From positions 496,001 through 560,000 of the forward strand of contig NZ_JBFUPK010000002.1 in the NCBI RefSeq assembly GCF_041355105.1: DNA of 64,000 nucleotides, given 5' to 3'. This document shows positions 1 through 64,000 of this stretch, piece by piece. A program made the position numbers and the translations under genes. Each line of letters begins with the position of its first letter. The first letter of the stretch is position 1. The notes beneath the pieces are model-generated. The model had not been told where the DNA came from. It made no database searches and saw only the letters and a list, made by a program, of their open reading frames with translations. The stretch comes from Terriglobus sp. RCC_193 (GTDB taxonomy: Bacteria > Acidobacteriota > Terriglobia > Terriglobales > Acidobacteriaceae).

Positions 1-386
1 GCGTGTTCTTCAACTTCAACTGCATCGTGCTGGACGTTTGCCGCGTGACCATTGGCGATTACACGCAGATCGGCAGTGGTGTGCAGATCCTGACGCCGCT
101 GCATCCGCTGGACGCATCCCTGCGTCGTCAGCAGGAATACGGCGCGCCGGTCACCATTGGCAACGACGTGTGGATCGGTGCAGGCGCGCTGATTCTTCCC
201 GGTGTCACGATCGGGGACCGAACGGTCATCGGCGCGGGCAGTGTAGTGACGCGCGATATTCCTTCCGATGTGCTGGCCGTTGGCAATCCATGCCGCGTGC
301 TTCGGACCATCACATCGGAAGATCGTGCGAAGACGGCTAAGCCGTCACATCCACCGGCGGCTCGTTCGTCACAAACGTCCGAATGA
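1..386 (+). CDS. Sugar O-acetyltransferase (maltose/galactoside acetyltransferase family), 5' truncated by window
   Basis: The C-terminal ~128 codons of a left-handed beta-helix acetyltransferase. Seen: hexapeptide repeats (VTIGDYTQIG, VTIGNDVWIG, VTIGDRTVIG), the loop LTPLHPLD, and the ending VLAVGNPCRVLR that is characteristic of maltose O-acetyltransferase/NodL-type enzymes. Members transfer acetyl from acetyl-CoA to a sugar hydroxyl in the cytoplasm. The reading frame is open from the first bases, so the N-terminus lies outside the window. The last ~50 bases overlap the 3' end of the convergent gene at 337-1374. The substrate cannot be told from this fragment. Confidence 0.85.
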   Translation, partial: VFFNFNCIVLDVCRVTIGDYTQIGSGVQILTPLHPLDASLRRQQEYGAPVTIGNDVWIGAGALILPGVTIGDRTVIGAGSVVTRDIPSDVLAVGNPCRVLRTITSEDRAKTAKPSHPPAARSSQTSE

Positions 387-1374
387 AGTAAGTCGCGCTT
401 AACGTCCCGTTTGCAGGCAGCCACTTGAATCCGGGCGTATTCAGTGAGTATCCGCGTTCCACCATCGACTGCCGCGATTCAGGGAACGGGCTCACGCCGA
501 ACTCCATGCCGCGTGTCACGGCCTTGTAATGCCAGGGCGCATGGCTGCGGCTGCGGTTCTCTTCCCATATGCCGAGCCAGGGGAAGTCGCCGCCGTCCCA
601 GACATAGGCAATGGCAAAGCGATACTTCGGCGACCACGCGCTCCAGTACGCCTGCGGCTTCATCAGGACAGCGACATAACTGCTGGCCGGTGCGATAGGC
701 TTCATGTCCGTGACATTCACCACACCACTGCCGTTGAGTGCCGGTGCGTTCGGCCATCCAAAGGGTTCGCCTGACTTCAGATAGGAAGCTTCGCCCAGGC
801 TCTCCGGGTGCGTCATTGCCGGGCCTTCCGCGCTCATGCGAAATTCCGTTGTCGCCGGATCAAGGAACGGCGGCGACAGCGTTACATGCTGTGTCCAGGC
901 AATGGGACGATCAAATCCGGCTTTGTTCGTTACTTGCTCTTCAATGCGAACGCCTTCACCCTCAAGCGTGAGCGTGCGCACAAAATCAATCTGTGCCAAT
1001 GGAAAGTGCGCGCTGCAGGTGAGCGTATTATCCGATTCCTCAATCGTGTAAGGCAGCAGCGAACTTTCGCCATGCACGGTCAGCCCCAAAGCAGCTTCTG
1101 CTTCGCTTGGTCCACCAAAGATGTCCAGGCAGAGGTTGTGCCCCAGAATACCCGACAGCAGCCTGGCTTCCGAGTTGCCGCCGTAGAGCGCTTCCTGTTC
1201 CGGCTTCAACGCGCTTGGCTCCATCGTCTGCCACGTTGGTGTCCATAGCGGATTTACATCGGCCCGTTTGCTATACACCTCGGCAATGTGACCACCTTCT
1301 TCCGTCACGGTGAGGCGAAGGAATTCGTTTTCAATCGAAACTGTACGACGTCCCAGATAACTCGTCTTTGGCAT
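337..1374 (-). CDS. Galactose mutarotase-fold (aldose-1-epimerase-like) protein
   Basis: 345 aa, no signal peptide. The N-terminal half has the beta-rich pattern of the galactose-mutarotase superfamily (VSIENEFLRLTVTEEGGHIAEVYSKRADVNPLW, shown in part by the EEGGHIAE strand-turn), followed by repeated aromatic-rich strands such as WSAWSPKYRFAIAY and HAPWHYKAVTRGMEFG. This fold binds sugars and either epimerises C1 or forms part of glycoside hydrolases. I cannot identify the exact catalytic residues, so an epimerase activity is inference. It is the last gene of the leftward sugar operon beginning at 6485; 77 bp separate it from the DUF1080 gene. Its 3' end overlaps the convergent acetyltransferase by 50 bp. 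Confidence 0.7.
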   Translation of the reverse strand: MPKTSYLGRRTVSIENEFLRLTVTEEGGHIAEVYSKRADVNPLWTPTWQTMEPSALKPEQEALYGGNSEARLLSGILGHNLCLDIFGGPSEAEAALGLTVHGESSLLPYTIEESDNTLTCSAHFPLAQIDFVRTLTLEGEGVRIEEQVTNKAGFDRPIAWTQHVTLSPPFLDPATTEFRMSAEGPAMTHPESLGEASYLKSGEPFGWPNAPALNGSGVVNVTDMKPIAPASSYVAVLMKPQAYWSAWSPKYRFAIAYVWDGGDFPWLGIWEENRSRSHAPWHYKAVTRGMEFGVSPFPESRQSMVERGYSLNTPGFKWLPANGTLSATYFIRTFVTNEPPVDVTA

Positions 1375-1451
1375 GCCGTTATTCTCTCCTGAAACGGGTG
1401 CAGCGATCGCTGCATGTACGCGGCGACCGCTGCATTTGTTTCTATCTGTTG

Positions 1452-2357
1452 TTACAGCTTCTTGATCGAGATGTTACGCACCCAAAGATCGCCGGTGGAT
1501 TCCGACTCCACACCAATCTTGCCGCTGGGGCGGAAGTAAGTGGGATCGGTGTCGACAAACTGCGTGATCAGGTGGCCGTTCATGTAAATCGACGTGGCAT
1601 GACCAATCGCGACGACGATGAACTGATTCCAGTCATCCTTGTGAAACCATTCGTCATGCTGTGCCTTCTCCACGATCTTTGCCAGGGCATAGCTGCCGCT
1701 GGCATCGCCATACATGGAGTAACCCGGCGTGGCAATGACGGCGCGTCCGCTCTGTTCATAGAACATGCCGCTGTACTTATTGCCTTCGTCAAAGTCAGCC
1801 TGCGGACCGGCGAGATCCCACTTGGACTCGTACTCACGCGTTGGAGGCGTGCCGGGGTTGGCGCATGCTGCCGGACGTGGAGGACGCGGTGCGGCGTTCG
1901 TACCTGCCGGACGCGGCGGCGGCGTGGGGCGTACCACCGGCGGGAACTTTGTGCCGGTGGAAGAAGGATCGCCGGTGATGTAGCTGCGGAACTGCATACC
2001 GCCGTTGATGTTGCCGGTGCCCTTCATCTCGTACTTCAGCACGAAGTCACCGAACTCACCGGCGGTGGAAACGGCATAGACCGTGCCCGAGGGCTTCTCG
2101 CAGGTTGCGGAGATATGAATCGAACCATCCTTGATGTCCCACAGGTTCGAGTCGTAGCTCCAACCCTTCAGCGTTCCATCAAAGAGCGAGGTGAAGCCGG
2201 TATTGTCGTTGAAGTCCACCATCGGCGGCGGCTGCATAATGCGCTGGAACCCCGCTCGCAACGGGTTGGCGGGCGGCGCGCCCGCAGGGGCCTGCGCCAT
2301 GAGTGTCGCGGAAAGAGTAAGTGCTCCCGCGACGGCAATTAAGTTGCGATACTTCAT
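1452..2357 (-). CDS. Secreted DUF1080 (3-keto-disaccharide hydrolase-like) protein
   Basis: 301 aa. A clear Sec signal peptide (MKYRNLIAVAGALTLSATLMAQA) precedes a concanavalin-type beta-sandwich of the DUF1080 family: TSLFDGTLKGWSYD near residue 55, FVLKYEMKGTGNINGGMQFRS near 107, and the C-terminal GKIGVESESTGDLWVRNISIKKL. DUF1080 proteins include hydrolases that cleave 3-keto-glycosides, which fits the neighbouring Gfo/Idh oxidoreductase. Odd: a roughly 40-residue proline/arginine/alanine-rich stretch near residues 132-172 interrupts the domain. The protein is expected in the periplasm. Confidence is high for family and moderate for reaction. Confidence 0.85.
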   Translation of the reverse strand: MKYRNLIAVAGALTLSATLMAQAPAGAPPANPLRAGFQRIMQPPPMVDFNDNTGFTSLFDGTLKGWSYDSNLWDIKDGSIHISATCEKPSGTVYAVSTAGEFGDFVLKYEMKGTGNINGGMQFRSYITGDPSSTGTKFPPVVRPTPPPRPAGTNAAPRPPRPAACANPGTPPTREYESKWDLAGPQADFDEGNKYSGMFYEQSGRAVIATPGYSMYGDASGSYALAKIVEKAQHDEWFHKDDWNQFIVVAIGHATSIYMNGHLITQFVDTDPTYFRPSGKIGVESESTGDLWVRNISIKKL

Positions 2358-2466
2358 CGGATACAGCCTCCGGTAATTCAGTTACAGAAATTCTCTGGAC
2401 CTACTTAGCCGCAACCTGCGGCATGAAGAAATATCAATGTGACAGTGGATACGAAGTTAGTTCGAC

Positions 2467-3612
2467 TTACTCCGTCTCCACCGTCTCCCACTTCTTTGTC
2501 TGTGCGGACTTCAATACCGCGTCCGTCACATATTCCGTCATTAAGCCATCGCGGAAGGTTGGGCCTGCCGGCTTGCCGCTATCCAGCGAAGCCACAAAGT
2601 CCGCTACCTGGTGCGTGAAGGTGTGTTCATAACCGATCTGCAAGCCCGGCACCCACCAGTTCTTCATGTAGGGGTGGTCGCCATCCGTGACGTGAATGTC
2701 CGTCCATCCGCGCAGCTTGCCATCATTCTTGTAATCGAAGTACTGCAGATGGTGAAGATCATGCAGGTCCCACGATGCAGAGGCTTTTTCGCCGTTGATC
2801 TCAAGCGTGAACAGCGCCTTGTGTCCGCGTGCATAACGGGTCGCTTCGAACAATGCGAGCGAGCCGTTTTCAAAACGCGCGATAAAAGCGGAAGCATCAT
2901 CAATCTTCACTGGAACCACTTCGCCTGTGAGCGTGTTCTTGCGCTCCTTGATGAAGGTCTCCGTCGCGGCACTCACTTCTTTAATGGGGCCGTTCAGCCA
3001 CATGGCCATGTCGATATTGTGTGCAAGTAAGTCGCCGGTGACACCGCTGCCAGAAACAGAAGCATCCAGACGCCACAGGCCTTCGCCACCCATCGGCAAA
3101 TCCTGTGAGATGGTCCAATCCTGCAGGAACTGTGTGCGGTAATGGAAGATGCGGCCAAAGCGGCCTTCATCGAGCAGGTCCTTCAACATCACCACAGCGG
3201 GCACGCGGCGATAGTTGTACCAAACCATGTTGGCCACGCCTGCATCTTCCACGGCTTTCACCATGGTCTTGGCTTCTTCTGCTGTGCGGCCCAGCGGCTT
3301 CTCGCACATGACGATCTTGCCCGCCTTCGCAGCTGCAATGGCGATCTCCGCATGCGTATCGTTCGGGCTGGCAATATCGATCAGGTCGATGTCGTCGCGT
3401 TCAATGAGCTTCTTCCAGTCGCTTTCAACGGATTGCCATCCCCAGTTGTCCGCAAACTTCTTCGCGCGATCGGCATTGCGTGCGGAAACCGCCTTCAGTA
3501 CCGGCTCATAGGGCAGATCAAAAAACTTTGGCGCCTGGCGAAATGCGTTGGAGTGCGTGCGGCCCATGAAGCCATAGCCCACCAGGCCAACGTTGAGTGT
3601 CTTCTTGCTCAT
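2467..3612 (-). CDS. Gfo/Idh/MocA family oxidoreductase (cytoplasmic)
   Basis: 381 aa. An N-terminal Rossmann fold ([19 protein letters not shown], residues 5-23) is followed by the family hallmark [12 protein letters not shown] near residues 103-114 and an alpha/beta C-terminal domain. These enzymes use NAD(P) to oxidise or reduce sugars and inositols. No signal peptide. A good Shine-Dalgarno (ATAAGGTGAC) lies over the stop codon of the preceding orphan gene, so the two are tightly packed (14-bp gap). Together with the DUF1080 and TIM-barrel genes it suggests glycoside 3-oxidation or a similar sugar-modifying route; that pathway is inference. Confidence 0.9.
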
Positions 3613-3626
3613 GCGAACTTGTCACC

Positions 3627-4115
3627 TTATTGAAGCGATTCGATTTTCTTCCAAACAACATTCAGCATTTCTACGATCCGTAGGAGATGTTGTCTTTGGA
3701 GGAAGACTTGAGCCGTCCCCGACCTGACGACGTAGGAAATTCCATTGCGAGAATTGAAGGCAATGATTTCGAAATCTTCGTGTGTCTTGTACTTGACTTC
3801 GAAATTAGAGAACTTTGTCGGATTGCTATTCACAGCAAGCAAAGCTGAAAAAGCCTTTAGTAGCTCTGGTAATTCTTCAGCCTTGATGAAGGAGTTGTTG
3901 CTTCGGTACTCATCTTGTTTGACTCCAGCTAGCGCACCGCGTGAGACACCGCCTCTGTCATTGCGCAATTCACGCGCTTCGATTGAGACACCGCCAACCT
4001 CTCCTACGTTGTCGTATGCGAGAACGATCACAGATCCAGCGAGCGGTTCGAAATCAATAGGGCTGACACTCCCAGAATCGGCTGATCCGTATGTAGGAAT
4101 TGATAAGTCGCTCAT
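3627..4115 (-). CDS. Orphan hypothetical protein inserted in sugar operon
   Basis: 162 aa starting at MSDLSIPTYGS, chosen because AGAAAGGAAC sits just upstream; a longer frame to 4187 would overlap the preceding gene. I do not recognise a family. It has no signal peptide or membrane segment; the middle (IKAEELPELLKAFSALLAV) looks helical and the second half (FEVKYKTHEDFEIIAFNS) is strand-rich. Codon choice is noticeably more AT-rich than in both neighbours. It sits 14 bp after the isomerase gene and 14 bp before the Gfo/Idh gene, so it will be co-transcribed. Its composition suggests a late insertion. Function unknown. Confidence 0.65.
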   Translation of the reverse strand: MSDLSIPTYGSADSGSVSPIDFEPLAGSVIVLAYDNVGEVGGVSIEARELRNDRGGVSRGALAGVKQDEYRSNNSFIKAEELPELLKAFSALLAVNSNPTKFSNFEVKYKTHEDFEIIAFNSRNGISYVVRSGTAQVFLQRQHLLRIVEMLNVVWKKIESLQ

Positions 4116-4129
4116 AGTTCCTTTCTGAA

Positions 4130-5173
4130 TCAGTTCCAACCATGCGCATTGCGCACGTCGATCATCACCTTCAACACCTTGTTCCACGTCTGCGGATCAG
4201 TCATGACATCGTTCGGGAACATGCAGCCATCCCAGCAGATGTGCTCAAACGCGCGTGTGGGGACACCGTTGTCATCGCGCATCCACATGCCGGCCACCTT
4301 CACAATGTCCATCAATCCATTCGGATCATCCGGAGCGCAGTGGCGGCCGGTTTTGTCGTGCGAGCCCTGGCCCTTCACGGTGCCGTCGTTCTGGGCCACG
4401 TGGAAGTCAATCGTCCACGGACGCAGAGCCTTGGTCACCTTCTTCAGCGCAGCCGTGATCTCTTCGGGAGTGCTGCATCCCTCGGCCACAATGCGGCTCT
4501 CCGGCGAGTTATAGCCCAGCGTGTACAGCATGGTGTGCGCCATGTCTGCCTGGAAGCCCACCGTCTTCGGTCGATTCACCTTTTCCAGCAGACGCAGCAT
4601 GTGATCCCAACCATGCATACCGGCCCAGCAGATTTCGCCTTCCGCGGCCAACCGCTGTCCTTCCGCTTCCGCAATGTTCGCGGCCTCGGTGAAGGTCTTT
4701 GCAATTTTGTCTGTGCTGCCCTTCGGGTCCTTGTACCAGTCTCCGGTTCCCGTGGCGGAATCAATACGGATGACGCCACTGGGGCGCACGCCGAGCGCGG
4801 TCATCTTACGACCGATCACGCATGCCTTGCGCACCTGTTCCAGAAACCTGCGGACTTCCATCTCGTTGCCCATCGCTGAGCCACCGCCCGTGGGAGCCCA
4901 CACGGGAGCAACAAACGATCCGCAGACGAGCCCGCGCGATTGCAGCTTTTCAGCGAGTACCTTCAGATCATCATCGGTGGAGTCGATCGAGGTGTGGGGT
5001 GAGGACATAAACAGGTCCACACCATCGAATTTCTGGCCGTCCACTTCTGCCTGCGCGGTCAGGTCCAGCATGGTGTCCAGATCAATAAACGGCTCCGTGG
5101 AATCCGGCCCTTTACCAACGATTCCGGGCCACATTGCGTTGTGCAGACGCGGCTTGCTGTGTGTTGCTGACAT
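4130..5173 (-). CDS. Sugar phosphate isomerase/epimerase (xylose-isomerase-like TIM barrel)
   Basis: 347 aa from MSATHSKP; this start has GAGGGAA upstream, whereas the longer frame to 5236 adds unlikely sequence. The protein matches the AP-endonuclease-2/xylose-isomerase-like barrel: FDGVDLFMSSPH near residue 55, GVIRIDSATGTG near 130, AEGEICWAGMHGWDHML near 175, VGFQADMAHTML near 200, and WTIDFHVAQNDG near 250. The spaced Glu, His and Asp residues are consistent with a divalent-metal site. Members isomerise or epimerise keto sugars, and some are hexulose epimerases or dehydratases. It is the second gene of the operon and follows the cupin by 79 bp. Confidence 0.8.
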   Translation of the reverse strand: MSATHSKPRLHNAMWPGIVGKGPDSTEPFIDLDTMLDLTAQAEVDGQKFDGVDLFMSSPHTSIDSTDDDLKVLAEKLQSRGLVCGSFVAPVWAPTGGGSAMGNEMEVRRFLEQVRKACVIGRKMTALGVRPSGVIRIDSATGTGDWYKDPKGSTDKIAKTFTEAANIAEAEGQRLAAEGEICWAGMHGWDHMLRLLEKVNRPKTVGFQADMAHTMLYTLGYNSPESRIVAEGCSTPEEITAALKKVTKALRPWTIDFHVAQNDGTVKGQGSHDKTGRHCAPDDPNGLMDIVKVAGMWMRDDNGVPTRAFEHICWDGCMFPNDVMTDPQTWNKVLKVMIDVRNAHGWN

Positions 5174-5252
5174 GACAGTTCCCTCGTAACGGTGTTTTGC
5201 GGCGTAAAGATGGGCCGCTTGATTTAGCCGGCCCACTCTACGCGAAATGTAC

Positions 5253-6485
5253 TTACTTCTTCCAGCTTGACGGCCCGAAGTCGCGGATCAGTTCCGCTGC
5301 ATCGGGATTGCCCGGTCCGAAGTGCTTCAGGATCACCAGCGGATCGGTGCCACTTGCATTCGTAATGGTCACGCCCTTACGCGCGGCCGGTGCTGTGACG
5401 AAGAGCTCGTCTTCCGTCAGATCACCAAAGCGGATCTGCGACGGCGTGCTGACCGGCGTACCGCCAAAGTCGCCGTAACCCTGCGTCACGATCAGACCAT
5501 ACGCCTCTGGATCGGTGATCGTCACGGTCGCTCCCGGCAGGATGGTAAGTTCTTTCGCCGAGTAAAACTTCGTTCCGTATACCACCCACTTCTCCACGAA
5601 CTTGCCCGCTTCCTCGCGCTGCACCCTGGGGAAGACTTTCTTGTTCGCGCCGAAGTTCGGGTCCGTGTTCGCGTCCCAGTCCAACATGCTGATGATGTAT
5701 TCGATGTCCTGCTTCTTGTCTTCCGGCACATCCTTTACCAGCAGGTCCCACGGCACAATGCGGCCTTCCACTTCGCTCTGGAACATGCCAAAGACGTCGG
5801 AATTCACCTGCGGCTCATAGGTGCAGAGCGATCCCGGAGCGTGCAGAATGCCCGGATCAATCTGCCAACCCGCACCCGGCTCCAGACGATAGGCGCGCGA
5901 CAGGAACGTGATGCCGTTGTCGCCCTGCTGCCACTTTTTCAGGCAGTCACGAATCTGGTCCTTTGTTGTTCCCGGCTCCAACCCCATGAAGGTAAAGGGG
6001 AAATTGTTGAAGGTCTGGTTGTACTGCGGCGGGAAGTAATAGGCCTCCGGCTTGCCTTTGAAACCAACGGCGCTGGCATGCTCCTCGTTCTGATGCATGT
6101 GGTGGGGAATGGGGCCTTCATTGTCAAAGAATTTGCAGAGCAGGTTCCATCCGCCTTCGCGCTTGAAAACGTCTTCGCCCAGCAGCAGGCCGCCTTCGAC
6201 TTCCACGGCGTCCTTCAGCAGGAACCTGCCGCCGTTCTTCGCCACTACAAAAGAAAGTCCTTCAAACTCCGTGGTGTCCGGGCCGTTCGCGGCCTTGGTG
6301 GTGGAAGAGAACCAGCGCTCATTAATGCCGCCGCGATGGCCGCCGTACGCGTAAATGTCATCCGGATGGAGCTTCAGCCGTCGTCCGGGAATCATGAACG
6401 AGCGGGGAACCCACGAAGGGGCAAGCTTCAAAATACCTTTGCCAGCTTCCACTGCCTGCTGGACTATGCTGCGTTCCACTGCCAT
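5253..6485 (-). CDS. Cupin-fold protein resembling class I mannose-6-phosphate isomerases
   Basis: 410 aa from MAVERSIVQQ, with GAGGAT upstream. The central region carries a metal-binding cupin pattern IPHHMHQNEEHA near residue 122-133 and later RLEPGAGWQIDPGILHAPG near 192, both typical of sugar-handling cupins; a second, weaker cupin half (LTILPGATVTITDPEAYGL) follows near residue 310. The leftward operon begins here. Homologous large cupins occur in sugar catabolic clusters, but the reaction is not established from sequence, and ordinary ManA is encoded separately at 9930-10892. The 205-bp region upstream is shared with the rightward HAD gene and holds a perfect 12-bp palindrome. Confidence 0.65.
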   Translation of the reverse strand: MAVERSIVQQAVEAGKGILKLAPSWVPRSFMIPGRRLKLHPDDIYAYGGHRGGINERWFSSTTKAANGPDTTEFEGLSFVVAKNGGRFLLKDAVEVEGGLLLGEDVFKREGGWNLLCKFFDNEGPIPHHMHQNEEHASAVGFKGKPEAYYFPPQYNQTFNNFPFTFMGLEPGTTKDQIRDCLKKWQQGDNGITFLSRAYRLEPGAGWQIDPGILHAPGSLCTYEPQVNSDVFGMFQSEVEGRIVPWDLLVKDVPEDKKQDIEYIISMLDWDANTDPNFGANKKVFPRVQREEAGKFVEKWVVYGTKFYSAKELTILPGATVTITDPEAYGLIVTQGYGDFGGTPVSTPSQIRFGDLTEDELFVTAPAARKGVTITNASGTDPLVILKHFGPGNPDAAELIRDFGPSSWKK

Positions 6486-6565
6486 GGTCGATCCTCGAGG
6501 AAAAAGTGTTCTGTAGGTACAGCCTGTGCGCAAGTCGGCGTTCGTCTGCGGCGTTGCGGCGGATA

Positions 6566-6577
6566 TGAGACGTCTCA
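6566..6577. promoter_or_regulatory. 12-bp perfect palindrome, candidate operator
   Basis: TGAGACGTCTCA is a perfect palindrome with a central CG, 80 bp upstream of the leftward sugar operon's start codon and 113 bp upstream of the rightward HAD gene. A central CG in a 12-14 bp palindrome is typical of LacI/GalR-type operators. No such regulator is encoded in the window, so this is position-based inference. Confidence 0.3.
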
Positions 6578-6690
6578 GTTCCGAGAGCGTAAGCCCCGCG
6601 ACGTAACCATGTCAACCGGGTTCTGCCGTCTGTGCACGGTTCGATTCCCGATCATTACGGCCCTCTTCCATGTCACGCAGGGTTGATAGC

Positions 6691-7335
6691 ATGGCCTGCA
6701 TGGAATTCCACCTTGACCCCGCCAGCTTCCGCGCCCTTATCTTCGATTGTGACGGAACGCTGGTGGAGACGCTGCCCGCCCACATTGCCGCTTTGCGGAC
6801 CACGCTGGGCCCTATGGGCATTTTGCCCACAGCAGAGTGGGCCCGCGGACTGTATGGCACCACACCGCCGCAGGTGTTGCTGGCCATTGAGAAGACCTAC
6901 GGACCCATTCCCGTGCCACATGCTGAGATTCTGAAGCACTGGGTGACAAATTACGCCGAGAGTCTGCATCTGCTGGAACGTATTGTTCCCGTCTGCGATG
7001 TGGCGCGGCAGTTTCAGGGCAAAGTTCCCATGGTCGTGGCGTCGAACAACCAGCGCGCCAACATTGAAGCCACGCTCCGCGCCGTGGGCCTTGACGGTGT
7101 CTTTGGATGGATCGTTTCAGGCGAGGATGTTCCGCGAGGCAAACCCGCACCGGATCTCTTTCTGGAAGCCGCGCGGCGCATGCAGGTGGCGCCGCAGGAC
7201 TGCCTTGTCTTCGAAGATTCGCGCGAAGGCGTGGAGGCGGCGGAAGCTGCTGGGATGCGCGTGATCCGCATTGATGCGGGTGTCCTCGTCCCTCAGCCGT
7301 CCAACGCCTGCAACACACAAAGTGCATCATCCTGA
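6691..7335 (+). CDS. HAD-superfamily phosphatase / beta-phosphoglucomutase-like
   Basis: 214 aa from MACMEFHLD; an alternative ATG lies at 6700. All HAD motifs are visible: FDCDGTLVE (nucleophile D19 and acid D21), VVASNN for motif II, RGKPAPDLF supplying the lysine, and VFEDSREGVEAAEAAGM for the metal-binding acids. The helical cap between motifs I and II fits the subclass with beta-phosphoglucomutase and sugar-phosphate phosphatases. Cytoplasmic. It lies alone and divergent from the sugar operon, which suggests a role with sugar phosphates; the substrate is not predictable. Confidence 0.88.
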   Translation: MACMEFHLDPASFRALIFDCDGTLVETLPAHIAALRTTLGPMGILPTAEWARGLYGTTPPQVLLAIEKTYGPIPVPHAEILKHWVTNYAESLHLLERIVPVCDVARQFQGKVPMVVASNNQRANIEATLRAVGLDGVFGWIVSGEDVPRGKPAPDLFLEAARRMQVAPQDCLVFEDSREGVEAAEAAGMRVIRIDAGVLVPQPSNACNTQSASS

Positions 7336-7365
7336 ACGAAATGAAGTGAAGCCGAGGGACCTGCA
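7325..7365. repeat. Degenerate REP-like unit
   Basis: CATCATCCTGAACGAAATGAAGTG near the HAD stop codon resembles the CCTGAACGAAGCGAAGGATC core that recurs between genes elsewhere in the window. Here it overlaps the last codons of the gene and the start of the gap to the GH67-like gene. Confidence 0.4.
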
Positions 7366-7515
7366 TTCTGCATCCGGCACTACGATTCCGCAGGATCCGC
7401 CTTCGCTTCAGAGACGCGCGACCACAAATCCGCCCAGACTCGATATCATCAACTGTGCTTCGGACGGCGCCCTTGGACCTACACCAAAATGGTCCGGGTG
7501 GAGTCCAATGGGGGA

Positions 7516-9507
7516 ATGTTGCGAACGCTGCAAAGACTGGCACTGGGAACGTTTGCGAGCCTGTCTTTTGCCGTCGCTGCCTTTGGCCAGACACCCGCTC
7601 CCTCCGCAGTCGGCTGGCTGCGTTATGTCATTCCGCCAGACCCGCCCCGTTACCACGACATGCCTCATGCCGTGGCGCTCCTGGGCGATGCCAACGGCCA
7701 TGCCGCACCAGAGGAAGAGACTGCTGCTGAAGAGCTGGATCGTGGCCTGGGCCACATGGTTGCCGGGACGGACATCCTGCTGCGCCGCATTGACCCGCGC
7801 AACGACGCCATCATCCTTGGCACGCCAGAGTCTCTGCGCCGCGCTGGCCTGAGCCGCATTGCACCTGGATGGGTGGACAAGCCCGTACCGGAAGAAGGCT
7901 TCCGCATTGTCCATCTGCGCAACGGCATACGGCAGTGGTGGGTGCTGGAGGGTGGATCGCCCCGCGCGGAGCTGTACGCCGCCTTCCGCTTCGCCGCACT
8001 GGTCACGGAAGACCGTCAATTGCCGGACGAGCTTGCGGAATCGCCCCGCTTCCCGCTTCGAGCGATCCAGATGGAAGGCCCAACCCCGGAGGACGGCGTA
8101 CTTCGTCAGTACGGACGGCTGCTCGCCTCGGTTGGCATTAACGGTGTCGTTCTGAACTGCAATGCGCAACAGAAGGCTGAGGCTGCGCGCCTGTTCCGTC
8201 CGTATGGCATTCGCGTCTGGTCCAGCGCTGCGGATCTGGAGGCCGAGCGAAACCTTCGTCTTCAGGACAGCAGCTTTGCCGACGCTCCCATGAGCGGCCT
8301 TGCGCCCGAGAGCGGCGGGAAGGAACGCCGTGCGGCGCAATTCCTCCTGCTTCCCGGTGGCCTTCGCCAGCCCGTCACGCCGCTACATGCGTGGCAGATG
8401 ACTTTGCGCACTCCGGTTGCAGCCCATCTCAGTGGCGCAGTCGGCACTCTTTCGCAGGAGGCCGTACTGCCGCTGCTGGAACAGCCATTGCTCCAGGCCA
8501 GCCTGTATGCCTTCGGTCGGTTCGCGTGGAACCCGGAAGAGTCGCGCGACAGCATCGTGGACCAATGGGCTCGCCAGACGTGGGGTGACGACGCCCGCAT
8601 CTTTGGCGTGGCGAAGAAGATCGTACTCGACAGCGAAGCCAGCTATGCCGGCATCACATCGCCGCTGGGGCTGCCGCGCCTGGGCACGGAGCATGGCCCC
8701 GATCCGACGTCATCAGACACAACACATCCGCTGGCAGACCGCGAGGGCATTGGCGCAGCACGCCTGCAATCCGCCGGGTTCTCGCCGGAATTTCAGCAGG
8801 AGTATGCAAACCCTTCCTCCACACCGCCGGAATGGCTGCTGCTGCTTCATCGCGTACCGCTTAGCTTCCGTATCCGCGACGGCCAGACCGTAACGCAGGC
8901 AGTGTATGACGCTGCTTTCACCGGCGCATCCGCCGCAGCCAACGCCGACGACGACTGGGATGAAACCCGAGACCTTCTGGAACCGGAACGGTGGATGCCG
9001 ACACATCTCCTGCTGCAGGACAACACACGCCGCGCAGAGATATGGCGTGAGGCAGTGACCGATTGGCTGCTACGTGTGACCGGCCAACCCGACACGCTGG
9101 GCTTTGCAGGCAAGCATGCAGGCCGTATCGAAGCGGAAACCATGACGCTGAAGGGCTACCACACGGTCTTTACCGAAGATAAAGAAGGCTCCTCCGGCGG
9201 CGCTTACATTGCCTGTTCGCTGTCCGACTGCTCCGCCAGCACAGAGTTCCGCGGCGAAGAGAATGTCTATCGCGTTGAGGTGGGCTACTTCGACGCACCG
9301 CAGACATCGCAGCGGTTTGTGCTTCGCATTAATGGGGCGGTGGTGGATACGTGGACGTCCGCAGTACGCGGTGCCCAGCCCGGCGGTGTCTCTGCGGAAC
9401 GATTTGCCCGCAACGGCGTCCGCCTGAAACCGGGCGACCGCATTGAAATTCACAGCACCGGCACGCTGGATTTCCTGGAAATCACACGCGATCCACGCTG
9501 GAACTGA
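7516..9507 (+). CDS. Secreted GH67-like (alpha-glucuronidase family) protein lacking the catalytic core
   Basis: 663 aa from MLRTLQRLALG; GTGGAG lies upstream, though the ATG at 7489 is also possible. A Sec signal ends near FGQ. Seen: a GH67 N-terminal alpha/beta domain (DAIILGTPESL), the barrel entry YGRLLASVGINGVVLNCNA near residue 211, and the later GH67 hallmark YAFGRFAWNPEESRD near residue 333. Between them only about 110 residues remain where typical alpha-glucuronidases have about 270. I cannot find the usual HWDN, KADSEGQPGP or QEYTG segments that carry active-site residues. The C-terminal ~120 residues (GRIEAETMTLKGY onward) form a beta-sandwich-like module common in GH67 proteins. 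It is probably not a normal glucuronidase; it may bind sugars. Confidence 0.75.
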   Translation: MLRTLQRLALGTFASLSFAVAAFGQTPAPSAVGWLRYVIPPDPPRYHDMPHAVALLGDANGHAAPEEETAAEELDRGLGHMVAGTDILLRRIDPRNDAIILGTPESLRRAGLSRIAPGWVDKPVPEEGFRIVHLRNGIRQWWVLEGGSPRAELYAAFRFAALVTEDRQLPDELAESPRFPLRAIQMEGPTPEDGVLRQYGRLLASVGINGVVLNCNAQQKAEAARLFRPYGIRVWSSAADLEAERNLRLQDSSFADAPMSGLAPESGGKERRAAQFLLLPGGLRQPVTPLHAWQMTLRTPVAAHLSGAVGTLSQEAVLPLLEQPLLQASLYAFGRFAWNPEESRDSIVDQWARQTWGDDARIFGVAKKIVLDSEASYAGITSPLGLPRLGTEHGPDPTSSDTTHPLADREGIGAARLQSAGFSPEFQQEYANPSSTPPEWLLLLHRVPLSFRIRDGQTVTQAVYDAAFTGASAAANADDDWDETRDLLEPERWMPTHLLLQDNTRRAEIWREAVTDWLLRVTGQPDTLGFAGKHAGRIEAETMTLKGYHTVFTEDKEGSSGGAYIACSLSDCSASTEFRGEENVYRVEVGYFDAPQTSQRFVLRINGAVVDTWTSAVRGAQPGGVSAERFARNGVRLKPGDRIEIHSTGTLDFLEITRDPRWN

Positions 9508-9547
9508 AGCTTCATGCGAACGGAATGATAGTGTGAGCTTGAACCCG

Positions 9548-9919
9548 ATGATTGACGAGCCAACACCCGACCTCCACGGCCTGCGCCGCCGCAAGATGCT
9601 TGCCGCCGTGTACATCATCGGAGGCGTGGCAGCAGCCACGGCATTCTGCATCCTGGCGGTGCTGCATCTGCTGCCGTATTTTCCGGCTGCATTCGGCATC
9701 ATTCTGGGGCTGCATCTGCTGCCGCTGGCCGGCGTGTTTCACTCGTCGATCTTCCGCACGTTTGGCTGGGCCATCGCACTGTGGTCCGCGGGGTGCCTGC
9801 TGCTGACAGCGCATCTGGTGCTGATGAGCAGCGCGGGCCTTCTTGTGCTGGCCACGCTGTTCGCTCTTACGTTGCGTTTCAGTGGCCGCTCTACAGCATC
9901 TGCAAACACGGCCTCCTGA
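9548..9919 (+). CDS. Small integral membrane protein, unknown function
   Basis: 123 aa if the ATG at 9548 (MIDEPTPDL) is used; a GTG at 9533 is an alternative and neither has a strong ribosome-binding site. A short polar N-terminus (LHGLRRRK) is followed by three or four hydrophobic helices (MLAAVYIIGGVAAATAFCIL, FGIILGLHLLPLAGVF, TFGWAIALWSAGCLLLTA, LVLATLFALTLRF). No enzymatic motif. It follows the GH67-like gene by 40 bp and may be co-transcribed. Convergent with manA; only 10 bp separate the stops. Confidence 0.6.
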   Translation: MIDEPTPDLHGLRRRKMLAAVYIIGGVAAATAFCILAVLHLLPYFPAAFGIILGLHLLPLAGVFHSSIFRTFGWAIALWSAGCLLLTAHLVLMSSAGLLVLATLFALTLRFSGRSTASANTAS

Positions 9920-9929
9920 ACACAGGTTT

Positions 9930-10892
9930 TTACGGCGTGGCGCGCACCAGTTCCAGCGCACTGTCAGCTCGCACCGTCACACAATCCACATCCGCAGGCA
10001 CAATCACAGAGCTGCTCGCCGGAAGCTCTGTCATGGACTCACCGGCCACCATCACCTGCGCATCGCCGCGAACAGCAGTCAGGCAATAGGGCTTGTTGCC
10101 GGGATTCTCAAACTGGATGGTGTCGCCAATCTTCAGCAAGAAGCTGTCCACGGTGAAGTACTGTTCCTGGATCAGCCGCCTGCCTTCACGTCCATCCACG
10201 GTGATGCGTTTCGGTTCGACTTTTCCTGCGCGCGTTACGACTTTGCTCACAGCGAGTCCTTTGTCGACGTGCAGTTCGCGCGGACGACCGTAGTCGTACA
10301 GGCGATACGTTGTGTCAGAAGTTTGCTGCGTCTCCAGAATGGTCACGCCCGGCCCAATGGCGTGAACCGTTCCCGCATCCACAAACACCATATCGCCCGC
10401 GACGACAGGGATATGTTCCAGAAGATTTTCGGCTGTGCCATTGCCAATGGCATCACGCAGTGACTCCAGCGTGGTGCCATGCTTCAGCCCGCAGGCCACG
10501 GTGGCTCCCGGTTCAGCCTCAAGAATGTACCAGCACTCTGTCTTGCCACGACCAATGTTCAGTGCAGCGGCTTCTTCGTCGTTCGGATGCACCTGCACGG
10601 ACAGCTTGTCATCCGGAAACAGCAGCTTCATCAGCAGCGGAAATTCTTTTTCGTTTGCCAGCTTTCCCAGCAATGCGTCCGGTTCTTTTCCTGCCAGTGA
10701 TGCGAGCGTTTCACCTGCATAATCGCCGTCGTTTACAAGGGACTGCGGCCCGGTCAGCCACGCCTCGCCAATCGGCTCTTTGTGTTGCGCATCGCGCTCG
10801 GCAGAGTCGGGATACCAGGGCTTCAGGTCGCGTCGACCCCATGTGCGTTCGGAAAAGGACGGATGCAGACGAAATGGATTGAGAGTGCTCAT
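9930..10892 (-). CDS. manA: Mannose-6-phosphate isomerase, class I
   Basis: 320 aa from MSTLNPFRL. It interconverts mannose-6-phosphate and fructose-6-phosphate in the cytoplasm using zinc. Seen: ERTWGRRDL near the N-terminus, IGEAWLTGP near residue 42, the metal-binding LSVQVHPNDEEA near residue 95, TECWYILEAEPGA, and GTVHAIGPGVTILETQQTSD near residue 170. Last gene of the galK-galT-manA unit, 30 bp after galT. Linking ManA to the Leloir genes fits a cell that also releases mannose with the GH92 enzyme at 41120. Confidence 0.93.
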   Translation of the reverse strand: MSTLNPFRLHPSFSERTWGRRDLKPWYPDSAERDAQHKEPIGEAWLTGPQSLVNDGDYAGETLASLAGKEPDALLGKLANEKEFPLLMKLLFPDDKLSVQVHPNDEEAAALNIGRGKTECWYILEAEPGATVACGLKHGTTLESLRDAIGNGTAENLLEHIPVVAGDMVFVDAGTVHAIGPGVTILETQQTSDTTYRLYDYGRPRELHVDKGLAVSKVVTRAGKVEPKRITVDGREGRRLIQEQYFTVDSFLLKIGDTIQFENPGNKPYCLTAVRGDAQVMVAGESMTELPASSSVIVPADVDCVTVRADSALELVRATP

Positions 10893-10922
10893 CGCACTCC
10901 CATTGTCCTCCATTGCGGCTGT

Positions 10923-11945
10923 TTAGCGCATCACATTGCGCAGCGTGGCTGCGGCGCTTTCCGGTGTGATGTCGCGCTGCGGCGATCCCAACAGTTCAAA
11001 TCCCACCATGAATTTGCGCACCGTGGCCGACCGCAGCAGCGGCGGATAGAAATGCGCATGCAGCTGCCACTCCGGATGTTCTTCGCCATCGCACGGCGCG
11101 GGATGAAAGCCCATCGAATACGGGAACGGCGCATCGAAGACGCGGTTGTAACCAGCGGTGAGCGTCTTCAGAATATCCGCCAGCCCATTGCGCTGTGCTT
11201 CAGTAAGCGTGCGCATGGAAGCGACAGGGTCGCGTGGCAGCACCAGTGTTTCAAACGGCCACACGGCCCAGAACGGGATCACCACAACCCACGTGTCGTT
11301 CTGTGCAACCACGCGTTCGCCCTTTTCCAGTTCCTTCTGCAGATAGGCATGCAACATGGTTTCGCCGTGCTTCACGAAGTATTTCTTCTGCGTGCGCAGC
11401 TCCGTTGCGGGCTCGTTGGGGATGTGTTCGGTGGCCCAGATCTGGCCGTGCGGATGCGGATTGCTGGCACCCATCATTGCGCCGCGATTTTCAAATATCT
11501 GCACATAGCGAATGTCGGGGTTCGCAGCCAGTTCTTCTTCCTGCGCGGCCCACACATCCACCACGCCGCGAATCGAAGGCACATCCATCGTTGCCAGTGT
11601 CAGGTCGTGCCGCGGGCTGAAGCACAACACACGACAGATGCCGCGCTCCGTCTCGGCATGCAACAGGCCATCCTCTTCCGTGATGATTTCTGCGTCTGGC
11701 TTCAGGGCCGCGTAATCATTGGTGAAAACGTAGGTGCCGGTGTAATGCGGCGTGTGCTCGCCACCTGCGCGCGGATTGCCGGGGCACAGATAGCACGACG
11801 GATCATACTGCGGCGACTGCGGCACAGCGGCGTCTTCCGTCTGTCCCTGCCACGGACGCTGCGTGCGATGCGGCGATACCAGCACCCACTCTCCACGAAG
11901 CGGATTCCAGCGGCGATGCGGCGTTGTCAGAAGTAACGGGTTCAT
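10923..11945 (-). CDS. galT: Galactose-1-phosphate uridylyltransferase
   Basis: 340 aa. It transfers UMP between UDP-glucose and galactose-1-phosphate in the Leloir pathway. Seen: HRRWNPLRGEWVLVSPHR at the N-terminus, the zinc-site pair in CYLCPGNPRAGG near residue 52, ASNPHPHGQIWAT near residue 156 with the catalytic HPHGQ histidine, and GFHPAPCDGEEHPEWQLHAHFYPPL (its second histidine cluster) near residue 285. Its ATG overlaps the galK stop as ATGA, so translation is probably coupled. Confidence 0.96.
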   Translation of the reverse strand: MNPLLLTTPHRRWNPLRGEWVLVSPHRTQRPWQGQTEDAAVPQSPQYDPSCYLCPGNPRAGGEHTPHYTGTYVFTNDYAALKPDAEIITEEDGLLHAETERGICRVLCFSPRHDLTLATMDVPSIRGVVDVWAAQEEELAANPDIRYVQIFENRGAMMGASNPHPHGQIWATEHIPNEPATELRTQKKYFVKHGETMLHAYLQKELEKGERVVAQNDTWVVVIPFWAVWPFETLVLPRDPVASMRTLTEAQRNGLADILKTLTAGYNRVFDAPFPYSMGFHPAPCDGEEHPEWQLHAHFYPPLLRSATVRKFMVGFELLGSPQRDITPESAAATLRNVMR

Positions 11946-13087
11946 TGCGCACGCTCCAGTTGCGCCAGAGCGCCATCTGCCGGTGTGCAGACGTAAATCT
12001 CAGCTTCGATGTTGAAGTGGTCTTTGTAAGCCGCGGCAAGCTGTGCGGTGAATTGCGGCACAGCGTCCGATGCAACAAGGCTCACGGTGCAGCCGCCAAA
12101 GCCACCGCCGGTCAGTCGTGCACCATAGCAACCGGGCAGCGTGATCGCCGTGGCTGCGAGGAAATCAATTTCTGCAACGCTGTCTTCAAAGTCGTCGCGC
12201 TGGCTGGCATGCGATCCATTCATCAGCTCGCCCAGCTTCACAGCATCGCCTGCCTTCATGGCAACCTCTGCTTCACGCACACGCGCATTCTCTGTAATGA
12301 CATGTTTGCACCGCTTGTACACGTTGTTGCTCAGGCTGGCGCGTACCGCTTCCAACTGTTCTGTCGTCGCACGCCCAAGGTCTTCCGCTTCAGGAAAGCG
12401 CGTGCGAATGATGGCTTGTCCCTCTTCCAATTCGCGACGTCGCACACCGTAATCGCCCGTGGCCACGGAGTGCCGAACCATGCTGTTGGCAATCACAATG
12501 CTGCACTGCGCCAGGTTGCCGGTGTTCATCGGCAGCAGCTCGTATGTAAGCGTGCGCGTATTCAGCAGCAGCGCGTGTCCTGCGGTTGCCGCAGTCACAA
12601 CGAACTGGTCCATGATGCCGCAGGGTGAACCGACGAACCGATTCTCTGCACGCTGGCACAGCAGCGCAATCTCCTTCGTCTCAAGCATTGTTCCCGCATG
12701 GCGCAGCAACGCAACGGCAGTGGCCACTTCAATGGAGGCCGATGAACTTAATCCCGCACCCAGCGGCACATTGCCGTCCAGTTCCATGCGGAAGGGTGGC
12801 ACATCCATACCCAGCGCCCACAACTCATGCAGCACGCCTGCGGGATAGTCGCTCCATGCGCCGATGGCCTTCTCGTCGCGCGAACTGGCGTGCTCTCCGG
12901 GAAATGCTGTTGAGGTGAACACATAACCTTCCGCGGCAGCCGTCACGCTGGCCTTCGTTGCGAAAGGAATTGCCATGGGCAGAACCAACCCACCGGTGTA
13001 ATCGGTGTGTTCACCCAGCAGGTTCACACGACCCGGTGCGTTTGTAAAAATTGCGGATGTCAAGCGTTCAACCCCTCTCGGCAGCAT
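11942..13087 (-). CDS. galK: Galactokinase
   Basis: 381 aa GHMP-family kinase that phosphorylates galactose at C1. Seen: the galactokinase signature GRVNLLGEHTDYTGG near residues 19-33, the ATP loop PLGAGLSSSASIEVA near residues 107-121, and the C-terminal TGGGFGGCTVSLV near residue 338. First gene of the leftward Leloir unit. It diverges from the alpha-galactosidase gene; about 83 bp between the two starts must hold both promoters, which suggests shared induction by galactosides. Confidence 0.96.
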   Translation of the reverse strand: MLPRGVERLTSAIFTNAPGRVNLLGEHTDYTGGLVLPMAIPFATKASVTAAAEGYVFTSTAFPGEHASSRDEKAIGAWSDYPAGVLHELWALGMDVPPFRMELDGNVPLGAGLSSSASIEVATAVALLRHAGTMLETKEIALLCQRAENRFVGSPCGIMDQFVVTAATAGHALLLNTRTLTYELLPMNTGNLAQCSIVIANSMVRHSVATGDYGVRRRELEEGQAIIRTRFPEAEDLGRATTEQLEAVRASLSNNVYKRCKHVITENARVREAEVAMKAGDAVKLGELMNGSHASQRDDFEDSVAEIDFLAATAITLPGCYGARLTGGGFGGCTVSLVASDAVPQFTAQLAAAYKDHFNIEAEIYVCTPADGALAQLERAQ

Positions 13088-13170
13088 AGCGTGGCGATTC
13101 TGTAATGGAAACCCATGTATGCTTTCTGCGCAGCTCGACCACCTGATTTATGAGGTCTCAAAAAAATTCT

Positions 13171-14367
13171 ATGCGACGTATTGTCTTTGCCTTGCTTGCT
13201 TCCGCACTTTCCTTGTCTGCCGTGGCGCAGACCAAACCCGCAGCACAAACCACGCTGGCAGCCACACCGCCTATGGGATGGAACTCGTGGAACTGGTTCG
13301 CCGGAAAGGTGACGCAGGACGACGTAAAGGCCGCAGCGGACCTCATCGTCTCCAGCGGTATGCGCGATGCGGGCTATGTCTACGTGAATATTGACGATAC
13401 CTGGGAAGGCAAGCGCGACGCGAACGGCGTGCTGCACACCAACGAGAAGTTCCCGGACATGAAGGCGCTGGCTGACTATGTGCACAGCAAGGGCCTGAAG
13501 CTGGGCATCTACTCCAGCCCCGGCGACCAGACCTGCGCGAAGTACGAGGGTAGCCTGGGCCATGAGCAGCAGGACGCCGATCTGTATGCCTCGTGGGGTA
13601 TCGACTACCTCAAGTACGATCTCTGCGGATTCCGCAAGGAGATGAATGGCAAGGCGCCGGATGACAAGCTGAAGCAGAACCAGATGATGCACGATGCTTA
13701 CGAGAAAATGCATCAGGCACTGGTGAAGACGGGCCGTCCCATCATCTACAGCCTGTGCCAGTACGGCTTCGATTCCGTGTGGCAGTGGGGACCGTCTGTG
13801 GGCGCGAACCTGTGGCGCACTACGGGCGACGTACAAGCCAACTGGGCCTCCATCGCGCTCATTGCGAAGACGCAGATCGGACTTGGCAAGTACGCTGGCC
13901 CCGGCCACTGGAACGACCCGGACATGCTGGAAGTGGGCAACGGCAAACTTACGCCGGATGAAAACCGCGCACACATGGGCATGTGGTCTATGCTGGCCGC
14001 GCCGCTGCTCGCGGGCAACAACCTGACGCAGCTTTCACCGGAAGTCACCGGCATTCTGACGAATCGCGAAGTCATCGCGATCAATCAGGACAAGCTGGGC
14101 AAGCAGGCCGAGCGTGTCTACCAGGAAGGACCCATCGAAATCTGGTCGCGCCCGCTGGCAGATGGCGGTGTGGCGCTTGCCGTCATCAACTTTGGCGAAG
14201 ATGAAAACTTTGTGCGTGGCATCTCGCTGCACCTGAAAGAAGCGGGTGTAAAGCCGGGCATGAAGGCGCACGATATCTGGAATGCAAAGGATCTGGGCGC
14301 GATCAAGGACGACTACAAGTATTCACTGAAGCGCCACCAGATGCTGCTGCTGCGTTTTTCGAAGTAA
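13171..14367 (+). CDS. Secreted alpha-galactosidase, GH27
   Basis: 398 aa from MRRIVFALLAS with a Sec signal ending near AVAQ. It removes terminal alpha-galactosyl groups. GH27 landmarks: PPMGWNSWNWF near residue 36, YVYVNIDDTW near 72, IDYLKYDLCGF near 146 with the nucleophile Asp, and LWRTTGDVQANW near 214 with the acid/base Asp. A C-terminal beta domain completes the fold. Divergent from galK, so galactose released outside the cytoplasm is probably taken up and used by GalK/GalT. An in-frame ATG at 13150 would add seven residues. Confidence 0.95.
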   Translation: MRRIVFALLASALSLSAVAQTKPAAQTTLAATPPMGWNSWNWFAGKVTQDDVKAAADLIVSSGMRDAGYVYVNIDDTWEGKRDANGVLHTNEKFPDMKALADYVHSKGLKLGIYSSPGDQTCAKYEGSLGHEQQDADLYASWGIDYLKYDLCGFRKEMNGKAPDDKLKQNQMMHDAYEKMHQALVKTGRPIIYSLCQYGFDSVWQWGPSVGANLWRTTGDVQANWASIALIAKTQIGLGKYAGPGHWNDPDMLEVGNGKLTPDENRAHMGMWSMLAAPLLAGNNLTQLSPEVTGILTNREVIAINQDKLGKQAERVYQEGPIEIWSRPLADGGVALAVINFGEDENFVRGISLHLKEAGVKPGMKAHDIWNAKDLGAIKDDYKYSLKRHQMLLLRFSK

Positions 14368-14390
14368 ACCCTGGGTTGGCTCACTAAACA

Positions 14391-14534
14391 CCGTCATCCT
14401 GAACGAAGCGAAGGATCCCGATGATGTTGCAATTGCCGAGGCAGTTTAAAGTTTTCGGAAGAAAACCCTCTCCCTCAGTGGTTACAGAAACATTGTCGGG
14501 ATTCTTCATCACTTCGCTCCTCAGAATGACGGAT
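14391..14534. repeat. REP/MITE-like element with inverted ends
   Basis: The gap after the alpha-galactosidase starts with CGTCATCCTGAACGAAGCGA and closes with the opposite-strand version (GGATTCTTCATCACTTCGCT then CAGAATGACGG). The ~140-bp unit therefore has imperfect inverted ends. It lies between convergent genes and ends just before the stop of the next TonB-dependent receptor. The same core recurs at 7325, 26619, 40806 and 43556. Confidence 0.6.
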
Positions 14535-14546
14535 GCTTGAATGCAG

Positions 14547-17500
14547 TTACCACTCCAGCCGCAAACCCGCCTGCAAACGCCGTTCGCGTGTGGGAGAGTT
14601 TGCCGACTGGCTGGCCATGCCAAAGGGCTTTCCCGTTAGTCCTTCCGCGGCAATGGTTGTTGCATCCTGAAACATAAACGGCACCACCCCATCCGTGCCC
14701 GCAGAACCCACAAGAAATGCACGCTGCTCCACCGTGGTTACGTTGACGTGATTCAGCAGGTTATACGCCTGCATCATCAGGCGCAGATGCGCACGATCAT
14801 GCACCAGGGCAAAGGCGCGCGACAGGCTCAGATCGACATTCTCCGTCCAGGGCAGGCGCAGCGTATTGCGACCCAGGCTGGGGAGATAGTTCGCGCCACC
14901 GGAGTTGTTCAGGCTCTCGCGACCTCCCGGCAAGGACGAACCACCCGAGAGGTTATAGCTGTAAGGACGTCCGCTTTGAAACAGCAGAACCGGCGAGAGC
15001 GACCAGCCATTCACAACATGCCGCAACGCTGCATGGGTGCTATCCAGATGCGGCTGCCACACCGCAAGCATGGTCACGCGATGTCGATGATCGAAGTTCG
15101 ATGGCGCGCGGTCATACAGCGGACTATACGGATCGAAGTGCGCGTTCTCATTGCGTGCCGTGGGGCCAGTCCGCACGGTATCCAGCGACTTGCTGTATGT
15201 CCACGAAGCACGCAGGGTGAGTGTGCGCGGCGTCTGATGCTGCAAGGTCAACGCCATTGCGTGATACGTTCCATTGCCATCGGAAAGGATCGCCGTCACA
15301 GGGCCGAACGCGGACGTCTTGCGCGCGGTGTACAGCGGCACATGAAACAGTTCGCCGCCGCGGGCGCCCTCTTCACCACCATTGCGCACAATGCGGAATG
15401 CGATGTTTGCAGTGGATGGTGCGATGTTGAGATCGACGGTGTCTGTCAGCTCACGACTCAGCGCAAGAACGTAGCTTCCTGAAACATGGGTTCGCGCGGC
15501 CACCTGCTGCGAGACAGAGAGTTCTGCGGTCTGCACCGCTGGCATCTGAAATGAACGCGAAAAAGCCCAAGCTGCGCCCGTGCTAGCCAACGGTCCAAAC
15601 GGCGCGCAGGTGTACGTCGCGGGATAGCCAAAGTTTGTTCCATACGAGGCACACGCAGGATCGATGATGGTACGCGGTGTAATGCGAAGCTGCGTTTGGC
15701 TTGCAGTCTGCGCGGTGTTGGCAAGCGCACGCTGGATCGTGGTGCCGGGGATGCTGGAGAATTGAAACCCATAGCCCACACGCACCACCGTGCTGCTTGT
15801 TGGCGCATAGGAGATGCCCGCGAACGGTGCGAGGTTATTCGTGTCGGACGGCATTGTCTGCGTCGCCACAAAACTTCCGAAGACCGCGTCAATACTGGCG
15901 TTCGGATGCTGCGGTGGAGGTAGCCGATCCCACTCGTAACGCACACCTGCGTTGATGTGCAGTCGCGGCGTCACACGCCAGCGATCCGACACAAACGCGC
16001 TCCACTCCGCTGTATGAAAACGCGTTTCTGGAACGCTGCCGAACGTCTGCGTGAAGTTGGAAAAGCAGAAGTAATGTGGCTGCGAGTAAATCGACGGACA
16101 TCCGCCATTCGGATAGCTGGAGGCGTTGTAGGTGTAGTCCGTGAGGAAGTCCACCAGCGCACCTGCATGTCCCGCTGCAGTGGAGTTCGCATAAAGATAG
16201 CGGCCATTGTTCGCTTCGCTTCCGGCAATGCGTTCGTCCGTTGCGATCAACGATGTGCCCATACTCACCTGATGCGCGCGTCCATGGAAACGCAACGTGA
16301 TCGCGGCCTCTGCATTGCGTTCATCCGGCAATCTACGCAGCCCGGTAACAGGAGCGCTACCGAACGAAAAAGCATTCGACAGGTCTACCTGCGGTGCGCT
16401 GCCACCAGGCCCCGTATGCGGTTCCTGCGGCAACGGCGTCGGCGATTCCGCATAGGTAACATCGCGATTGTAGCCAACGCGCGCATCGACACTCCATCGC
16501 GGATGCAGCATGGTGGTCGTGTGCAAGAGCACGTCGTCACCTTCCGTACGAATGCTGCCGATGCTGCCGCGTCCACGCGCCACCACAGGCAGAGCATTCT
16601 GCCCCGCTGCAGAATCGAAGCGCACACGGTTCCATTGCACAGATGTGTTGCTGCGTGCGGTATCCCAATCCAGTCGCGGGAACAGCGACGTCTCGTTTGC
16701 ATGGCGATCCAGCGTGCCACTGAGGCTGTCGATATAGGCCAGGCCCTTCGCAATGGCGGCGGCACTGACACCGCGATTTGCCAGCAGCGCGCGCTGCACC
16801 GAAGTCAGCGAATAAAACGCGCTGTCTGACGGGCTGGACATAGCAGGAAAGCTTCTGCGTTGACCATCCACGGCAACAAAGCCATAGGCTCCGCGCAGCC
16901 CCAACCTGCCACCAAGAGAACCGCCGAATTGTTCGCGTTGATCGCGCGGCTTCACCAGCGTCGTTGTGGGCGATCCATTGTTGTAACGAGTCGTTATGCT
17001 GAAAGGATTCGCCGCGTTCCCCGCGCTGTTGCGGATCAGGAAGAACGCTGCGCCGTGAATATCCTCGCCACCGCGACATGTGACGGTCCGCAAGCTGCCG
17101 CCCGCGCCATGCGGTTGCAAGGCATCCGCATCCGCCACGGCGCGCACACCGAATTCCTGCACCGCCTCCTGCGTGATGGCGAAGGGCAGAGCACTGCCGC
17201 CGCGCGGCTGCATGTCAAACTGCCGCGTGTGGTCCGCGCCGTTCAGTGTGAAGCGGTTCAGAGCCGGGTCCTGCGCACGCACAGACAGTCGGGCATTATC
17301 GGTATCTCCCACAGCCTCCGGTGCACTTTCTTCGGCAGGATTCAGCACCACATCCGCGTCTTCCGCTGCAACCAGCGGTGTGAGCACTGCCAGCGATTGG
17401 AATCTGCGACCATCCAACGGCAGCATCTGCAACTGCTGCGGTGACAGATTTGCATTCAACGGAGAATCAAACTCCACAGCGGGAGATGCGCTGACCTCCA

Positions 17501-17978
17501 CCGTCTGACGCACTCCACCCATCTGCATGCGCGGCAGAAGCCGCATCGTCTTGCCAACGGCGACATCCACCGCATCGACCTGTAATGAGTTGAACCCTGC
17601 TGCCGCAGCGGAAAGCACGTAACTTCCTGGCGCGAGCGATGGAAAGAAAAACTCGCCCAGACGATCTGACTGCAGCGTACGTTGCTGGCCCGTGTGTACA
17701 TCGCGCAGCGTCAGACTAACCGCGGGGATCGCGGCCCCATTGGGATCGCGCACCACGCCATTCAGTGCGCCTGTAGACGCATCCTGCGCCAGTGCAGCAG
17801 GCATGGCTGCGAGACTCAGCAGCAACGCAGCGAACGTTCTGCGGGAGTGGAGAAAAACTCTGATGCGAAACAACCTGAGCAAGTGAAACAGCACTCCGCA
17901 ACCGCACACTGAAGCGCGCGGCTGGCTTCTTCGGAACACACCACTGCGAGAACAAAAGATGCTGCTGCTGAAGTCCAC
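14547..17978 (-). CDS. TonB-dependent receptor-like outer-membrane protein with carboxypeptidase-regulatory-like domain
   Basis: Up to 1143 aa. A hydrophobic signal (FAALLLSLAAMPAALAQ) sits near residues 48-65, so the real start is probably an internal GTG around residue 28; I keep the full frame. After it comes the Ig-like domain GALNGVVRDPNGAAIPAVSLTLRD, then a plug region (FTLNGADHTRQFD, NSAGNAANPF) and a long beta-strand-rich barrel ending in LQAGLRLEW with the terminal aromatic residue typical of outer-membrane proteins. These acidobacterial proteins are thought to import oligosaccharides using TonB. The substrate is unknown; the location beside a GH27 and another receptor suggests plant-polymer sugars. 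Confidence 0.85.
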   Translation of the reverse strand: MDFSSSIFCSRSGVFRRSQPRASVCGCGVLFHLLRLFRIRVFLHSRRTFAALLLSLAAMPAALAQDASTGALNGVVRDPNGAAIPAVSLTLRDVHTGQQRTLQSDRLGEFFFPSLAPGSYVLSAAAAGFNSLQVDAVDVAVGKTMRLLPRMQMGGVRQTVEVSASPAVEFDSPLNANLSPQQLQMLPLDGRRFQSLAVLTPLVAAEDADVVLNPAEESAPEAVGDTDNARLSVRAQDPALNRFTLNGADHTRQFDMQPRGGSALPFAITQEAVQEFGVRAVADADALQPHGAGGSLRTVTCRGGEDIHGAAFFLIRNSAGNAANPFSITTRYNNGSPTTTLVKPRDQREQFGGSLGGRLGLRGAYGFVAVDGQRRSFPAMSSPSDSAFYSLTSVQRALLANRGVSAAAIAKGLAYIDSLSGTLDRHANETSLFPRLDWDTARSNTSVQWNRVRFDSAAGQNALPVVARGRGSIGSIRTEGDDVLLHTTTMLHPRWSVDARVGYNRDVTYAESPTPLPQEPHTGPGGSAPQVDLSNAFSFGSAPVTGLRRLPDERNAEAAITLRFHGRAHQVSMGTSLIATDERIAGSEANNGRYLYANSTAAGHAGALVDFLTDYTYNASSYPNGGCPSIYSQPHYFCFSNFTQTFGSVPETRFHTAEWSAFVSDRWRVTPRLHINAGVRYEWDRLPPPQHPNASIDAVFGSFVATQTMPSDTNNLAPFAGISYAPTSSTVVRVGYGFQFSSIPGTTIQRALANTAQTASQTQLRITPRTIIDPACASYGTNFGYPATYTCAPFGPLASTGAAWAFSRSFQMPAVQTAELSVSQQVAARTHVSGSYVLALSRELTDTVDLNIAPSTANIAFRIVRNGGEEGARGGELFHVPLYTARKTSAFGPVTAILSDGNGTYHAMALTLQHQTPRTLTLRASWTYSKSLDTVRTGPTARNENAHFDPYSPLYDRAPSNFDHRHRVTMLAVWQPHLDSTHAALRHVVNGWSLSPVLLFQSGRPYSYNLSGGSSLPGGRESLNNSGGANYLPSLGRNTLRLPWTENVDLSLSRAFALVHDRAHLRLMMQAYNLLNHVNVTTVEQRAFLVGSAGTDGVVPFMFQDATTIAAEGLTGKPFGMASQSANSPTRERRLQAGLRLEW

Positions 17979-18060
17979 CTGTGTAATCCGGAGGACTTCT
18001 TATTCGTAAGGATTCGAGTGTTCGCAGCGTAGCGTTTTTAACGGGAAAAGGCAAAGCCTG

Positions 18061-18109
18061 CAAACCAAGAGAGAGGGCGACGGAGTTTCCGTCGCCCTCT
18101 CCTGGTTTG
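18061..18109 (-). terminator. Strong hairpin terminator of the receptor gene at 18123
   Basis: A 14-bp perfect stem (GAGAGGGCGACGGA at 18071-18084 with its complement at 18088-18101) closes on a 3-nt loop, and an outer CAAACCA/TGGTTTG pair extends it. It lies 14 bp beyond the stop of the leftward receptor gene. There is no long U-run. Confidence 0.7.
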
Positions 18110-18122
18110 GTTGGCAGGTTCG

Positions 18123-21100
18123 TTAGAAGTGGAAGCGTGCTCCCAACTGCACCTGGCGGGGGCTGTATGCCAGATTGCTGTTGACGGAGGTACGCGTTCC
18201 GAATGCGGAGCTGTAGGTGAGTGTGTTGGCTGTGGCGCTAGTTCCGATGGAGTAGCCCGTGGTTGTCACGCCGGTGGTGTTGTAGTGGTTCGCAATGTTG
18301 AAGCTCTCGGCCAGCAGCTCCAGGTTCATGCCCTCGCGGATATCGAAGCGCTTGGAGATACGCAGGTCAGCGACCATGGTGCGGGGCAGCTTGTACGTAT
18401 TGCGTCCGATGTTGGCGATGCGGAATGCACCGTTGGAGCCGTTGATGCCACCGCCGATGGCGGACAGCGTGGAGCCGTTATCGCCGAGAGCCGTGGTGGG
18501 TGTACCGGTGGAGGCCAGCGAGTACGGCAGGCCAGTCTGCGCAGCGAAGCTGGGCGAGACTTCCCACGAGTTGGTGAGGTAGCCCAGCGGTCCGTGCACA
18601 AACTTCGGCGTCTGGTAGACGGCGTACATCACCAGGCGCTGGGGCACGTTATTGTCCGAGTTGCCGTAGTCAGCCGCGGTGTTCAGCGGATCCGTGTAGG
18701 CATTGGTGCTGGTGAAGGTGGTGCTGTTAACACCGTTATCCAGAGCGTGTGAGTAGGTATAGTTCACGTCGAAGGACAGGCCGTTGGTGACCTGGTGTTT
18801 CGCTTCCAGAACCACACCGTGGTAGCTGGAGCTGGCATTGCTGACGATAGCCGTGACCGCACCGAAGACCGGGTTGGGACGCTGGCTGCTGGCGTAGGCG
18901 TTGGGTCCGTTCACGCCTGCGGCAACGGTGCCCGTGGCACCCTTGGCGTAAAAGCGCGTGGTCAGCTTGCTGCCATTGGCCAGAGGGCCCTTGCCGGTGG
19001 AATCCGAAACCGTGTAGGTGACGGAGGTGGTCGGCGTGGGCAGGTTGGCGTCCACGAAGTTCGGCATTTCGCGGCCAAGTGCGCCGATGTAGCTGACGCC
19101 TACCGTGGTCTTCCAGCCGATGGAGCGCTGGATGGAGAGATCAAACTGCTCCGAATAAGGGTTCTGGAAGCCCGGAGCGAAGTAGGTGGAAGCAGGAGCC
19201 GCACCGGCGGAACCCACGCTGGCAATAACCGCCGGAAAGGCCGGTGCACCGGACTGCGACGACGTGTAGTTGAAGGTGAGCTGGGAGACCGGCACACCGT
19301 TCACCTGCGTTGCGTTGCCGGTGGAGGTCAGCGCGCTGTAGATGGTGGAGTTGATGGTGCGGCCATAAAAGAGACCGAATCCACCACGGATGCTGGTCTT
19401 GCCGGTGCCGAAAGGATCCCACGCAAAGCCCACGCGCGGAGCAATGTTGTTTTTATCCGACGGCATCACACCGGTCTGGGCAATCGCATTGGTGCCGAAG
19501 TTTCCTCCCGTGACCGGCAGGCCTGCATAGGGGCTGGGAAAGAGTTGCAGCTCATAACGCAGGCCATAGGTGATGCTGAGGTTCGGAGTGGCCTTCCACT
19601 CGTCCTGCGCGAAGATGCCAATGTCGTGCGTGACGAATTGGAACGCTGTGGGGCCGAAGGCCTGCTGGAAGGACGAGTAGTTCTTTGCCTTGTTGTAGAC
19701 GTTTGGATCGGTGCTTTGGCCGAGATACCAGTCGCTCAGGTATTGGCCTACGGTGGAATAGCTGAAGCTGCCAAACTGGCTGCGCAGGTTCTGGCTCAGG
19801 TCGTAGGTGTGCAGGTAGTCCATACCGAACTTCACGTTGTGCGAGCCGCGCGTCCAGTTAGCGGTGTCAGCCACCTGCCAGCGGCGTTCATCGGGATAGC
19901 GCTGGCGCTGCAGGAAGGTCTGCGTGCCGAAGTTGAAGCCGTTCGTAATGCCCACGTTCGGCGGCAGGCCGAGCGGGTTGGTGTATGTGCCGCCACGGGC
20001 TCGCTGAATATAGTTCTGCTCGTACGCAGTGGCCGGGGTCTGAGCAAACTCGTACTCAAAATCGCGACCGTACTGGTAACGCACTTCATTGACGAGGTTG
20101 CTGGTGATGGTGGTGTCCAGCTTGGCTACGCCAAAAGTGAGCTTCACAAAGTCATCACCGAAAGAACGCGTGCCATAGGTGTTGGTGGCCTGCGTCTGGA
20201 TGCCTGCGGGCGATGCCCAGTTGAGGCGGTTGACTTCAAAGGTGGCGTGGTTGCGACCATTGATCTGCCAGTCAATCTTGGGGAAGAAGATATTCTGGTC
20301 GCCGGTACGCGGAACAGCACCGAGCATGGTGTTCAGCGCCGTGAGGCCAGCGTTGTACAAAGGTACGGCATTAGCGTACTGGTTGTAATTCCCCAGATAG
20401 AGCTGCGCGAGGGTGCAGTTGCTCTGGTCTACCGTGGACGGCAGGGCAGGGTTGGTAATTGTGCCAGGGCCGGACGGATTCGGAATGGTGGAGGATGCTC
20501 CGCAGGTCTTGCCCGTAGGCAGCGCGGCGTCAGGAGCCGCAAAGAACGTGGCCGGGCTGCTGGCAACGCCCGTTCCGGGGAAGTTGCGCTTGAACTTGTC
20601 AATGGCAAGCAGGAAGAAGAGCTTGTCCTTGATGATGGGGCCACTGACTGCGCCGCCAAACTGCTTGCGCCAATCCTTAGGCTTGATCACGTTCGTGACC
20701 GGGCCGGAGGAGGTGACGGTGGTGAGCTGCGTCGTCGGCGACTTGGAACCCCAGCCAGCGTCACGGTCACGGAAGTAAAGGTCGCCGTGGAACTGGTTGG
20801 TACCGCTCTTGGTGACGGAGTTCACAACACCGCCAACAGCGCGGCCGTATTCCACGGTGTAGTTGGAGGTGTTGACCTGGAACTCCTGAATGGAGCTCTG
20901 CGCAGTGGAATAACCGGCGCGCGTACGTCCGCGCTCTTCCGCGAAGAAGGCCTGGTTATCGTCCGCACCGTCAATGGTGATGTTGTTCTGCAGAACGCTC
21001 TGGCCGCGGAAGCTCAGCAGGCCAAAGCCGTCCGAGTTGGACACAACACCGGGCGTGAGGGCCGCATAGCTGGACCAGCGATAGTTGTTCACCGGCAGGT

Positions 21101-21542
21101 TCTGCAGCACGTGCTGTTCAATCACACTGTTGAAGTCCGGCGAGGTGGTATTGATGGCTGGAACTTCTGAGGAGACCGTGACCTCTGTGCTGGTTCCCGC
21201 TGCGGCAAGGTTTGCGTCCACGTTGGTCAACAGACCGACCTGCACCACGACAGCGGTGGACTTGTACGTGCCAAAGCCAGCAGAGGTAACTTCAACGGTG
21301 TAGGAACCGGGCTGAAGATGGATGGCGCGGAAATAGCCCTGATCGTCGGCCTTGACGGTCTGCGAAGCCGAGGTGCCATTGTTGGTGACGGTGATCTGTG
21401 CGCCGGGTACGACTGCGCCACTGGGATCATGAATGATGCCGCCTACGGCACCGTCCACGGCCGACTGCGCGAATGCGCCCATCGCCGCCCCGGACATTAG
21501 TACTGCCGCAAGCGCAAGGCTGCGTAAGGGTTTCATTTGCAT
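18123..21542 (-). CDS. TonB-dependent receptor-like outer-membrane protein with carboxypeptidase-regulatory-like domain
   Basis: 1139 aa from MQMKPLRSLALAA, chosen because CAGGAGA lies 8 nt upstream and the Sec signal (ending GAFAQ) follows directly. Residues ~28-110 form the Ig-like domain GGIIHDPSGAVVPGAQITVTN; the plug (ITIDGADDNQAFFAEERGRTR, FQVNTSNYTVEYGRAVGG) follows, then a large barrel ending RQVQLGARFHF with terminal Phe. It should transport a large substrate across the outer membrane. No substrate is predictable. A strong hairpin terminator follows. Confidence 0.9.
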   Translation of the reverse strand: MQMKPLRSLALAAVLMSGAAMGAFAQSAVDGAVGGIIHDPSGAVVPGAQITVTNNGTSASQTVKADDQGYFRAIHLQPGSYTVEVTSAGFGTYKSTAVVVQVGLLTNVDANLAAAGTSTEVTVSSEVPAINTTSPDFNSVIEQHVLQNLPVNNYRWSSYAALTPGVVSNSDGFGLLSFRGQSVLQNNITIDGADDNQAFFAEERGRTRAGYSTAQSSIQEFQVNTSNYTVEYGRAVGGVVNSVTKSGTNQFHGDLYFRDRDAGWGSKSPTTQLTTVTSSGPVTNVIKPKDWRKQFGGAVSGPIIKDKLFFLLAIDKFKRNFPGTGVASSPATFFAAPDAALPTGKTCGASSTIPNPSGPGTITNPALPSTVDQSNCTLAQLYLGNYNQYANAVPLYNAGLTALNTMLGAVPRTGDQNIFFPKIDWQINGRNHATFEVNRLNWASPAGIQTQATNTYGTRSFGDDFVKLTFGVAKLDTTITSNLVNEVRYQYGRDFEYEFAQTPATAYEQNYIQRARGGTYTNPLGLPPNVGITNGFNFGTQTFLQRQRYPDERRWQVADTANWTRGSHNVKFGMDYLHTYDLSQNLRSQFGSFSYSTVGQYLSDWYLGQSTDPNVYNKAKNYSSFQQAFGPTAFQFVTHDIGIFAQDEWKATPNLSITYGLRYELQLFPSPYAGLPVTGGNFGTNAIAQTGVMPSDKNNIAPRVGFAWDPFGTGKTSIRGGFGLFYGRTINSTIYSALTSTGNATQVNGVPVSQLTFNYTSSQSGAPAFPAVIASVGSAGAAPASTYFAPGFQNPYSEQFDLSIQRSIGWKTTVGVSYIGALGREMPNFVDANLPTPTTSVTYTVSDSTGKGPLANGSKLTTRFYAKGATGTVAAGVNGPNAYASSQRPNPVFGAVTAIVSNASSSYHGVVLEAKHQVTNGLSFDVNYTYSHALDNGVNSTTFTSTNAYTDPLNTAADYGNSDNNVPQRLVMYAVYQTPKFVHGPLGYLTNSWEVSPSFAAQTGLPYSLASTGTPTTALGDNGSTLSAIGGGINGSNGAFRIANIGRNTYKLPRTMVADLRISKRFDIREGMNLELLAESFNIANHYNTTGVTTTGYSIGTSATANTLTYSSAFGTRTSVNSNLAYSPRQVQLGARFHF

Positions 21543-21849
21543 CGAAAAGTCTCCTGAAGTTTTTTCGCGTTCCATATGCCTGCCGAAGCGATTGCCGACA
21601 GGGTCGTTCGGATATTTTTTTGCGGGGCGTAAGTGAAACTCTGAAGGCCCTCTGCGAAAAGTCCCCTCTGAGTCTGGCAGATCACTGTCAACAGCACGTG
21701 AATGCGCGGGGGATACCGTATGTTGTCCGGTGGCTCCATCTTCTCCCATTAACGCGCGCAAAAAAAGCTATTTCGCTTGTGCAGCATGTGGGAAACGCGT
21801 TCCATTTCGGCACGGGAAGCGCGTATCCACTAAACTGATAAAGGCACTG

Positions 21850-22953
21850 ATGTTTATTGACGAAACAAGAATTCGGGTGAAGGCGGGAGACGGCGGCAAT
21901 GGCTGCATGGCCTTCCGCCGGGAAAAGTTCGTTCCGCGGGGCGGTCCGTCCGGCGGCGATGGCGGCCACGGCGGCGACATCCTGATGCGTTCCAGCGAAA
22001 AACACAACACGCTGGTGCACTTCCGCTTCAACCCGGAACACAAGGCAGATCGCGGTACGCACGGCGAAGGCTCCAACATGAGCGGCCGCAGTGGCGAGCA
22101 CACCATTCTGGCCGTGCCGGTGGGAACGCAGGTCTTCGACGAAGATACTGGCGACCTGATTCATGATTTCCGCTATCCCGACGAACAGATTGTGGTGGCG
22201 CGCGGTGGTCGCGGAGGACGCGGTAACCAGCACTTTGCCACCAGCACCCATCAGGCTCCGCGCGAGCATGAACTGGGTCGTCCCGGCGAAGAAAAGCATC
22301 TGCGGCTGGAGCTGAAGCTGCTGGCCGATGTGGGCCTGGTTGGTTATCCGAATGTGGGCAAATCGACCCTGATTTCGCGCCTTTCCGCAGCTCGTCCCAA
22401 GATTGCGAACTACGCCTTCACCACGCTGGAGCCCAACCTGGGCGTGGTCAAGGTGGGCGATTTCCCGCATGAACAGTCGTTCGTTATCGCGGATATGCCC
22501 GGACTGATCGAAGGCGCCAGCCAGGGCGCGGGTCTGGGTATCCAGTTCCTGCGCCATATTGAGCGCACCAGCGTTCTAGCCCACCTGGTCGACGTTTCCG
22601 ATGGCAGCGGCCGCCCAGACCCGGTGGAGGACTTCAAGGTGATAGCGGGCGAACTGGAAGAGTTTGGCCACAACCTGGAAGACAAACCTGTCATCGTCGT
22701 TGCCGCCAAAATCGACGCCGCCAACCCGGACAAGCTGAAGAAACTGCAGACTTACGCGAAACGCCGCAAACTGCCTTTCTATGCCATCTCCGCCGTTACC
22801 GGCGAGGGCATTGAGGCGCTGAAATTCGCTCTGGGAGCAGCCGTGGAAGAGCATCGCAAAGGCATTGAAGTGGTGCCACCGCCTGCGCCCGCTCCGCGCA
22901 AACACAAGAGCGCTTACCCGCCGCCGCTGGCCAGCAAAAAAACATCGCGATAA
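21850..22953 (+). CDS. obgE: Obg-family GTPase
   Basis: 367 aa from [16 protein letters not shown]; the frame is open further upstream but family start and AAAGG spacing favour 21850. Residues 1-158 are the glycine-rich Obg fold ([28 protein letters not shown]). G domain: G1 [11 protein letters not shown] near residue 167, G2 near TTLEPNLG, G3 [10 protein letters not shown] near 215. The G4 motif reads AAKID instead of the usual NKxD. The C-terminus is short and proline-rich ([11 protein letters not shown]), with no OCT domain. Obg acts in late ribosome assembly and stress control. Confidence 0.93.
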
Positions 22954-22968
22954 AACCGCAGTGCATGG

Positions 22969-23002
22969 TCTGACCTCTTTTTGTTACAAAGGTGGGGTCA
23001 GA
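22969..23002 (+). promoter_or_regulatory. Hairpin able to hide the ribosome-binding site of the cytochrome gene
   Basis: TCTGACCTC (22969-22977) can pair with GGGGTCAGA (22994-23002), a 9-bp stem with a 16-nt loop. The right arm contains the G-rich ribosome-binding site and the A of the AUG of the cytochrome c gene. It could gate translation or be a remnant terminator after obgE. This is seen in sequence; regulation is inference. Confidence 0.35.
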
Positions 23003-23787
23003 TGAAACGTCTTCCCTTCCTATCCGCCTCTCTGGTCCTCGGCGCGCTGCTTGCCAGTTGCTCGAAAACGCTTCCTGCGCAAGAGATTCCTATCTCCAAG
23101 CAGAACGTGCTCAAGCAGGACAACGTCATCCGCGGCCAGAAGCTCTTTGGCCAGAACTGCGCTGCGTGTCACGGGGCGAACGCCACCGGTGGGATGGGCC
23201 CAAACCTGACCATGTCCGCGCTGGTGCGCCACGATGTTGGCGGCAAAGACATTGGCACGGTGATCCATGAAGGCCGCATGGATAAAGGTATGCCCGCCTT
23301 CCCACAGATCACTGAGGAGCAGGTTTCCGACATTGCCGCGTTTCTTCACGCACGCATTGACGCCTTTACGCGCGCCTCTGCTTTGGGTGCCAGTGCATTT
23401 GCTGGTTCTCTGAATGTTGGTGATGCCAACGCGGGCAAGGCTGTCTTTGCCGCGAAATGCGCCACCTGCCACTCCGTTACGGGCGACCTGAAGGGCATTG
23501 CCACCAAACGCGATCCCGCAGAGCTGGAACAGGCAATCCTGCTGCCCAAGGCGAAGCCGGAGACGGGTTCCGTGACAGCCGCAGGAAAGAAGTACGAAGG
23601 CCGCTTCCTGCATCGCGACGGCTTTACCGTGACGCTGCAAACCGCTGATGGCGTTTCGCATACGTGGGAAACCGATCACGTGACTGTGAACGTCCCCGAC
23701 CCACTGAAGGGCCATAAGGCGCTGTTGCCCACTTACACCGATAAGGAAATTCATGATGTTTTCTCGTACCTGGAAACGCTCAAGTAG
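23002..23787 (+). CDS. Diheme cytochrome c lipoprotein
   Basis: 261 aa from MKRLPFLSASL. The signal ends in a lipobox (LGALLASC, Cys near residue 19), so it is expected to be lipid-anchored on the periplasmic side. Two heme c motifs are present: CAACH near residue 53 and CATCH near residue 154, the first with a later GMPAF methionine as likely sixth ligand. The part after residue 190 (GRFLHRDGFTVTLQTADG) is a small beta domain often seen in cytochromes that partner quinoproteins. It overlaps the PQQ dehydrogenase gene by 35 bp, so it is probably the electron acceptor. Confidence 0.9.
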   Translation: MKRLPFLSASLVLGALLASCSKTLPAQEIPISKQNVLKQDNVIRGQKLFGQNCAACHGANATGGMGPNLTMSALVRHDVGGKDIGTVIHEGRMDKGMPAFPQITEEQVSDIAAFLHARIDAFTRASALGASAFAGSLNVGDANAGKAVFAAKCATCHSVTGDLKGIATKRDPAELEQAILLPKAKPETGSVTAAGKKYEGRFLHRDGFTVTLQTADGVSHTWETDHVTVNVPDPLKGHKALLPTYTDKEIHDVFSYLETLK

Positions 23788-25354
23788 CGCCGTTCTTTTC
23801 TCGTTGGCGTGCCTGACCGCAGGTGCGCAGAAGAAACCTGCGACAGCCTCGGTGGCCGCAGTGCAAAGCCTGCCCAGCGTCGGTGCGGACTGGTCGCAGT
23901 ACAACGGCGATAACTCTGGCCGCCGTTACTCCACGCTGTCGCAGATAAACAGCACCAACGTGAAGAACCTGACGCTGGCGTGGACGCTGCCAACGAAGGG
24001 CCTGGCGGTCAAGGGTACGCCCGTCGTTGTGGACGGCGTGCTGTACGTCACCTCGCCCAACCATGTGTGGGCCGTGGATGCTGTCACCGGCCTGAAGCTG
24101 TGGAACTACGAACGCAAGTCGCCCGGCAACATGATTGCCAACCGCGGCGTCGCGTATCTGGATGGCAAGGTCTACTTCGGCACACCGGACGCCCACGTCA
24201 TCGCGCTGGACGCGAAGACCGGCAAGGTGGTGTGGGACAAAGAAGTGGGCGATGTCACCTTTGGCTATTACATCGCCGTTGCGCCGCTCGTGGTGAAGGA
24301 CAAGCTGATTGTGGGCACCAGCGGCGATGTATCCGACGTGCCACACGCGCTCTACGCCCTGGATCCTGCCAACGGCAAACAGTTGTGGAAACTGAACACC
24401 ATTCCCTCCGCGGGCGAACCCGGTGCGGACACATGGCCCAGCGAAGAGGCGCGGAAACATGGCGGCGGACCGTTGTGGGTTACGGGAACCTATGACCCGG
24501 AACTGAACCTGATGTACTGGGGCACGGGCAATCCGCATCCTGTGCTGGCAGGCAACGTCCGCGAAGGCGCGAACCTGTACACCTGCACCATCCTGGCCGT
24601 TGACCCCGATACTGGCAAGATCAAGTGGTACTTCCAGCCCAGCCCGCATGACACGCGCGACTGGGACGCGGTGGAAACCAACATCCTGTTCGATGCCACC
24701 ATCAACGGCAAGCCGCGCAAACTGCTCTCGCACGCCAGCCGTAATGGTTATTACTTCCTGCTGGATCGCGTAACGGGCGAGTCCCTTGTTTCCACGCCGT
24801 TTGTCCCGCTGAATTGGGCCAAAGGCGTCAATGCCAAGGGTGAGCCGATCCCCGATCCTGCCAAGGAAGAGACGCCCGGCGGCGTCCTTATCCGCGGTGT
24901 GGCTAACGGCAGCGCCAACTGGCCTCCGCCCGCATTCAGCCTGCAGACCGGCCTGTTTTACGTAAATGCGGAAGAAGGATGGTCGTACTGGTACTCCGCT
25001 CTGGATGCCAGCGGCAAGCCGGAGGATCACCAGGGAGGCTCGGGCATTTCGCTGGAGGAAAACAGCTTCCTGCTGGCGCTGGATCCGAAGACGGGCAAGG
25101 AAGTCTGGCGCAGAGACACCGGCCGCAACACCCGCAATTACAGCGGCCTGTTGACTACGGCAGGGCATCTGCTCTTCGGCGGCGATGCGTATGGCAACCT
25201 CTACGCGCTTGACCCAGCAACGGGTAAATCGTTATGGCATGCGCGTCCCGGCGGAAACCTGACCAACGGCCCCATGACCTTCGAACGCAACGGACGGCAG
25301 TACGTGGTCTTCGGCGTAGCGGATACGCTCTATACCTTTGCGCTGCCACAGTAA
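23753..25354 (+). CDS. PQQ-dependent dehydrogenase (quinoprotein propeller), periplasmic
   Basis: 533 aa. A Sec signal (AVLFSLACLTAGAQ) is followed by an eight-bladed PQQ propeller: DWSQYNGDNSGRRYS near residue 46, and repeated blade motifs VWAVDAVTGLKLW, VIALDAKTGKVVW, LYALDPANGKQLW, LYALDPATGKSLW. HDTRDWDAVETN near residue 303 supplies a probable catalytic Asp. It oxidises an alcohol or sugar in the periplasm and would pass electrons to the overlapping diheme cytochrome. AAGGAAATTC gives a good ribosome-binding site inside the cytochrome gene. No PQQ synthesis genes are in the window. Substrate unknown. Confidence 0.9.
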   Translation: MMFSRTWKRSSSAVLFSLACLTAGAQKKPATASVAAVQSLPSVGADWSQYNGDNSGRRYSTLSQINSTNVKNLTLAWTLPTKGLAVKGTPVVVDGVLYVTSPNHVWAVDAVTGLKLWNYERKSPGNMIANRGVAYLDGKVYFGTPDAHVIALDAKTGKVVWDKEVGDVTFGYYIAVAPLVVKDKLIVGTSGDVSDVPHALYALDPANGKQLWKLNTIPSAGEPGADTWPSEEARKHGGGPLWVTGTYDPELNLMYWGTGNPHPVLAGNVREGANLYTCTILAVDPDTGKIKWYFQPSPHDTRDWDAVETNILFDATINGKPRKLLSHASRNGYYFLLDRVTGESLVSTPFVPLNWAKGVNAKGEPIPDPAKEETPGGVLIRGVANGSANWPPPAFSLQTGLFYVNAEEGWSYWYSALDASGKPEDHQGGSGISLEENSFLLALDPKTGKEVWRRDTGRNTRNYSGLLTTAGHLLFGGDAYGNLYALDPATGKSLWHARPGGNLTNGPMTFERNGRQYVVFGVADTLYTFALPQ

Positions 25355-25378
25355 ACGCGACAAAAGTAGAGACAGAAC

Positions 25379-25416
25379 AAAGCGGTGGATTTCCTATGGG
25401 AATCCACCGCTTTCCT
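25379..25416 (+). terminator. Terminator of the PQQ dehydrogenase operon
   Basis: AAAGCGGTGGATT (25379-25391) pairs perfectly with 25401-25413, and a few inner pairs continue the stem, followed by TCCTTTAG. It is 24 bp after the stop codon. Confidence 0.75.
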
Positions 25417-25434
25417 TTAGGACTGGATGAACAG

Positions 25435-25460
25435 AAGAGGGAGCCCGAAGGCTCCCTCTT
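25435..25460 (-). terminator. Terminator of the transaldolase gene
   Basis: AAGAGGGAGCC (25435-25445) pairs with GGCTCCCTCTT (25450-25460) across a 4-nt loop. It lies 24 bp after the leftward transaldolase stop. Confidence 0.75.
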
Positions 25461-25484
25461 GCATTGCGTTCGAAAGCAGTAGGG

Positions 25485-26477
25485 TTACGCGCCCACCGGC
25501 TCCGCAACTTCCTTCAGACGCTTTTCCAGCAGGGTTTCCAGCTCTTCCAAAGCCTTGGAGAAGCCTTCGATGCCTTCCTTCAGCTTGTCGTGCGCCATGC
25601 GGTCTTCCGCGTGCATCTTCTCGAAGGTAGCCTTGTCGATCGTGATCTTCTGGATGTCCAGCGACTTCGCCTTTTCGGCGTCCAGCTTCTTTACGAGCAG
25701 GCCTTCCTTGCTGTTCAACTCATCCAGCAGCTTCGGCGCAATGGTCAGCAGGTCAGAACCGGCCAGCTCTTCAATCTCACTGATGTTGCGGAACGAAGCG
25801 CCCATCACCTGGGTCTTGTAGCCGAACTTCTTGTAATAGTTGAAGATGGTCGTCACAGAGATGACGCCGGGGTCTTCCGCACCGGTGTAATCCTTGCCCG
25901 TGTCCTTCTTGTACCAGTCAAGGATGCGACCAACGAACGGCGAAATGAGCGTAACCTTCGCCTCAGCACACGCAATGGCCTGGTGCAAGCCGAAGAGCAG
26001 CGTCAGGTTGCAGTGAATGCCTTCCTTTTCCAGCTCCTCGGCGGCCTTAATGCCTTCCCACGTGGAAGCGATCTTGATGAGGATGCGGTCCTTGCTGACA
26101 CCAGCAGCCTCATACTGCGCAATGATGTCCTTTGCCATTGCGATCGTCTTCTCCTTGTCGTAGGAGAGGCGGGCGTCGACTTCCGTAGAGACGCGCCCCG
26201 GAACGATCTTCAGGATCTCGCGGCCAAAGGCCACGGCCAGCGTCTTGAAGGCTTCGGCGGCAACGGCCTTATCGTCAGAGTTTGCGCCGGCCTTCTGCTT
26301 TGCGGCCTTCAGCACGTCGTCCACAATGTGGCTGTATTCCGGCATGTTTGCCGCAGCGGTGATCAGCGACGGGTTGGTGGTCGCGTCGGTCGGCTTGAAC
26401 TTCTCCATCGACTTCATGTCGCCAGTGTCGGCCACCACGGTGGTGTACTGCTTGAGTTGGTCCAAAAGCGTCGCCAT
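25485..26477 (-). CDS. tal: Transaldolase
   Basis: 330 aa from [11 protein letters not shown], with AAGGAG eight bases upstream; the longer frame to 26567 is unlikely. Moves a dihydroxyacetone unit between sedoheptulose-7-phosphate and glyceraldehyde-3-phosphate in the pentose phosphate pathway. Seen: DATTNPSLI near residue 32, [12 protein letters not shown] near 97, [20 protein letters not shown] near 130 with the Schiff-base lysine in LIKIAST, and [15 protein letters not shown] near 151. The length fits the TalB-type subfamily. Single gene with its own terminator. Confidence 0.96.
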
Positions 26478-26618
26478 TTGCGTTCTCCTTCGAATGTCCC
26501 TGAGCAAAAAATTCGTTTCACTCTCTATTTTACGCCTGTTCCTGACTCTTATTTGGATGCCGTGCACTGGAGGATCACACTGTCTCGGCCCCGGGGTGGA
26601 TGACTTTACAGACTGTCA

Positions 26619-26750
26619 TTCTGCGCAGCTTCCGGCCCATCCGTCATCCTGGAGCGTAGCGAAGGCGAAGGAGTTTACAGACACAAGTGATGAAACAGTT
26701 TCCTTCGGCTGCGCACTATGGGATTTGCCCAGGATAACGGCGTTTAGCTG
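26619..26750. repeat. REP-like remnants upstream of transaldolase
   Basis: The 278-bp gap between the transaldolase start and the FN3 lipoprotein stop contains GTCATTCTGCGCAGCTTCCG and CGTCATCCTGGAGCGTAGCG, both degenerate forms of the REP-like core, and a further TTTCCTTCGGCTGCGCACTA. I see no gene in the gap. Confidence 0.4.
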
Positions 26751-26755
26751 CCGGC

Positions 26756-27817
26756 TTAAGGAAGCGCGACGCTGACGCTCGTGCTGCGCTGTTCGCCGGT
26801 GCCATTCACCGAGGCGATCCAATACCGATAGCGATGTCCGCTGACTACTGATTTGTCTGCATAGGTAAATCCGCGCAGCGGTTCCTGCGTGAGCAACGTG
26901 GTGTTTCCGGACTCCTCGCGGTAGACACGATACCCCGTAACCCCTGCATCATTCGGCGGTTGCCACACCAGGTCAACTTCCGGCGTGGAGAGCGTGTTGG
27001 CCAGCGCCTCCAGACTTGTCGGCGGCAACGGCAGCGGCAGCTTTGCCGAGGCAGCGACGGTCACACTGGCCGAGTCGCTGTCCATCAGGAACGATTCCCC
27101 ACCCAGCAACACCGTACGACGACGGAAGACGGTGTAGCGCTGTTCTTCACCAACATGGCCGCCCGTATCCAGTGTTCCGTCAGAAATTTCATGTGTTTGC
27201 TTTCCTGTGGCCACATCCGACGCAGAAAGCAGGGTGGAGCGGGCGGTGTCTTTTCCACGCGACACGCGCAGCATTACGCCGTCTTCACCCGGTTGCCACC
27301 GCACCAGAATGCCCTGGGCCACAGGTTCCGCGCGCAAACCACTGATGACTGCAGGAGCGGCTCCAGCCGCCGTCTTCACCTCAGTCCATCCCGCACCGTT
27401 CCCAGCGGAGTTCACCAGCCGCACGCGATACACCAGCGTACGTGCGTTCCCCTCTGCCAATGTCGCGGGCAGCACATCGTGATAACCACCGGGCGCACCG
27501 GCCGTTGCCGCGAGATGCGTAATGGGCGTGCAGCTGGCGCTGGTGAACGCCTCCGCACGGCAAACTTCAGCCTGCATCGCCCCGGCGCTGTGCTTCCCCG
27601 TCAGCGAAACACCATCGGTAGTACGCGTCGGATTTGTCCACGCCAGATCGACCACATTTCCCACGCGCGTTGCAGCCAGACCATGTACCGCAGCAGGTAA
27701 GTGCAACGATGGCGGACGCACCGGCCCCTGACTGGCGCAGCCGATGAGCAACGGTAGCAGCACCGCAATGGGTGCAATGGATTGTCTGTTACGGAACACG
27801 GCCTGGATCACATTCAC
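26756..27817 (-). CDS. Fibronectin type III-domain lipoprotein
   Basis: 353 aa if the GTG at 27817 is used; this places a proper lipoprotein signal (RQSIAPIAVLLPLLIGC, lipobox Cys near residue 27) at the N-terminus. The open frame runs further to 27979 but into the regulator's promoter region. Three FN3-like beta repeats follow, e.g. GLAATRVGNVVDLAWTNP, GLRAEPVAQGILVRWQPG, and the last, PEVDLVWQPPNDAGVTGYRVYRE. FN3 domains are protein or polysaccharide-binding spacers; no catalytic domain is seen. Probably envelope-anchored. Function unknown. Confidence 0.75.
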   Translation of the reverse strand: MNVIQAVFRNRQSIAPIAVLLPLLIGCASQGPVRPPSLHLPAAVHGLAATRVGNVVDLAWTNPTRTTDGVSLTGKHSAGAMQAEVCRAEAFTSASCTPITHLAATAGAPGGYHDVLPATLAEGNARTLVYRVRLVNSAGNGAGWTEVKTAAGAAPAVISGLRAEPVAQGILVRWQPGEDGVMLRVSRGKDTARSTLLSASDVATGKQTHEISDGTLDTGGHVGEEQRYTVFRRRTVLLGGESFLMDSDSASVTVAASAKLPLPLPPTSLEALANTLSTPEVDLVWQPPNDAGVTGYRVYREESGNTTLLTQEPLRGFTYADKSVVSGHRYRYWIASVNGTGEQRSTSVSVALP

Positions 27818-27948
27818 GAGCCTAAAGTCCACTGGCAACCTTTTGCAAAGAAACACGATTTTTTTACTTCGCTGCCATGCGGACATCTTTCCGTCCAAAT
27901 TCAACATCTTTTGGCTACGTAAAGTGTCGAAACAAGGGAGATCGGCTG

Positions 27949-28728
27949 ATGGCAACATCCGGAGAAGCAAAGGACGCAATCATTACAGACGGTCCGCCTC
28001 CTCCCACAAAAACTGGTGATCCGGTAGCTGGAGAAGCCGCAGAGAGCTTCATCGCGGAAAAGAAGCTCGGCGAACGCATTAAGCAGCTTCGTCTGAAGAA
28101 AGGCATGGGCCTCGTTGAACTTGGCCGTCACACGGGCCTCAGTGCCAGCTTTCTGTCGCAGCTCGAAACGGGCCGCGTGGTGCCGACATTGCGTAACCTG
28201 GCCCGCATCTCGCTGGTGTTTTCCAAGGACCTGAGCTACTTTTTCGAACCGGAACCGAAGACGCTCTTCCGCGTGCAGCGTGGCAAGGACCGCATTCGCC
28301 TTCCGCAGAGTGGCACAGATGATCCGGCTTACTACTTTGAATCGTTAGGCTACCTAATTCCGGATCGCCAGCTTGACCCGTACTTCGCAGAGTTCCTGCC
28401 GAACGTAACGCCGCGGCGCGCGCATCAACATCCCGGCTCCGAGTTCCTGTACGTTCTGGAAGGCGAAATGGACATCACGCATGGAGAGGCCACGCACCGG
28501 TTGGAGCCGGGCGACGCCGTCTACTTCGATGCGAATACGCCGCACAGCTATGCCAATGCCGGACAGGCCCCCGCCAAGGCACTCATCGTCACGCTGCAGA
28601 GCAATGCGAGCACTTCACAGAGTGGCGGCGCACTGCCAGGTGGCAACGTAAAGAAACCGGGTCAAACGAAGGCACCACCACACATTAATCCGGATCAGGG
28701 CTTCAATCCGGATCAGGGCTTCGAATAA
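27949..28728 (+). CDS. XRE-family transcriptional regulator with C-terminal cupin
   Basis: 259 aa from MATSGEAKDA, with AGGGAG upstream. A helix-turn-helix (LGERIKQLRLKKGMGLVELGRHTGLSASFLSQLETGRVVPTLRNL, residues ~44-88 in part) is followed by a cupin near residues 150-215 (RRAHQHPGSEFLYVLEGEMD, HRLEPGDAVYFDANTPHSY). Such HTH-cupin proteins sense small ligands and often regulate efflux or amine/sugar metabolism. The C-terminus ends in two tandem copies of NPDQGF. The last 16 bp overlap the convergent nucleotidase gene. Confidence 0.9.
   Translation: MATSGEAKDAIITDGPPPPTKTGDPVAGEAAESFIAEKKLGERIKQLRLKKGMGLVELGRHTGLSASFLSQLETGRVVPTLRNLARISLVFSKDLSYFFEPEPKTLFRVQRGKDRIRLPQSGTDDPAYYFESLGYLIPDRQLDPYFAEFLPNVTPRRAHQHPGSEFLYVLEGEMDITHGEATHRLEPGDAVYFDANTPHSYANAGQAPAKALIVTLQSNASTSQSGGALPGGNVKKPGQTKAPPHINPDQGFNPDQGFE
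28687..28722. repeat. Two perfect 18-bp tandem copies in the regulator's C-terminus
   Basis: AATCCGGATCAGGGCTTC occurs at 28687-28704 and 28705-28722, encoding NPDQGF twice. The stop codon of the convergent gene (28713-28715) lies inside the second copy. Confidence 0.85.
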
Positions 28729-29246
28729 AAGAACTTCTCCACTGCGTTCCAGTCCTCGACGCGTGTCCATTCCTTCGCAAACTTATTATGGGGTGCGGAG
28801 AAGAGCAGCCCCTTGCCCTGAAAGGAACGCAGTTGCCGTGGGTTGTCGTCGATCAGGTAATCGGCAGACAGAATGCCCTTGTCGCCACAGAAGACGATGT
28901 GCGAAGGCCGAATAAAGGGAAAATGCTGCTCCATCCATGCGAATTTCGCTGCAAAACTCATCGGCACTTCCATCGCAGCAGAAGCAATGAAAATCTCGTG
29001 GTCACGGTTCAGCCGCTCAAGCACGCGCTGCGCATCCGGCATCAGTTCCAGATGGCGAAAGAACTCCGGCTCGCTCAGATAACCTTCCAACGCCGTATGG
29101 TGCGCATCCGGCACGCACTGCCACAGCCATTTGCCGTCCATGTCATCTATCGAAAGCTCGCAGCGGAAGTCTGCGTTATAGCGGCGGATGTGTTCCGCGA
29201 CGGTGTCCGCCATGACTTCGTCCATGTCCACACAAATTCTGGCCAT
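28713..29246 (-). CDS. 5'(3')-deoxyribonucleotidase-like HAD phosphatase
   Basis: 177 aa from MARICVDMDEV; longer starts would add unlikely sequence. The DxD nucleophile motif VDMDEVMADT at residues 6-15, the middle FIASAAM near residue 86, and the late metal site YLIDDNPRQL near residue 129 fit the NT5C group of HAD phosphatases, which remove 5' phosphate from (deoxy)nucleotides. Cytoplasmic. Convergent with the XRE-cupin gene, with a 16-bp overlap of coding ends. Confidence 0.8.
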   Translation of the reverse strand: MARICVDMDEVMADTVAEHIRRYNADFRCELSIDDMDGKWLWQCVPDAHHTALEGYLSEPEFFRHLELMPDAQRVLERLNRDHEIFIASAAMEVPMSFAAKFAWMEQHFPFIRPSHIVFCGDKGILSADYLIDDNPRQLRSFQGKGLLFSAPHNKFAKEWTRVEDWNAVEKFFYSKP

Positions 29247-29359
29247 TCTTCGACCGTAGCATGACGCAACGGAGAAAATGAAATGCCGCATTGCACTGAA
29301 AACGGTGCATATGCAAACTCTCTGCATCCGCTGCCGGAATCCGCCATCTGAAATCGGGT

Positions 29360-31018
29360 ATGGCTGCAACCACAATGGAAGAGTTCGGCGAGTCAGCCGA
29401 GGTGATGCACGCGGCAGAACAGCCGTGGCGACCGAAGCATAACCCCTGGCTGATTGCCCTCACAGTAACCCTGGCTACCTTCATGGAGGTGCTGGATACC
29501 TCCATCGCCAATGTGGCGCTGCCACATATCGCAGGAGGACTCGGCGCGTCGCAGGACGAAGCCACGTGGGTCATCACCAGTTACCTGGTGGCGAACGCCA
29601 TCATCCTTCCGGCTTCTGCGTATCTGACCACGTTCATCGGGCGCAAGAAGTTCTACATGATCTGCGTGGTCATCTTTGGCATCTCGTCAGCCATGTGCGG
29701 ACTGGCGCCTACCCTGCCTATCCTGATCCTGTTCCGGCTGATCCAGGGTGCTGGCGGCGGCGGACTTGGGCCCAGCGAGCAGGCCATTCTTGCCGATACC
29801 TTCGAGCCGAAGCAGCGAGGGCAGGCATTCGCGCTGTACGGTCTGGCCGTGGTTGCGGCTCCGGCGATTGGACCAACGCTGGGTGGATGGATCACCGACA
29901 ACTATGACTGGCGATGGATCTTCTTCATCAATGTGCCGGTGGCGATCCTGTCGCTGGTCTTGACGACTCGCATGGTGGAAGATCCTCCGCACATTACCAA
30001 GGAAGTGGCTGCGAACAAGCTCAAGGGTCTGAACCTGGATTACATTGGGTTCGGTCTGCTGGCACTTGGCTTCGGGTCGCTGGAGTTTGTGCTGGATAAG
30101 GGCCAGGAAGACGACTGGTTCGGTTCGCAGATGATTACGATCTTCGCCATTGTGTGCGCGGTGTCGTTGATCAGCCTGATCGTGTGGTCGCTGTGGCGGT
30201 TGAAGAAGGGCGATAAACCCATCCTGAACCTGACACTGTTCAAGCAGCGTAGCTTTGCCGTGTCGTTCACGCTGCTGTTTGTGCTGGGCTTCTCGCTGTA
30301 TGCGTCGACCGTGCTGATTCCGCAGTATGTGCAGACGTTGCTGGGTTACACGGCGGAGCTTGCGGGGCTTGTCATCTCACCGGGCGGCGTCACGATCATG
30401 CTGATGATGCCGGTTGTTGGCATCTTGATTACGCGTCTTGATCCGCGTGTGATGATCTCGTTTGGCTTTGCGCTGCTGACGTATTCGCTGTACCTGATGC
30501 ACTCGCACATGAATCTTGGGTCGTCGTTCGCGGATATTATGTGGCTGCGCATTGTGCAGGCGGCTTCGCTGGCGTTCCTGTTCATTCCCATCAACACCAT
30601 CGCGTACAACAACATTCCGCGTTCGCAGAACAACGATGTCAGCGGACTTTCGAATCTTGCGCGTAATGTGGGTGGGTCCGTGGGTACGGCGTTCGTGGCG
30701 ACGATGTTGTCACGCCGCTCGCAGGCGCATCAGGGGTACATGATCCGCAACCTGACACCAACCAGCCAGGCCTTCAACGACCGGGTGAACAGCGTTGCCG
30801 GATTCCTGCAGGGCAGTCGCGGTCCCGGAGGTGGCAACCATGCCGATGCGATCTCCGCAGCGCAGGGCAACATCTACAACATGCTGCACAACCAGGCGTC
30901 GATGCTGGCTTATCTGGACATCATCGCGGTGCTGGCGGTGTTCACGGCCATTATGGTTCCGCTGGTGTGGATTGTGCCGAAGACCACTCACGCGGAAGGC
31001 GACGCACCCGCGCACTAA
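29360..31018 (+). CDS. DHA2-family MFS multidrug efflux transporter (EmrB/QacA type)
   Basis: 552 aa with 14 predicted hydrophobic helices. Seen: VALPHIAGGLGASQDEATWVI near residue 52, the motif A-like loop TFIGRKKFYM, LIQGAGGGGLGPSEQAI near 128, and motif C APAIGPTLGGWI near 171. DHA2 proteins export drugs or toxic metabolites using the proton gradient. No membrane-fusion partner is adjacent. The nearby XRE-cupin regulator is a candidate controller, but the nucleotidase lies between them. A hairpin terminator follows. Confidence 0.92.
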   Translation: MAATTMEEFGESAEVMHAAEQPWRPKHNPWLIALTVTLATFMEVLDTSIANVALPHIAGGLGASQDEATWVITSYLVANAIILPASAYLTTFIGRKKFYMICVVIFGISSAMCGLAPTLPILILFRLIQGAGGGGLGPSEQAILADTFEPKQRGQAFALYGLAVVAAPAIGPTLGGWITDNYDWRWIFFINVPVAILSLVLTTRMVEDPPHITKEVAANKLKGLNLDYIGFGLLALGFGSLEFVLDKGQEDDWFGSQMITIFAIVCAVSLISLIVWSLWRLKKGDKPILNLTLFKQRSFAVSFTLLFVLGFSLYASTVLIPQYVQTLLGYTAELAGLVISPGGVTIMLMMPVVGILITRLDPRVMISFGFALLTYSLYLMHSHMNLGSSFADIMWLRIVQAASLAFLFIPINTIAYNNIPRSQNNDVSGLSNLARNVGGSVGTAFVATMLSRRSQAHQGYMIRNLTPTSQAFNDRVNSVAGFLQGSRGPGGGNHADAISAAQGNIYNMLHNQASMLAYLDIIAVLAVFTAIMVPLVWIVPKTTHAEGDAPAH

Positions 31019-31045
31019 ACCATCCGCAACACAATCACCACAACG

Positions 31046-31073
31046 AATGGCCGCTCCTTCCGGAGCGGCCATT
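31046..31073 (+). terminator. Terminator of the MFS gene
   Basis: AATGGCCGCTCC (31046-31057) pairs perfectly with 31062-31073 over a 4-nt loop, followed by TGCTCTT. Confidence 0.65.
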
Positions 31074-31383
31074 TGCTCTTGCGCGGAACCTTCCGCAATG
31101 GGATTGGGGAGGGTACCCCCTCCCCCCTGTTTTTGCAAAATCGTCTTGCGAAAGGACTTACAGCGCTGGTGCCTGTAAGATCGCCTGCCCATGGGGGTTA
31201 GAGGCAAAATCCTCTTTCTATGGGACTTACGGCTGCGTGGCTAGTGCCGTTAAGAGCTTCTACTTCTATTGTAGCTATCCAGAGGAAATACCATGCCAAC
31301 TGTATTTCCCTTTGGTTTGTTATGGATAATCCGCAGCGGCTATTGACAACAATTTTGGTTTGACGAAGCGGTGTCTTTTAATG
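31074..31383. other. Gap between MFS gene and R-M operon; probable intergenic repeat and island edge
   Basis: No gene seen. The first part (GGTACCCCCTCCCCCCTGTTTTTGCAAAATCG then AGGACTTACAG, given here in pieces) resembles intergenic sequence I associate with acidobacterial genomes, and has a GGGAGGGTACCCCCTCCC palindrome. From about 31230 the sequence becomes AT-rich up to the vsr stop, which suggests the left edge of the island lies here. I see no tRNA or integrase. Confidence 0.3.
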
Positions 31384-31791
31384 TTATCTTCCGAGAAAAT
31401 CTTCGACCTTAGAAAGTAAGCCCGGCGAGGATTCAATTTCACATTCCCAAATGATCAGCATCCGCCAACCGAGTTTTTCGAGGCTGACACTATTTGCAAG
31501 ATCACGGGCTACATTCCTTTGTAACTTGGGAACCCAGTATTCCGGACGCGTTCCAGGTAGCCGACCTTCCCGGCAACCGGAATGCTGGTGCCAAAAACAG
31601 CCGTGGACAAATATCACTTTGCGGCGGCCAGGAAAGACAACATCTGGCTTTCCTGGAAGATCTGTGCGATGAAGTCTGAAGCGATAACCAGCCTTATGTA
31701 GAAGAGAACGCAGAAAAATTTCGGGCTTGCTATTCTTGCTACGAATCCGCCTCATATTCTCGCTGCGTCGCCTTGCATCGAGACTGTCCAT
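31384..31791 (-). CDS. vsr: Very short patch repair endonuclease (Vsr)
   Basis: 135 aa, full length for Vsr. It nicks next to the T of T:G mismatches that arise when 5-methylcytosine deaminates. Seen: the N-terminal RRRSENMRRIRSKNSKPE, catalytic LPGKPDVVF with Asp near residue 50, and the active-site histidines in FVHGCFWHQHSGC near residues 61-73; GWRMLIIWECE closes the fold. Third gene of the R-M operon, 6 bp after the restriction gene. Its presence is strong support for an active cytosine-C5 methylase beside it. Confidence 0.96.
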   Translation of the reverse strand: MDSLDARRRSENMRRIRSKNSKPEIFLRSLLHKAGYRFRLHRTDLPGKPDVVFPGRRKVIFVHGCFWHQHSGCREGRLPGTRPEYWVPKLQRNVARDLANSVSLEKLGWRMLIIWECEIESSPGLLSKVEDFLGR

Positions 31792-31797
31792 GCTTGT

Positions 31798-32700
31798 TTA
31801 GATGGCAAGGTCCATCGGAAGGTCAGAAATATCCTTCAGACGCTTTCCCTCGATCATGATTCGGAGCAGGTCAGCACTTTCACTCTGCTGAAGTTCTTCG
31901 ACTGCAGCTACCAGTTCTGGAAGTGCGAAATGGTAAACACAATCCACGTCACCGGTACCAAGTGCGAGTGAAGAGAGGCGGCTAGGAGTTGGCTCTCCCG
32001 TCACTACAACAACATGTGGAAGACGCCCCTTCCGGTTTCGGATGAGATTTAACGCTTCAGAACGAGCATTTTGTGCGCGGTCACTGCGCATAGTCCACTT
32101 ACACGAGATGCTGGCGTGCAAGATTGGCAGTCCACCGTTGACTTCCCGCAGACTCGCGAGTCTGCAAACATCCTCATCAACCAGTTCTTTCGGGAGATTG
32201 ATGTTTGCGTCGGCCTCAAGAGCCCGCACCACAACGATATCCGGCGCAATAGTGTAGTCATTTCCCAAGGCTGTTCGTAGTTCAGGGTCTTTCGCGGAGG
32301 CCCTTGCAAGTGCTGCAAGGTGACCGTACTGTTCGAAGCGAGCTAACACTGCCTGGTTGCGTGCTGTGATCTGTTCGATTGTCCAAGTGCCTGGCCGCAA
32401 ATGAGCAAGTTCAGCAAATGTCGCCCTGATGTAGTTAGCAACTATCTCTTCAAACTTGCGACCGGACATCTGTCCGGCTAGACGTTCTCCCTTAATTTCA
32501 GTTCCGATCCGCTGGAGAATGCCGATGGCTATAGCAACGCTGGCACGGTTTGAGCTATCGGCATTAGCAGGAATTCCCTTTTCGTCTGTAAAGAGCACAC
32601 GTTCCATCAACGCTGCATGAAATGTGCGTCTTGCTTCTGCAAAAAACGAGGGTGCTTTCTGCAGTTCGGTGGAGGAAGGGACCGGCACGATATCGCTCAA
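31798..32700 (-). CDS. Type II restriction endonuclease, NgoMIV family
   Basis: 300 aa. The active-site pattern of NgoMIV is present with identical spacing: P153-D154 (TIAPDIVV), then S199-C200-K201 (ISCKWT) 45 residues after the Asp, and E215 14 residues after the Lys in NARSEAL. NgoMIV is a tetrameric Mg-dependent enzyme cutting GCCGGC. The family match suggests the same target; other members vary. Start is a TTG whose bases overlap the methylase stop (TTGA), with AAGGTGG just upstream, so expression is coupled to and probably weaker than the methylase. Confidence 0.92.
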   Translation of the reverse strand: MSDIVPVPSSTELQKAPSFFAEARRTFHAALMERVLFTDEKGIPANADSSNRASVAIAIGILQRIGTEIKGERLAGQMSGRKFEEIVANYIRATFAELAHLRPGTWTIEQITARNQAVLARFEQYGHLAALARASAKDPELRTALGNDYTIAPDIVVVRALEADANINLPKELVDEDVCRLASLREVNGGLPILHASISCKWTMRSDRAQNARSEALNLIRNRKGRLPHVVVVTGEPTPSRLSSLALGTGDVDCVYHFALPELVAAVEELQQSESADLLRIMIEGKRLKDISDLPMDLAI

Positions 32701-33692
32701 CTTGCCACCTTGAAAAGCCGTCTTGCAGTAAGCGCTAAAACAACTTGCGTTGCAACTGCCTTGGCTACAGGTGGAGGGAATGCGTTGCCGACTTGTCTAT
32801 AGGCATGTGTCTTTGCCCCGGCGAATTGCCATTCATCAGGGAATCCTTGAATACGTGCGGCCATGCGAACGGTTAGGCGAGGCATCCCCACAAAATCTCG
32901 TTCTGGAGCTTCCTCTGCCAAGGTGCTTCCATTTACGCCTAAGGCTGCCCATGCTCTACGGGCACGCGTCGGTCCCAGATCGGGCCCTCCGTGCTTCTTG
33001 CTTCCTCCGACCAAGGTGGGTGCGATTTCATCCGCTCCGGCTTTCCAGGCATCCATACCTTTCCACCCGTTCACTGCCATGAGGTCGTGCAGCGCCTCTC
33101 CTACAGTTTTAGGAGGCATGGTTGATGGGATTGGCCATCCAAATGAATCGAAGTAGCGTTCTTGTAATGCCACAAATACAACTCGGGGCCTTAGCTGCGG
33201 AACGCCAAAATCCGAAGAGTTCAGCAGGTGCCATCCTGTCTTGTAGCCAAGCTTTTTCAGTTCACCAGCAATATATTTTCGATAATCTGCAAAAACCGCA
33301 TCGAGGATTCCACGGACGTTTTCAATCAAGACGGCCTTGGGACGAAGTTGGTCGATGATGTGGATACCCGTAGGGAAAAGGTTTCTCTCATCCTGATCAC
33401 CTAACTGTTTGCCAGCCTTCGAGAATGGTGGGCATGGAAGCCCACCAGATACGATGTCGACCCCCTTGAACGCGGAGACATCCGTAAATTCCCGAAGGTC
33501 TCCTTGTATAACATTCCACTTCGGTCGGTTGAAACGTAACGTTCTGCAGGCATGCGGATCAATTTCAATGAGTCCTGCATGTTCAATGCCCGCCTGCTCG
33601 AGACCGAGTGCTTCTCCCCCTGCGCCTGCGCAGAGTTCCAAGGTTGTGAGGCCAGATTTCATTGATGCAAGTTTAGCTGTAGAACGGCTCAT
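32697..33692 (-). CDS. DNA cytosine-C5 methyltransferase of the R-M system
   Basis: 331 aa from MSRSTAKLAS; another ATG lies 10 codons downstream at 33662 and neither has a strong ribosome-binding site. C5-methylase motifs in order: I LELCAGAGGEALGLEQAG near residue 18, IV SGGLPCPPFS with catalytic Cys87, VI LIENVRG, VIII QLRPRVVFVAL, and X YRQVGNAFPPPVA at the C-terminus. The target domain around residues 195-265 should set specificity; coupling to an NgoMIV-family enzyme suggests GCCGGC. An 11-bp-arm palindrome lies 68 bp upstream. Confidence 0.95.
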   Translation of the reverse strand: MSRSTAKLASMKSGLTTLELCAGAGGEALGLEQAGIEHAGLIEIDPHACRTLRFNRPKWNVIQGDLREFTDVSAFKGVDIVSGGLPCPPFSKAGKQLGDQDERNLFPTGIHIIDQLRPKAVLIENVRGILDAVFADYRKYIAGELKKLGYKTGWHLLNSSDFGVPQLRPRVVFVALQERYFDSFGWPIPSTMPPKTVGEALHDLMAVNGWKGMDAWKAGADEIAPTLVGGSKKHGGPDLGPTRARRAWAALGVNGSTLAEEAPERDFVGMPRLTVRMAARIQGFPDEWQFAGAKTHAYRQVGNAFPPPVAKAVATQVVLALTARRLFKVAS

Positions 33693-33759
33693 AAGCGGCT
33701 CGATTTTCCAAAGGTTCCGTTGAAGGAAATGGCTATCAGGTGCGAAAACGAGAGGAAGC

Positions 33760-33784
33760 AACTGGTTACAATTTGTAACCAGTT
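33760..33784. promoter_or_regulatory. Perfect palindrome IR1 between HNH-domain gene and methylase
   Basis: AACTGGTTACA (33760-33770), 3-nt centre ATT, then the exact complement TGTAACCAGTT (33774-33784). It lies 14 bp after the HNH-domain gene stop and 68 bp before the methylase start. It could be an operator for the methylase or a hairpin. It shares an arm pattern with IR2 and IR3. Confidence 0.6.
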
Positions 33785-33797
33785 CGAGGGCTATTGA

Positions 33798-34139
33798 CTA
33801 GCCTTGTTTTGCATGCTCGCGGATACGAGCAGCCTCTTCCCGTAGAAAAGTCCGCTTGCCATTGAATCTTGCCCAGACCTTCTCTTCAAGCTTTCCTCCA
33901 CGACTCATCCCTCTCGCTGTCCTAGTGGAATCAAATCTCGCGAGATTATGCAGCTTCAGTGCTACGCCATTCGGATTACGGTATGTCGCGTTCAAAGCGT
34001 TTACTGGGGAAAGAGCGCGCAACTGGTCGCTCAGTGCTTGAATTTTCGGATTGGCGGCGGAGATATGTGAACTTGGAAGTTCGTGGAACAGGTCGAGCGC
34101 AAGAACGATTTCGTCTTCTCTCCAAACGGGATTACGCAT
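33798..34139 (-). CDS. Lone N-terminal domain of an HNH restriction-type endonuclease (no HNH present)
   Basis: 113 aa. MRNPVWREDEIVLALDLF, RNPNGVALKLHNLARFDS near residues 53-70 and GGKLEEKVWARF near 82-93 match the conserved N-terminal module found in front of HNH domains in many restriction-type nucleases. The HNH metal motif is absent: the stop comes where the nuclease should begin, and nothing HNH-like follows before the methylase. It is first in the R-M operon and 17 bp downstream of a lepA remnant. It may be a truncated nuclease or a stand-alone DNA-binding protein that controls the operon. Confidence 0.7.
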   Translation of the reverse strand: MRNPVWREDEIVLALDLFHELPSSHISAANPKIQALSDQLRALSPVNALNATYRNPNGVALKLHNLARFDSTRTARGMSRGGKLEEKVWARFNGKRTFLREEAARIREHAKQG

Positions 34140-34155
34140 AGGAATTTCAGAATAA

Positions 34156-34293
34156 TCTACTCGCCCACTTTTAGGACGGCTAGGAAGGCTTCCTGAGGGA
34201 TGTCTACTTTGCCGATTCGCTTCATGCGCTTTTTGCCCTCTTTTTTGCTTGTCGAGGAGTTTGCGCTTTCGGCTGATGCCGCCTCCGTAGCAC
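34156..34293 (-). pseudogene. Second copy of the lepA 3' end (remnant)
   Basis: 138 bp align to the resident lepA 3' end (34612-34748) with six substitutions and one extra T. In the lepA frame five substitutions are synonymous (Val, Leu, Pro, Lys, Gly codons) and one is Asp to Gly; the extra T in the T-run at 34231-34236 breaks the frame. The stop TAG is kept at 34157-34159. It is a fragment of a lepA from a related genome rather than a fresh local copy. Confidence 0.9.
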
Positions 34294-34527
34294 CTAGCGG
34301 GTTCTGATCGTCGGGATGGCCAGCCGCGCGCTTCTAGGAGGCGCGGCGCGAGACATACTTGCTCCTGCTAAATGCGGTGGGCCGCGCTTGTTTTCGAGAC
34401 GGGTGTTTACGGCACGGCTGAAGCCGTGCCCTTCCGAAAGAAGTTCGCGCTCGCGCGCGAATGCCCAGGTGAGCTTCGCGCACCTGGGGCACCCAGTGAA
34501 TCAGTTTTTGACGTTGGATTTTGCTTC

Positions 34528-34552
34528 AACCAGTGACAGTTTGTCACCGGTT
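34528..34552. repeat. Palindrome IR2
   Basis: AACCAGTGACA, centre GTT, then TGTCACCGGTT: 10 of 11 arm positions pair. Same architecture as IR1 and IR3 (arm ending in ACA, 3-nt centre, arm beginning TGT). Confidence 0.6.
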
Positions 34553-34579
34553 CAAATTCGCGAGATAGATCAAAATATT

Positions 34580-34606
34580 CAACCCGCTACAAGCTGTAAC
34601 GGGTTG
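34580..34606 (-). terminator. Palindrome IR3, possible lepA terminator
   Basis: CAACCCGCTACA, centre AGC, then TGTAACGGGTTG: 11 of 12 arm positions pair. It starts 6 bp after the lepA stop codon and, on the lepA strand, is followed by AATATTTTG, so it can act as a terminator hairpin. It also belongs to the IR1-IR3 family. Confidence 0.5.
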
Positions 34607-34612
34607 AGTGTT

Positions 34613-36412
34613 CTACTCGCCGACTTTTAGGACGGCGAGGAAGGCTTCCTGGGGGATGTCTACTTTGCCGATTCGTTTCATGCGCTTTTTGCCCTCTTTT
34701 TGCTTGTCGAGGAGTTTGCGCTTTCGGCTGATGTCGCCGCCGTAGCACTTGGCTAGGACGTCTTTCTTGATGGCCGATACCGTCTCGCGCGCTACGATCT
34801 TGCTGCCGATGGCGGCCTGGATGGCTACCTCAAACATCTGGCGGGGGATGAGCTCCTTCATCTTGTGGACGAGGGCTTTGCCGCGGTCGTAGGCGAAGTC
34901 GCGGTGGACGATGATGCTGAGTGCGTCGACGGGTTCGCCGGAGACGAGGATGTCCATCTTCACCATGGGGCTGGTCCAGGTGCCGGAGAGGTGATAGTCA
35001 AGTGAGGCGTAGCCGCGGCTGACGGACTTGAGGCGGTCGTAGAAGTCGAGCACGATCTCATTGAGCGGGAGCTCGTAGGTGATCATGACGCGGTTGGCGG
35101 AGACGTACTCCATGTTCTGCTGCTTGCCGCGCTTTTCTTCGACGAGCTTGAGGATGTTGCCGACGTACTCCTCGTTGGTGAGGATTTTGGCGATGATGAC
35201 GGGCTCTTCGATGGAGTCAATGGTTGTGGGGTCGGGCCAGCGCGACGGGTTTTGCACTTCAAGCGTGGTGCCGCCGGTGAGGTGGACCTTGTAGCCGACG
35301 CCGGGGGCGGTGGTGATGAGGTCGAGGTTGAACTCGCGCTCGAGGCGCTCCTGAATGATCTCCATGTGGAGGAGGCCGAGGAAGCCGCAGCGGAAGCCGA
35401 AGCCGAGGGCTACCGACGATTCCGGTTCGAAGGAGAAAGACGCGTCGTTGAGCTTGAGTTTTCCCAGCGCCTCACGTAATGCTCCGTGCTCGTGGCTCTC
35501 TACCGTGTAGAGGCCGGCGAAGACCATGGACTTGATGTCTTCAAAGCCGGGGAGCATTTCGGTGGCGGGGTTGGTGGGGTCGGTGATGGTGTCGCCGACC
35601 TTGGTGTCTGCCACGTCTTTAATGGTGGCGACAAAGAAGCCGACTTCGCCCGCGCTGAGTTCGGCGATTTCAACGGGCTTGGGGGTGAGGACGCCCATGG
35701 ATTCCACGTCGAAGACTTTGTTGTTGCTCATGAGCTTGATGCGCTGGCCCTTGCGGAGGCGGCCGTTGATGACGCGGGCGAGTACGATGACGCCCTTGTA
35801 GGGGTCAAACCATGAGTCGAAGATGAGCGCCTGGAGCGGCTTTTCTGCGTCGCCGGTGGGCGGCGGCATGAGCGTGACGACCGCCTCGAGAATGTCTGCC
35901 ACGTTGAGGCCGGTCTTTGCGGAGACGGCGATGGCGTGATCGGCAGGGAGGCCGACGGTGGTCTCGATCATCTCCTTGGTGCGCGGGATATCCGCAGAGG
36001 GGAGGTCGATCTTGTTGATAACAGGGATAATTTCGAGGCCGTTGGAGATGGCCAGATAGGCGTTGGCGAGGGTTTGCGCTTCGACTCCCTGCGACGCGTC
36101 GACCACCAATAATGCGCCTTCGCAGGAGGCGAGGGAGCGCGAGACTTCGTAGGAGAAGTCGACGTGGCCGGGGGTGTCGATGAGGTTGAGCTGGTAGGTC
36201 TGGCCGTCGTGGGCCTGGTACATCATGCGCACGGAGTGGGCCTTGATGGTGATGCCGCGTTCACGCTCGAGGTCCATGGCGTCGAGGACCTGCGCCTGCA
36301 TCTCTCGCTGCGTGAGCGAGCCGGTGAGTTCGAGGAGGCGATCAGAAAGGGTCGACTTGCCGTGGTCGATGTGCGCGATGATCGCGAAATTACGAATGAA
36401 TTTGGGGTCCAT
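34613..36412 (-). CDS. lepA: Elongation factor 4 (back-translocase)
   Basis: 599 aa from [11 protein letters not shown], with AAGGGTG upstream; the longer frame to 36442 is unlikely. Ribosome-bound GTPase that back-translocates stalled ribosomes. Seen: G1 [15 protein letters not shown]3 [13 protein letters not shown]4 [11 protein letters not shown]5 [11 protein letters not shown]-like domains, and the LepA-specific C-terminus ending [13 protein letters not shown]. The last 45 codons are repeated at 34156-34293 beside the R-M operon, which marks the 3' end as the junction of the accessory island. A 27-codon membrane-peptide gene precedes it on the same strand. Confidence 0.97.
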
Positions 36413-36481
36413 GCTCACCCTTGATTCTACAGGGGCAGGCACTTCGTGCGGTTTCTCGATGCGATCTTGCAGAGACTACGA

Positions 36482-36502
36482 GAGGCGGCTGCGGGCCGCC
36501 TC
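36482..36502 (-). terminator. Short GC hairpin after the micro-ORF
   Basis: GAGGCGGC (36482-36489) pairs with GCCGCCTC (36495-36502). It lies 31 bp after the leftward micro-ORF stop; no U-run, so termination is uncertain. Confidence 0.35.
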
Positions 36503-36533
36503 GGGAGGTTTGGTGCTGGTGAATGCGCCTGGG

Positions 36534-36617
36534 TTAGTAGGCGCTGTCGTCAACCTTGGCGAAGCCTGCGACGATAGCGATGAACAAGCCAGCAGCGAAA
36601 AGCAGTGCAATGTGCAT
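36534..36617 (-). CDS. Micro-ORF for a 27-residue membrane peptide
   Basis: The frame from the ATG at 36617 reads MHIALLFAAGLFIAIV then AGFAKVDDSAY and stops with TAA. Residues 3-19 form one hydrophobic helix and the tail is acidic and polar, the usual layout of single-pass bacterial micro-proteins. AGGAAAGGGAC lies about 11 nt upstream as a possible ribosome-binding site. It is 121 bp upstream of lepA on the same strand. A second micro-ORF with the same MH start and layout is at 60907. No family is recognised; expression is unproven. Confidence 0.5.
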   Translation of the reverse strand: MHIALLFAAGLFIAIVAGFAKVDDSAY

Positions 36618-36797
36618 GGTACGGAAAGTCCCTTTCCTAGGCAGTGAGTGAAACCGAGTAAGCAGCAATCAAAAAACAACAGGCGTGATAGGTGGTGTGT
36701 TCTTCATTTTTCACTCCGCCGGATTGTTCACCTTAGGCTGAGTGCGTTGGATGAAAGGGTTAGGCCCCTATCGAACAGCTGCTACGGTACCTTGCAC

Positions 36798-37136
36798 ATG
36801 AGTGGAACGCGAATCCCACGGTACGGCACAGTGCATACCACTTTGGTGTCAGGTGAAGAAGCTCGGGGTGTCTTGGTGAATACGCCATTTGGGGCCGATC
36901 CGATAAAGGAATATTTTTCCAGTTTTGATGAAGTGTTGCCTTACTTCGACTGTGTTGAGGCCTGGATGGCGGAAGATTGCGTCTGGATGATGGCGAGTTG
37001 TCCGATATCGGGCCAATATGGGCGATATTCGAATCGCCATGCAGGAAGACACATCCGTAGATGGCTTTTGAGATGGCGTGAATTGTTACAGGACGGAAAA
37101 TATTTCCGTATCGAATCACATCGCTTCTTTGATTAG
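36798..37136 (+). CDS. Orphan hypothetical protein
   Basis: 112 aa from MSGTRIPRYGTVH; the open frame extends further upstream without a good start. Composition looks protein-like (FGADPIKEYFSSFDEVLPYFD, then WMAEDCVWMMASCPI and a basic C-terminus RHIRRWLLRWRELLQDG), and its codons are more AT-rich than those of the neighbours. No signal peptide, membrane helix or known motif. No clear ribosome-binding site. It lies between lepA and a TonB-dependent receptor gene. It may be real and recently acquired, or a spurious frame. Confidence 0.4.
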   Translation: MSGTRIPRYGTVHTTLVSGEEARGVLVNTPFGADPIKEYFSSFDEVLPYFDCVEAWMAEDCVWMMASCPISGQYGRYSNRHAGRHIRRWLLRWRELLQDGKYFRIESHRFFD

Positions 37137-37251
37137 GGTGCAAGTTACGGCTAAAAGCCGTTTGCCGTGAGCGTGAGCTGTCAGACAAACCTTGTCTGGC
37201 GAGCCCGTTTCATCCCGATCACCCTCCCCCAACGCTGTAAGGAGTGCCAAT

Positions 37252-40200
37252 TTGAAGTCGATGTTTCGAATGCTTCCCGTCGCCCTTGTGGCGGTTTCAA
37301 CCTGTAGCTACGCCCAGACCATTACCGGCAGTGTGAACGGCACCGTGACGGACGCGTCTGGTGCCGTTTTGCCGAATGCCAAGGTGACTGTCACCAATGT
37401 GCAGACCAACGTAAGCAGTTCCACCCAGAGCACGAGTACGGGTGTCTACAACATCCGCTTTCTGCAGGTGGGCCAGTACAAAGTAACCATTGAGGCGCAG
37501 GGATTTGCGCCACAGACACTGGGACCGTTCGCTCTTGAAGCAGGCCAGGACGCGAAGTTTGACGCGAAGCTGGGCGCCGAAGGTGGTACCCAGACGGTGA
37601 ACGTGCAGGCGTCCCTGGTGCCGCTGCTGAATACTGAAAGCGGCGAACTGGGCACCACGCTGGACACGCATGCCATTGACAGCATTCCGCTGCAGGGCCG
37701 TAACTTCTCATCGCTGACGATCTTTACGCCGGGTGCGGTGGCGACCGATCCCACGGTTTTCACGGGTCAGAATGCCATTGAGCGCAGCAAGGATGGCGGC
37801 GCGCAGGTGTCAGTGAACGGGAACCGACAGCAGGCGAACAACTATCTGCTGGACGGCATTGAGATCAACGAGACGATCAACAACACGATTGGCTATAACC
37901 CAAGCCCGGATGCCCTGGACCAGGTGCGCACCGTGAGCAGCAACGCGCAGGCCGAGTACGGCAACGTGAACGGCGGCGATGTGATTGCGCTGCTGAAGAG
38001 CGGCACCAACAAGTTTCACGGCAGCGCGTTCTATTACGTGACGGACGACAGCTTTAACGCGAACACGTGGGTGAACGGCCTGAGCGCGACGCCAGTTCCG
38101 AAGACGAGCGAGACGAGCAACATCTTTGGTGGAACGATTGGCGGGCCGATGCTGAAGGACAAGCTGTTCTTCTTTGCGGATTATTCCGGCAACCGGTACC
38201 ACAAGGGCGGCTACAGCGATGTGAACGTGGCGACAGCCCGTATGCGTGCAGGCGACTTTGGTGAAGTGCCGTTCCAGTTGTACGACGCGCAGGCTGCAGG
38301 CAAGCCGGCGTTTGTGAACAACCAATTGCCCACGACGGCGCTGAACCCTGTTGCGCGTTACCTGTTCGCGCATCCGGAACTGTATCCGCTGCCGAACCAG
38401 GCAGCGCAGGCAGGAACGATCACCACGGGTAACTATCGCGGTGTGACGAAGCAGCGCATTTACAACGACCAGTTTGACGTGAAGGTGGACTACCGCTACC
38501 GCGACAAGGACACGATGTTTGTGCGTTACAGCCAGAGCACGGCGGGCGACACGAACACGGCTCCGATTGCGCTGGCGTTCCCCACGGCTTCGACCTATCC
38601 GACGAAGGGTGTGGCGATCAATTACGTACACACGTTCACGCCGACGATCCAGAACGAGTTCCGCGCTGGCTTCTTCCGGACGGCGTGGCACCAGGGTGTG
38701 CCTACAGATACGACAGGCGTCTTTGGCGCGAATGGCAACGCCACGGTTGGCATTGCTGGCGGCAGCCCCGTTCCGGGATTTGCGGCGCAGAACATCACAT
38801 CCACGGGAACCAACCTGGCGTCGAGTTCTGGCGGTGCAGCGTTTGGCAACTCCGGCATTTATTCCGACAACGTGATGAACAACTTTACCTATGGCGATAA
38901 CCTGACGATCCAGAAGGGCAATCACGTTATCAAAATGGGCGCACAGTTCATCCGTTACCAACAGAACAGCCTGTACACCGGCAATGACGGCGCACAGGGC
39001 CAGATGACCTACAACGGCAACTACACCGCGAACACGGCTGTTTCCGGAGCCAGCGGCTTTGGTGTGGCGGACTTCTACCTGGACCGTGCAAGCTCCGCAG
39101 GCCGCGGAACGCTGGCAGGCCACACGGGCCAGCGCCAGTGGCGCGATGCGTGGTTTGTTCAGGATGACTGGAAGCTGATGCCCACACTGACCGTGAACCT
39201 GGGTCTGCGTTGGGAGTATGACCAGCCTATCTACGAAGTGAATAACAAGCAGGCCAACCTGAACCTGGCCACCGGTGCGATTGAACTGGCAGGGCAGAAC
39301 GGCAACAGTCGCGCACTGTACAACCCAACGTGGACGAACTTTATGCCGCGTGTTGGCTTCTCGTGGAACCCGAAGCAGAAGCTTGTGGTCCGCGGTGGCT
39401 TTGGAACCACGACGTACCTGGAAGGCACGGGCGCGAACCTTCGCCTGACGATTAACCCGCCGTTCCAGACGTCGATTTCGTACACCGGCAGTGCTCCAAC
39501 GACGACGGGTGCGGGTACGTACACCACGGCTGAGACTGCATTCACACAGAACTCGAATGCAACCTGCTCTTACACGACCGATCCAACGTGCAGCGCGAAG
39601 TTCCGTGCGTGGGACCCGAACCTGAAGCCCTCTACCGTAACGGAATACAGCCTGACGACGGAGTACCAGTTGAACAACTACTCGTCATTCCAGGTGGGTT
39701 ATGTGGGGCAGTATGCGTACCACCTGATCCAGGCTGTGGCTGCAAACCAGTTGACCGCTCCCTGCTTTGTGAACGGATCGCTGGTGGCCTATAACTCTGC
39801 TTCCTGTTTTGCGGTGAACAAGTCTCCGTACTACCAGGTGGTGGGTCAGTCGGGCACGGTGCCGTTGACTGCATCGCAAGCGATGGCGAACTACAACGCG
39901 CTGCAGGCGACGTTCCGTCAGCGGCTGCGTGGTGGCCTGCAGTTCACAGCGAACTACGCATATGCGAAGGCACTGACGAACAGCATTGGCTTCTATGGTG
40001 TGTCGAAGGTGAACGGCGCCAGCGCGTATGCTGCGGATCCCCGCAACAACTCGCTGGAATACGGACCGAACGGCACGGACGTGCGCCACAACGTGAACTT
40101 CACGGCGACGTATGAACTGCCGTTTGGACGTGGCCGCAAGTTTGGTGGAAACATGCCGCGCCTGGTAGATGAAGTGGTTGGTGGATGGCGTGTGGCTGCC

Positions 40201-40674
40201 TCTGGCTTTGTGTACACGGGCTTTCCGGTCACGATTACCAGCAACAACATCAACTCTGGCGTGAACAGCAATCAACAGCGCATGGTGAAGTACCGTCCGC
40301 TGAAGATTGTGAACCGCAGCGTGCAGCACTGGTTTGGTACGGACGCTTCGGCTACACCGTGCCTTACGGCCGGCGTGGACAACGGTGTGTGTGCGTACGG
40401 TTTGCCTGCGGATGGTGTGATCAGCCCGCAGCGCCCCGGCACGGAACGTACGCCTGGCTACCAGCAGTATGACGCGTCAGTGTTCAAGGACTTCAACATC
40501 ACGGAGAGCCAGAAGATCAGCTTCCGCGTGGATGCCTCGAACGTGCTGAACATTGCAAGCTACGGCAACCCGGATGGCACGGCGCAGGATGCTTCCAGCG
40601 GCACGTTTGGACGCATCAGCGACACGCGTTCCGGACCGCGTATGCTGCAGCTTTCCGCAAAGTACTCGTTCTAA
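37252..40674 (+). CDS. TonB-dependent receptor-like outer-membrane protein with carboxypeptidase-regulatory-like domain
   Basis: 1140 aa. The start is taken as TTG at 37252 because TAAGGAG is 7 nt upstream and the Sec signal (MFRMLPVALVAVSTCSYAQ) follows at once. Then come the Ig-like domain GSVNGTVTDASGAVLPNAKVTVTN, a plug (YLLDGIEINETINNTIGYNP, SNAQAEYGNVNGG) and a long barrel ending in LQLSAKYSF with terminal Phe. It probably imports oligosaccharides; the GH92 alpha-mannosidase gene downstream suggests mannose-containing glycans, which is inference. A strong terminator follows, so the GH92 gene has its own promoter. Confidence 0.9.
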   Translation: MKSMFRMLPVALVAVSTCSYAQTITGSVNGTVTDASGAVLPNAKVTVTNVQTNVSSSTQSTSTGVYNIRFLQVGQYKVTIEAQGFAPQTLGPFALEAGQDAKFDAKLGAEGGTQTVNVQASLVPLLNTESGELGTTLDTHAIDSIPLQGRNFSSLTIFTPGAVATDPTVFTGQNAIERSKDGGAQVSVNGNRQQANNYLLDGIEINETINNTIGYNPSPDALDQVRTVSSNAQAEYGNVNGGDVIALLKSGTNKFHGSAFYYVTDDSFNANTWVNGLSATPVPKTSETSNIFGGTIGGPMLKDKLFFFADYSGNRYHKGGYSDVNVATARMRAGDFGEVPFQLYDAQAAGKPAFVNNQLPTTALNPVARYLFAHPELYPLPNQAAQAGTITTGNYRGVTKQRIYNDQFDVKVDYRYRDKDTMFVRYSQSTAGDTNTAPIALAFPTASTYPTKGVAINYVHTFTPTIQNEFRAGFFRTAWHQGVPTDTTGVFGANGNATVGIAGGSPVPGFAAQNITSTGTNLASSSGGAAFGNSGIYSDNVMNNFTYGDNLTIQKGNHVIKMGAQFIRYQQNSLYTGNDGAQGQMTYNGNYTANTAVSGASGFGVADFYLDRASSAGRGTLAGHTGQRQWRDAWFVQDDWKLMPTLTVNLGLRWEYDQPIYEVNNKQANLNLATGAIELAGQNGNSRALYNPTWTNFMPRVGFSWNPKQKLVVRGGFGTTTYLEGTGANLRLTINPPFQTSISYTGSAPTTTGAGTYTTAETAFTQNSNATCSYTTDPTCSAKFRAWDPNLKPSTVTEYSLTTEYQLNNYSSFQVGYVGQYAYHLIQAVAANQLTAPCFVNGSLVAYNSASCFAVNKSPYYQVVGQSGTVPLTASQAMANYNALQATFRQRLRGGLQFTANYAYAKALTNSIGFYGVSKVNGASAYAADPRNNSLEYGPNGTDVRHNVNFTATYELPFGRGRKFGGNMPRLVDEVVGGWRVAASGFVYTGFPVTITSNNINSGVNSNQQRMVKYRPLKIVNRSVQHWFGTDASATPCLTAGVDNGVCAYGLPADGVISPQRPGTERTPGYQQYDASVFKDFNITESQKISFRVDASNVLNIASYGNPDGTAQDASSGTFGRISDTRSGPRMLQLSAKYSF

Positions 40675-40692
40675 CTTTCCTTGCGAATGGAA

Positions 40693-40732
40693 ACAGGCCA
40701 CGCAGACAACTTCTGCGTGGCCTGTGCCTTTT
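40693..40732 (+). terminator. Terminator of the receptor gene
   Basis: ACAGGCCACGCAG (40693-40705) pairs perfectly with CTGCGTGGCCTGT (40713-40725), followed by GCCTTTTT. Classic Rho-independent form. Confidence 0.85.
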
Positions 40733-40805
40733 TGCATGAGACATATTGTGGCAATTTGGAACTGTCGATACGCTGTTCGTTTCCTGATGCGTTGTAGAAG
40801 GTTGA

Positions 40806-41075
40806 GAGGAAAGCAGGTCCTTCGACTTCACTTCGTTTCGCTCAGGATGACGAACTTCGTTCGTATGAGCTTCGCTCTCGCGAAGCTAGCATAGAGCTGT
40901 GGCCGGAAAAGGCGAGCGGTTGTGGCACGTTCGAGTCTGTCGGGATTCTTCCCCTTCGACAAGCTCAGGGTCAGAATGACGGTCTTCGACTGTAGGAGCT
41001 TCGCTTGCAATTTCATCCGTCGTTGTGGCGCTTCGTGCGTAGGAGCTTCGCTGGTGGCAGACTTTGTACGTGGTT
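40806..41075. repeat. REP-like repeat cluster
   Basis: The 445-bp gap before the GH92 gene holds CTTCGTTTCGCTCAGGATGA, TATGAGCTTCGCTCTCGCGA, GGGATTCTTCCCCTTCGACA and GGGTCAGAATGACGGTCTTC, then two GTAGGAGCTTCGCT units. These match the repeats at 43556-43850. No gene is seen in the gap. Confidence 0.6.
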
Positions 41076-41119
41076 TGTCACTTGATGGCTTGGTAGGATG
41101 ACGGCAGTTGGAGATGTTG

Positions 41120-43426
41120 ATGATTACTCGCCGTAGGTTTCTGGAATCCGCTGCTGTTGCTGCCACGCTTGCTCATATGGAATCGCGCTCGTTGATGGCG
41201 CTTTCACAAAAGGCTGTTGCGAAGGATGATGTGTTGCAGTGGGTGGACCCGCGCATTGGAACGGGTGGGCATGGACACTGCTATCCGGGTGCGAGTATGC
41301 CGTTTGGTGCGGTGCAGCTTTCGCCGGATACGTACAACGATGGCTGGGACTGGAGCAGCGGTTACCACATTACCGATGACAGCATTATGGGATTCAGCCA
41401 TACGCATTTAAGCGGCACGGGTGTGGGCGATCTGCTGGACTTCCTGGTGATGGCGGGGACAGGCAAAGCGAAATTGCAGCCGGGTGACCGGAAAAATCCG
41501 GAAGAGGGATATCGTTCGCGGTTTACGCACAGCACAGAGGTGACGACGCCGGGCTACTACTCCGTGATGCTGGACACGTACAAGATCAAAGCTGAGCTGA
41601 CGGCGACGGAGCGTGTGGGTGTGCATCGGTACACGTTTCCCAAGAGCGATGAGGCTTATCTGATTGTGGACCTGCATCATGCGCACCTGACGAAACATGG
41701 CACCACGGTGGTGAGCAGCGAAGTGGAGCTGACCGCCGCGGATACGTTGCAGGGTGGGCATGTAACGAATGGATGGGGCAATGGGCGTCATGCTTACTTC
41801 TCCATGCAGTTCTCAAAGAAGCCTAAGAAGGTGGAGATCTTTTCAGACGATCAGCCGGTGAGCGGCAAGAGGGCTGAGGGTGTGAACCTGAAAGCGGTTC
41901 TCTACTTCCATACGAAGGCCAACGAAACGATCATCGTGAAGACGGGCATCAGCGCGGTGGATGCCGCGGGTGCTGCGAAGAACGTTGCTGCAGAAGTGAA
42001 AGGCTTTGATTTTGATGGCACGCGCATGACGGCGGCGGCGGCGTGGCGCAGGCAGTTGGGTAAGGTGCGCGCTTCGTTTATTGACGATACGCATCGCACG
42101 ATCTTTTACACGTCGCTGTATCACATGAGCCTGGGGCCGGTGCTGTTTGACGATGTGGATGGCCGCTACCGTGCGATGGATAACACGGTGAAATCGCTGC
42201 CTGCGGGTGAACGGAACTACACCACGTTTTCGCTGTGGGATACGTTCCGCGCGGCGCATCCCGCTTACACGATCATTGAGCCGGAGCGTGTGCCGCAGTT
42301 TGTGAATACGTTGATCCGCATGGGAGAGGAAAGTCCTGCGGGTGCGCCGGTGTGGCCGCTGTGGGGTCGTGAGACGGAGTGCATGACGGGCTTTCACTGC
42401 TCGTCAGTCATTGCCGAGGCGCAGAAGAAGGGATTCAACGCGGATTACAAGCGTGCGTATGCGATGTTGCAGAAGGGCCGTGCGGATGATGTGCAGGGCA
42501 TGACGTGGCACAAGGAGCATGGCTATATCCCGGCTGATCTTGAGGGTGAGTCGGTTTCGAAGCATGTGGAGTTCTGCTATGACGACTGGGCGATGGCGAA
42601 CATTGCATCGCGGCTGGGCATGACGACGGAACGCGATGAGCGGCTGAAGATGTCAAAGGGATACCGGAACAACTGGGATGCGAGTGTTGGCTTCCTGAGG
42701 CCGAAGCTGTCGACCGGCGAATGGACCACGCCGTTTGATCCGATTGAGATGCGGCACTGGGAGAAGTGGTGGGACTACACCGAGAGCAACGCGTGGCAGA
42801 CAACGTTTACGGTGCAGTGCGATCCGGGCGGCATGATCGACATGATTGGCGGCAATGCGCCGTTTGTAACGAAGCTGGATGCGCTATTCAATCAGCCGAG
42901 CACGTTACCGTCGTATGCGCCGCCGGACATTGCGGGTATGGTGGGGCAGTATGCGCATGGCAATGAGCCTTCGCACCATGTTGCGTATCTCTACGTGTAT
43001 GCCGGTGCGCCGCACAAGACACAGAGCCGCGTACGCAGCCTGATGGACACGATGTACAAAGCAGAGCCGGATGGCATGCAGGGCAACGAGGATGTGGGCC
43101 AGATGTCAGCGTGGTACTTCCTGAGTGCGCTTGGTTTCTATCCTGTTGATCCAGTGAGCGGCATCTATGTGCTGGGCTCGCCGGTGACGACGGGCGCAAC
43201 GCTGGATATGGGCAAGGGGCGTGTGCTGAAGATTGAAGTGCAACGCACGAATGCCTCGGATGCTTATGTGAAGGAGTTCCGCCTGAATGGAACGGTGCAG
43301 GACAAGGCGTGGTTCCGGCATAGCGATATTGCGAATGGTGGCACGCTGACGTTTGTGATGAGTGCGACGCCGAATGAGGCGCTGGGCGCGGATGTGAAGG
43401 GGATTCCGCCTTCGCAGGAGATTTAA
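41120..43426 (+). CDS. GH92 alpha-mannosidase-like glycosidase with Tat signal
   Basis: 768 aa from MITRRRFLESA, with GGAG 6 nt upstream. The RRRFLESAAVAATLA start is a twin-arginine signal, so the folded protein is exported. GH92 landmarks: VDPRIGTGGHGHCYPGASMP near residue 42, SHTHLSGTGVGD near 95, SLWDTFRAAHPAY near 373, WGRETECMTGFH near 413, and the terminal domain with DVGQMSAWYFLSALGFYPVDP near 658. GH92 enzymes are calcium-dependent exo-alpha-mannosidases on glycans. Released mannose could enter through ManA after phosphorylation. Confidence 0.95.
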   Translation: MITRRRFLESAAVAATLAHMESRSLMALSQKAVAKDDVLQWVDPRIGTGGHGHCYPGASMPFGAVQLSPDTYNDGWDWSSGYHITDDSIMGFSHTHLSGTGVGDLLDFLVMAGTGKAKLQPGDRKNPEEGYRSRFTHSTEVTTPGYYSVMLDTYKIKAELTATERVGVHRYTFPKSDEAYLIVDLHHAHLTKHGTTVVSSEVELTAADTLQGGHVTNGWGNGRHAYFSMQFSKKPKKVEIFSDDQPVSGKRAEGVNLKAVLYFHTKANETIIVKTGISAVDAAGAAKNVAAEVKGFDFDGTRMTAAAAWRRQLGKVRASFIDDTHRTIFYTSLYHMSLGPVLFDDVDGRYRAMDNTVKSLPAGERNYTTFSLWDTFRAAHPAYTIIEPERVPQFVNTLIRMGEESPAGAPVWPLWGRETECMTGFHCSSVIAEAQKKGFNADYKRAYAMLQKGRADDVQGMTWHKEHGYIPADLEGESVSKHVEFCYDDWAMANIASRLGMTTERDERLKMSKGYRNNWDASVGFLRPKLSTGEWTTPFDPIEMRHWEKWWDYTESNAWQTTFTVQCDPGGMIDMIGGNAPFVTKLDALFNQPSTLPSYAPPDIAGMVGQYAHGNEPSHHVAYLYVYAGAPHKTQSRVRSLMDTMYKAEPDGMQGNEDVGQMSAWYFLSALGFYPVDPVSGIYVLGSPVTTGATLDMGKGRVLKIEVQRTNASDAYVKEFRLNGTVQDKAWFRHSDIANGGTLTFVMSATPNEALGADVKGIPPSQEI

Positions 43427-43441
43427 CAAAAAAGCAAGAAG

Positions 43442-43474
43442 AACGCGGCTCGTTTGATGCGAGCCGCGTTTTTG
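43442..43474 (+). terminator. Terminator of the GH92 gene
   Basis: AACGCGGCTCG (43442-43452) pairs perfectly with CGAGCCGCGTT (43460-43470), followed by TTTG. It lies 16 bp after the stop. Confidence 0.85.
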
Positions 43475-43555
43475 TTTGTTCTTTCGCTTAGTTTGTTCTT
43501 TCGCTTAGATACAAGAATGGGTTCCTGGCGCATCGTAGTGCGAGGAGAAGAATGC

Positions 43556-43850
43556 AGGTCCTTCAGCTACGCTTCGCTTCGTTCAGGATGACGGTCTTTC
43601 TGACCGTACGAGCTTCGCTCTGCGAAGCTGGTTGGTTTTGTGGCTGAAAGAACTGAACGTGTTGGCACGGTGAAGTGTGTGGGGATTCTTCGCGTTGCTC
43701 AGAATGACGGTCTTCGACCGTATGAGCTTTGCTTTCGCAAAGCTGGTTTGGTTTTGTGGCTGGAAACTTTCAGAGGGCTTGGCAGAATCAGAGTTCGTCG
43801 GGATTCTTCGCTTCGCTCAGAATGACCGGCTTCGATGGTTGCCTTCACTG
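43556..43850. repeat. Tandem REP-like units, period about 117 bp
   Basis: In the 473-bp gap after the GH92 gene the block GACGGTC...GACCGTA(T/C)GAGCTT...GCTGGTT...GGTTTTGTGGCTG occurs twice (from 43590 and 43706). A third GACCGGCTTCG start is at 43824. Each is preceded by GGATTCTTCGC or an equivalent and TCAGAATGA/TCAGGATGA. Spacing of 116 and 118 bp marks a tandem array of the dispersed family. No gene is seen. Confidence 0.65.
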
Positions 43851-43913
43851 TTGGGACGAGATGCTTTGCTTCACTATTGAGGCGAAGTGCTTTGCTTCAC
43901 TATTGGGGCGAGG
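43838..43913. repeat. 26-bp tandem repeat at the VWFA gene 3' end
   Basis: TGCTTTGCTTCACTATTG... occurs at 43862-43887 and 43888-43913 with two mismatches, and a weaker third copy precedes them. The last copy contains the stop codon (43900) of the leftward VWFA-related gene. Confidence 0.6.
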
Positions 43914-45486
43914 TGCTTTTTACCTTCGCCTGCGCTGGCTGATTCAGCTTTGCGTCGGCGGTGCCGATGCGGCCTGTGGCGGAGACGCGGACGACGAAGC
44001 GGGCGCGCACTGCTTTGGGATCGTGATCGAGGATGAAGTGCAGGTCAAGGTTGTGGTGGATCTGGCCCACGGGTGGGACGTCCTGCGCGGCCACACGGAT
44101 GATGCGTGAGATGCGTTTCAGTTCCTTGTTCTTCTTGTCGAAGGTGGATGCGATCACGACGACTTCGGCGCGGCGCGGGTCGGTGTCTGTGGCGTTGGAC
44201 CAGATGAGGCCATTGCCGTCGATGAAGATGTTGAAGGCGTCGGGATTTTGCGCGTCGGGTGTGAGGGTGATCGGCACACCGTCGTAGACCATGTTGCTGG
44301 AGTCTGCGGAAAGCACTTCAAAGGCAAGACGACGCGATGGATTGACGGGATTCACACGCGCCGGGGGCAGCTCGACGTAATAGCCTTCGCGGGTGATGGC
44401 TTTCAGGTTGGGGTCGTCCAGCGTGACCTTGATGCGGCGGAATTTCTTGGGGTCGGCTGATGTGGTGGTGGGACGGTAGGCGAGCGAGTAGAAGCTGCCA
44501 CCATCGCGGATGCCGTCGCCGATAACGGTGTCCACATCGTTGCGGCCGTAGAAGCTGCGTCCTCCGGTGGCCACGGCGAGTTTGGTGAACTGGTAGTTGC
44601 CGCCGAAGGGATCGTTAAAGGCCGCGTCGGGGCCGTAGCCTGCGCCGGGGTCCATCTTGATACCGGCGGGGTCCACGGTATAGAGCGTGATGCGCGCATC
44701 GCGCAGTTCGTTCACGCACTGCTGCACGGCGTTGTTGACGCGGTTCTCCGTGTCGACGGGGCCGTTGATGAAGTTGTAAGCGGGAAAGCCGCGACCGATC
44801 CACACCATGTTCTTGTGGCCGGGATGACCGATGACGGCTTCGGCTACACGTGTGAGTGTGGCGAAGGCGGTGGCGAAGCGCTCGGCGACCCAACCGCCGT
44901 TATGCACCTGCCAGGGGTAGGCGGCGAAGTGATGATTCAGAGCGTTGAGGAGCGCCTGCTTGTCCTGTGTGTAGTCCTGGAGGACGGTGAAGTTGTTGAG
45001 GCTGACGGCGATCAGCATGGTGGGTGTGTCGAGTTTGTCAGGCTGTTTCTGCAGGATCTTTTTCAGCGAGTAGCGAGCGAACGCCATGTCCTCAAAACGC
45101 GTATTGAACTCGTCGAGAAGGAGGATGTTCACAGGTGCCTGCGGTGCGACGCGATCCAGCTCTGCCGTGGAGTGGATGGAAGCAGTCGCAGGAACAGCGT
45201 GCGCACCGGCTTCTTCAAAGTTGAGCAGGGTCTGCGGCTGGTCCAGTTCGGTGACATGGAAGGCCGATTTCGGCAGGCCGGTGACGATCTTATCGTTGCG
45301 ATCGGTTACGACGACATCCAGAACGACGAGGCGGGCGCTGCGGTGGAGCGTGTAACTGCCATCCGCAGAACGCTGCGGTTCGACGCTAGGGGATGGCGAG
45401 GATTGAGGTTCCTGTGACCACACCGCAACGGCGAAGAGCGTTGCCAGAATGGATGCGACCGCCATTGCTACGAACCGTTGCCTCAT
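43900..45486 (-). CDS. Acidobacterial VWFA-related domain protein
   Basis: 528 aa from MRQRFVAMAV, with AAAGGG upstream. A Sec signal ends near AVWSQ. A short beta segment (RLVVLDVVVTDRNDKIVTGL) that is typical of this family precedes a von Willebrand factor A-like domain starting at VNILLLDEFNTRFED near residue 127; the MIDAS motif is degenerate (DEFNT rather than DxSxS). The family is widespread in acidobacteria and of unknown role, presumably periplasmic adhesion or protein binding. A second member is at 55394. It diverges from the Ig-domain lipoprotein gene. Confidence 0.85.
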   Translation of the reverse strand: MRQRFVAMAVASILATLFAVAVWSQEPQSSPSPSVEPQRSADGSYTLHRSARLVVLDVVVTDRNDKIVTGLPKSAFHVTELDQPQTLLNFEEAGAHAVPATASIHSTAELDRVAPQAPVNILLLDEFNTRFEDMAFARYSLKKILQKQPDKLDTPTMLIAVSLNNFTVLQDYTQDKQALLNALNHHFAAYPWQVHNGGWVAERFATAFATLTRVAEAVIGHPGHKNMVWIGRGFPAYNFINGPVDTENRVNNAVQQCVNELRDARITLYTVDPAGIKMDPGAGYGPDAAFNDPFGGNYQFTKLAVATGGRSFYGRNDVDTVIGDGIRDGGSFYSLAYRPTTTSADPKKFRRIKVTLDDPNLKAITREGYYVELPPARVNPVNPSRRLAFEVLSADSSNMVYDGVPITLTPDAQNPDAFNIFIDGNGLIWSNATDTDPRRAEVVVIASTFDKKNKELKRISRIIRVAAQDVPPVGQIHHNLDLHFILDHDPKAVRARFVVRVSATGRIGTADAKLNQPAQAKVKSTSPQ

Positions 45487-45606
45487 CGCACCGCCCTTTG
45501 CGCGGACAGTATCCGACGCCCGTGACCTGTTCAGACCACATTTACAGACAGAAAGTCGCGTAAGAAACCCAAATAATCTCCTCATTTTGGGAGAAACGGA
45601 ATACTC

Positions 45607-45622
45607 CGTTGTACTTACAACG
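45607..45622. promoter_or_regulatory. Palindrome between VWFA gene and Ig lipoprotein gene
   Basis: CGTTGTA-CT-TACAACG is a perfect 7-bp-arm inverted repeat in the 272-bp divergent gap, 121 bp upstream of the VWFA start and 137 bp upstream of the lipoprotein start. Candidate operator only; no regulator is known. Confidence 0.3.
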
Positions 45623-45758
45623 AAAGAAATTGGCTGCGAACAGGCCGCGCTGGACTAGTCTGACACCATCACGCCTGCTGCCGCGGCCTTTTTGCCCTCA
45701 CTTCTTCCCCGGCGGATCAGGCGACTGAATCACTTTGTTTTTCCCAAGGTCTCTGTAC

Positions 45759-48719
45759 ATGCGTATTGCATTGAAGTTTTTTTCTGCCAGTCTTTTTGCG
45801 CTCCTGTTGAGTGGTTGTGGAAACAGCAACGCGACAACTTCTGCTCCCAGCAATGGGAATGGATCTATCGGTGTGGGAGCGAGTATTGCTGTGACGCTGT
45901 CTGCAAGCAGTACCACGACGATTGATGCGGGGCAGACGGTTGCGCTGACTGCAGCGGTGAGCGGCGATTCGTCAAACAAAGGCGTGACGTGGAGCGTGGC
46001 CGCAGGTGCGGGCAGCGTAACCGCAACGACGGCACTGACGAATACCTACACGGCACCTACGACGGCTGTGACGAACGCCGCCGTGACCGTGGCGAGCGTG
46101 GTCGATCCCACGAAATCCGCAACGGTGAACATTACGGTAAATGCGCTGCCCGCGTTCACTTCTACGGGGCAACTGCCCCAGGGCTATGCGGGTGTTGCGT
46201 ACGCCGCCGCGCTGACCTCAACGGGTGGTACGGGAGCACGTACCTATGCGTTGGTAAGCGGTGCGCTGCCAGCGGGATTGACGCTGAATGCGGCGACGGG
46301 TGTGATCGCGGGAACGCCGACGGCTTCCGGCAGTAGCACCTTTTCTCTGAGTGTGAAAGATGCAGCGGCGACTCCGGTGACCACGACAGCGAGTTTCACG
46401 CTGGGCATTTCCGCGCTGCAGATTGTGCCGCCTACGCTGACGAATACGGTGGTGGGAAGGACGTATCCCGCGACCACGCTGACGAGCGCGTATGCGCAGG
46501 GTGCCGTGACGTATGCCGTTACCGCAGGCAGTCTGCCGGCGGGCCTGACGCTTTCTGCTGCAGGTGTTCTCAGTGGTTCCGCAACGACGGCGGGCAGCAA
46601 CAACTTCACCATTACAGCGACGGATGCGGCAGGACAGAAAGCCACCTACAGCAGCACGATAACCGTCGCGGACACGCTGAAACTCTCCGGCGCAACGTTG
46701 CCGACAACCACCGCCAACACAGTGTTTGCGGGCTACACGTTAGCCGCAACGGGCGGGACATCGCCGTATGTTTATCAGATTGCGGCAGGCAGCGTGTTGC
46801 CTGCGGGGATCACGTTGTCTTCCGCGGGCGTGCTTGCCGGAACGCCGACTGCGCCGGGCAGCTACAACTTCACCATCACTGCACTGGATTCCAATGGTGC
46901 GGTGACGGCGACTTCGCAGACGGCAAGCGTCACCTTTGCGCTGACGATTGCCGTGGCACCGTTGACCATTACGACGACGTCGCTGGCGAATGCAGTGCCG
47001 GGGTCGCCGTATGTGCAGACACTTGCGGTAACAGGCGGCGTGGCGCCCTATACGTTCACCGTGTCTGCAGGCGCGCTGCCTGCAGGCGTGGTGCTGAGCC
47101 AGGCCGGTGTGATCTCAGGACGTGCAGCAACCGCGGGGCCTTACAACTTCACGGCACAGGTAACGGATGCGGAAGGTACGCCGCAGCTGACGAGCCAGCC
47201 GCTGACGCTGACGGTGGCGAGTGCGCTGACGCCGGGTGTGAACAACGCCATGCTGAACGGGTCTTACGCGTTTGTCTTTCACGGTGTGGGCAATGGCGCG
47301 CTGGCGACGGGTGCGGCCAGCAGCGGCAACGTCTTTGGGACAGACATGGCAGGATCGCTGACGTTTGACGGCGCGTCGCTGGTGACGGGCGAGATTGACC
47401 AGAACAACGCGTACGCGGGGGTAAAGACGGCGGTTGCAGTGACGGGCAGCTACTCGGTGGGTGCAGACCAACGCGGCCAGATCGTCTTTACCTACGGCAG
47501 CACGACGGTGACGGCAGACCTGGTGGTTTCAAGCATTGCGAACGGTGTGGCAAGCAAGTTCCGTTTCATTGAAGCGGATGCGGATAACGCCATTGATGCG
47601 AGCCAGGTGCAGGGTTCAGGCGAGGCGCTGCGCCAGACGGCATCAGACTTCAGCCTGGCGGCCCTGACGGGCAAGTATGTGTTCCGGCTGAGCGGCGAGA
47701 CGGCCAAGGCTGCGATACAGTTCGGCGCGCTGTCAGCGGCGGGCTATCTCCAGTTCAATGGAAGCGGTGTGATCGTGCGCGGATTGCAGGATGCCGTCAG
47801 CTACAACACGGCGTATCCTCAGATTTCACTGACGGGAGGCTATACCGCACCGGATAGTCACGGGCGCGGCACGTTGACGATCAGCACGGTGGGAAGCAGT
47901 TATCCGGGCGCACCCATTCGCTACGTTTACTACGTTATCAACGCGAAGCAGATCGCAATCCTGTCTATCGACCCGCACGCCGGTGCATCGCTGATGGCGG
48001 GTATGGCGTATCAGCAACAGCAATCGCTGTATAGCGCGGCTTCGCTGTCGGGAACGATCATTGCGGCGGAGTCGGCGGTGCAGGGCGGGAATGGCACTAC
48101 TTCATTTCCAAATGTGCTCTCTGCCACGTTCTATGTGCTGCGGGTGACGGGCGCGGGCACGCTGTCTGCCTACAAAGCGGACAACACGGCGGGAACATCC
48201 GAGACCTTTGCGAACAACCCGATGCAGGTGAGCTACTCCGTGTCAGACAGCGGACGGGTGGCGCTGGTGAACCAGTCCGCACCGAGTGCGCAGATGCCCG
48301 TGTTCTGGCTGTATGACAATAACCTGGGCGTGGGCACCGAATTGGAAAACACCACAGGCCCCATTGGCACGCTGCAACTGGAAGGACAGACGGGCAGCAG
48401 CTTCAGCACCTCTTCTCTCTCCGGGCTGTATGCCACCAGCGTTACGCCGACGCCTGCGCCGATTGCGTTTGCCTCTGGCACCCTCAACGCAGACACGGGA
48501 ACGGCGGCGACGCTGGTGGAGGATTCCACGGCGGACGGAAACATTGCCGCCGGTGTGACCACAACGCTGATCAAGGGCGTGGAAGCGAGCACCGGACGCT
48601 TTACGCTGAATGCCGATGGCGTCTTCTACAACGGCTTCATCCTCTCTCCCACGAAGCTGGTGTATTTCAGCGTGTTGCCCGGATTTACCCGGCCAGTGAT
48701 TCGTGTGGCGGAAAAGTAA
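45759..48719 (+). CDS. Cell-envelope lipoprotein with tandem putative-Ig domains
   Basis: 986 aa from MRIALKFFSAS, with AAGG upstream. The lipobox LLLSGC puts the lipidated Cys near residue 20. Residues ~40-130 resemble a bacterial Ig-like domain (AVTLSASSTTTIDAGQTVAL). Then about four repeats of the putative-Ig type follow, each with GxLPAGLTL...G.ISG/AGTPT...G...FT, between residues ~135 and ~490. The C-terminal half repeats YVFRLSGE/YAFVFHGVG-like strand blocks and contains no known enzyme. Probably a surface adhesive or structural protein. A terminator follows 20 bp after the stop. Confidence 0.8.
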   Translation: MRIALKFFSASLFALLLSGCGNSNATTSAPSNGNGSIGVGASIAVTLSASSTTTIDAGQTVALTAAVSGDSSNKGVTWSVAAGAGSVTATTALTNTYTAPTTAVTNAAVTVASVVDPTKSATVNITVNALPAFTSTGQLPQGYAGVAYAAALTSTGGTGARTYALVSGALPAGLTLNAATGVIAGTPTASGSSTFSLSVKDAAATPVTTTASFTLGISALQIVPPTLTNTVVGRTYPATTLTSAYAQGAVTYAVTAGSLPAGLTLSAAGVLSGSATTAGSNNFTITATDAAGQKATYSSTITVADTLKLSGATLPTTTANTVFAGYTLAATGGTSPYVYQIAAGSVLPAGITLSSAGVLAGTPTAPGSYNFTITALDSNGAVTATSQTASVTFALTIAVAPLTITTTSLANAVPGSPYVQTLAVTGGVAPYTFTVSAGALPAGVVLSQAGVISGRAATAGPYNFTAQVTDAEGTPQLTSQPLTLTVASALTPGVNNAMLNGSYAFVFHGVGNGALATGAASSGNVFGTDMAGSLTFDGASLVTGEIDQNNAYAGVKTAVAVTGSYSVGADQRGQIVFTYGSTTVTADLVVSSIANGVASKFRFIEADADNAIDASQVQGSGEALRQTASDFSLAALTGKYVFRLSGETAKAAIQFGALSAAGYLQFNGSGVIVRGLQDAVSYNTAYPQISLTGGYTAPDSHGRGTLTISTVGSSYPGAPIRYVYYVINAKQIAILSIDPHAGASLMAGMAYQQQQSLYSAASLSGTIIAAESAVQGGNGTTSFPNVLSATFYVLRVTGAGTLSAYKADNTAGTSETFANNPMQVSYSVSDSGRVALVNQSAPSAQMPVFWLYDNNLGVGTELENTTGPIGTLQLEGQTGSSFSTSSLSGLYATSVTPTPAPIAFASGTLNADTGTAATLVEDSTADGNIAAGVTTTLIKGVEASTGRFTLNADGVFYNGFILSPTKLVYFSVLPGFTRPVIRVAEK

Positions 48720-48739
48720 ATTCCATCTCCGCGATGGAT

Positions 48740-48768
48740 GGGCGTCCGAAATGCGGACGCCCTTTTCT
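48740..48768 (+). terminator. Terminator of the Ig lipoprotein gene
   Basis: GGGCGTCCG (48740-48748) pairs perfectly with CGGACGCCC (48754-48762), followed by TTTTCTTT. Confidence 0.85.
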
Positions 48769-48802
48769 TTGCGGAAATCGCCATCGTGCGAGGATGGGAA
48801 GG

Positions 48803-50152
48803 ATGACTGTGAAACGCAAAGAACGGCGCGATACCGGCGCACGCAAGAAGTTTTCCGGTGGCGGCCGGCCTGTAACCACCGAACCGCAACTGCTGGAAGC
48901 GGACGAGGCAGGGCCCGCGGCGATCCTGTCGCGGCGGGCGGCGGATCGTCTGCGCGCGGGGCATTTGTGGGTTTACCGGAGCGATGTGGAGTCGCTGATT
49001 CCGGCTCTGGGAGCCACCGCGATAACTCCGGGCGGGTTGGTGACGCTGCTGGATAATCGGCGGATTCCGTTGGGGTCAGCGTTTTATTCGGAGGCTTCGC
49101 AGATTGCACTGCGCAAAGTTTCTGCGGAACCGCGTGTGGGACGCGGTGAGTATCTGGAAGATATGGCTGTGCGTGTTCGCACGGCGCTGGCGCTGCGGCA
49201 GAAGATGCTGGCAGATGGGAACACCGATTCGGCGCGGTTGATCTTTTCCGAGGCTGATGACCTTCCGGGTATCGTGGCGGATCGCTATGGCAACCTGGTG
49301 GTGGTGCAGTTGCTGACACAGGGCACGGCGCAGGACGATGTGCGCGCGGTGCTGGCACGCGAACTTGCCGTGGACGGTGTGAATCAAGTGGTGGAGCGGG
49401 CCGATCCGCGTATTCGCGAACTCGAGCAGCTTCCCGTGCCTTCTACGGAACCGCTGTTTGTACGTGAAGGTGTCAGCGGGCCTCCGAAGACCCTGTTCAC
49501 GCTGAACGGCCTTCACCTGCACTATGACGCGAATGCCGGGCAGAAGACGGGCGCGTTTCTGGATCAGCGATTGAACTATGCCGCCGCAGCCGCAGCGCAT
49601 GTCGAAGCGCATGGCAGCGGCAATGGGGAGGCACTGGACATCTGCACGTATCAGGGTGGATTCGCACTGCACCTGGCGCGTGTGGCGGCAAAGGTGACGG
49701 GAGTGGATCAGAGTCGGAGTTCGCTGGAGACGGCGGAATCCAACCTGGAACAGAATCGCGATGCGATTGCCGCCGAGTTGGAGTGGATCGAAGCGGATGC
49801 CTTTGAACTGCTTCGCGCCTATGACACGGAGAAGCGGCAGTTCGACACGATTGTTCTGGACCCGCCTGCGTTTGCGAAGACGAAGCGTGCGGCAGAGGGC
49901 GCGATGCGCGGTTACAAAGAGCTGAATCTGCGTGCGATGCGGATGCTGCGTCCGGGTGGTGTGCTGGTGACGTGTTCGTGCTCGCACCATGTGAGCCGCG
50001 AGATGTTCACGGCTACCGTGGCGGAAGCTGCGGCGGATGCGGGACGCCATGTGCGGCTGCTGGAGACACGCGGCGCGGCGCCGGACCATCCAGAGGTGCT
50101 GACGCTGCCCGAGACGGCGTATCTGAAGTGCCTGATTCTGCGCGTGGATTGA
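48803..50152 (+). CDS. Class I SAM-dependent RNA methyltransferase, RlmI/RlmK type
   Basis: 449 aa from MTVKRKERRD; the ATG at 48794 is an alternative. An N-terminal PUA-like domain (RAADRLRAGHLWVYRSDVESL near residue 44) is followed by the EEHEE-like middle domain and a Rossmann methylase: the NAGQKTGAFLDQRLNY segment near 252, ALDICTYQGGFALHLAR near 285 (SAM motif I), VTGVDQSRSSLE, and FDTIVLDPPAFAKTK near 350 (motif IV), with TCSCSHHVS near 393. This matches 23S rRNA m5C methyltransferases of the RlmI group. The exact rRNA position is inferred only. Confidence 0.88.
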   Translation: MTVKRKERRDTGARKKFSGGGRPVTTEPQLLEADEAGPAAILSRRAADRLRAGHLWVYRSDVESLIPALGATAITPGGLVTLLDNRRIPLGSAFYSEASQIALRKVSAEPRVGRGEYLEDMAVRVRTALALRQKMLADGNTDSARLIFSEADDLPGIVADRYGNLVVVQLLTQGTAQDDVRAVLARELAVDGVNQVVERADPRIRELEQLPVPSTEPLFVREGVSGPPKTLFTLNGLHLHYDANAGQKTGAFLDQRLNYAAAAAAHVEAHGSGNGEALDICTYQGGFALHLARVAAKVTGVDQSRSSLETAESNLEQNRDAIAAELEWIEADAFELLRAYDTEKRQFDTIVLDPPAFAKTKRAAEGAMRGYKELNLRAMRMLRPGGVLVTCSCSHHVSREMFTATVAEAAADAGRHVRLLETRGAAPDHPEVLTLPETAYLKCLILRVD

Positions 50153-50165
50153 TGTCTTGTTGGAT

Positions 50166-50196
50166 GGCGGACGTCGTTTGATTCACGACGCCCGCC
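50166..50196. terminator. Bidirectional hairpin between convergent genes
   Basis: GGCGGACGTCGT (50166-50177) pairs with ACGACGCCCGCC (50185-50196) with one mismatch. It sits between the methyltransferase stop and the phosphodiesterase stop. Confidence 0.55.
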
Positions 50197-50203
50197 ACCA
50201 CGC

Positions 50204-51517
50204 TTACTTCAGGATGCTGGTGAGCGGTTTGCCATCCATGTTGCTGTAGGAGAGGCCGAGAATCTTCGCGATGGTCGCGGCGACATCGAGGTTGGGGAAC
50301 GATGGCTGCTCGCCCGCGTGTGGCTTGATGGCCGCGCCATTGGCAATGAAGATTTCCTGCATCAGTGGACGCGTATTGGGGTAACCATGCGCGCCGGTCT
50401 GCGGTTCTGGATCAGGTGCGCCCGGCTTGACGCCGCCGAACTTCCAGTCTTCTTTCGCGTAGACGATGACGTCTGGCGCGGTGTCGTTGTTGGCAGGACG
50501 CGGCCATCCCTGTGCGATGATCTCACTCTCGGTCGGGATGGTATCGGTCGCCGGGCTGGCGGCAAAGGCAGCCTTGATCTTCTCTGTTAACGCGGCATTC
50601 GCGTGTGTTTCATAGAGATAAGTGGCTCCGCCTTCGACGAGCGCGGCTGCTTCGCTGGGTTGAATACCTGCGTTCTTCAACACAGTGTTCGGGTCCACGG
50701 TGTGGTGCACGCTGGACTGGCCGTGGTCGCTGACGATGAGGAAGGTGGTGCGATCGAGGTCGCCCGCCTCACGCACGGCGTTGACGACTTCCTTCACCTG
50801 ATCGTCAAGAAAGGCCACGCCGTTATCGCCTGCCTGTGTCTTGTAACCGTAAGCGTGTTCGGTACCGTCCAACGTGAGCAGGTGCAGCAGCGTCAGGCTG
50901 GGGTGATGGTGCTTGATGGCATAGACCGCACCGCGTGTGTAGAGGCGGTCACGGTAGGGTTGCGATGGGCCGTGATTGAAGTTCTTCAGCTCTTCGGGCT
51001 TCAGATCGCCGGAGGCAATCATCTCCTGGATCAGCTTGCTGGATTCCACGGGCTGCTCAAAGAAGCTGTAGTCGATGCCTGCATTTTCTACGGCGACCCA
51101 GTCCATCTCTGCCGTGACAAGGCCCCTGGCCTTGGCTTCGTCATAGACAGTAGGCACATGCACCAGCTTTGACTTGTCTGCGTGGAACTCCACACCAATG
51201 GGGCCGCCGGTGCGCTGGCCGTGGATGAGTCCGTTGGCAATGAGGCCGTGCTTTGCCGGTGTGACGCCGGTTACCATGGCGGTGTGGTTGGGCCACGTCA
51301 CCGTGGGGTTTACGGGCTGCATGCTGGTGGCCCATGCGCCGGACTGCATCAGGCTGTGCAGCGTGGGCGTGGGCAGCCAGGGGTCGTGCAGCAGCGATGC
51401 ACCAAATGCGTCCAGGCTGATGACCACCACCATTGGCTTGCGTTCCTGTGCCGATGTGGGACGAACGACTGCCAGCGGAGTTGCCGCCAGCAGAAGCATT
51501 GCAAGAAGTTGTTTCAC
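50204..51517 (-). CDS. Secreted alkaline-phosphatase-superfamily phosphodiesterase (NPP-like)
   Basis: 437 aa from the GTG at 51517; GGAGG lies 10 nt upstream and the Sec signal (LLAMLLLAATPLAVVRPTSAQ) follows. The open frame continues to 52072 but would overlap the divergent receptor gene. Seen: VVVISLDAFGASLL with the first metal Asp near residue 33, NPTVTWPNHTAMVTG with the nucleophile Thr near residue 71, DGTEHAYGYK, and LIVSDHGQSSVHH with the second metal site; the late GAHGYPNT gives the last His. Such enzymes cleave nucleotide or lipid phosphodiesters. Substrate unknown. Confidence 0.88.
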   Translation of the reverse strand: MKQLLAMLLLAATPLAVVRPTSAQERKPMVVVISLDAFGASLLHDPWLPTPTLHSLMQSGAWATSMQPVNPTVTWPNHTAMVTGVTPAKHGLIANGLIHGQRTGGPIGVEFHADKSKLVHVPTVYDEAKARGLVTAEMDWVAVENAGIDYSFFEQPVESSKLIQEMIASGDLKPEELKNFNHGPSQPYRDRLYTRGAVYAIKHHHPSLTLLHLLTLDGTEHAYGYKTQAGDNGVAFLDDQVKEVVNAVREAGDLDRTTFLIVSDHGQSSVHHTVDPNTVLKNAGIQPSEAAALVEGGATYLYETHANAALTEKIKAAFAASPATDTIPTESEIIAQGWPRPANNDTAPDVIVYAKEDWKFGGVKPGAPDPEPQTGAHGYPNTRPLMQEIFIANGAAIKPHAGEQPSFPNLDVAATIAKILGLSYSNMDGKPLTSILK

Positions 51518-51755
51518 GACGCGTTGCCTCCGCGATTTGTTTCGCGGATTATTGCAACACAGGACGGTGATCTGTGTGTAAAGCGAGGGCCGATGCACGG
51601 AGCCGGTTTGATCCATGATGATGAAACGATTCAACCGCGACCGAATATGGTTAACAGTCCTAACTAATTTCCCGCGAAACATTTTCTTCCAGGGTCGCGT
51701 CTTTAGAGACAGATTCTTACTTATCCGTTCGCGGATTTTCTGCGAGGTTTTTCTC

Positions 51756-54700
51756 GTGCCTATGCGCCTTTCATGGCAGCGTCTTTCTCTGACCGCCCCG
51801 TTCCTTGGAGCGGCCATGTTGCAGGCGCAAACAGCTCCACCGGCACCTGCTGCAGACGCGTCGCCACAGGCTGCGACAGCTCCGCAGGAGGTGCAGGGCG
51901 GCACAATTACTGGCACCGTGACATCGGCCACAGCGGCAGACAGCAGCGGTAAGAAGGCCACGGGAACACCGTTGCCCGGCGTGACCATCACCGCCACGAA
52001 TACGCTTACCGGCAAAAAATACTCCACCGCGACTGACGTCACCGGCGGCTTCCGCATGACCATTCCGCGCAATGGGCGTTATGTGATCCGCGCGGAGTTT
52101 GCCGCGTTTGCACCGGCCACCGCAGAGGTTGTTCTTAACGCAACGCAGCACGAAGGCAAGGCTGCACTGGAGTTGGAGCTGGCATCGCGTGTGGCCGCAC
52201 GCACGACGCAGGAGAGCGGCACAGCAGTAGCAGGAGTCACAGCGCAGACGCTGGCGCGCGGGTTGCAATCACTGCGCGGCGCACAGTCTGGTGCAGTGGA
52301 TACAGAAGATGCATCGACAGGAGGCGGAGCTGCTCCCACCCTGACTTCCATTGGCGGCGCGGATGCGACCGGCGCCGATTCTGTTGCGGTAAGCGGACAG
52401 GGCGGGCAGATCAACGGCCTTGCCGGATTTAATGAAGACGACATGCGCAACCGCATTCAGGATGCCATTGCCAATGCGCAACGCAATGGCGGCGGGCAGG
52501 GCGATATTGCCAATGCCATTGTGGGTATGGTGGGCGGCATGATGCAGGGCGGGCCCGGAGGATTTGGCGGACCGGGTGGTGGACCCGGAGGTCCGGGCGG
52601 CGGTGGCGGTTTGGGTGGACCCGGCGGCGGTGGGTTCGGCGGATTTGGCGGTGGCGGCGGATTTGGCCGCGGCAGCTTCCGCAACTTCAATCCCTCAGCC
52701 ATTCATGGCAACGTGTATTACACCGCAGGCAACGCCGCGCTGGATGCCACACAATTTTCCATCACCGGCAATCCGGTGAAGCCCGCATACAGCAGCAATC
52801 GGTATGGTGTGGCGCTGAACGGATCACCGTATATTCCAGGCTTGTTCAAGCCAAGTACAAAACAGAACCTGTTTCTGAACTGGACGGGTCAGCGCGTCTC
52901 TACACCGACCAATATCTATGGCACGGTGCCCACGCTGTTGCAGCGCAATGGTGATTTCAACGGGTTGATGCAGACGGTAAGTGGCGTGGCGACGCCGGTG
53001 ATTCTTTACAACCCCTACACCGGCACAACGTATGGCAATTGCTCCACGTATACCAACGCAAGCTGCAACATCATTACCACGCCGCTGAGTGCGCAGGCGC
53101 AGGCGCTGCTGCAGTACATTCCCACGCCGAACACCACGACCAACGGCACTACCAATACAAACGAAAACTACAACTACCAACGCATTGCGACGATTGGGAA
53201 TAACACCTCGCAGATTTCAGCGCGATTTACGCGACAGCTTGGATCCAGCACGGGGCAGGGCTTTGGTGGCGGCGCTCGCGGCGGAGGTGGAGCGCGGGGT
53301 GGCGGTGGCAATCAGCGCCAGCAGGGACCTGCGGTGTTGCGTCAGAATCTGAGCGCGAATTTTGCGTACTCGCATAGCGCCAGCGATGCACGCGGGTTGA
53401 TGGCTGCGCTGGATGGCAAGACCGTCAGCAATGGCTACAACCTGGGTACGGGATACCAGCTGAGCTATGGACGGCTGAGCAACAGCCTGACGCTGGGATG
53501 GAACCGCAGCCGCGGTATCACCACCAACAACTTCAGCAGCGGCACGGTGGACCCCGCAAGCGCGGCCGGCCTCAACATTCCCAAACCCACCACAGCGCAG
53601 CAGAGCCTGTACTACGGTGTGCCGGGGCTTTCGTTCACCAACTTCACCGGCATTTCTGACACGCAGCCCTCAGATCGTTTGCAGGAAGTGTTCTCGCTAA
53701 GCGATGTGGTGAGCTGGCGGCACGGCAAACATAACTTCCGTTTTGGATTTGATGGACGCCGTCAGCATCTGGACATGATTGCAGGCAGCAATGGTCTGGG
53801 TTCGTTCTCGTTCACGGGCTATGCCACGCAGTCGCCATCAGGATCGAACGCCACAGGCACCACCAGCGGTTCTGCCTTTGCAGACTTCCTGCTGGGTGCG
53901 CCGCAGACCACAGCGATTCAGGCAGGCAGCAACAAAATTTATCTGCGTGAGTGGATCTATGACTTCTACGTGCAGGACGACTATCGCGTACGTAAAGACA
54001 TCACGCTGAACTATGGCCTGCGTTACGAATACTTTTCGCCCTATATCGAACAGAACAATCGGCTGGTGAACCTGGACCACAACGCGGACTTCACGCAATA
54101 TGCGCGTGTGGTATCGGGAGCCAGCGGACCGTATACAGGCGCGTTTCCGCGCTCGCTGATTACGCCGGATCGCGCGCTGTGGTCGCCGCGCATTGGTGTG
54201 GCGTGGAGTCCGAAGTTTTTAAAGAACACCGTGGTGCGCGGGGGTTATGGCCTGAACTTCAACGTGGGCCAGTACGCAAACTTCGCGAACTCGCTGTCGT
54301 ATCAACAGCCCTTTGCCCAATCGCAGAACAACATCGCAAAGGTGGGCAGCACCGATCAGGGTTGCGGCAACCTTACGACCGCGGGTTCCGCGAGCGGCAG
54401 CCTGTTCACACTGGCGAATGGGTTTAGCTGCACCTCGTCTTCGATTCTGCAGAATACGTTTGCAGTGAATAAGAACTATCGCCTGGGCCGTGTGCAGGTG
54501 TTCAACATGGATATTCAGCACACGTTCCCGATGGGCATTGTCACGAACGTTGGTTACAACGGATCACTGGGCAGCAGCCTGGACCTGCGCCGCTCGCCGA
54601 ACCGCACGGCGACATCTGTCATCGGCAATGCGCAGTCGATTGTGTATGAGGATTCCATTGGTGATTCGCGCTTCCATTCACTGAGTGTGAATGCGCGCAA

Positions 54701-55394
54701 GCGGTTGCAGAAGGGCGTGTCGCTACAGGCCACATATCAGTATGGCCACTCGATTGACGACGCGAGTTCGATTGGCGGCGTGGGCAACAACACGATCGTG
54801 CAGAACGATCAGCGCATTGACCTGGAGTATGGCAACAGCAGTTTTGATGTGCGGCATAAGGTCAGCGGAAACTTTTTGTACGAACTGCCCTTCGGCCCGA
54901 ATCGCGCGTTCCTGAACAAGGGTGGCAAGCTGTCCAAGGCTCTGGATAACTTTGGGTTCAGTGGCACCTTTACTTTTGCCACCGGCACTTACACCACGCC
55001 GCAGTATCAGAACACGGTGGCGCAGGCCTCTGCGGGTAACAACTTCACGCTGCGACCGGATCGTGATTTCTCGCAACCGATTGCGGGTGCTGGAACACTG
55101 CGCAACTGGTTCAACCCGAAGGCATTCACCACGCCGTCTTCTTCCGTGGTCTTTGGCACAGCATCGCGCAACAGCATTGAACTGCCTGGAACAGTGGCGG
55201 TGAATATGTCGCTTTCGAAGAGCATTCCGCTGGGCGAACTGCGCAACTTCGAAGGCCGCATCACCGCGTCGAACGTGTTCAACACGGTGCAATACAGCGG
55301 TGTGAATTCGGTGCTGAACTCTTCCACCTTCGGACAGATCACGGGTGTGGCGGCGCCACGCAAACTGACTTTTGATGCGAGGTATCGGTTCTAA
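51756..55394 (+). CDS. TonB-dependent receptor-like outer-membrane protein with glycine-rich insertions
   Basis: 1212 aa from the GTG at 51756, with GAGG 8 nt upstream (ATG at 51762 also possible). A Sec signal ends near AAMLQAQ. The carboxypeptidase-regulatory-like domain (TITGTVTSATAADSSGKK onward) carries the LPGVTITATNTLTGKKYST strand pair. Then follow a region ending in a ~50-residue Gly-rich block (52521-52676), plug and barrel, with a second Gly/Arg-rich block near 53252-53312. The barrel ends in LTFDARYRF with terminal Phe. Its TAA overlaps the ATG of the next gene (TAATG), so the receptor and the VWFA-related protein are made together. Confidence 0.88.
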   Translation: MPMRLSWQRLSLTAPFLGAAMLQAQTAPPAPAADASPQAATAPQEVQGGTITGTVTSATAADSSGKKATGTPLPGVTITATNTLTGKKYSTATDVTGGFRMTIPRNGRYVIRAEFAAFAPATAEVVLNATQHEGKAALELELASRVAARTTQESGTAVAGVTAQTLARGLQSLRGAQSGAVDTEDASTGGGAAPTLTSIGGADATGADSVAVSGQGGQINGLAGFNEDDMRNRIQDAIANAQRNGGGQGDIANAIVGMVGGMMQGGPGGFGGPGGGPGGPGGGGGLGGPGGGGFGGFGGGGGFGRGSFRNFNPSAIHGNVYYTAGNAALDATQFSITGNPVKPAYSSNRYGVALNGSPYIPGLFKPSTKQNLFLNWTGQRVSTPTNIYGTVPTLLQRNGDFNGLMQTVSGVATPVILYNPYTGTTYGNCSTYTNASCNIITTPLSAQAQALLQYIPTPNTTTNGTTNTNENYNYQRIATIGNNTSQISARFTRQLGSSTGQGFGGGARGGGGARGGGGNQRQQGPAVLRQNLSANFAYSHSASDARGLMAALDGKTVSNGYNLGTGYQLSYGRLSNSLTLGWNRSRGITTNNFSSGTVDPASAAGLNIPKPTTAQQSLYYGVPGLSFTNFTGISDTQPSDRLQEVFSLSDVVSWRHGKHNFRFGFDGRRQHLDMIAGSNGLGSFSFTGYATQSPSGSNATGTTSGSAFADFLLGAPQTTAIQAGSNKIYLREWIYDFYVQDDYRVRKDITLNYGLRYEYFSPYIEQNNRLVNLDHNADFTQYARVVSGASGPYTGAFPRSLITPDRALWSPRIGVAWSPKFLKNTVVRGGYGLNFNVGQYANFANSLSYQQPFAQSQNNIAKVGSTDQGCGNLTTAGSASGSLFTLANGFSCTSSSILQNTFAVNKNYRLGRVQVFNMDIQHTFPMGIVTNVGYNGSLGSSLDLRRSPNRTATSVIGNAQSIVYEDSIGDSRFHSLSVNARKRLQKGVSLQATYQYGHSIDDASSIGGVGNNTIVQNDQRIDLEYGNSSFDVRHKVSGNFLYELPFGPNRAFLNKGGKLSKALDNFGFSGTFTFATGTYTTPQYQNTVAQASAGNNFTLRPDRDFSQPIAGAGTLRNWFNPKAFTTPSSSVVFGTASRNSIELPGTVAVNMSLSKSIPLGELRNFEGRITASNVFNTVQYSGVNSVLNSSTFGQITGVAAPRKLTFDARYRF

Positions 55395-57718
55395 TGGCCC
55401 ACACGCTCCGTTCGCTCGCATGTCTTTCGCTGTGCGCCAGTGTTGCACTTGCGCAGCAGCAACAACAGCCACCGGTGCAGTTGAACACACCGGTGCAACA
55501 GGCTCCTGCGCCGCTGCCCGGCCAGCCTGCTTCTACAGGCACCAGCGTGCAGCAGGTGGGCGACAGCACTTCGCAGAGCTTTACGCTGCGCGTGAATTCC
55601 AACGTGGTACTGACCAACGTGGTGGTGCGCGATAAGAAGACCGGCGCGGTCATCAAGGATTTGAAGGCTTCGGACTTCACCATTCTTGAAAACAACAAGG
55701 CGCAGAAAATCTCGTCATTCGACTATCAGACGGTGGACCAGGCAGCACGGCTGAACGAGGCCACGGTCAGCGGCAAAGCACCAACGATTGCGCAGATTCT
55801 GGATCGCAGTATGGGCGCGGATACGAAACAGTTGCGCGACCATCGTTTGATTGTGATGTTCTTCGACCTTTCCAGCATGCAGGATGAAGATATTGATCGC
55901 GCCGTGAATGCGGCGAAGGATTACATCAACAAGAAGATGGAACCCGCCGATCTGGTGGCCGTGGCCAGCCTGAGCACATCGCTTTCACTGGACCATGACT
56001 TCACTGCGGACAAGAACCAACTACTGCGCACGGTGGGCAAATTTAATGGCTCCAATGAAGGCGGTGCGTTTGCCAACGGTGCTACTGCCGATACGGATGT
56101 AACCAGTGAAGACGGCACCGGATTCACCGCCGACGACACGGAATACAACAACCTGAATACCGATCGCCAGTTGTACGCGATCCAGACCATTGCGAAGAGC
56201 CTGGAGAAGCTGGAACAGCACAAGAGTATGTTGTATTTCAGCGGCGGGCTGACACGGCAGGGGATTGAGAACCAGGCCAGTATGCGTGCCGCCACGAATG
56301 AAGCGGTGAAAGCAAACATGGCTATCTACAGCGTGGATTCACGCGGGCTGGAGGCGCTTTCGCCATTGGGCGATGCGAGCACCGGATCGCTGCGTGGCAC
56401 CTCTGCATATAGTGGGCGCGCAATGCAGTCGCGGCTGGATTCCAACTTCTCCTCGCAGGAGACGCTGGGTACCCTTGCTTCAGACACTGGCGGCAAGTTC
56501 TTCTCGGACTCGAATGACTTTGCGCCTGCATTCGCGCAGATTCAGCACGATACCGAGGCGTATTACATTCTTGGCTTCCGTTCCACGGACCAGCGGCGCG
56601 ATGGCGTGTTCCGCCACCTGACAGTTAAGTTGAATAACCATCCGGATGCAAAGCTGGAGTATCGTCCCGGCTATTACGCACCGGCTGACTTCAAACATCA
56701 GAAGACGGAAGACCGTGAATACGCTCTGAATGAACAGTTGAAGAGTGATCTTCCTGCCGTTGACATTTCGATGTATCTGGAAGCGTTCTACTTCCGTGTT
56801 TCGCCGAATGAGTATTACATTTCGATGTCGCTGATTGTGCCGGGATCGCAGATTCCCTTCACGCGCACGAAGGATCAGGACAAGGCGACGCTGGACATTG
56901 TTGGCCAGGTGAAGAATGCGCAGGGCATCGCGGTGGGCAATGCACGGGAAACCATCAAGCTAGCCGTCGATGGCAACCTGGGCGCGGCGCGGCGCAATAT
57001 CCAATACAGCACTGGCTTCTCGCTGGCACCGGGACATTATCACGTGAAGTTTGTGGCACGAGAGAATGAGACGGGCAACATGGGTTCGTTTGAAACGGAC
57101 CTTGTGGTTCCGGATCAGCGCAAGCAGACGATCAAGCTGTCCAGCGTGGTGCTGAGTTCGCAACGCACGCCTGCGGCGCAGCAGCCACGGCGTCCCGGCC
57201 CGATGCCTCCGGGGATGCAGGCACCGGTGAATCCGCTGGTGCAGGATGGGCAGCAGTTTGTGCCGAATGTGCCGCATGTCTTCCGTCAGGATGCGCACCT
57301 GTATCTGCTGTATGAGTTGTATGATCCGGCGAAAGCTGCCGCTGCGGCGCAACAACAGGCCTCTACCGAAGCGAATGCAAAACAGAGCGGCATGAAGGCG
57401 CGCCCCGCATCCGGCGGCATCCATGTGCTGACATCCATTGAGTTTCTGCAGAATGGTGCGAAGGTGTTTGAGACGCCGCTGGTGGCGGCGGACACGCTGA
57501 ATGAGCCGGAGCGCGGTGCGGTGGGCTTCAGCTTTGATGTGCCGCTGGATACGCTGAAGCCGGGCACGTATATCTGCCAGGTGAATGTGGTAGATGACAC
57601 TGCCGGAACATTCACTTTCCCTCGGCTGGCGCTGAAGATTGTTGCCCCCACGCCGACCGCTGCACCTGCAACGCCGGCGGCGCCCACTTCCACTTCCGCT
57701 GCTCCTGCGGGAAACTAG
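55394..57718 (+). CDS. Acidobacterial VWFA-related domain protein coupled to the receptor
   Basis: 774 aa. A Sec signal (LACLSLCASVALAQ) is followed by a Gln/Pro-rich linker, then the family opener FTLRVNSNVVLTNVVVRDKK near residue 63 and a VWA-like domain starting at HRLIVMFFDLSSMQDED near residue 152 (MIDAS-like D-L-S-S). The C-terminal half is beta-rich (LIVPGSQIPFTRTKDQD, GAVGFSFDVPLDTLKPGTYI) and ends in a Pro/Ala/Thr tail. Its start overlaps the receptor stop. A role as periplasmic partner of the receptor is inferred from the coupling; no function is proven for the family. Confidence 0.85.
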   Translation: MAHTLRSLACLSLCASVALAQQQQQPPVQLNTPVQQAPAPLPGQPASTGTSVQQVGDSTSQSFTLRVNSNVVLTNVVVRDKKTGAVIKDLKASDFTILENNKAQKISSFDYQTVDQAARLNEATVSGKAPTIAQILDRSMGADTKQLRDHRLIVMFFDLSSMQDEDIDRAVNAAKDYINKKMEPADLVAVASLSTSLSLDHDFTADKNQLLRTVGKFNGSNEGGAFANGATADTDVTSEDGTGFTADDTEYNNLNTDRQLYAIQTIAKSLEKLEQHKSMLYFSGGLTRQGIENQASMRAATNEAVKANMAIYSVDSRGLEALSPLGDASTGSLRGTSAYSGRAMQSRLDSNFSSQETLGTLASDTGGKFFSDSNDFAPAFAQIQHDTEAYYILGFRSTDQRRDGVFRHLTVKLNNHPDAKLEYRPGYYAPADFKHQKTEDREYALNEQLKSDLPAVDISMYLEAFYFRVSPNEYYISMSLIVPGSQIPFTRTKDQDKATLDIVGQVKNAQGIAVGNARETIKLAVDGNLGAARRNIQYSTGFSLAPGHYHVKFVARENETGNMGSFETDLVVPDQRKQTIKLSSVVLSSQRTPAAQQPRRPGPMPPGMQAPVNPLVQDGQQFVPNVPHVFRQDAHLYLLYELYDPAKAAAAAQQQASTEANAKQSGMKARPASGGIHVLTSIEFLQNGAKVFETPLVAADTLNEPERGAVGFSFDVPLDTLKPGTYICQVNVVDDTAGTFTFPRLALKIVAPTPTAAPATPAAPTSTSAAPAGN

Positions 57719-57726
57719 GAAGCAGG

Positions 57727-58107
57727 ATGCAAGCACGCGCCACAAAAGACGTTCTGTTGCAGACCCCGCATCTTGAAGAGGCCACGGCCTTCTATCGGGA
57801 TGTGCTGGGTCTGCGCGTATTTTTGAACACACCAGACATGGTGGGCCTGGATGCAGGCGCGTTCTCGCTGTATCTGGATCGCGCGGGAGCGCTTGGCCCG
57901 GTGCTGGAGTTCCTGGTGGATGACGTTGCCGATGCACGCAGAGATTTGCTGGATCGCGGATGCACGGTGATTGCTGACGATCCTTCGATTCCACGACTGT
58001 ATCTGCGCGATCCCTTTGGTCTGATCTACAACGTCAGCCAGGATGCGCATGCGGTGAAGGATGATCCGGAACCCATCCGCGACCCCGAGCCGCCGCCGCA
58101 CTATTAA
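57727..58107 (+). CDS. VOC-superfamily (glyoxalase/bleomycin-resistance fold) protein
   Basis: 126 aa with one beta-alpha-beta-beta-beta pair set: LLQTPHLEEATAFYRDVLGLRVF near residue 12, AGAFSLYLDRAG near 46, VLEFLVDDVADARRDLLDRG near 59, and YLRDPFGLIYNVSQ near 96 which is the usual C-terminal strand with a probable metal-site position. VOC proteins are metal-dependent lyases, dioxygenases or drug-binding proteins; this one cannot be assigned further. It starts 8 bp after the VWFA gene stop. Confidence 0.8.
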   Translation: MQARATKDVLLQTPHLEEATAFYRDVLGLRVFLNTPDMVGLDAGAFSLYLDRAGALGPVLEFLVDDVADARRDLLDRGCTVIADDPSIPRLYLRDPFGLIYNVSQDAHAVKDDPEPIRDPEPPPHY

Positions 58108-58240
58108 CGACTGCCCATCGGCTCCAACTTCATGAGTGGCAGAAGACGGCGTGCCGCTTAAGTTTTCTTGCTGTCAGGAAATCACTTAGGTCCTCTCAGC
58201 CATCGAACCCTGCTATGGTTTTTTGCTGAGAGGTGCCGTT

Positions 58241-59320
58241 GTGCTGAATCGTCGTGACTTCGTTCGTCTTGCTGCCGCTGCTTCTGCAGCCACATCGCTT
58301 CCTGCAACCATGCTGCCGCAGGCACCGAAAAAGATTCGCTATGCCGCGGTGGGCCTTGGCCGAATCTCATGCCAGCACTTTATGCCGGGTACGCGCCTGG
58401 GACAGTTTGGCCAGATCACCGGACTGGTCAGCGGCCATCCGGATAAAGCTGCGAAGTTTGCCGCGGAATATGGCGTGCCGGAGAAAAACATCTATACGTA
58501 CGAAACGTACGACCAGATGAAGAACAATCCCGAGATTGATGCCGTGTACATTGGCCTGCCGAACAACATGCATGCGGAGTACACCATCCGCGCGGCGAAG
58601 GCAGGCAAGCATGTGTTGTGTGAGAAGCCCATGGCCAACACACCCGCCGATTGCAAAGCGATGATCGACGCGTGCCGCAAGGCAAACCGCAAACTGATGA
58701 TCGCGTATCGGTGCCAGTTGGAGCCCACGTTCCTGCAGGCGCGCAAGATGATTCAGGACGGTGTGATTGGAAAGGTATGGGCCATTGAAGCGGCAAACGG
58801 CTTCAACATTGGCCCAAATGAGTGGCGCAGCGATGCGAAGTATGCGGGCGGCGGCCCGCTGATGGATGTGGGTATCTATTCGCTGAACGCATGTCGATGG
58901 CTGCTGCAGGAAGAACCGCAGGACATCAGCGCGCATAGCTATGTTGACCCTGCCGACCCACGCTTTAAGGGTGTGGAAGAGACCATCGGTTGGGTGATGA
59001 AGTTTCCTTCCGGCGCCATTGCCACCTGCAATACGACGTATGGCGCAAATCAGGAAGGCTTTACCCGACTGCACGGCAGCAAGGGTGTGCTGGAGATTTT
59101 CGGCTATGGATACGACGGCATCCACATGAGTGTGCGGTCGAGGCAGCAGGTGGAACAGCCGCAGCCGGACACAAACAAAGACCCGCATCAGTTCGTGGTG
59201 GAAAGCGATTACTTCTCGCGCTGTGTTCTGGATAACAAGGAACCCGGCCCGAATGGCGAAGAAGGTCTGCGCGACATCGAAGCGATTACGCGCATCTATG
59301 CTGCGGCAAAGAAGGCATAG
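58241..59320 (+). CDS. Tat-exported Gfo/Idh/MocA family oxidoreductase
   Basis: 359 aa from the GTG at 58241, with AGAGGTG just upstream. The NRRDFVRLAAAASAATSLPA start is a twin-arginine signal. Then the Rossmann entry IRYAAVGLGRISCQHFMPG near residue 33, the hallmark LCEKPMANTPADC near residue 128, and the C-terminal barrel-like domain (GGGPLMDVGIYSLNACRW near 205). Exported members of this family carry a tightly bound NADP, as in glucose-fructose oxidoreductase, and act in the periplasm. Substrate unknown, probably a sugar. Confidence 0.9.
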   Translation: MLNRRDFVRLAAAASAATSLPATMLPQAPKKIRYAAVGLGRISCQHFMPGTRLGQFGQITGLVSGHPDKAAKFAAEYGVPEKNIYTYETYDQMKNNPEIDAVYIGLPNNMHAEYTIRAAKAGKHVLCEKPMANTPADCKAMIDACRKANRKLMIAYRCQLEPTFLQARKMIQDGVIGKVWAIEAANGFNIGPNEWRSDAKYAGGGPLMDVGIYSLNACRWLLQEEPQDISAHSYVDPADPRFKGVEETIGWVMKFPSGAIATCNTTYGANQEGFTRLHGSKGVLEIFGYGYDGIHMSVRSRQQVEQPQPDTNKDPHQFVVESDYFSRCVLDNKEPGPNGEEGLRDIEAITRIYAAAKKA

Positions 59321-59390
59321 GTTGATACGGTGCGGCCTCGAAGTGCGATAGCATAACGCCACCGCTACGCATTTTGAGGTTCAACGCTTC

Positions 59391-60698
59391 ATGAGACCGG
59401 ATCGCCGTACCTTTCTGAAATCGGCTGCTGCCTGCGCACCTGTTGCCATGATGACTTCTGCAAGTGCTGATGCACAGGCCGCAGCGACTATTGCCGTGAA
59501 GTTGACGCCCAACTCCATTCCCGTGGCCGATCTGCCGAAACACTATGACGTGGAAACGGGCATTCACAACCTGGAGAACGGCTACTGGGGCGTGATGCCG
59601 CGCGCGGTGGCGCAGGTGTATGCGGAGCAATCGGCGTATGTGAATCGCAACAACTCCATCTGGGCGCGCAATGTGTTGCCCGGTGGTGCTTGTCTTGCCG
59701 CAGGTGGACGTGAAGCGCGTGAGGCCATTGCGAAGATGGTGGGCGTGGCGCATCAAGAAGTAGCAATTACACGTAGCGGTTCCGATGCGCTGCAATCGCT
59801 CATTTGCAACTACAAGGCAATCAAGCCGGGCGATGCGGTGATCTACTGCGATCTGGATTACGACGCGATGATTGCCAGCATGGACTGGCTGGGCGATCAT
59901 CGCGGCGCGCAGGTGGTGAAGTTCGACATGCCGGAACCTGCGACGACGGCAAACATTCTTGCCGCTTATGAGGATGTATTGAAGCGCACGCCGAATGCGA
60001 AGCTGCTGCTGGTGACGCAGGTCTCCAATCGCACCGGGCTTGTTACGCCGGTGAAGGAGATTGTGGCGATGGCGCGTACGCGTGGCGTGGACACCATCTG
60101 CGATATTGCGCATGGCGTAGCGTGCCTTGATTTTCAGATTGCCGATCTGGGCTGTGACTTTGCCGGTTGGAGCGTGCATAAGTGGACTTCTGCGCCGCTG
60201 GGCACAGGCGCAATGTACATTCGCAAATCGCGCATTGACGACATTGACATTTCGTATGACAACCATGAGATTCCGCCGCATGACATCTCAGCCCGCGTGC
60301 CTGCAGGAACAGTAAACTTTGCCGCGTTGCTGTCGATTCCAACCGCTGCGGATTTTCATTTTGCTGTGGGTGGTGCTGCGAAAGAGAAACATCTGCGCAG
60401 CCTGCGTGATCGGTGGGTGCATGCGGTGGCAGATCTATCAAACGTGGAGATTTGCGTGCCGGATGATGCTGCGCGTTACTGCGCCATCACCAGTTTCCGG
60501 TTGAAGGGGATGCACACGAACGAGCAGGCGCAGCATCTGCAACAGGTCTTGTTTGAGAAGTATCGCGTGCATACGGTATGGCGAAAGGGTGTGGCGAAGG
60601 GGCCGGTCATCCGCGTGACACCGGGGCTGTACAGCACCTTTGCCGATAGCGATGCGCTGGCGAATGCGTTGCGCAAAGAACATGCGATGTTTGCCTGA
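59391..60698 (+). CDS. Tat-exported class V aminotransferase-fold protein
   Basis: 435 aa. DRRTFLKSAAACAPVAMM at the start is a twin-arginine signal. The rest is a PLP fold-type I enzyme of the class V/isopenicillin-N-epimerase-like group: TRSGSDALQSL near residue 128 for the phosphate loop, DTICDIAHGVAC near 235 with the PLP-ring Asp238, and WSVHKWTSAPLGTG near 260 with Lys264 expected to form the Schiff base. Periplasmic PLP enzymes of this group include epimerases and lyases. It is 70 bp downstream of the exported oxidoreductase and on the same strand. Confidence 0.85.
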   Translation: MRPDRRTFLKSAAACAPVAMMTSASADAQAAATIAVKLTPNSIPVADLPKHYDVETGIHNLENGYWGVMPRAVAQVYAEQSAYVNRNNSIWARNVLPGGACLAAGGREAREAIAKMVGVAHQEVAITRSGSDALQSLICNYKAIKPGDAVIYCDLDYDAMIASMDWLGDHRGAQVVKFDMPEPATTANILAAYEDVLKRTPNAKLLLVTQVSNRTGLVTPVKEIVAMARTRGVDTICDIAHGVACLDFQIADLGCDFAGWSVHKWTSAPLGTGAMYIRKSRIDDIDISYDNHEIPPHDISARVPAGTVNFAALLSIPTAADFHFAVGGAAKEKHLRSLRDRWVHAVADLSNVEICVPDDAARYCAITSFRLKGMHTNEQAQHLQQVLFEKYRVHTVWRKGVAKGPVIRVTPGLYSTFADSDALANALRKEHAMFA

Positions 60699-60906
60699 AC
60701 ACGGTTTTTGCTGCATTGGGGTCTTGGGTGATCGGACCACAGTAATGCCCCGGGGGTGTTATCCGCAGGTTGCGCCGGGTGACTACCGTCTTCCACCAAG
60801 GATTTTCAAAAGCAGCTTTCGATGGATGTTCCGCTCCGTCAAAAAGCGAGATTCTCAACCTGTCGAGAGGGAAGTTCACTCCCTCCCACAGAAACGAGAC
60901 TCTGAA
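60699..60906. other. Gap after the aminotransferase gene
   Basis: 208 bp with no clear gene or terminator. GAGGGAAGTTCACTCCCTC near 60870-60889 is a short inverted repeat just upstream of the micro-ORF and may be part of its leader. Confidence 0.3.
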
Positions 60907-60996
60907 ATGCACGATCTGATTGTTGGCGCCGTTTTCCTCGTTATGATGCTCGCTCCCTGCCTCGTTGCCAGCACTGCCGGCAAGACCGAAGCGTAA
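60907..60996 (+). CDS. Micro-ORF for a 29-residue membrane peptide
   Basis: From the ATG at 60907 the frame reads MHDLIVGAVFLVMMLAPC then LVASTAGKTEA and stops with TAA. Residues 4-21 are strongly hydrophobic and the tail is short and polar, so a single-pass membrane peptide is likely. The ribosome-binding site is weak (CGAGA). It resembles the micro-ORF at 36534 in its MH start, size and layout. No family is recognised; the frame is also open upstream without other coding signs. Confidence 0.45.
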   Translation: MHDLIVGAVFLVMMLAPCLVASTAGKTEA

Positions 60997-61229
60997 CTGG
61001 ACCGGCACACGGGAGATAGCGCAATCGCGCTCCTTTGTTGCCTTTGCCCTTCTTCTCCTGGTTGCCCCTGGCAAACGAAAACACTGTTCCGATAGAACTT
61101 CGCAGCGACACGAGGCATTTGCCCGCTACGCTCTTTTCCACTTTGTAATTTTCTATTTCCCCCGCTCCTCTTCTCCCCTGTCTGGTTCTCTTCTGCCATA
61201 ACCTTCCGCTGACTTACACTTAGAAGGTT

Positions 61230-62474
61230 ATGGCTAATTTCCCGCCACTCAGCGAGCAGCTTGACCTGATTACCAAGGGCGCTGCCGAAATCATTCCGTT
61301 GGACGACCTGACGAAGCGCATTGAGGCTTCCCTTGCCAGCGGCAAACCCATGCGCATCAAAGCGGGGTTTGACCCCACCGCGCCGGACCTGCACCTGGGC
61401 CACACGGTGCTGATGCGTAAGCTGCGCCACTTTCAGCAGCTTGGCCACACGGTCATCTTCCTCATTGGCGATTCGACGGCGCTGATCGGCGACCCCACCG
61501 GGAAGTCGCAGACGCGCAAGCCGCTGACCCGCGAACAGATTGAAGAGAACGCAAAGACGTACCAGGAACAGGTCTTCCGCATTCTGGACAAGGACAAGAC
61601 CGAGGTCCGGTACAACTCCGAGTGGCTGGACAAGCTGGATTATGGCGACTTTGTAAAACTGCTGGCACAGTTCACCGTTTCGCAGATGCTGGAGCGCGAG
61701 GACTTTCACAAACGCTTCAACAGCGAAGAACCCATTGCGCTGCATGAGCTGATGTACCCCATTGCGCAGGGGTATGACTCTGTTGCGCTGGAAAGCGATG
61801 TGGAGCTGGGCGGCACGGACCAGAAGTTCAACCTGATGCGTGGACGCGATCTGCAACGGCACTTCGGACAGCAGCCGCAGATTGTGCTGATGATGCCCAT
61901 CATTGAAGGCCTGGATGGCGTGCAGAAGATGAGCAAGTCGCTGGGCAATGCCATTGGTGTGAATGAGCCGCCGTTTGAGATGTTCGGCAAGCTGATGACG
62001 GTGGGCGACGATCTGATGTGGCGCTACTGGACGCTGCTCACCGACGTTCCGGCCAGCGAAATTGACACGATGAAGCAGAAGATAGCCGATGGTTCTTTGC
62101 ATCCCATGGAGGTAAAGAAGGCCATGGCGCGCACCATCACCGCAGGCTTCTCATCACCGGAACATGCGCTGCGCGCGGAAGAGAACTGGGCCACGCAGTT
62201 TCAGAAGGGCGGCACCAGCGAAGACACCGAACGCGTGTCTTTGGCGAAGGTTGACCTTGCGTTTGAAGAAGCGACGAACACCATCGGCACAGACAGGCTG
62301 ATGGTGGCCGCTGGCTTCTGCGCCAGCATGGGCGAGGCGCGTCGCAAACGTGCCGAGAAGGCTGTGAAGGTGGACAACGCCACAGTAGAAGATGCGCGAC
62401 TTGCGCTTACTGCTGGAAGTGTTGAACTGCTGGTGAAGCTGGGTAAGAAGACGAAGATCGTTACCGTCTCGTAA
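61230..62474 (+). CDS. tyrS: Tyrosyl-tRNA synthetase
   Basis: 414 aa. Charges tRNA-Tyr with tyrosine. Class I signature [10 protein letters not shown] near residue 51 (HIGH type), [18 protein letters not shown] near 80, [20 protein letters not shown] near 190, the KMSKS loop [12 protein letters not shown] near 231, and a C-terminal S4 RNA-binding domain ([21 protein letters not shown], near 370). Length and layout fit the TyrZ-type bacterial subgroup. AGAAGG lies just upstream of the ATG. A terminator follows. Confidence 0.97.
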
Positions 62475-62497
62475 TTATTGGTTTTCTTCATAACGTT

Positions 62498-62527
62498 GAA
62501 AGGGCCCGGCTTTTGTTGGGCCTTTTT
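62498..62527 (+). terminator. Terminator of tyrS
   Basis: GGCCCGGC (62503-62510) pairs with GTTGGGCC (62515-62522) with two G-U pairs, followed by TTTTT. It lies 24 bp after the stop. Confidence 0.8.
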
Positions 62528-62677
62528 CATTGCCACAACGCGACCAGAGTGTCGGATGTGTTTCGGTCTACAAAGCTAAGAGCGAACGCAGCGTCGCAGC
62601 GGACCGCAGCAGACGCGGCGTTCGTTCTTCACCTGTCCCAATGCGTGAGTGCAAGGCGATGTGAGAGGATGTTGGCC

Positions 62678-64000
62678 ATGCTCTCGCATCTATCCCGCCG
62701 TCGTTTTCTTCAGGGCAGCGCCGCTACGGTGGCTGCTGCACGTGCTGCTTCCATGTGGCCACAGAGCGCCATGCGCATTGCTTCCGGCCCGTTTCAACCG
62801 ACGTGGGATTCGCTGAAGGCGCATTACAAAACGCCGGACTGGTTTCGCGACGCGAAGTTTGGCATCTGGGCGCACTGGAGCGCGCAGTGCGTGCCTGAGC
62901 AGGGCGATTGGTATGCCCGCAGGATGTATATGCAGGGCGATCCCATCTATGAGTGGCACATCAAGAACTATGGCCATCCCACGAAGTTTGGTTTCATGGA
63001 GATTGACAACCTGTGGAAGGCGGAGAAGTGGCAGCCGGAACAGATGATGCAGCTTTATCAGGCTGCGGGTGCGAAATACTTTTTCGCTCTTGCCAATCAT
63101 CACGACAACTTTGATAACTACGCGTCGACATATCATCCGTGGAACTCCACGCGGATTGGGCCGAAGCGCGACATCATTGGCACGTGGGAAAAGGTTGCGC
63201 GTGCACATGGGATGAAGTTCGGTGTGTCGAACCACAGTTCGCATGCGTGGCACTGGTTCCAGGTGGCGTATGGATATGACGCCGTTGGCCCGCTTGCGAA
63301 TCAGCGTTACGATGCGGCCACGCTGACCAAGGCCGATGGCAGAGGCAAGTGGTGGGAGGGATATGACCCGCAGGTTCTGTATGCGGGGCGCACCGATCTT
63401 GCCATGCCGGATGGCGTGAGTACCATTGCCGCGCAGAACGCGTGGCATAAAGATCATGACGGCAAGTGGCATGAAGAAGATCCGCCGCAGAATCCGCATT
63501 TTTCTGAACTATGGTTTCTACGTTGCAAGGAACTCTTCGATAAGTACAGCCCTGACCTTGTCTACTTTGACGATGAGGAACTGCCCTTTGGCGATAAGGG
63601 TTTAAGCGTGACGGCGCATCTGTACAACACCAGCGTTGCGCGGCATGGATCGCAGCAGGCTGTCGTGTTTGCGAAGAAGCCCGGCCCGAACCACATGGGC
63701 GGATTCACGCTGGACATCGAACGCTCACGCTCTACGGAAATCCTTGCGGAGCCGTGGCAGACGGACACATGCATTGGCGACTGGCATTACAAACGCTCAA
63801 TCTTTGAGCAGCACAAATATAAATCCGCCGATACGGTCATTGCGCTGTTGATTGATGTGATCAGCAAAAATGGCAACCTGCTGCTGAGCGTTCCGGTGCG
63901 TGGCGATGGCAGCCTTGACGAAGATGAGCACGCATTTCTGCAGCAGCTCGCTTCATGGGTGCCCGTGCACGGCGAAGCCATCTATGGCACGCGTCCGTGG
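62678..64000 (+). CDS. GH29 alpha-L-fucosidase-like protein with Tat signal, 3' truncated by window
   Basis: 441 codons visible from MLSHLSRRRFLQG; the frame is open to the last base. SRRRFLQGSAATVAAA is a twin-arginine signal. GH29 landmarks: TPDWFRDAKFGIWAHWSAQ near residue 50, AGAKYFFALANHHDNFDNY near residue 130, KFGVSNHSSHAWHW near 181, and SPDLVYFDDEEL near 290 with the nucleophile Asp in FDD. It should release terminal alpha-fucose outside the cytoplasm. AGAGGATG upstream supports the start. Confidence 0.93.
   Translation, partial: MLSHLSRRRFLQGSAATVAAARAASMWPQSAMRIASGPFQPTWDSLKAHYKTPDWFRDAKFGIWAHWSAQCVPEQGDWYARRMYMQGDPIYEWHIKNYGHPTKFGFMEIDNLWKAEKWQPEQMMQLYQAAGAKYFFALANHHDNFDNYASTYHPWNSTRIGPKRDIIGTWEKVARAHGMKFGVSNHSSHAWHWFQVAYGYDAVGPLANQRYDAATLTKADGRGKWWEGYDPQVLYAGRTDLAMPDGVSTIAAQNAWHKDHDGKWHEEDPPQNPHFSELWFLRCKELFDKYSPDLVYFDDEELPFGDKGLSVTAHLYNTSVARHGSQQAVVFAKKPGPNHMGGFTLDIERSRSTEILAEPWQTDTCIGDWHYKRSIFEQHKYKSADTVIALLIDVISKNGNLLLSVPVRGDGSLDEDEHAFLQQLASWVPVHGEAIYGTRPW

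Follow-up and report, generated by a model that had tools for sequence, protein, structure and literature searches.

A second lepA 3' end beside a restriction-modification operon in Terriglobus sp. RCC_193 and similar repeats at other lepA loci

Results

Genes and features of the lepA locus

The window, by which we mean the whole stretch of 64,000 nucleotides from Terriglobus sp. RCC_193 analyzed here, contains an intact resident lepA gene, a second copy of the lepA 3' end (lepA') and a restriction-modification (R-M) operon that lies between lepA' and an EmrB-type efflux gene. The features of this region are as follows:

29360..31018, plus strand: EmrB-type efflux gene, right neighbor of the variable slot (TIGR00711; cluster 6 in loci L029, L030 and L048)
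31305..31322: right end of the variable slot, where blastn similarity to the sister species G008 and G005 starts again
31384..31791, minus strand: Vsr mismatch endonuclease (TIGR00632, E 8.7e-44)
31798..32700, minus strand: NgoMIV-type restriction endonuclease (PF09015, E 2.2e-117; PDB 1fiu)
32697..33761, minus strand: C5 cytosine DNA methyltransferase (PF00145, E 3e-66; TIGR00675)
33762..33782: palindrome GGTTACAAATTGTAACC between the 113-aa ORF and the methyltransferase gene
33798..34139, minus strand: 113-aa ORF with ATG start, first of the operon (PADLOC HNH model, E 1.2e-8)
34156..34293, minus strand: lepA', second copy of the lepA 3' end (local alignment versus 34612-34748)
34400..34497: dispersed REP-like repeat in the spacer, detected by searching the spacer against its own genome
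34530..34550: imperfect palindrome GGTGACAAACTGTCACTGG in the spacer, resembling the palindrome before the methyltransferase gene
34579..34607, minus strand: inverted repeat directly after lepA (spacer self-match on the opposite strand)
34613..36442, minus strand: intact resident lepA, translation elongation factor 4 (TIGR01393 lepA equivalog, E 1.1e-293)

The lepA ORF is listed with a GTG start, and an internal ATG is the likely true start. Similarly, the methyltransferase gene is listed with a TTG start and its true start is probably internal.

Read from lepA', the operon consists of the 113-aa ORF followed by the methyltransferase, endonuclease and Vsr genes, all on the minus strand. The endonuclease covers positions 2-275 of the 275 positions of PF09015 and matches NgoMIV (PDB 1fiu) with E 1.3e-105 over residues 19-300; a full-length NgoMIV-type endonuclease with an adjoining C5 methyltransferase gene identifies the operon as a predicted type II system of the NgoMIV family. 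It resembles NgoMIV-type type II systems with Vsr in this nearly full-length match and in the methyltransferase and Vsr genes beside it, but differs in the extra 113-aa ORF in front. NgoMIV-family enzymes cleave and methylate GCCGGC, which would be the predicted site of this operon. According to the first-pass annotation the R-M operon begins 17 bp past the stop codon of the fragment. This distance holds for the 113-aa ORF, which starts 17 bp beyond the lepA' stop codon but is neither the methyltransferase nor the endonuclease; it weakly resembles part of HNH endonuclease models and gave no match in Pfam, NCBIfam or PHROGs. The G+C content of the R-M genes and the 113-aa ORF is 49-52%, compared to 60.5% for lepA and 58.3% for the window.

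Within the family, the NgoMIV-type endonuclease was found in 13 and the 113-aa ORF in 20 of 398 genomes, RCC_193 being the only Terriglobus genome in both cases, and the distribution of the methyltransferase-endonuclease-Vsr unit is scattered. Among the genomes for which the place of lepA is listed, only G193 has the 113-aa ORF and lepA close together on one contig (approximately 3.6 kb apart and on opposite strands). A donor with the R-M operon directly after lepA, as proposed by the first-pass annotation, did not emerge: no LepA coding sequence was seen before the R-M genes in the short stretches available for the 12 further genomes of the family that encode the endonuclease. These comprised 222-538 bp before the methyltransferase gene in ten genomes, this gene being located outside the stretch in L078 and L080, and three of the ten (222-287 bp) could not show the layout of the window, in which lepA' lies approximately 395 bp before the methyltransferase gene. 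Due to these short flanks the lack of such a donor is a weak negative.

Sequence of lepA' and its relation to other lepA genes

Local alignment of lepA' with the resident lepA end, which is on the same strand, yielded 138 columns, in which six bases are substituted and lepA' has one additional base, the same counts as those given in the first-pass annotation. In blastn within the window, lepA' matched 34612-34748 with 94.9% identity and E = 3.8e-58. The fragment represents the last 45 codons of lepA and stops at the stop codon plus one base, and its reading frame is broken by the inserted base. The resident gene and lepA' are the only two lepA-end matches at E <= 0.001 in the whole genome. Codon by codon comparison in the lepA frame (GGC>GGA, GAC>GGC, AAA>AAG, CCC>CCT, CTC>CTA and GTC>GTG) bore out that five of the six changes are silent, the sole exception being GAC>GGC (Asp>Gly). 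The binomial p value for five of six is 0.018 against the 1/3 expected at third positions and 0.057 against a mixed null of 0.43, the value that we estimated for a nonfunctional local copy compared with a gene under constraint; taken alone, this proportion would be a weak sign of foreign origin.

On 137 shared positions, lepA' is identical to the lepA of G008 at 132 and to resident lepA at 131. G008 and G005 represent sister Terriglobus species whose lepA genes are 92.9 and 92.5% identical to that of RCC_193, respectively. At columns 72 and 111 lepA' agrees with G008 and the resident gene differs, and at the other four of the six differences lepA' is distinct from the resident gene as well as from G008 and G005, three of these four being at third positions. 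Clustering of the fragment with the resident lepA, the outcome that the first-pass annotation had named as speaking against its proposal, did not occur. Instead, in the tree of 137-138-bp lepA ends lepA' pairs with G008 (FastTree 0.73; ultrafast bootstrap 90) inside the group formed by RCC_193, G008, G005 and G013. Both this grouping and the p values are suggestive of a foreign origin of lepA', not proof. Among 78 Terriglobus pairs, the resident lepA end exhibits the lowest end/body ratios with G005, G008 and G013 (0.35-0.37), and the exchanged end might be that of the resident gene rather than lepA'. The ends of donor and recipient are not firmly separable, since the two identities are nearly equal and the resident end is unusually close to these three sisters.

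The slot between lepA and the EmrB-type gene

The lepA and EmrB-type genes are convergent, and the latter is common to RCC_193, G008 and G005. Homology of the RCC_193 locus (L048) stops at the lepA stop codon in blastn (L048:9389 versus G008, L048:9387 versus G005) and returns at L048:12696 for G008 and 12679 for G005, 62-79 bp past the vsr stop. Between these limits no gene cluster is common to the three genomes: the slot of G008 contains a ParA-like ATPase, an HTH protein and a small ORF, and that of G005 two small ORFs, a second, older lepA end (75.7% in blastn) and a 591-aa ORF.

The spacer between lepA' and resident lepA (34294-34611, 318 bp) holds no recognized gene, the R-M genes being located outside the repeat pair. 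Its inverted repeat directly behind lepA is the probable terminator of this gene. In its own genome the spacer has 46 matches, of which 45 are at other places; they fall within spacer positions 115-252. The first-pass annotation mentions neither these repeats of the spacer nor the toxin-antitoxin-like pairs that often accompany lepA ends in other genomes.

Additional lepA ends in Terriglobus and its family

The suggestion of the first-pass annotation that lepA ends may be a recurring island site gained support. Second or third lepA ends are present in five of 19 Terriglobus genomes (RCC_193, G005, G015, G016 and G017), and the genes that follow them differ from case to case. PIN-domain proteins are encoded in the slots of G016 and G017, the PIN match of G015 being just under the Pfam cut-off; an antitoxin-like start ahead of the PIN-domain protein was noted by eye only. 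Further cargo in the slots of the five copy-bearing genomes includes an AAA_21 ATPase with DUF4276, a DpnI-type protein, a Bro-N protein, an AAA_15/21 ATPase with a protein weakly like DUF4435, an Mrr-NACHT protein, a Z1-domain helicase with a methyltransferase, and an IrrE-type peptidase with HTH. G016 (contig C32) and G017 have a common lepA' lineage (98 in the tree) with different cargo behind it, and the copy in G015 pairs with its own resident lepA (95 in the tree). The altered block of the G016 and G017 copies was considered as the mark of one mobile unit and rejected, as it is exact in these two genomes only; five other genomes of the 398 match it with two to three mismatches.

With the RCC_193 lepA end as query, 346 of the 398 family genomes were matched, 13 of them outside the genus with two matches each. 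In this group G191 alone carries both ends on one contig and strand, a few kb apart; in G101 and G143 the two ends are on separate contigs, G163 involves contig edges, and the other nine represent split or short second matches. Two candidates were scored per genome in this search, which older copies in other genera may escape. Among the matches listed for the 19 Terriglobus genomes, no PF00589 domain was found downstream of lepA, the nearest being approximately 15 kb off in G006, on the lepA start side.

Additional lepA ends in alphaproteobacteria

Among 80 lepA loci taken from named genomes, two had a same-strand second lepA end, namely that of Rhodoplanes serenus (L184) and that of Pseudolabrys sp. 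(L189). A search of the family to which the Rhodoplanes genome belongs gave two or more lepA-end matches in 31 of 149 genomes, and inspection of 38 loci (29 of these 31 genomes and nine single-match controls) revealed a second lepA end 0.5-2.5 kb behind lepA in nine, i.e. in at least nine of the 149 genomes. A small DUF4258-like ORF starts 10-65 bases past the lepA stop in nine of 39 loci, and in seven of these nine a DUF2283-type gene follows, forming a toxin-antitoxin-like pair. The Pfam scan of DUF4258-like ORFs, which covered G398, G399, G436 and G424, supports that of G398, leaves G399 under the cut-off and gives nothing for the G436-type ORF (G436, G424). Our literature search retrieved no paper that has DUF4258 together with DUF2283.

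In a set enriched for copies, a lepA fragment lies behind the DUF4258-like ORF in seven of nine loci compared to three of 30 other loci (p = 0.0002); if G436 and G424 are not counted as DUF4258-like, the comparison becomes six of seven versus four of 32. The fragment begins within approximately 20 bases of the DUF2283 stop in five loci and some 0.3 kb further on in G436, and in G452 a further MazE/MazF-like pair precedes it. MazE/MazF-like pairs are found nearby in several of the alphaproteobacterial loci.

With the exception of one 24-column comparison, each alphaproteobacterial copy resembles the resident lepA of its own genome more closely than it does any other copy. The copy in G503 is closer to the lepA of G456 (5/73) than to its own (6/70). 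Toxin-antitoxin distances track lepA distances (r 0.65, 15 pairs of 6 genomes). A cassette moving as a unit with its own lepA' was considered for the alphaproteobacteria and rejected, given that the copies are nearest their own residents and that the toxin-antitoxin distances follow those of lepA; these two observations point to donors that were very close relatives, or to a local origin of some copies.

Extent and codon bias of the copies

Overall, the extra partial lepA ends span approximately 57-208 bp and often adjoin toxin-antitoxin, R-M or other defense genes. In 14 of 18 copy-resident pairs the right end of the repeat is no more than four bases from the stop codon. The left ends vary from -208, -200, -184, -179 and -177 to -63 in a gene of 1.8 kb, with a span of -208 to about -126 in the 10 readable cases of one set of 11, and these differing positions make a fixed recombination core unlikely. 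The upper limit in length would be explained if repeats longer than approximately 200 bp were lost through recombination between the copies.

Of 189 differences in the 18 pairs, 117 are at third codon positions (71/100 in alphaproteobacteria and 46/89 in Terriglobus, with 76% for pairs of resident genes), which corresponds to p = 1.3e-7 against 0.43 and p = 9e-16 against 1/3, the pairs being non-independent. No clear silent bias is evident in five of the seven Terriglobus pairs (all but those of RCC_193 and G015) and in the copies of G398 and G511. The overall bias is compatible with copies that were parts of functional genes for much of their past. The first-pass annotation had read the silent changes in lepA' as pointing to a once-functional lepA end in another genome; this argument is weak for five of six changes alone and gains from the mostly silent differences of several copies elsewhere and from the gyrA fragment described below.

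Controls and a gyrA fragment

When 1234 ORF ends from 100 loci were scanned uniformly, second copies restricted to the 3' end were detected for lepA in four loci (L030, L033, L048 and L189), whereas L035, L038 and L184 escaped the procedure. Only three other ORFs were flagged: the Bro-N gene in the slot of G017, an internal repeat and a repeat of 51 bp located at a contig edge. In RCC_193 itself, seven of 614 ORF ends (864 kb of the genome) were flagged, namely lepA, gyrA and five others that resemble repeats, neighboring ORFs with alike ends, or doubtful ORFs.

The last ~160 bp of gyrA (assigned by NCBIfam) are repeated approximately 400-560 bp past its stop, with a 19-base gap. This fragment contains five nucleotide changes in four codons, all of which are silent, and is without an evident module. 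Over 146 columns, the resident gyrA end of RCC_193 has one difference to the gyrA of G005 and the fragment four; in G005 itself, the part searched contained only one gyrA end. The lepA gene is a hot place for such fragments and, as the gyrA fragment indicates, not the only one.

Discussion

Origin of lepA'

We consider the chances about even that lepA' is the lepA 3' end of a closely related Terriglobus strain that was imported with the DNA behind it, leaving the resident end unreplaced. The slot bounded by lepA and the convergent EmrB-type gene would be an insertion place at which defense or toxin-antitoxin genes are exchanged, and DNA from a relative comprising a lepA end and cargo would join it. 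Most likely, one side would be anchored by homology, either in lepA or in the right-hand neighbor, and the other would be joined at a non-homologous point within the last 140-200 bp of the donor lepA. Such an event would leave the resident lepA whole and the cargo directly behind lepA', which may then decay, as its frame broken by one base would illustrate.

This reading is favored because lepA' groups with G008 instead of the resident gene and because five of its six changes are silent, as are most differences overall (117/189 at third positions versus 1/3 in dead DNA). Further reasons are the slot contents that differ among the three genomes, the low G+C of the operon, the scattered distribution of its methyltransferase-endonuclease-Vsr unit, and the extra lepA ends with different following genes in five of 19 Terriglobus genomes, as well as the G503 copy that is nearer to the lepA of G456 and the all-silent gyrA fragment. 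The claim of the first-pass annotation that the operon was imported with part of lepA stands as the best and a moderately supported reading. Several observations run against an import: the weak negative of the donor search with its short flanks, the almost equal identity of lepA' to the resident gene and to G008 (131 and 132 of 137), the unusual closeness of the resident end to its sisters, and the several copies that lack a clear silent bias. In addition, the alphaproteobacterial copies and that of G015 are nearest their own residents, as local duplication or very close donors would predict.

Alternative explanations

The last of these observations is also what insertion with a long target duplication would lead to, in which the two copies are identical at the start and drift later. 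We view this alternative as possible, if somewhat unlikely. For R-M genes it has been published in the form of 'long and variable target duplications' (PMC3031569) and 'insertion with long target duplication' (PMC1643837), passages that both cite Nobusato et al. 2000, and the idea appears again in PMC4978471 and PMC2749054. As described there, the process shares with our loci R-M or similar selfish modules, long and variable host repeats and the absence of a visible transposase or integrase. Long direct repeats of host sequence are indeed present, with 138 columns in the window and 57-208 bp in other genomes, and the coincidence of the DUF4258-like gene behind lepA with a fragment in the alphaproteobacterial set, enriched for copies as it is, fits as well. 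In these other genomes toxin-antitoxin-like genes lie between the two repeats. In the window, however, there are no recognized genes between the repeats, where only the inverted repeat, the palindrome and the dispersed repeat are found, and the R-M operon lies outside. Moreover, neither the silent bias nor the grouping of lepA' with G008 is expected of a local copy. Compared with the process so described, our loci also differ in that 14 of 18 copies end within four bases of a housekeeping-gene stop, in the silent-biased differences overall, in the frequent toxin-antitoxin-like companions and in their occurrence in two phyla.

In other bacteria the same gene end serves as a landing place for phages, and lepA' could be the remnant of a tyrosine-recombinase island that used the lepA 3' end as attachment site, brought a substitute end displacing the old one and later lost its integrase. 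Among 17 IMG/VR records that include a lepA end, four show an integrase gene (phrog_1, which we take to be of the tyrosine type) directly after the lepA stop; two of these four carry a 41-45 bp repeat of the lepA end on the other side and two do not with the query used. Prophages of Latilactobacillus curvatus integrate into lepA as well (PMC10688831). The phages have an integrase gene and a repeat of 41-45 bp, but the window locus has neither, its repeat being longer, as are the other lepA' repeats. With no integrase domain downstream of lepA among the PF00589 matches listed for the 19 Terriglobus genomes, and with left ends at different positions in place of a single crossover core, such a remnant appears distinctly improbable. 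We give still less credence to an accidental local duplication of a gene end that is unconnected with the operon nearby, and deem it very improbable. The adjacency of lepA' to resident lepA, their close sequences and a like fragment at gyrA without an evident module agree with an accident, but the extra ends are concentrated at lepA in the uniform scan and acquired-looking genes lie close behind them in most of the inspected cases.

Implications

Integrase-free defense hot spots occur between core genes and are exchanged by homologous recombination. The slot described here is similar in having variable defense genes between conserved flanks, but the window retains a core-gene fragment, which such an exchange would not normally leave. 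A more general, tentative and in our estimation rather unlikely extension of the proposed import is that very small cassettes without an integrase would be mobilized through the terminal ~200 bp of a highly conserved housekeeping gene, primarily lepA but also gyrA. Units of cargo and core-gene end would then move between relatives by homologous recombination, restore the gene each time and stack as lepA-cargo-lepA'-cargo arrays with toxin-antitoxin, R-M and other defense genes in more than one phylum. The spread of small defense modules lacking mobility genes is an open question. If lepA and other core-gene ends did regularly take in toxin-antitoxin and restriction genes without an integrase, the leftover ends would be fossils of the donor and of the order of arrival, and they would provide a searchable signature for the gain of small defense modules without a mobility gene. 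The signature of leftover ends at lepA recurs in two phyla, and in G017 an array was observed that consists of lepA, the Bro-N gene, ATPase genes, other genes, a lepA fragment, the PIN gene, a second lepA fragment and the NACHT gene.

Duplicated gene ends

The duplication of a gene's 3' end is not confined to lepA, as a second gyrA 3' end lies behind gyrA in the same genome:

G000:C2:162568-162722 (= L295:2568-2722), outside the window, second gyrA 3' end

Codon changes between this copy and gyrA are silent only. The layout matches that at lepA, the spacer containing a REP-like unit as well as an inverted repeat. In virus records from IMG/VR (L197, L198, L199 and L204) an integrase gene directly follows lepA, whose 3' end was read there as a phage attachment place.

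Contents of the lepA slot

The variable stretch between lepA and the convergent EmrB-type gene carries the palindrome GGTkACAAAyTGTmACCrG twice, and further copies are located inside a Bro-N gene that adjoins the lepA ends in two Terriglobus genomes, G016 and G017:

window 33762-33782 and 34530-34550, palindrome
L034:4242-4262 and L035:11409-11429, palindrome within the Bro-N gene (G016 and G017)
window 33798-34139, minus strand, 113-aa ORF opening the R-M operon
L039:4437-6056, 539-aa ORF in the G004 lepA slot, adenylosuccinate synthetase domain

A scan of 800 kb of the own genome returned no match to the palindrome at ≤1 mismatch. Short relatives of the 113-aa ORF were found in G323 (52%) and G057 (49%), and longer ones elsewhere. 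The 539-aa ORF exhibited weak ATPase-like matches at its N-terminus. Within the G017 slot, the Bro-N gene 3' end is present again further on, 71% identical (L035, oriented 6897-7138).
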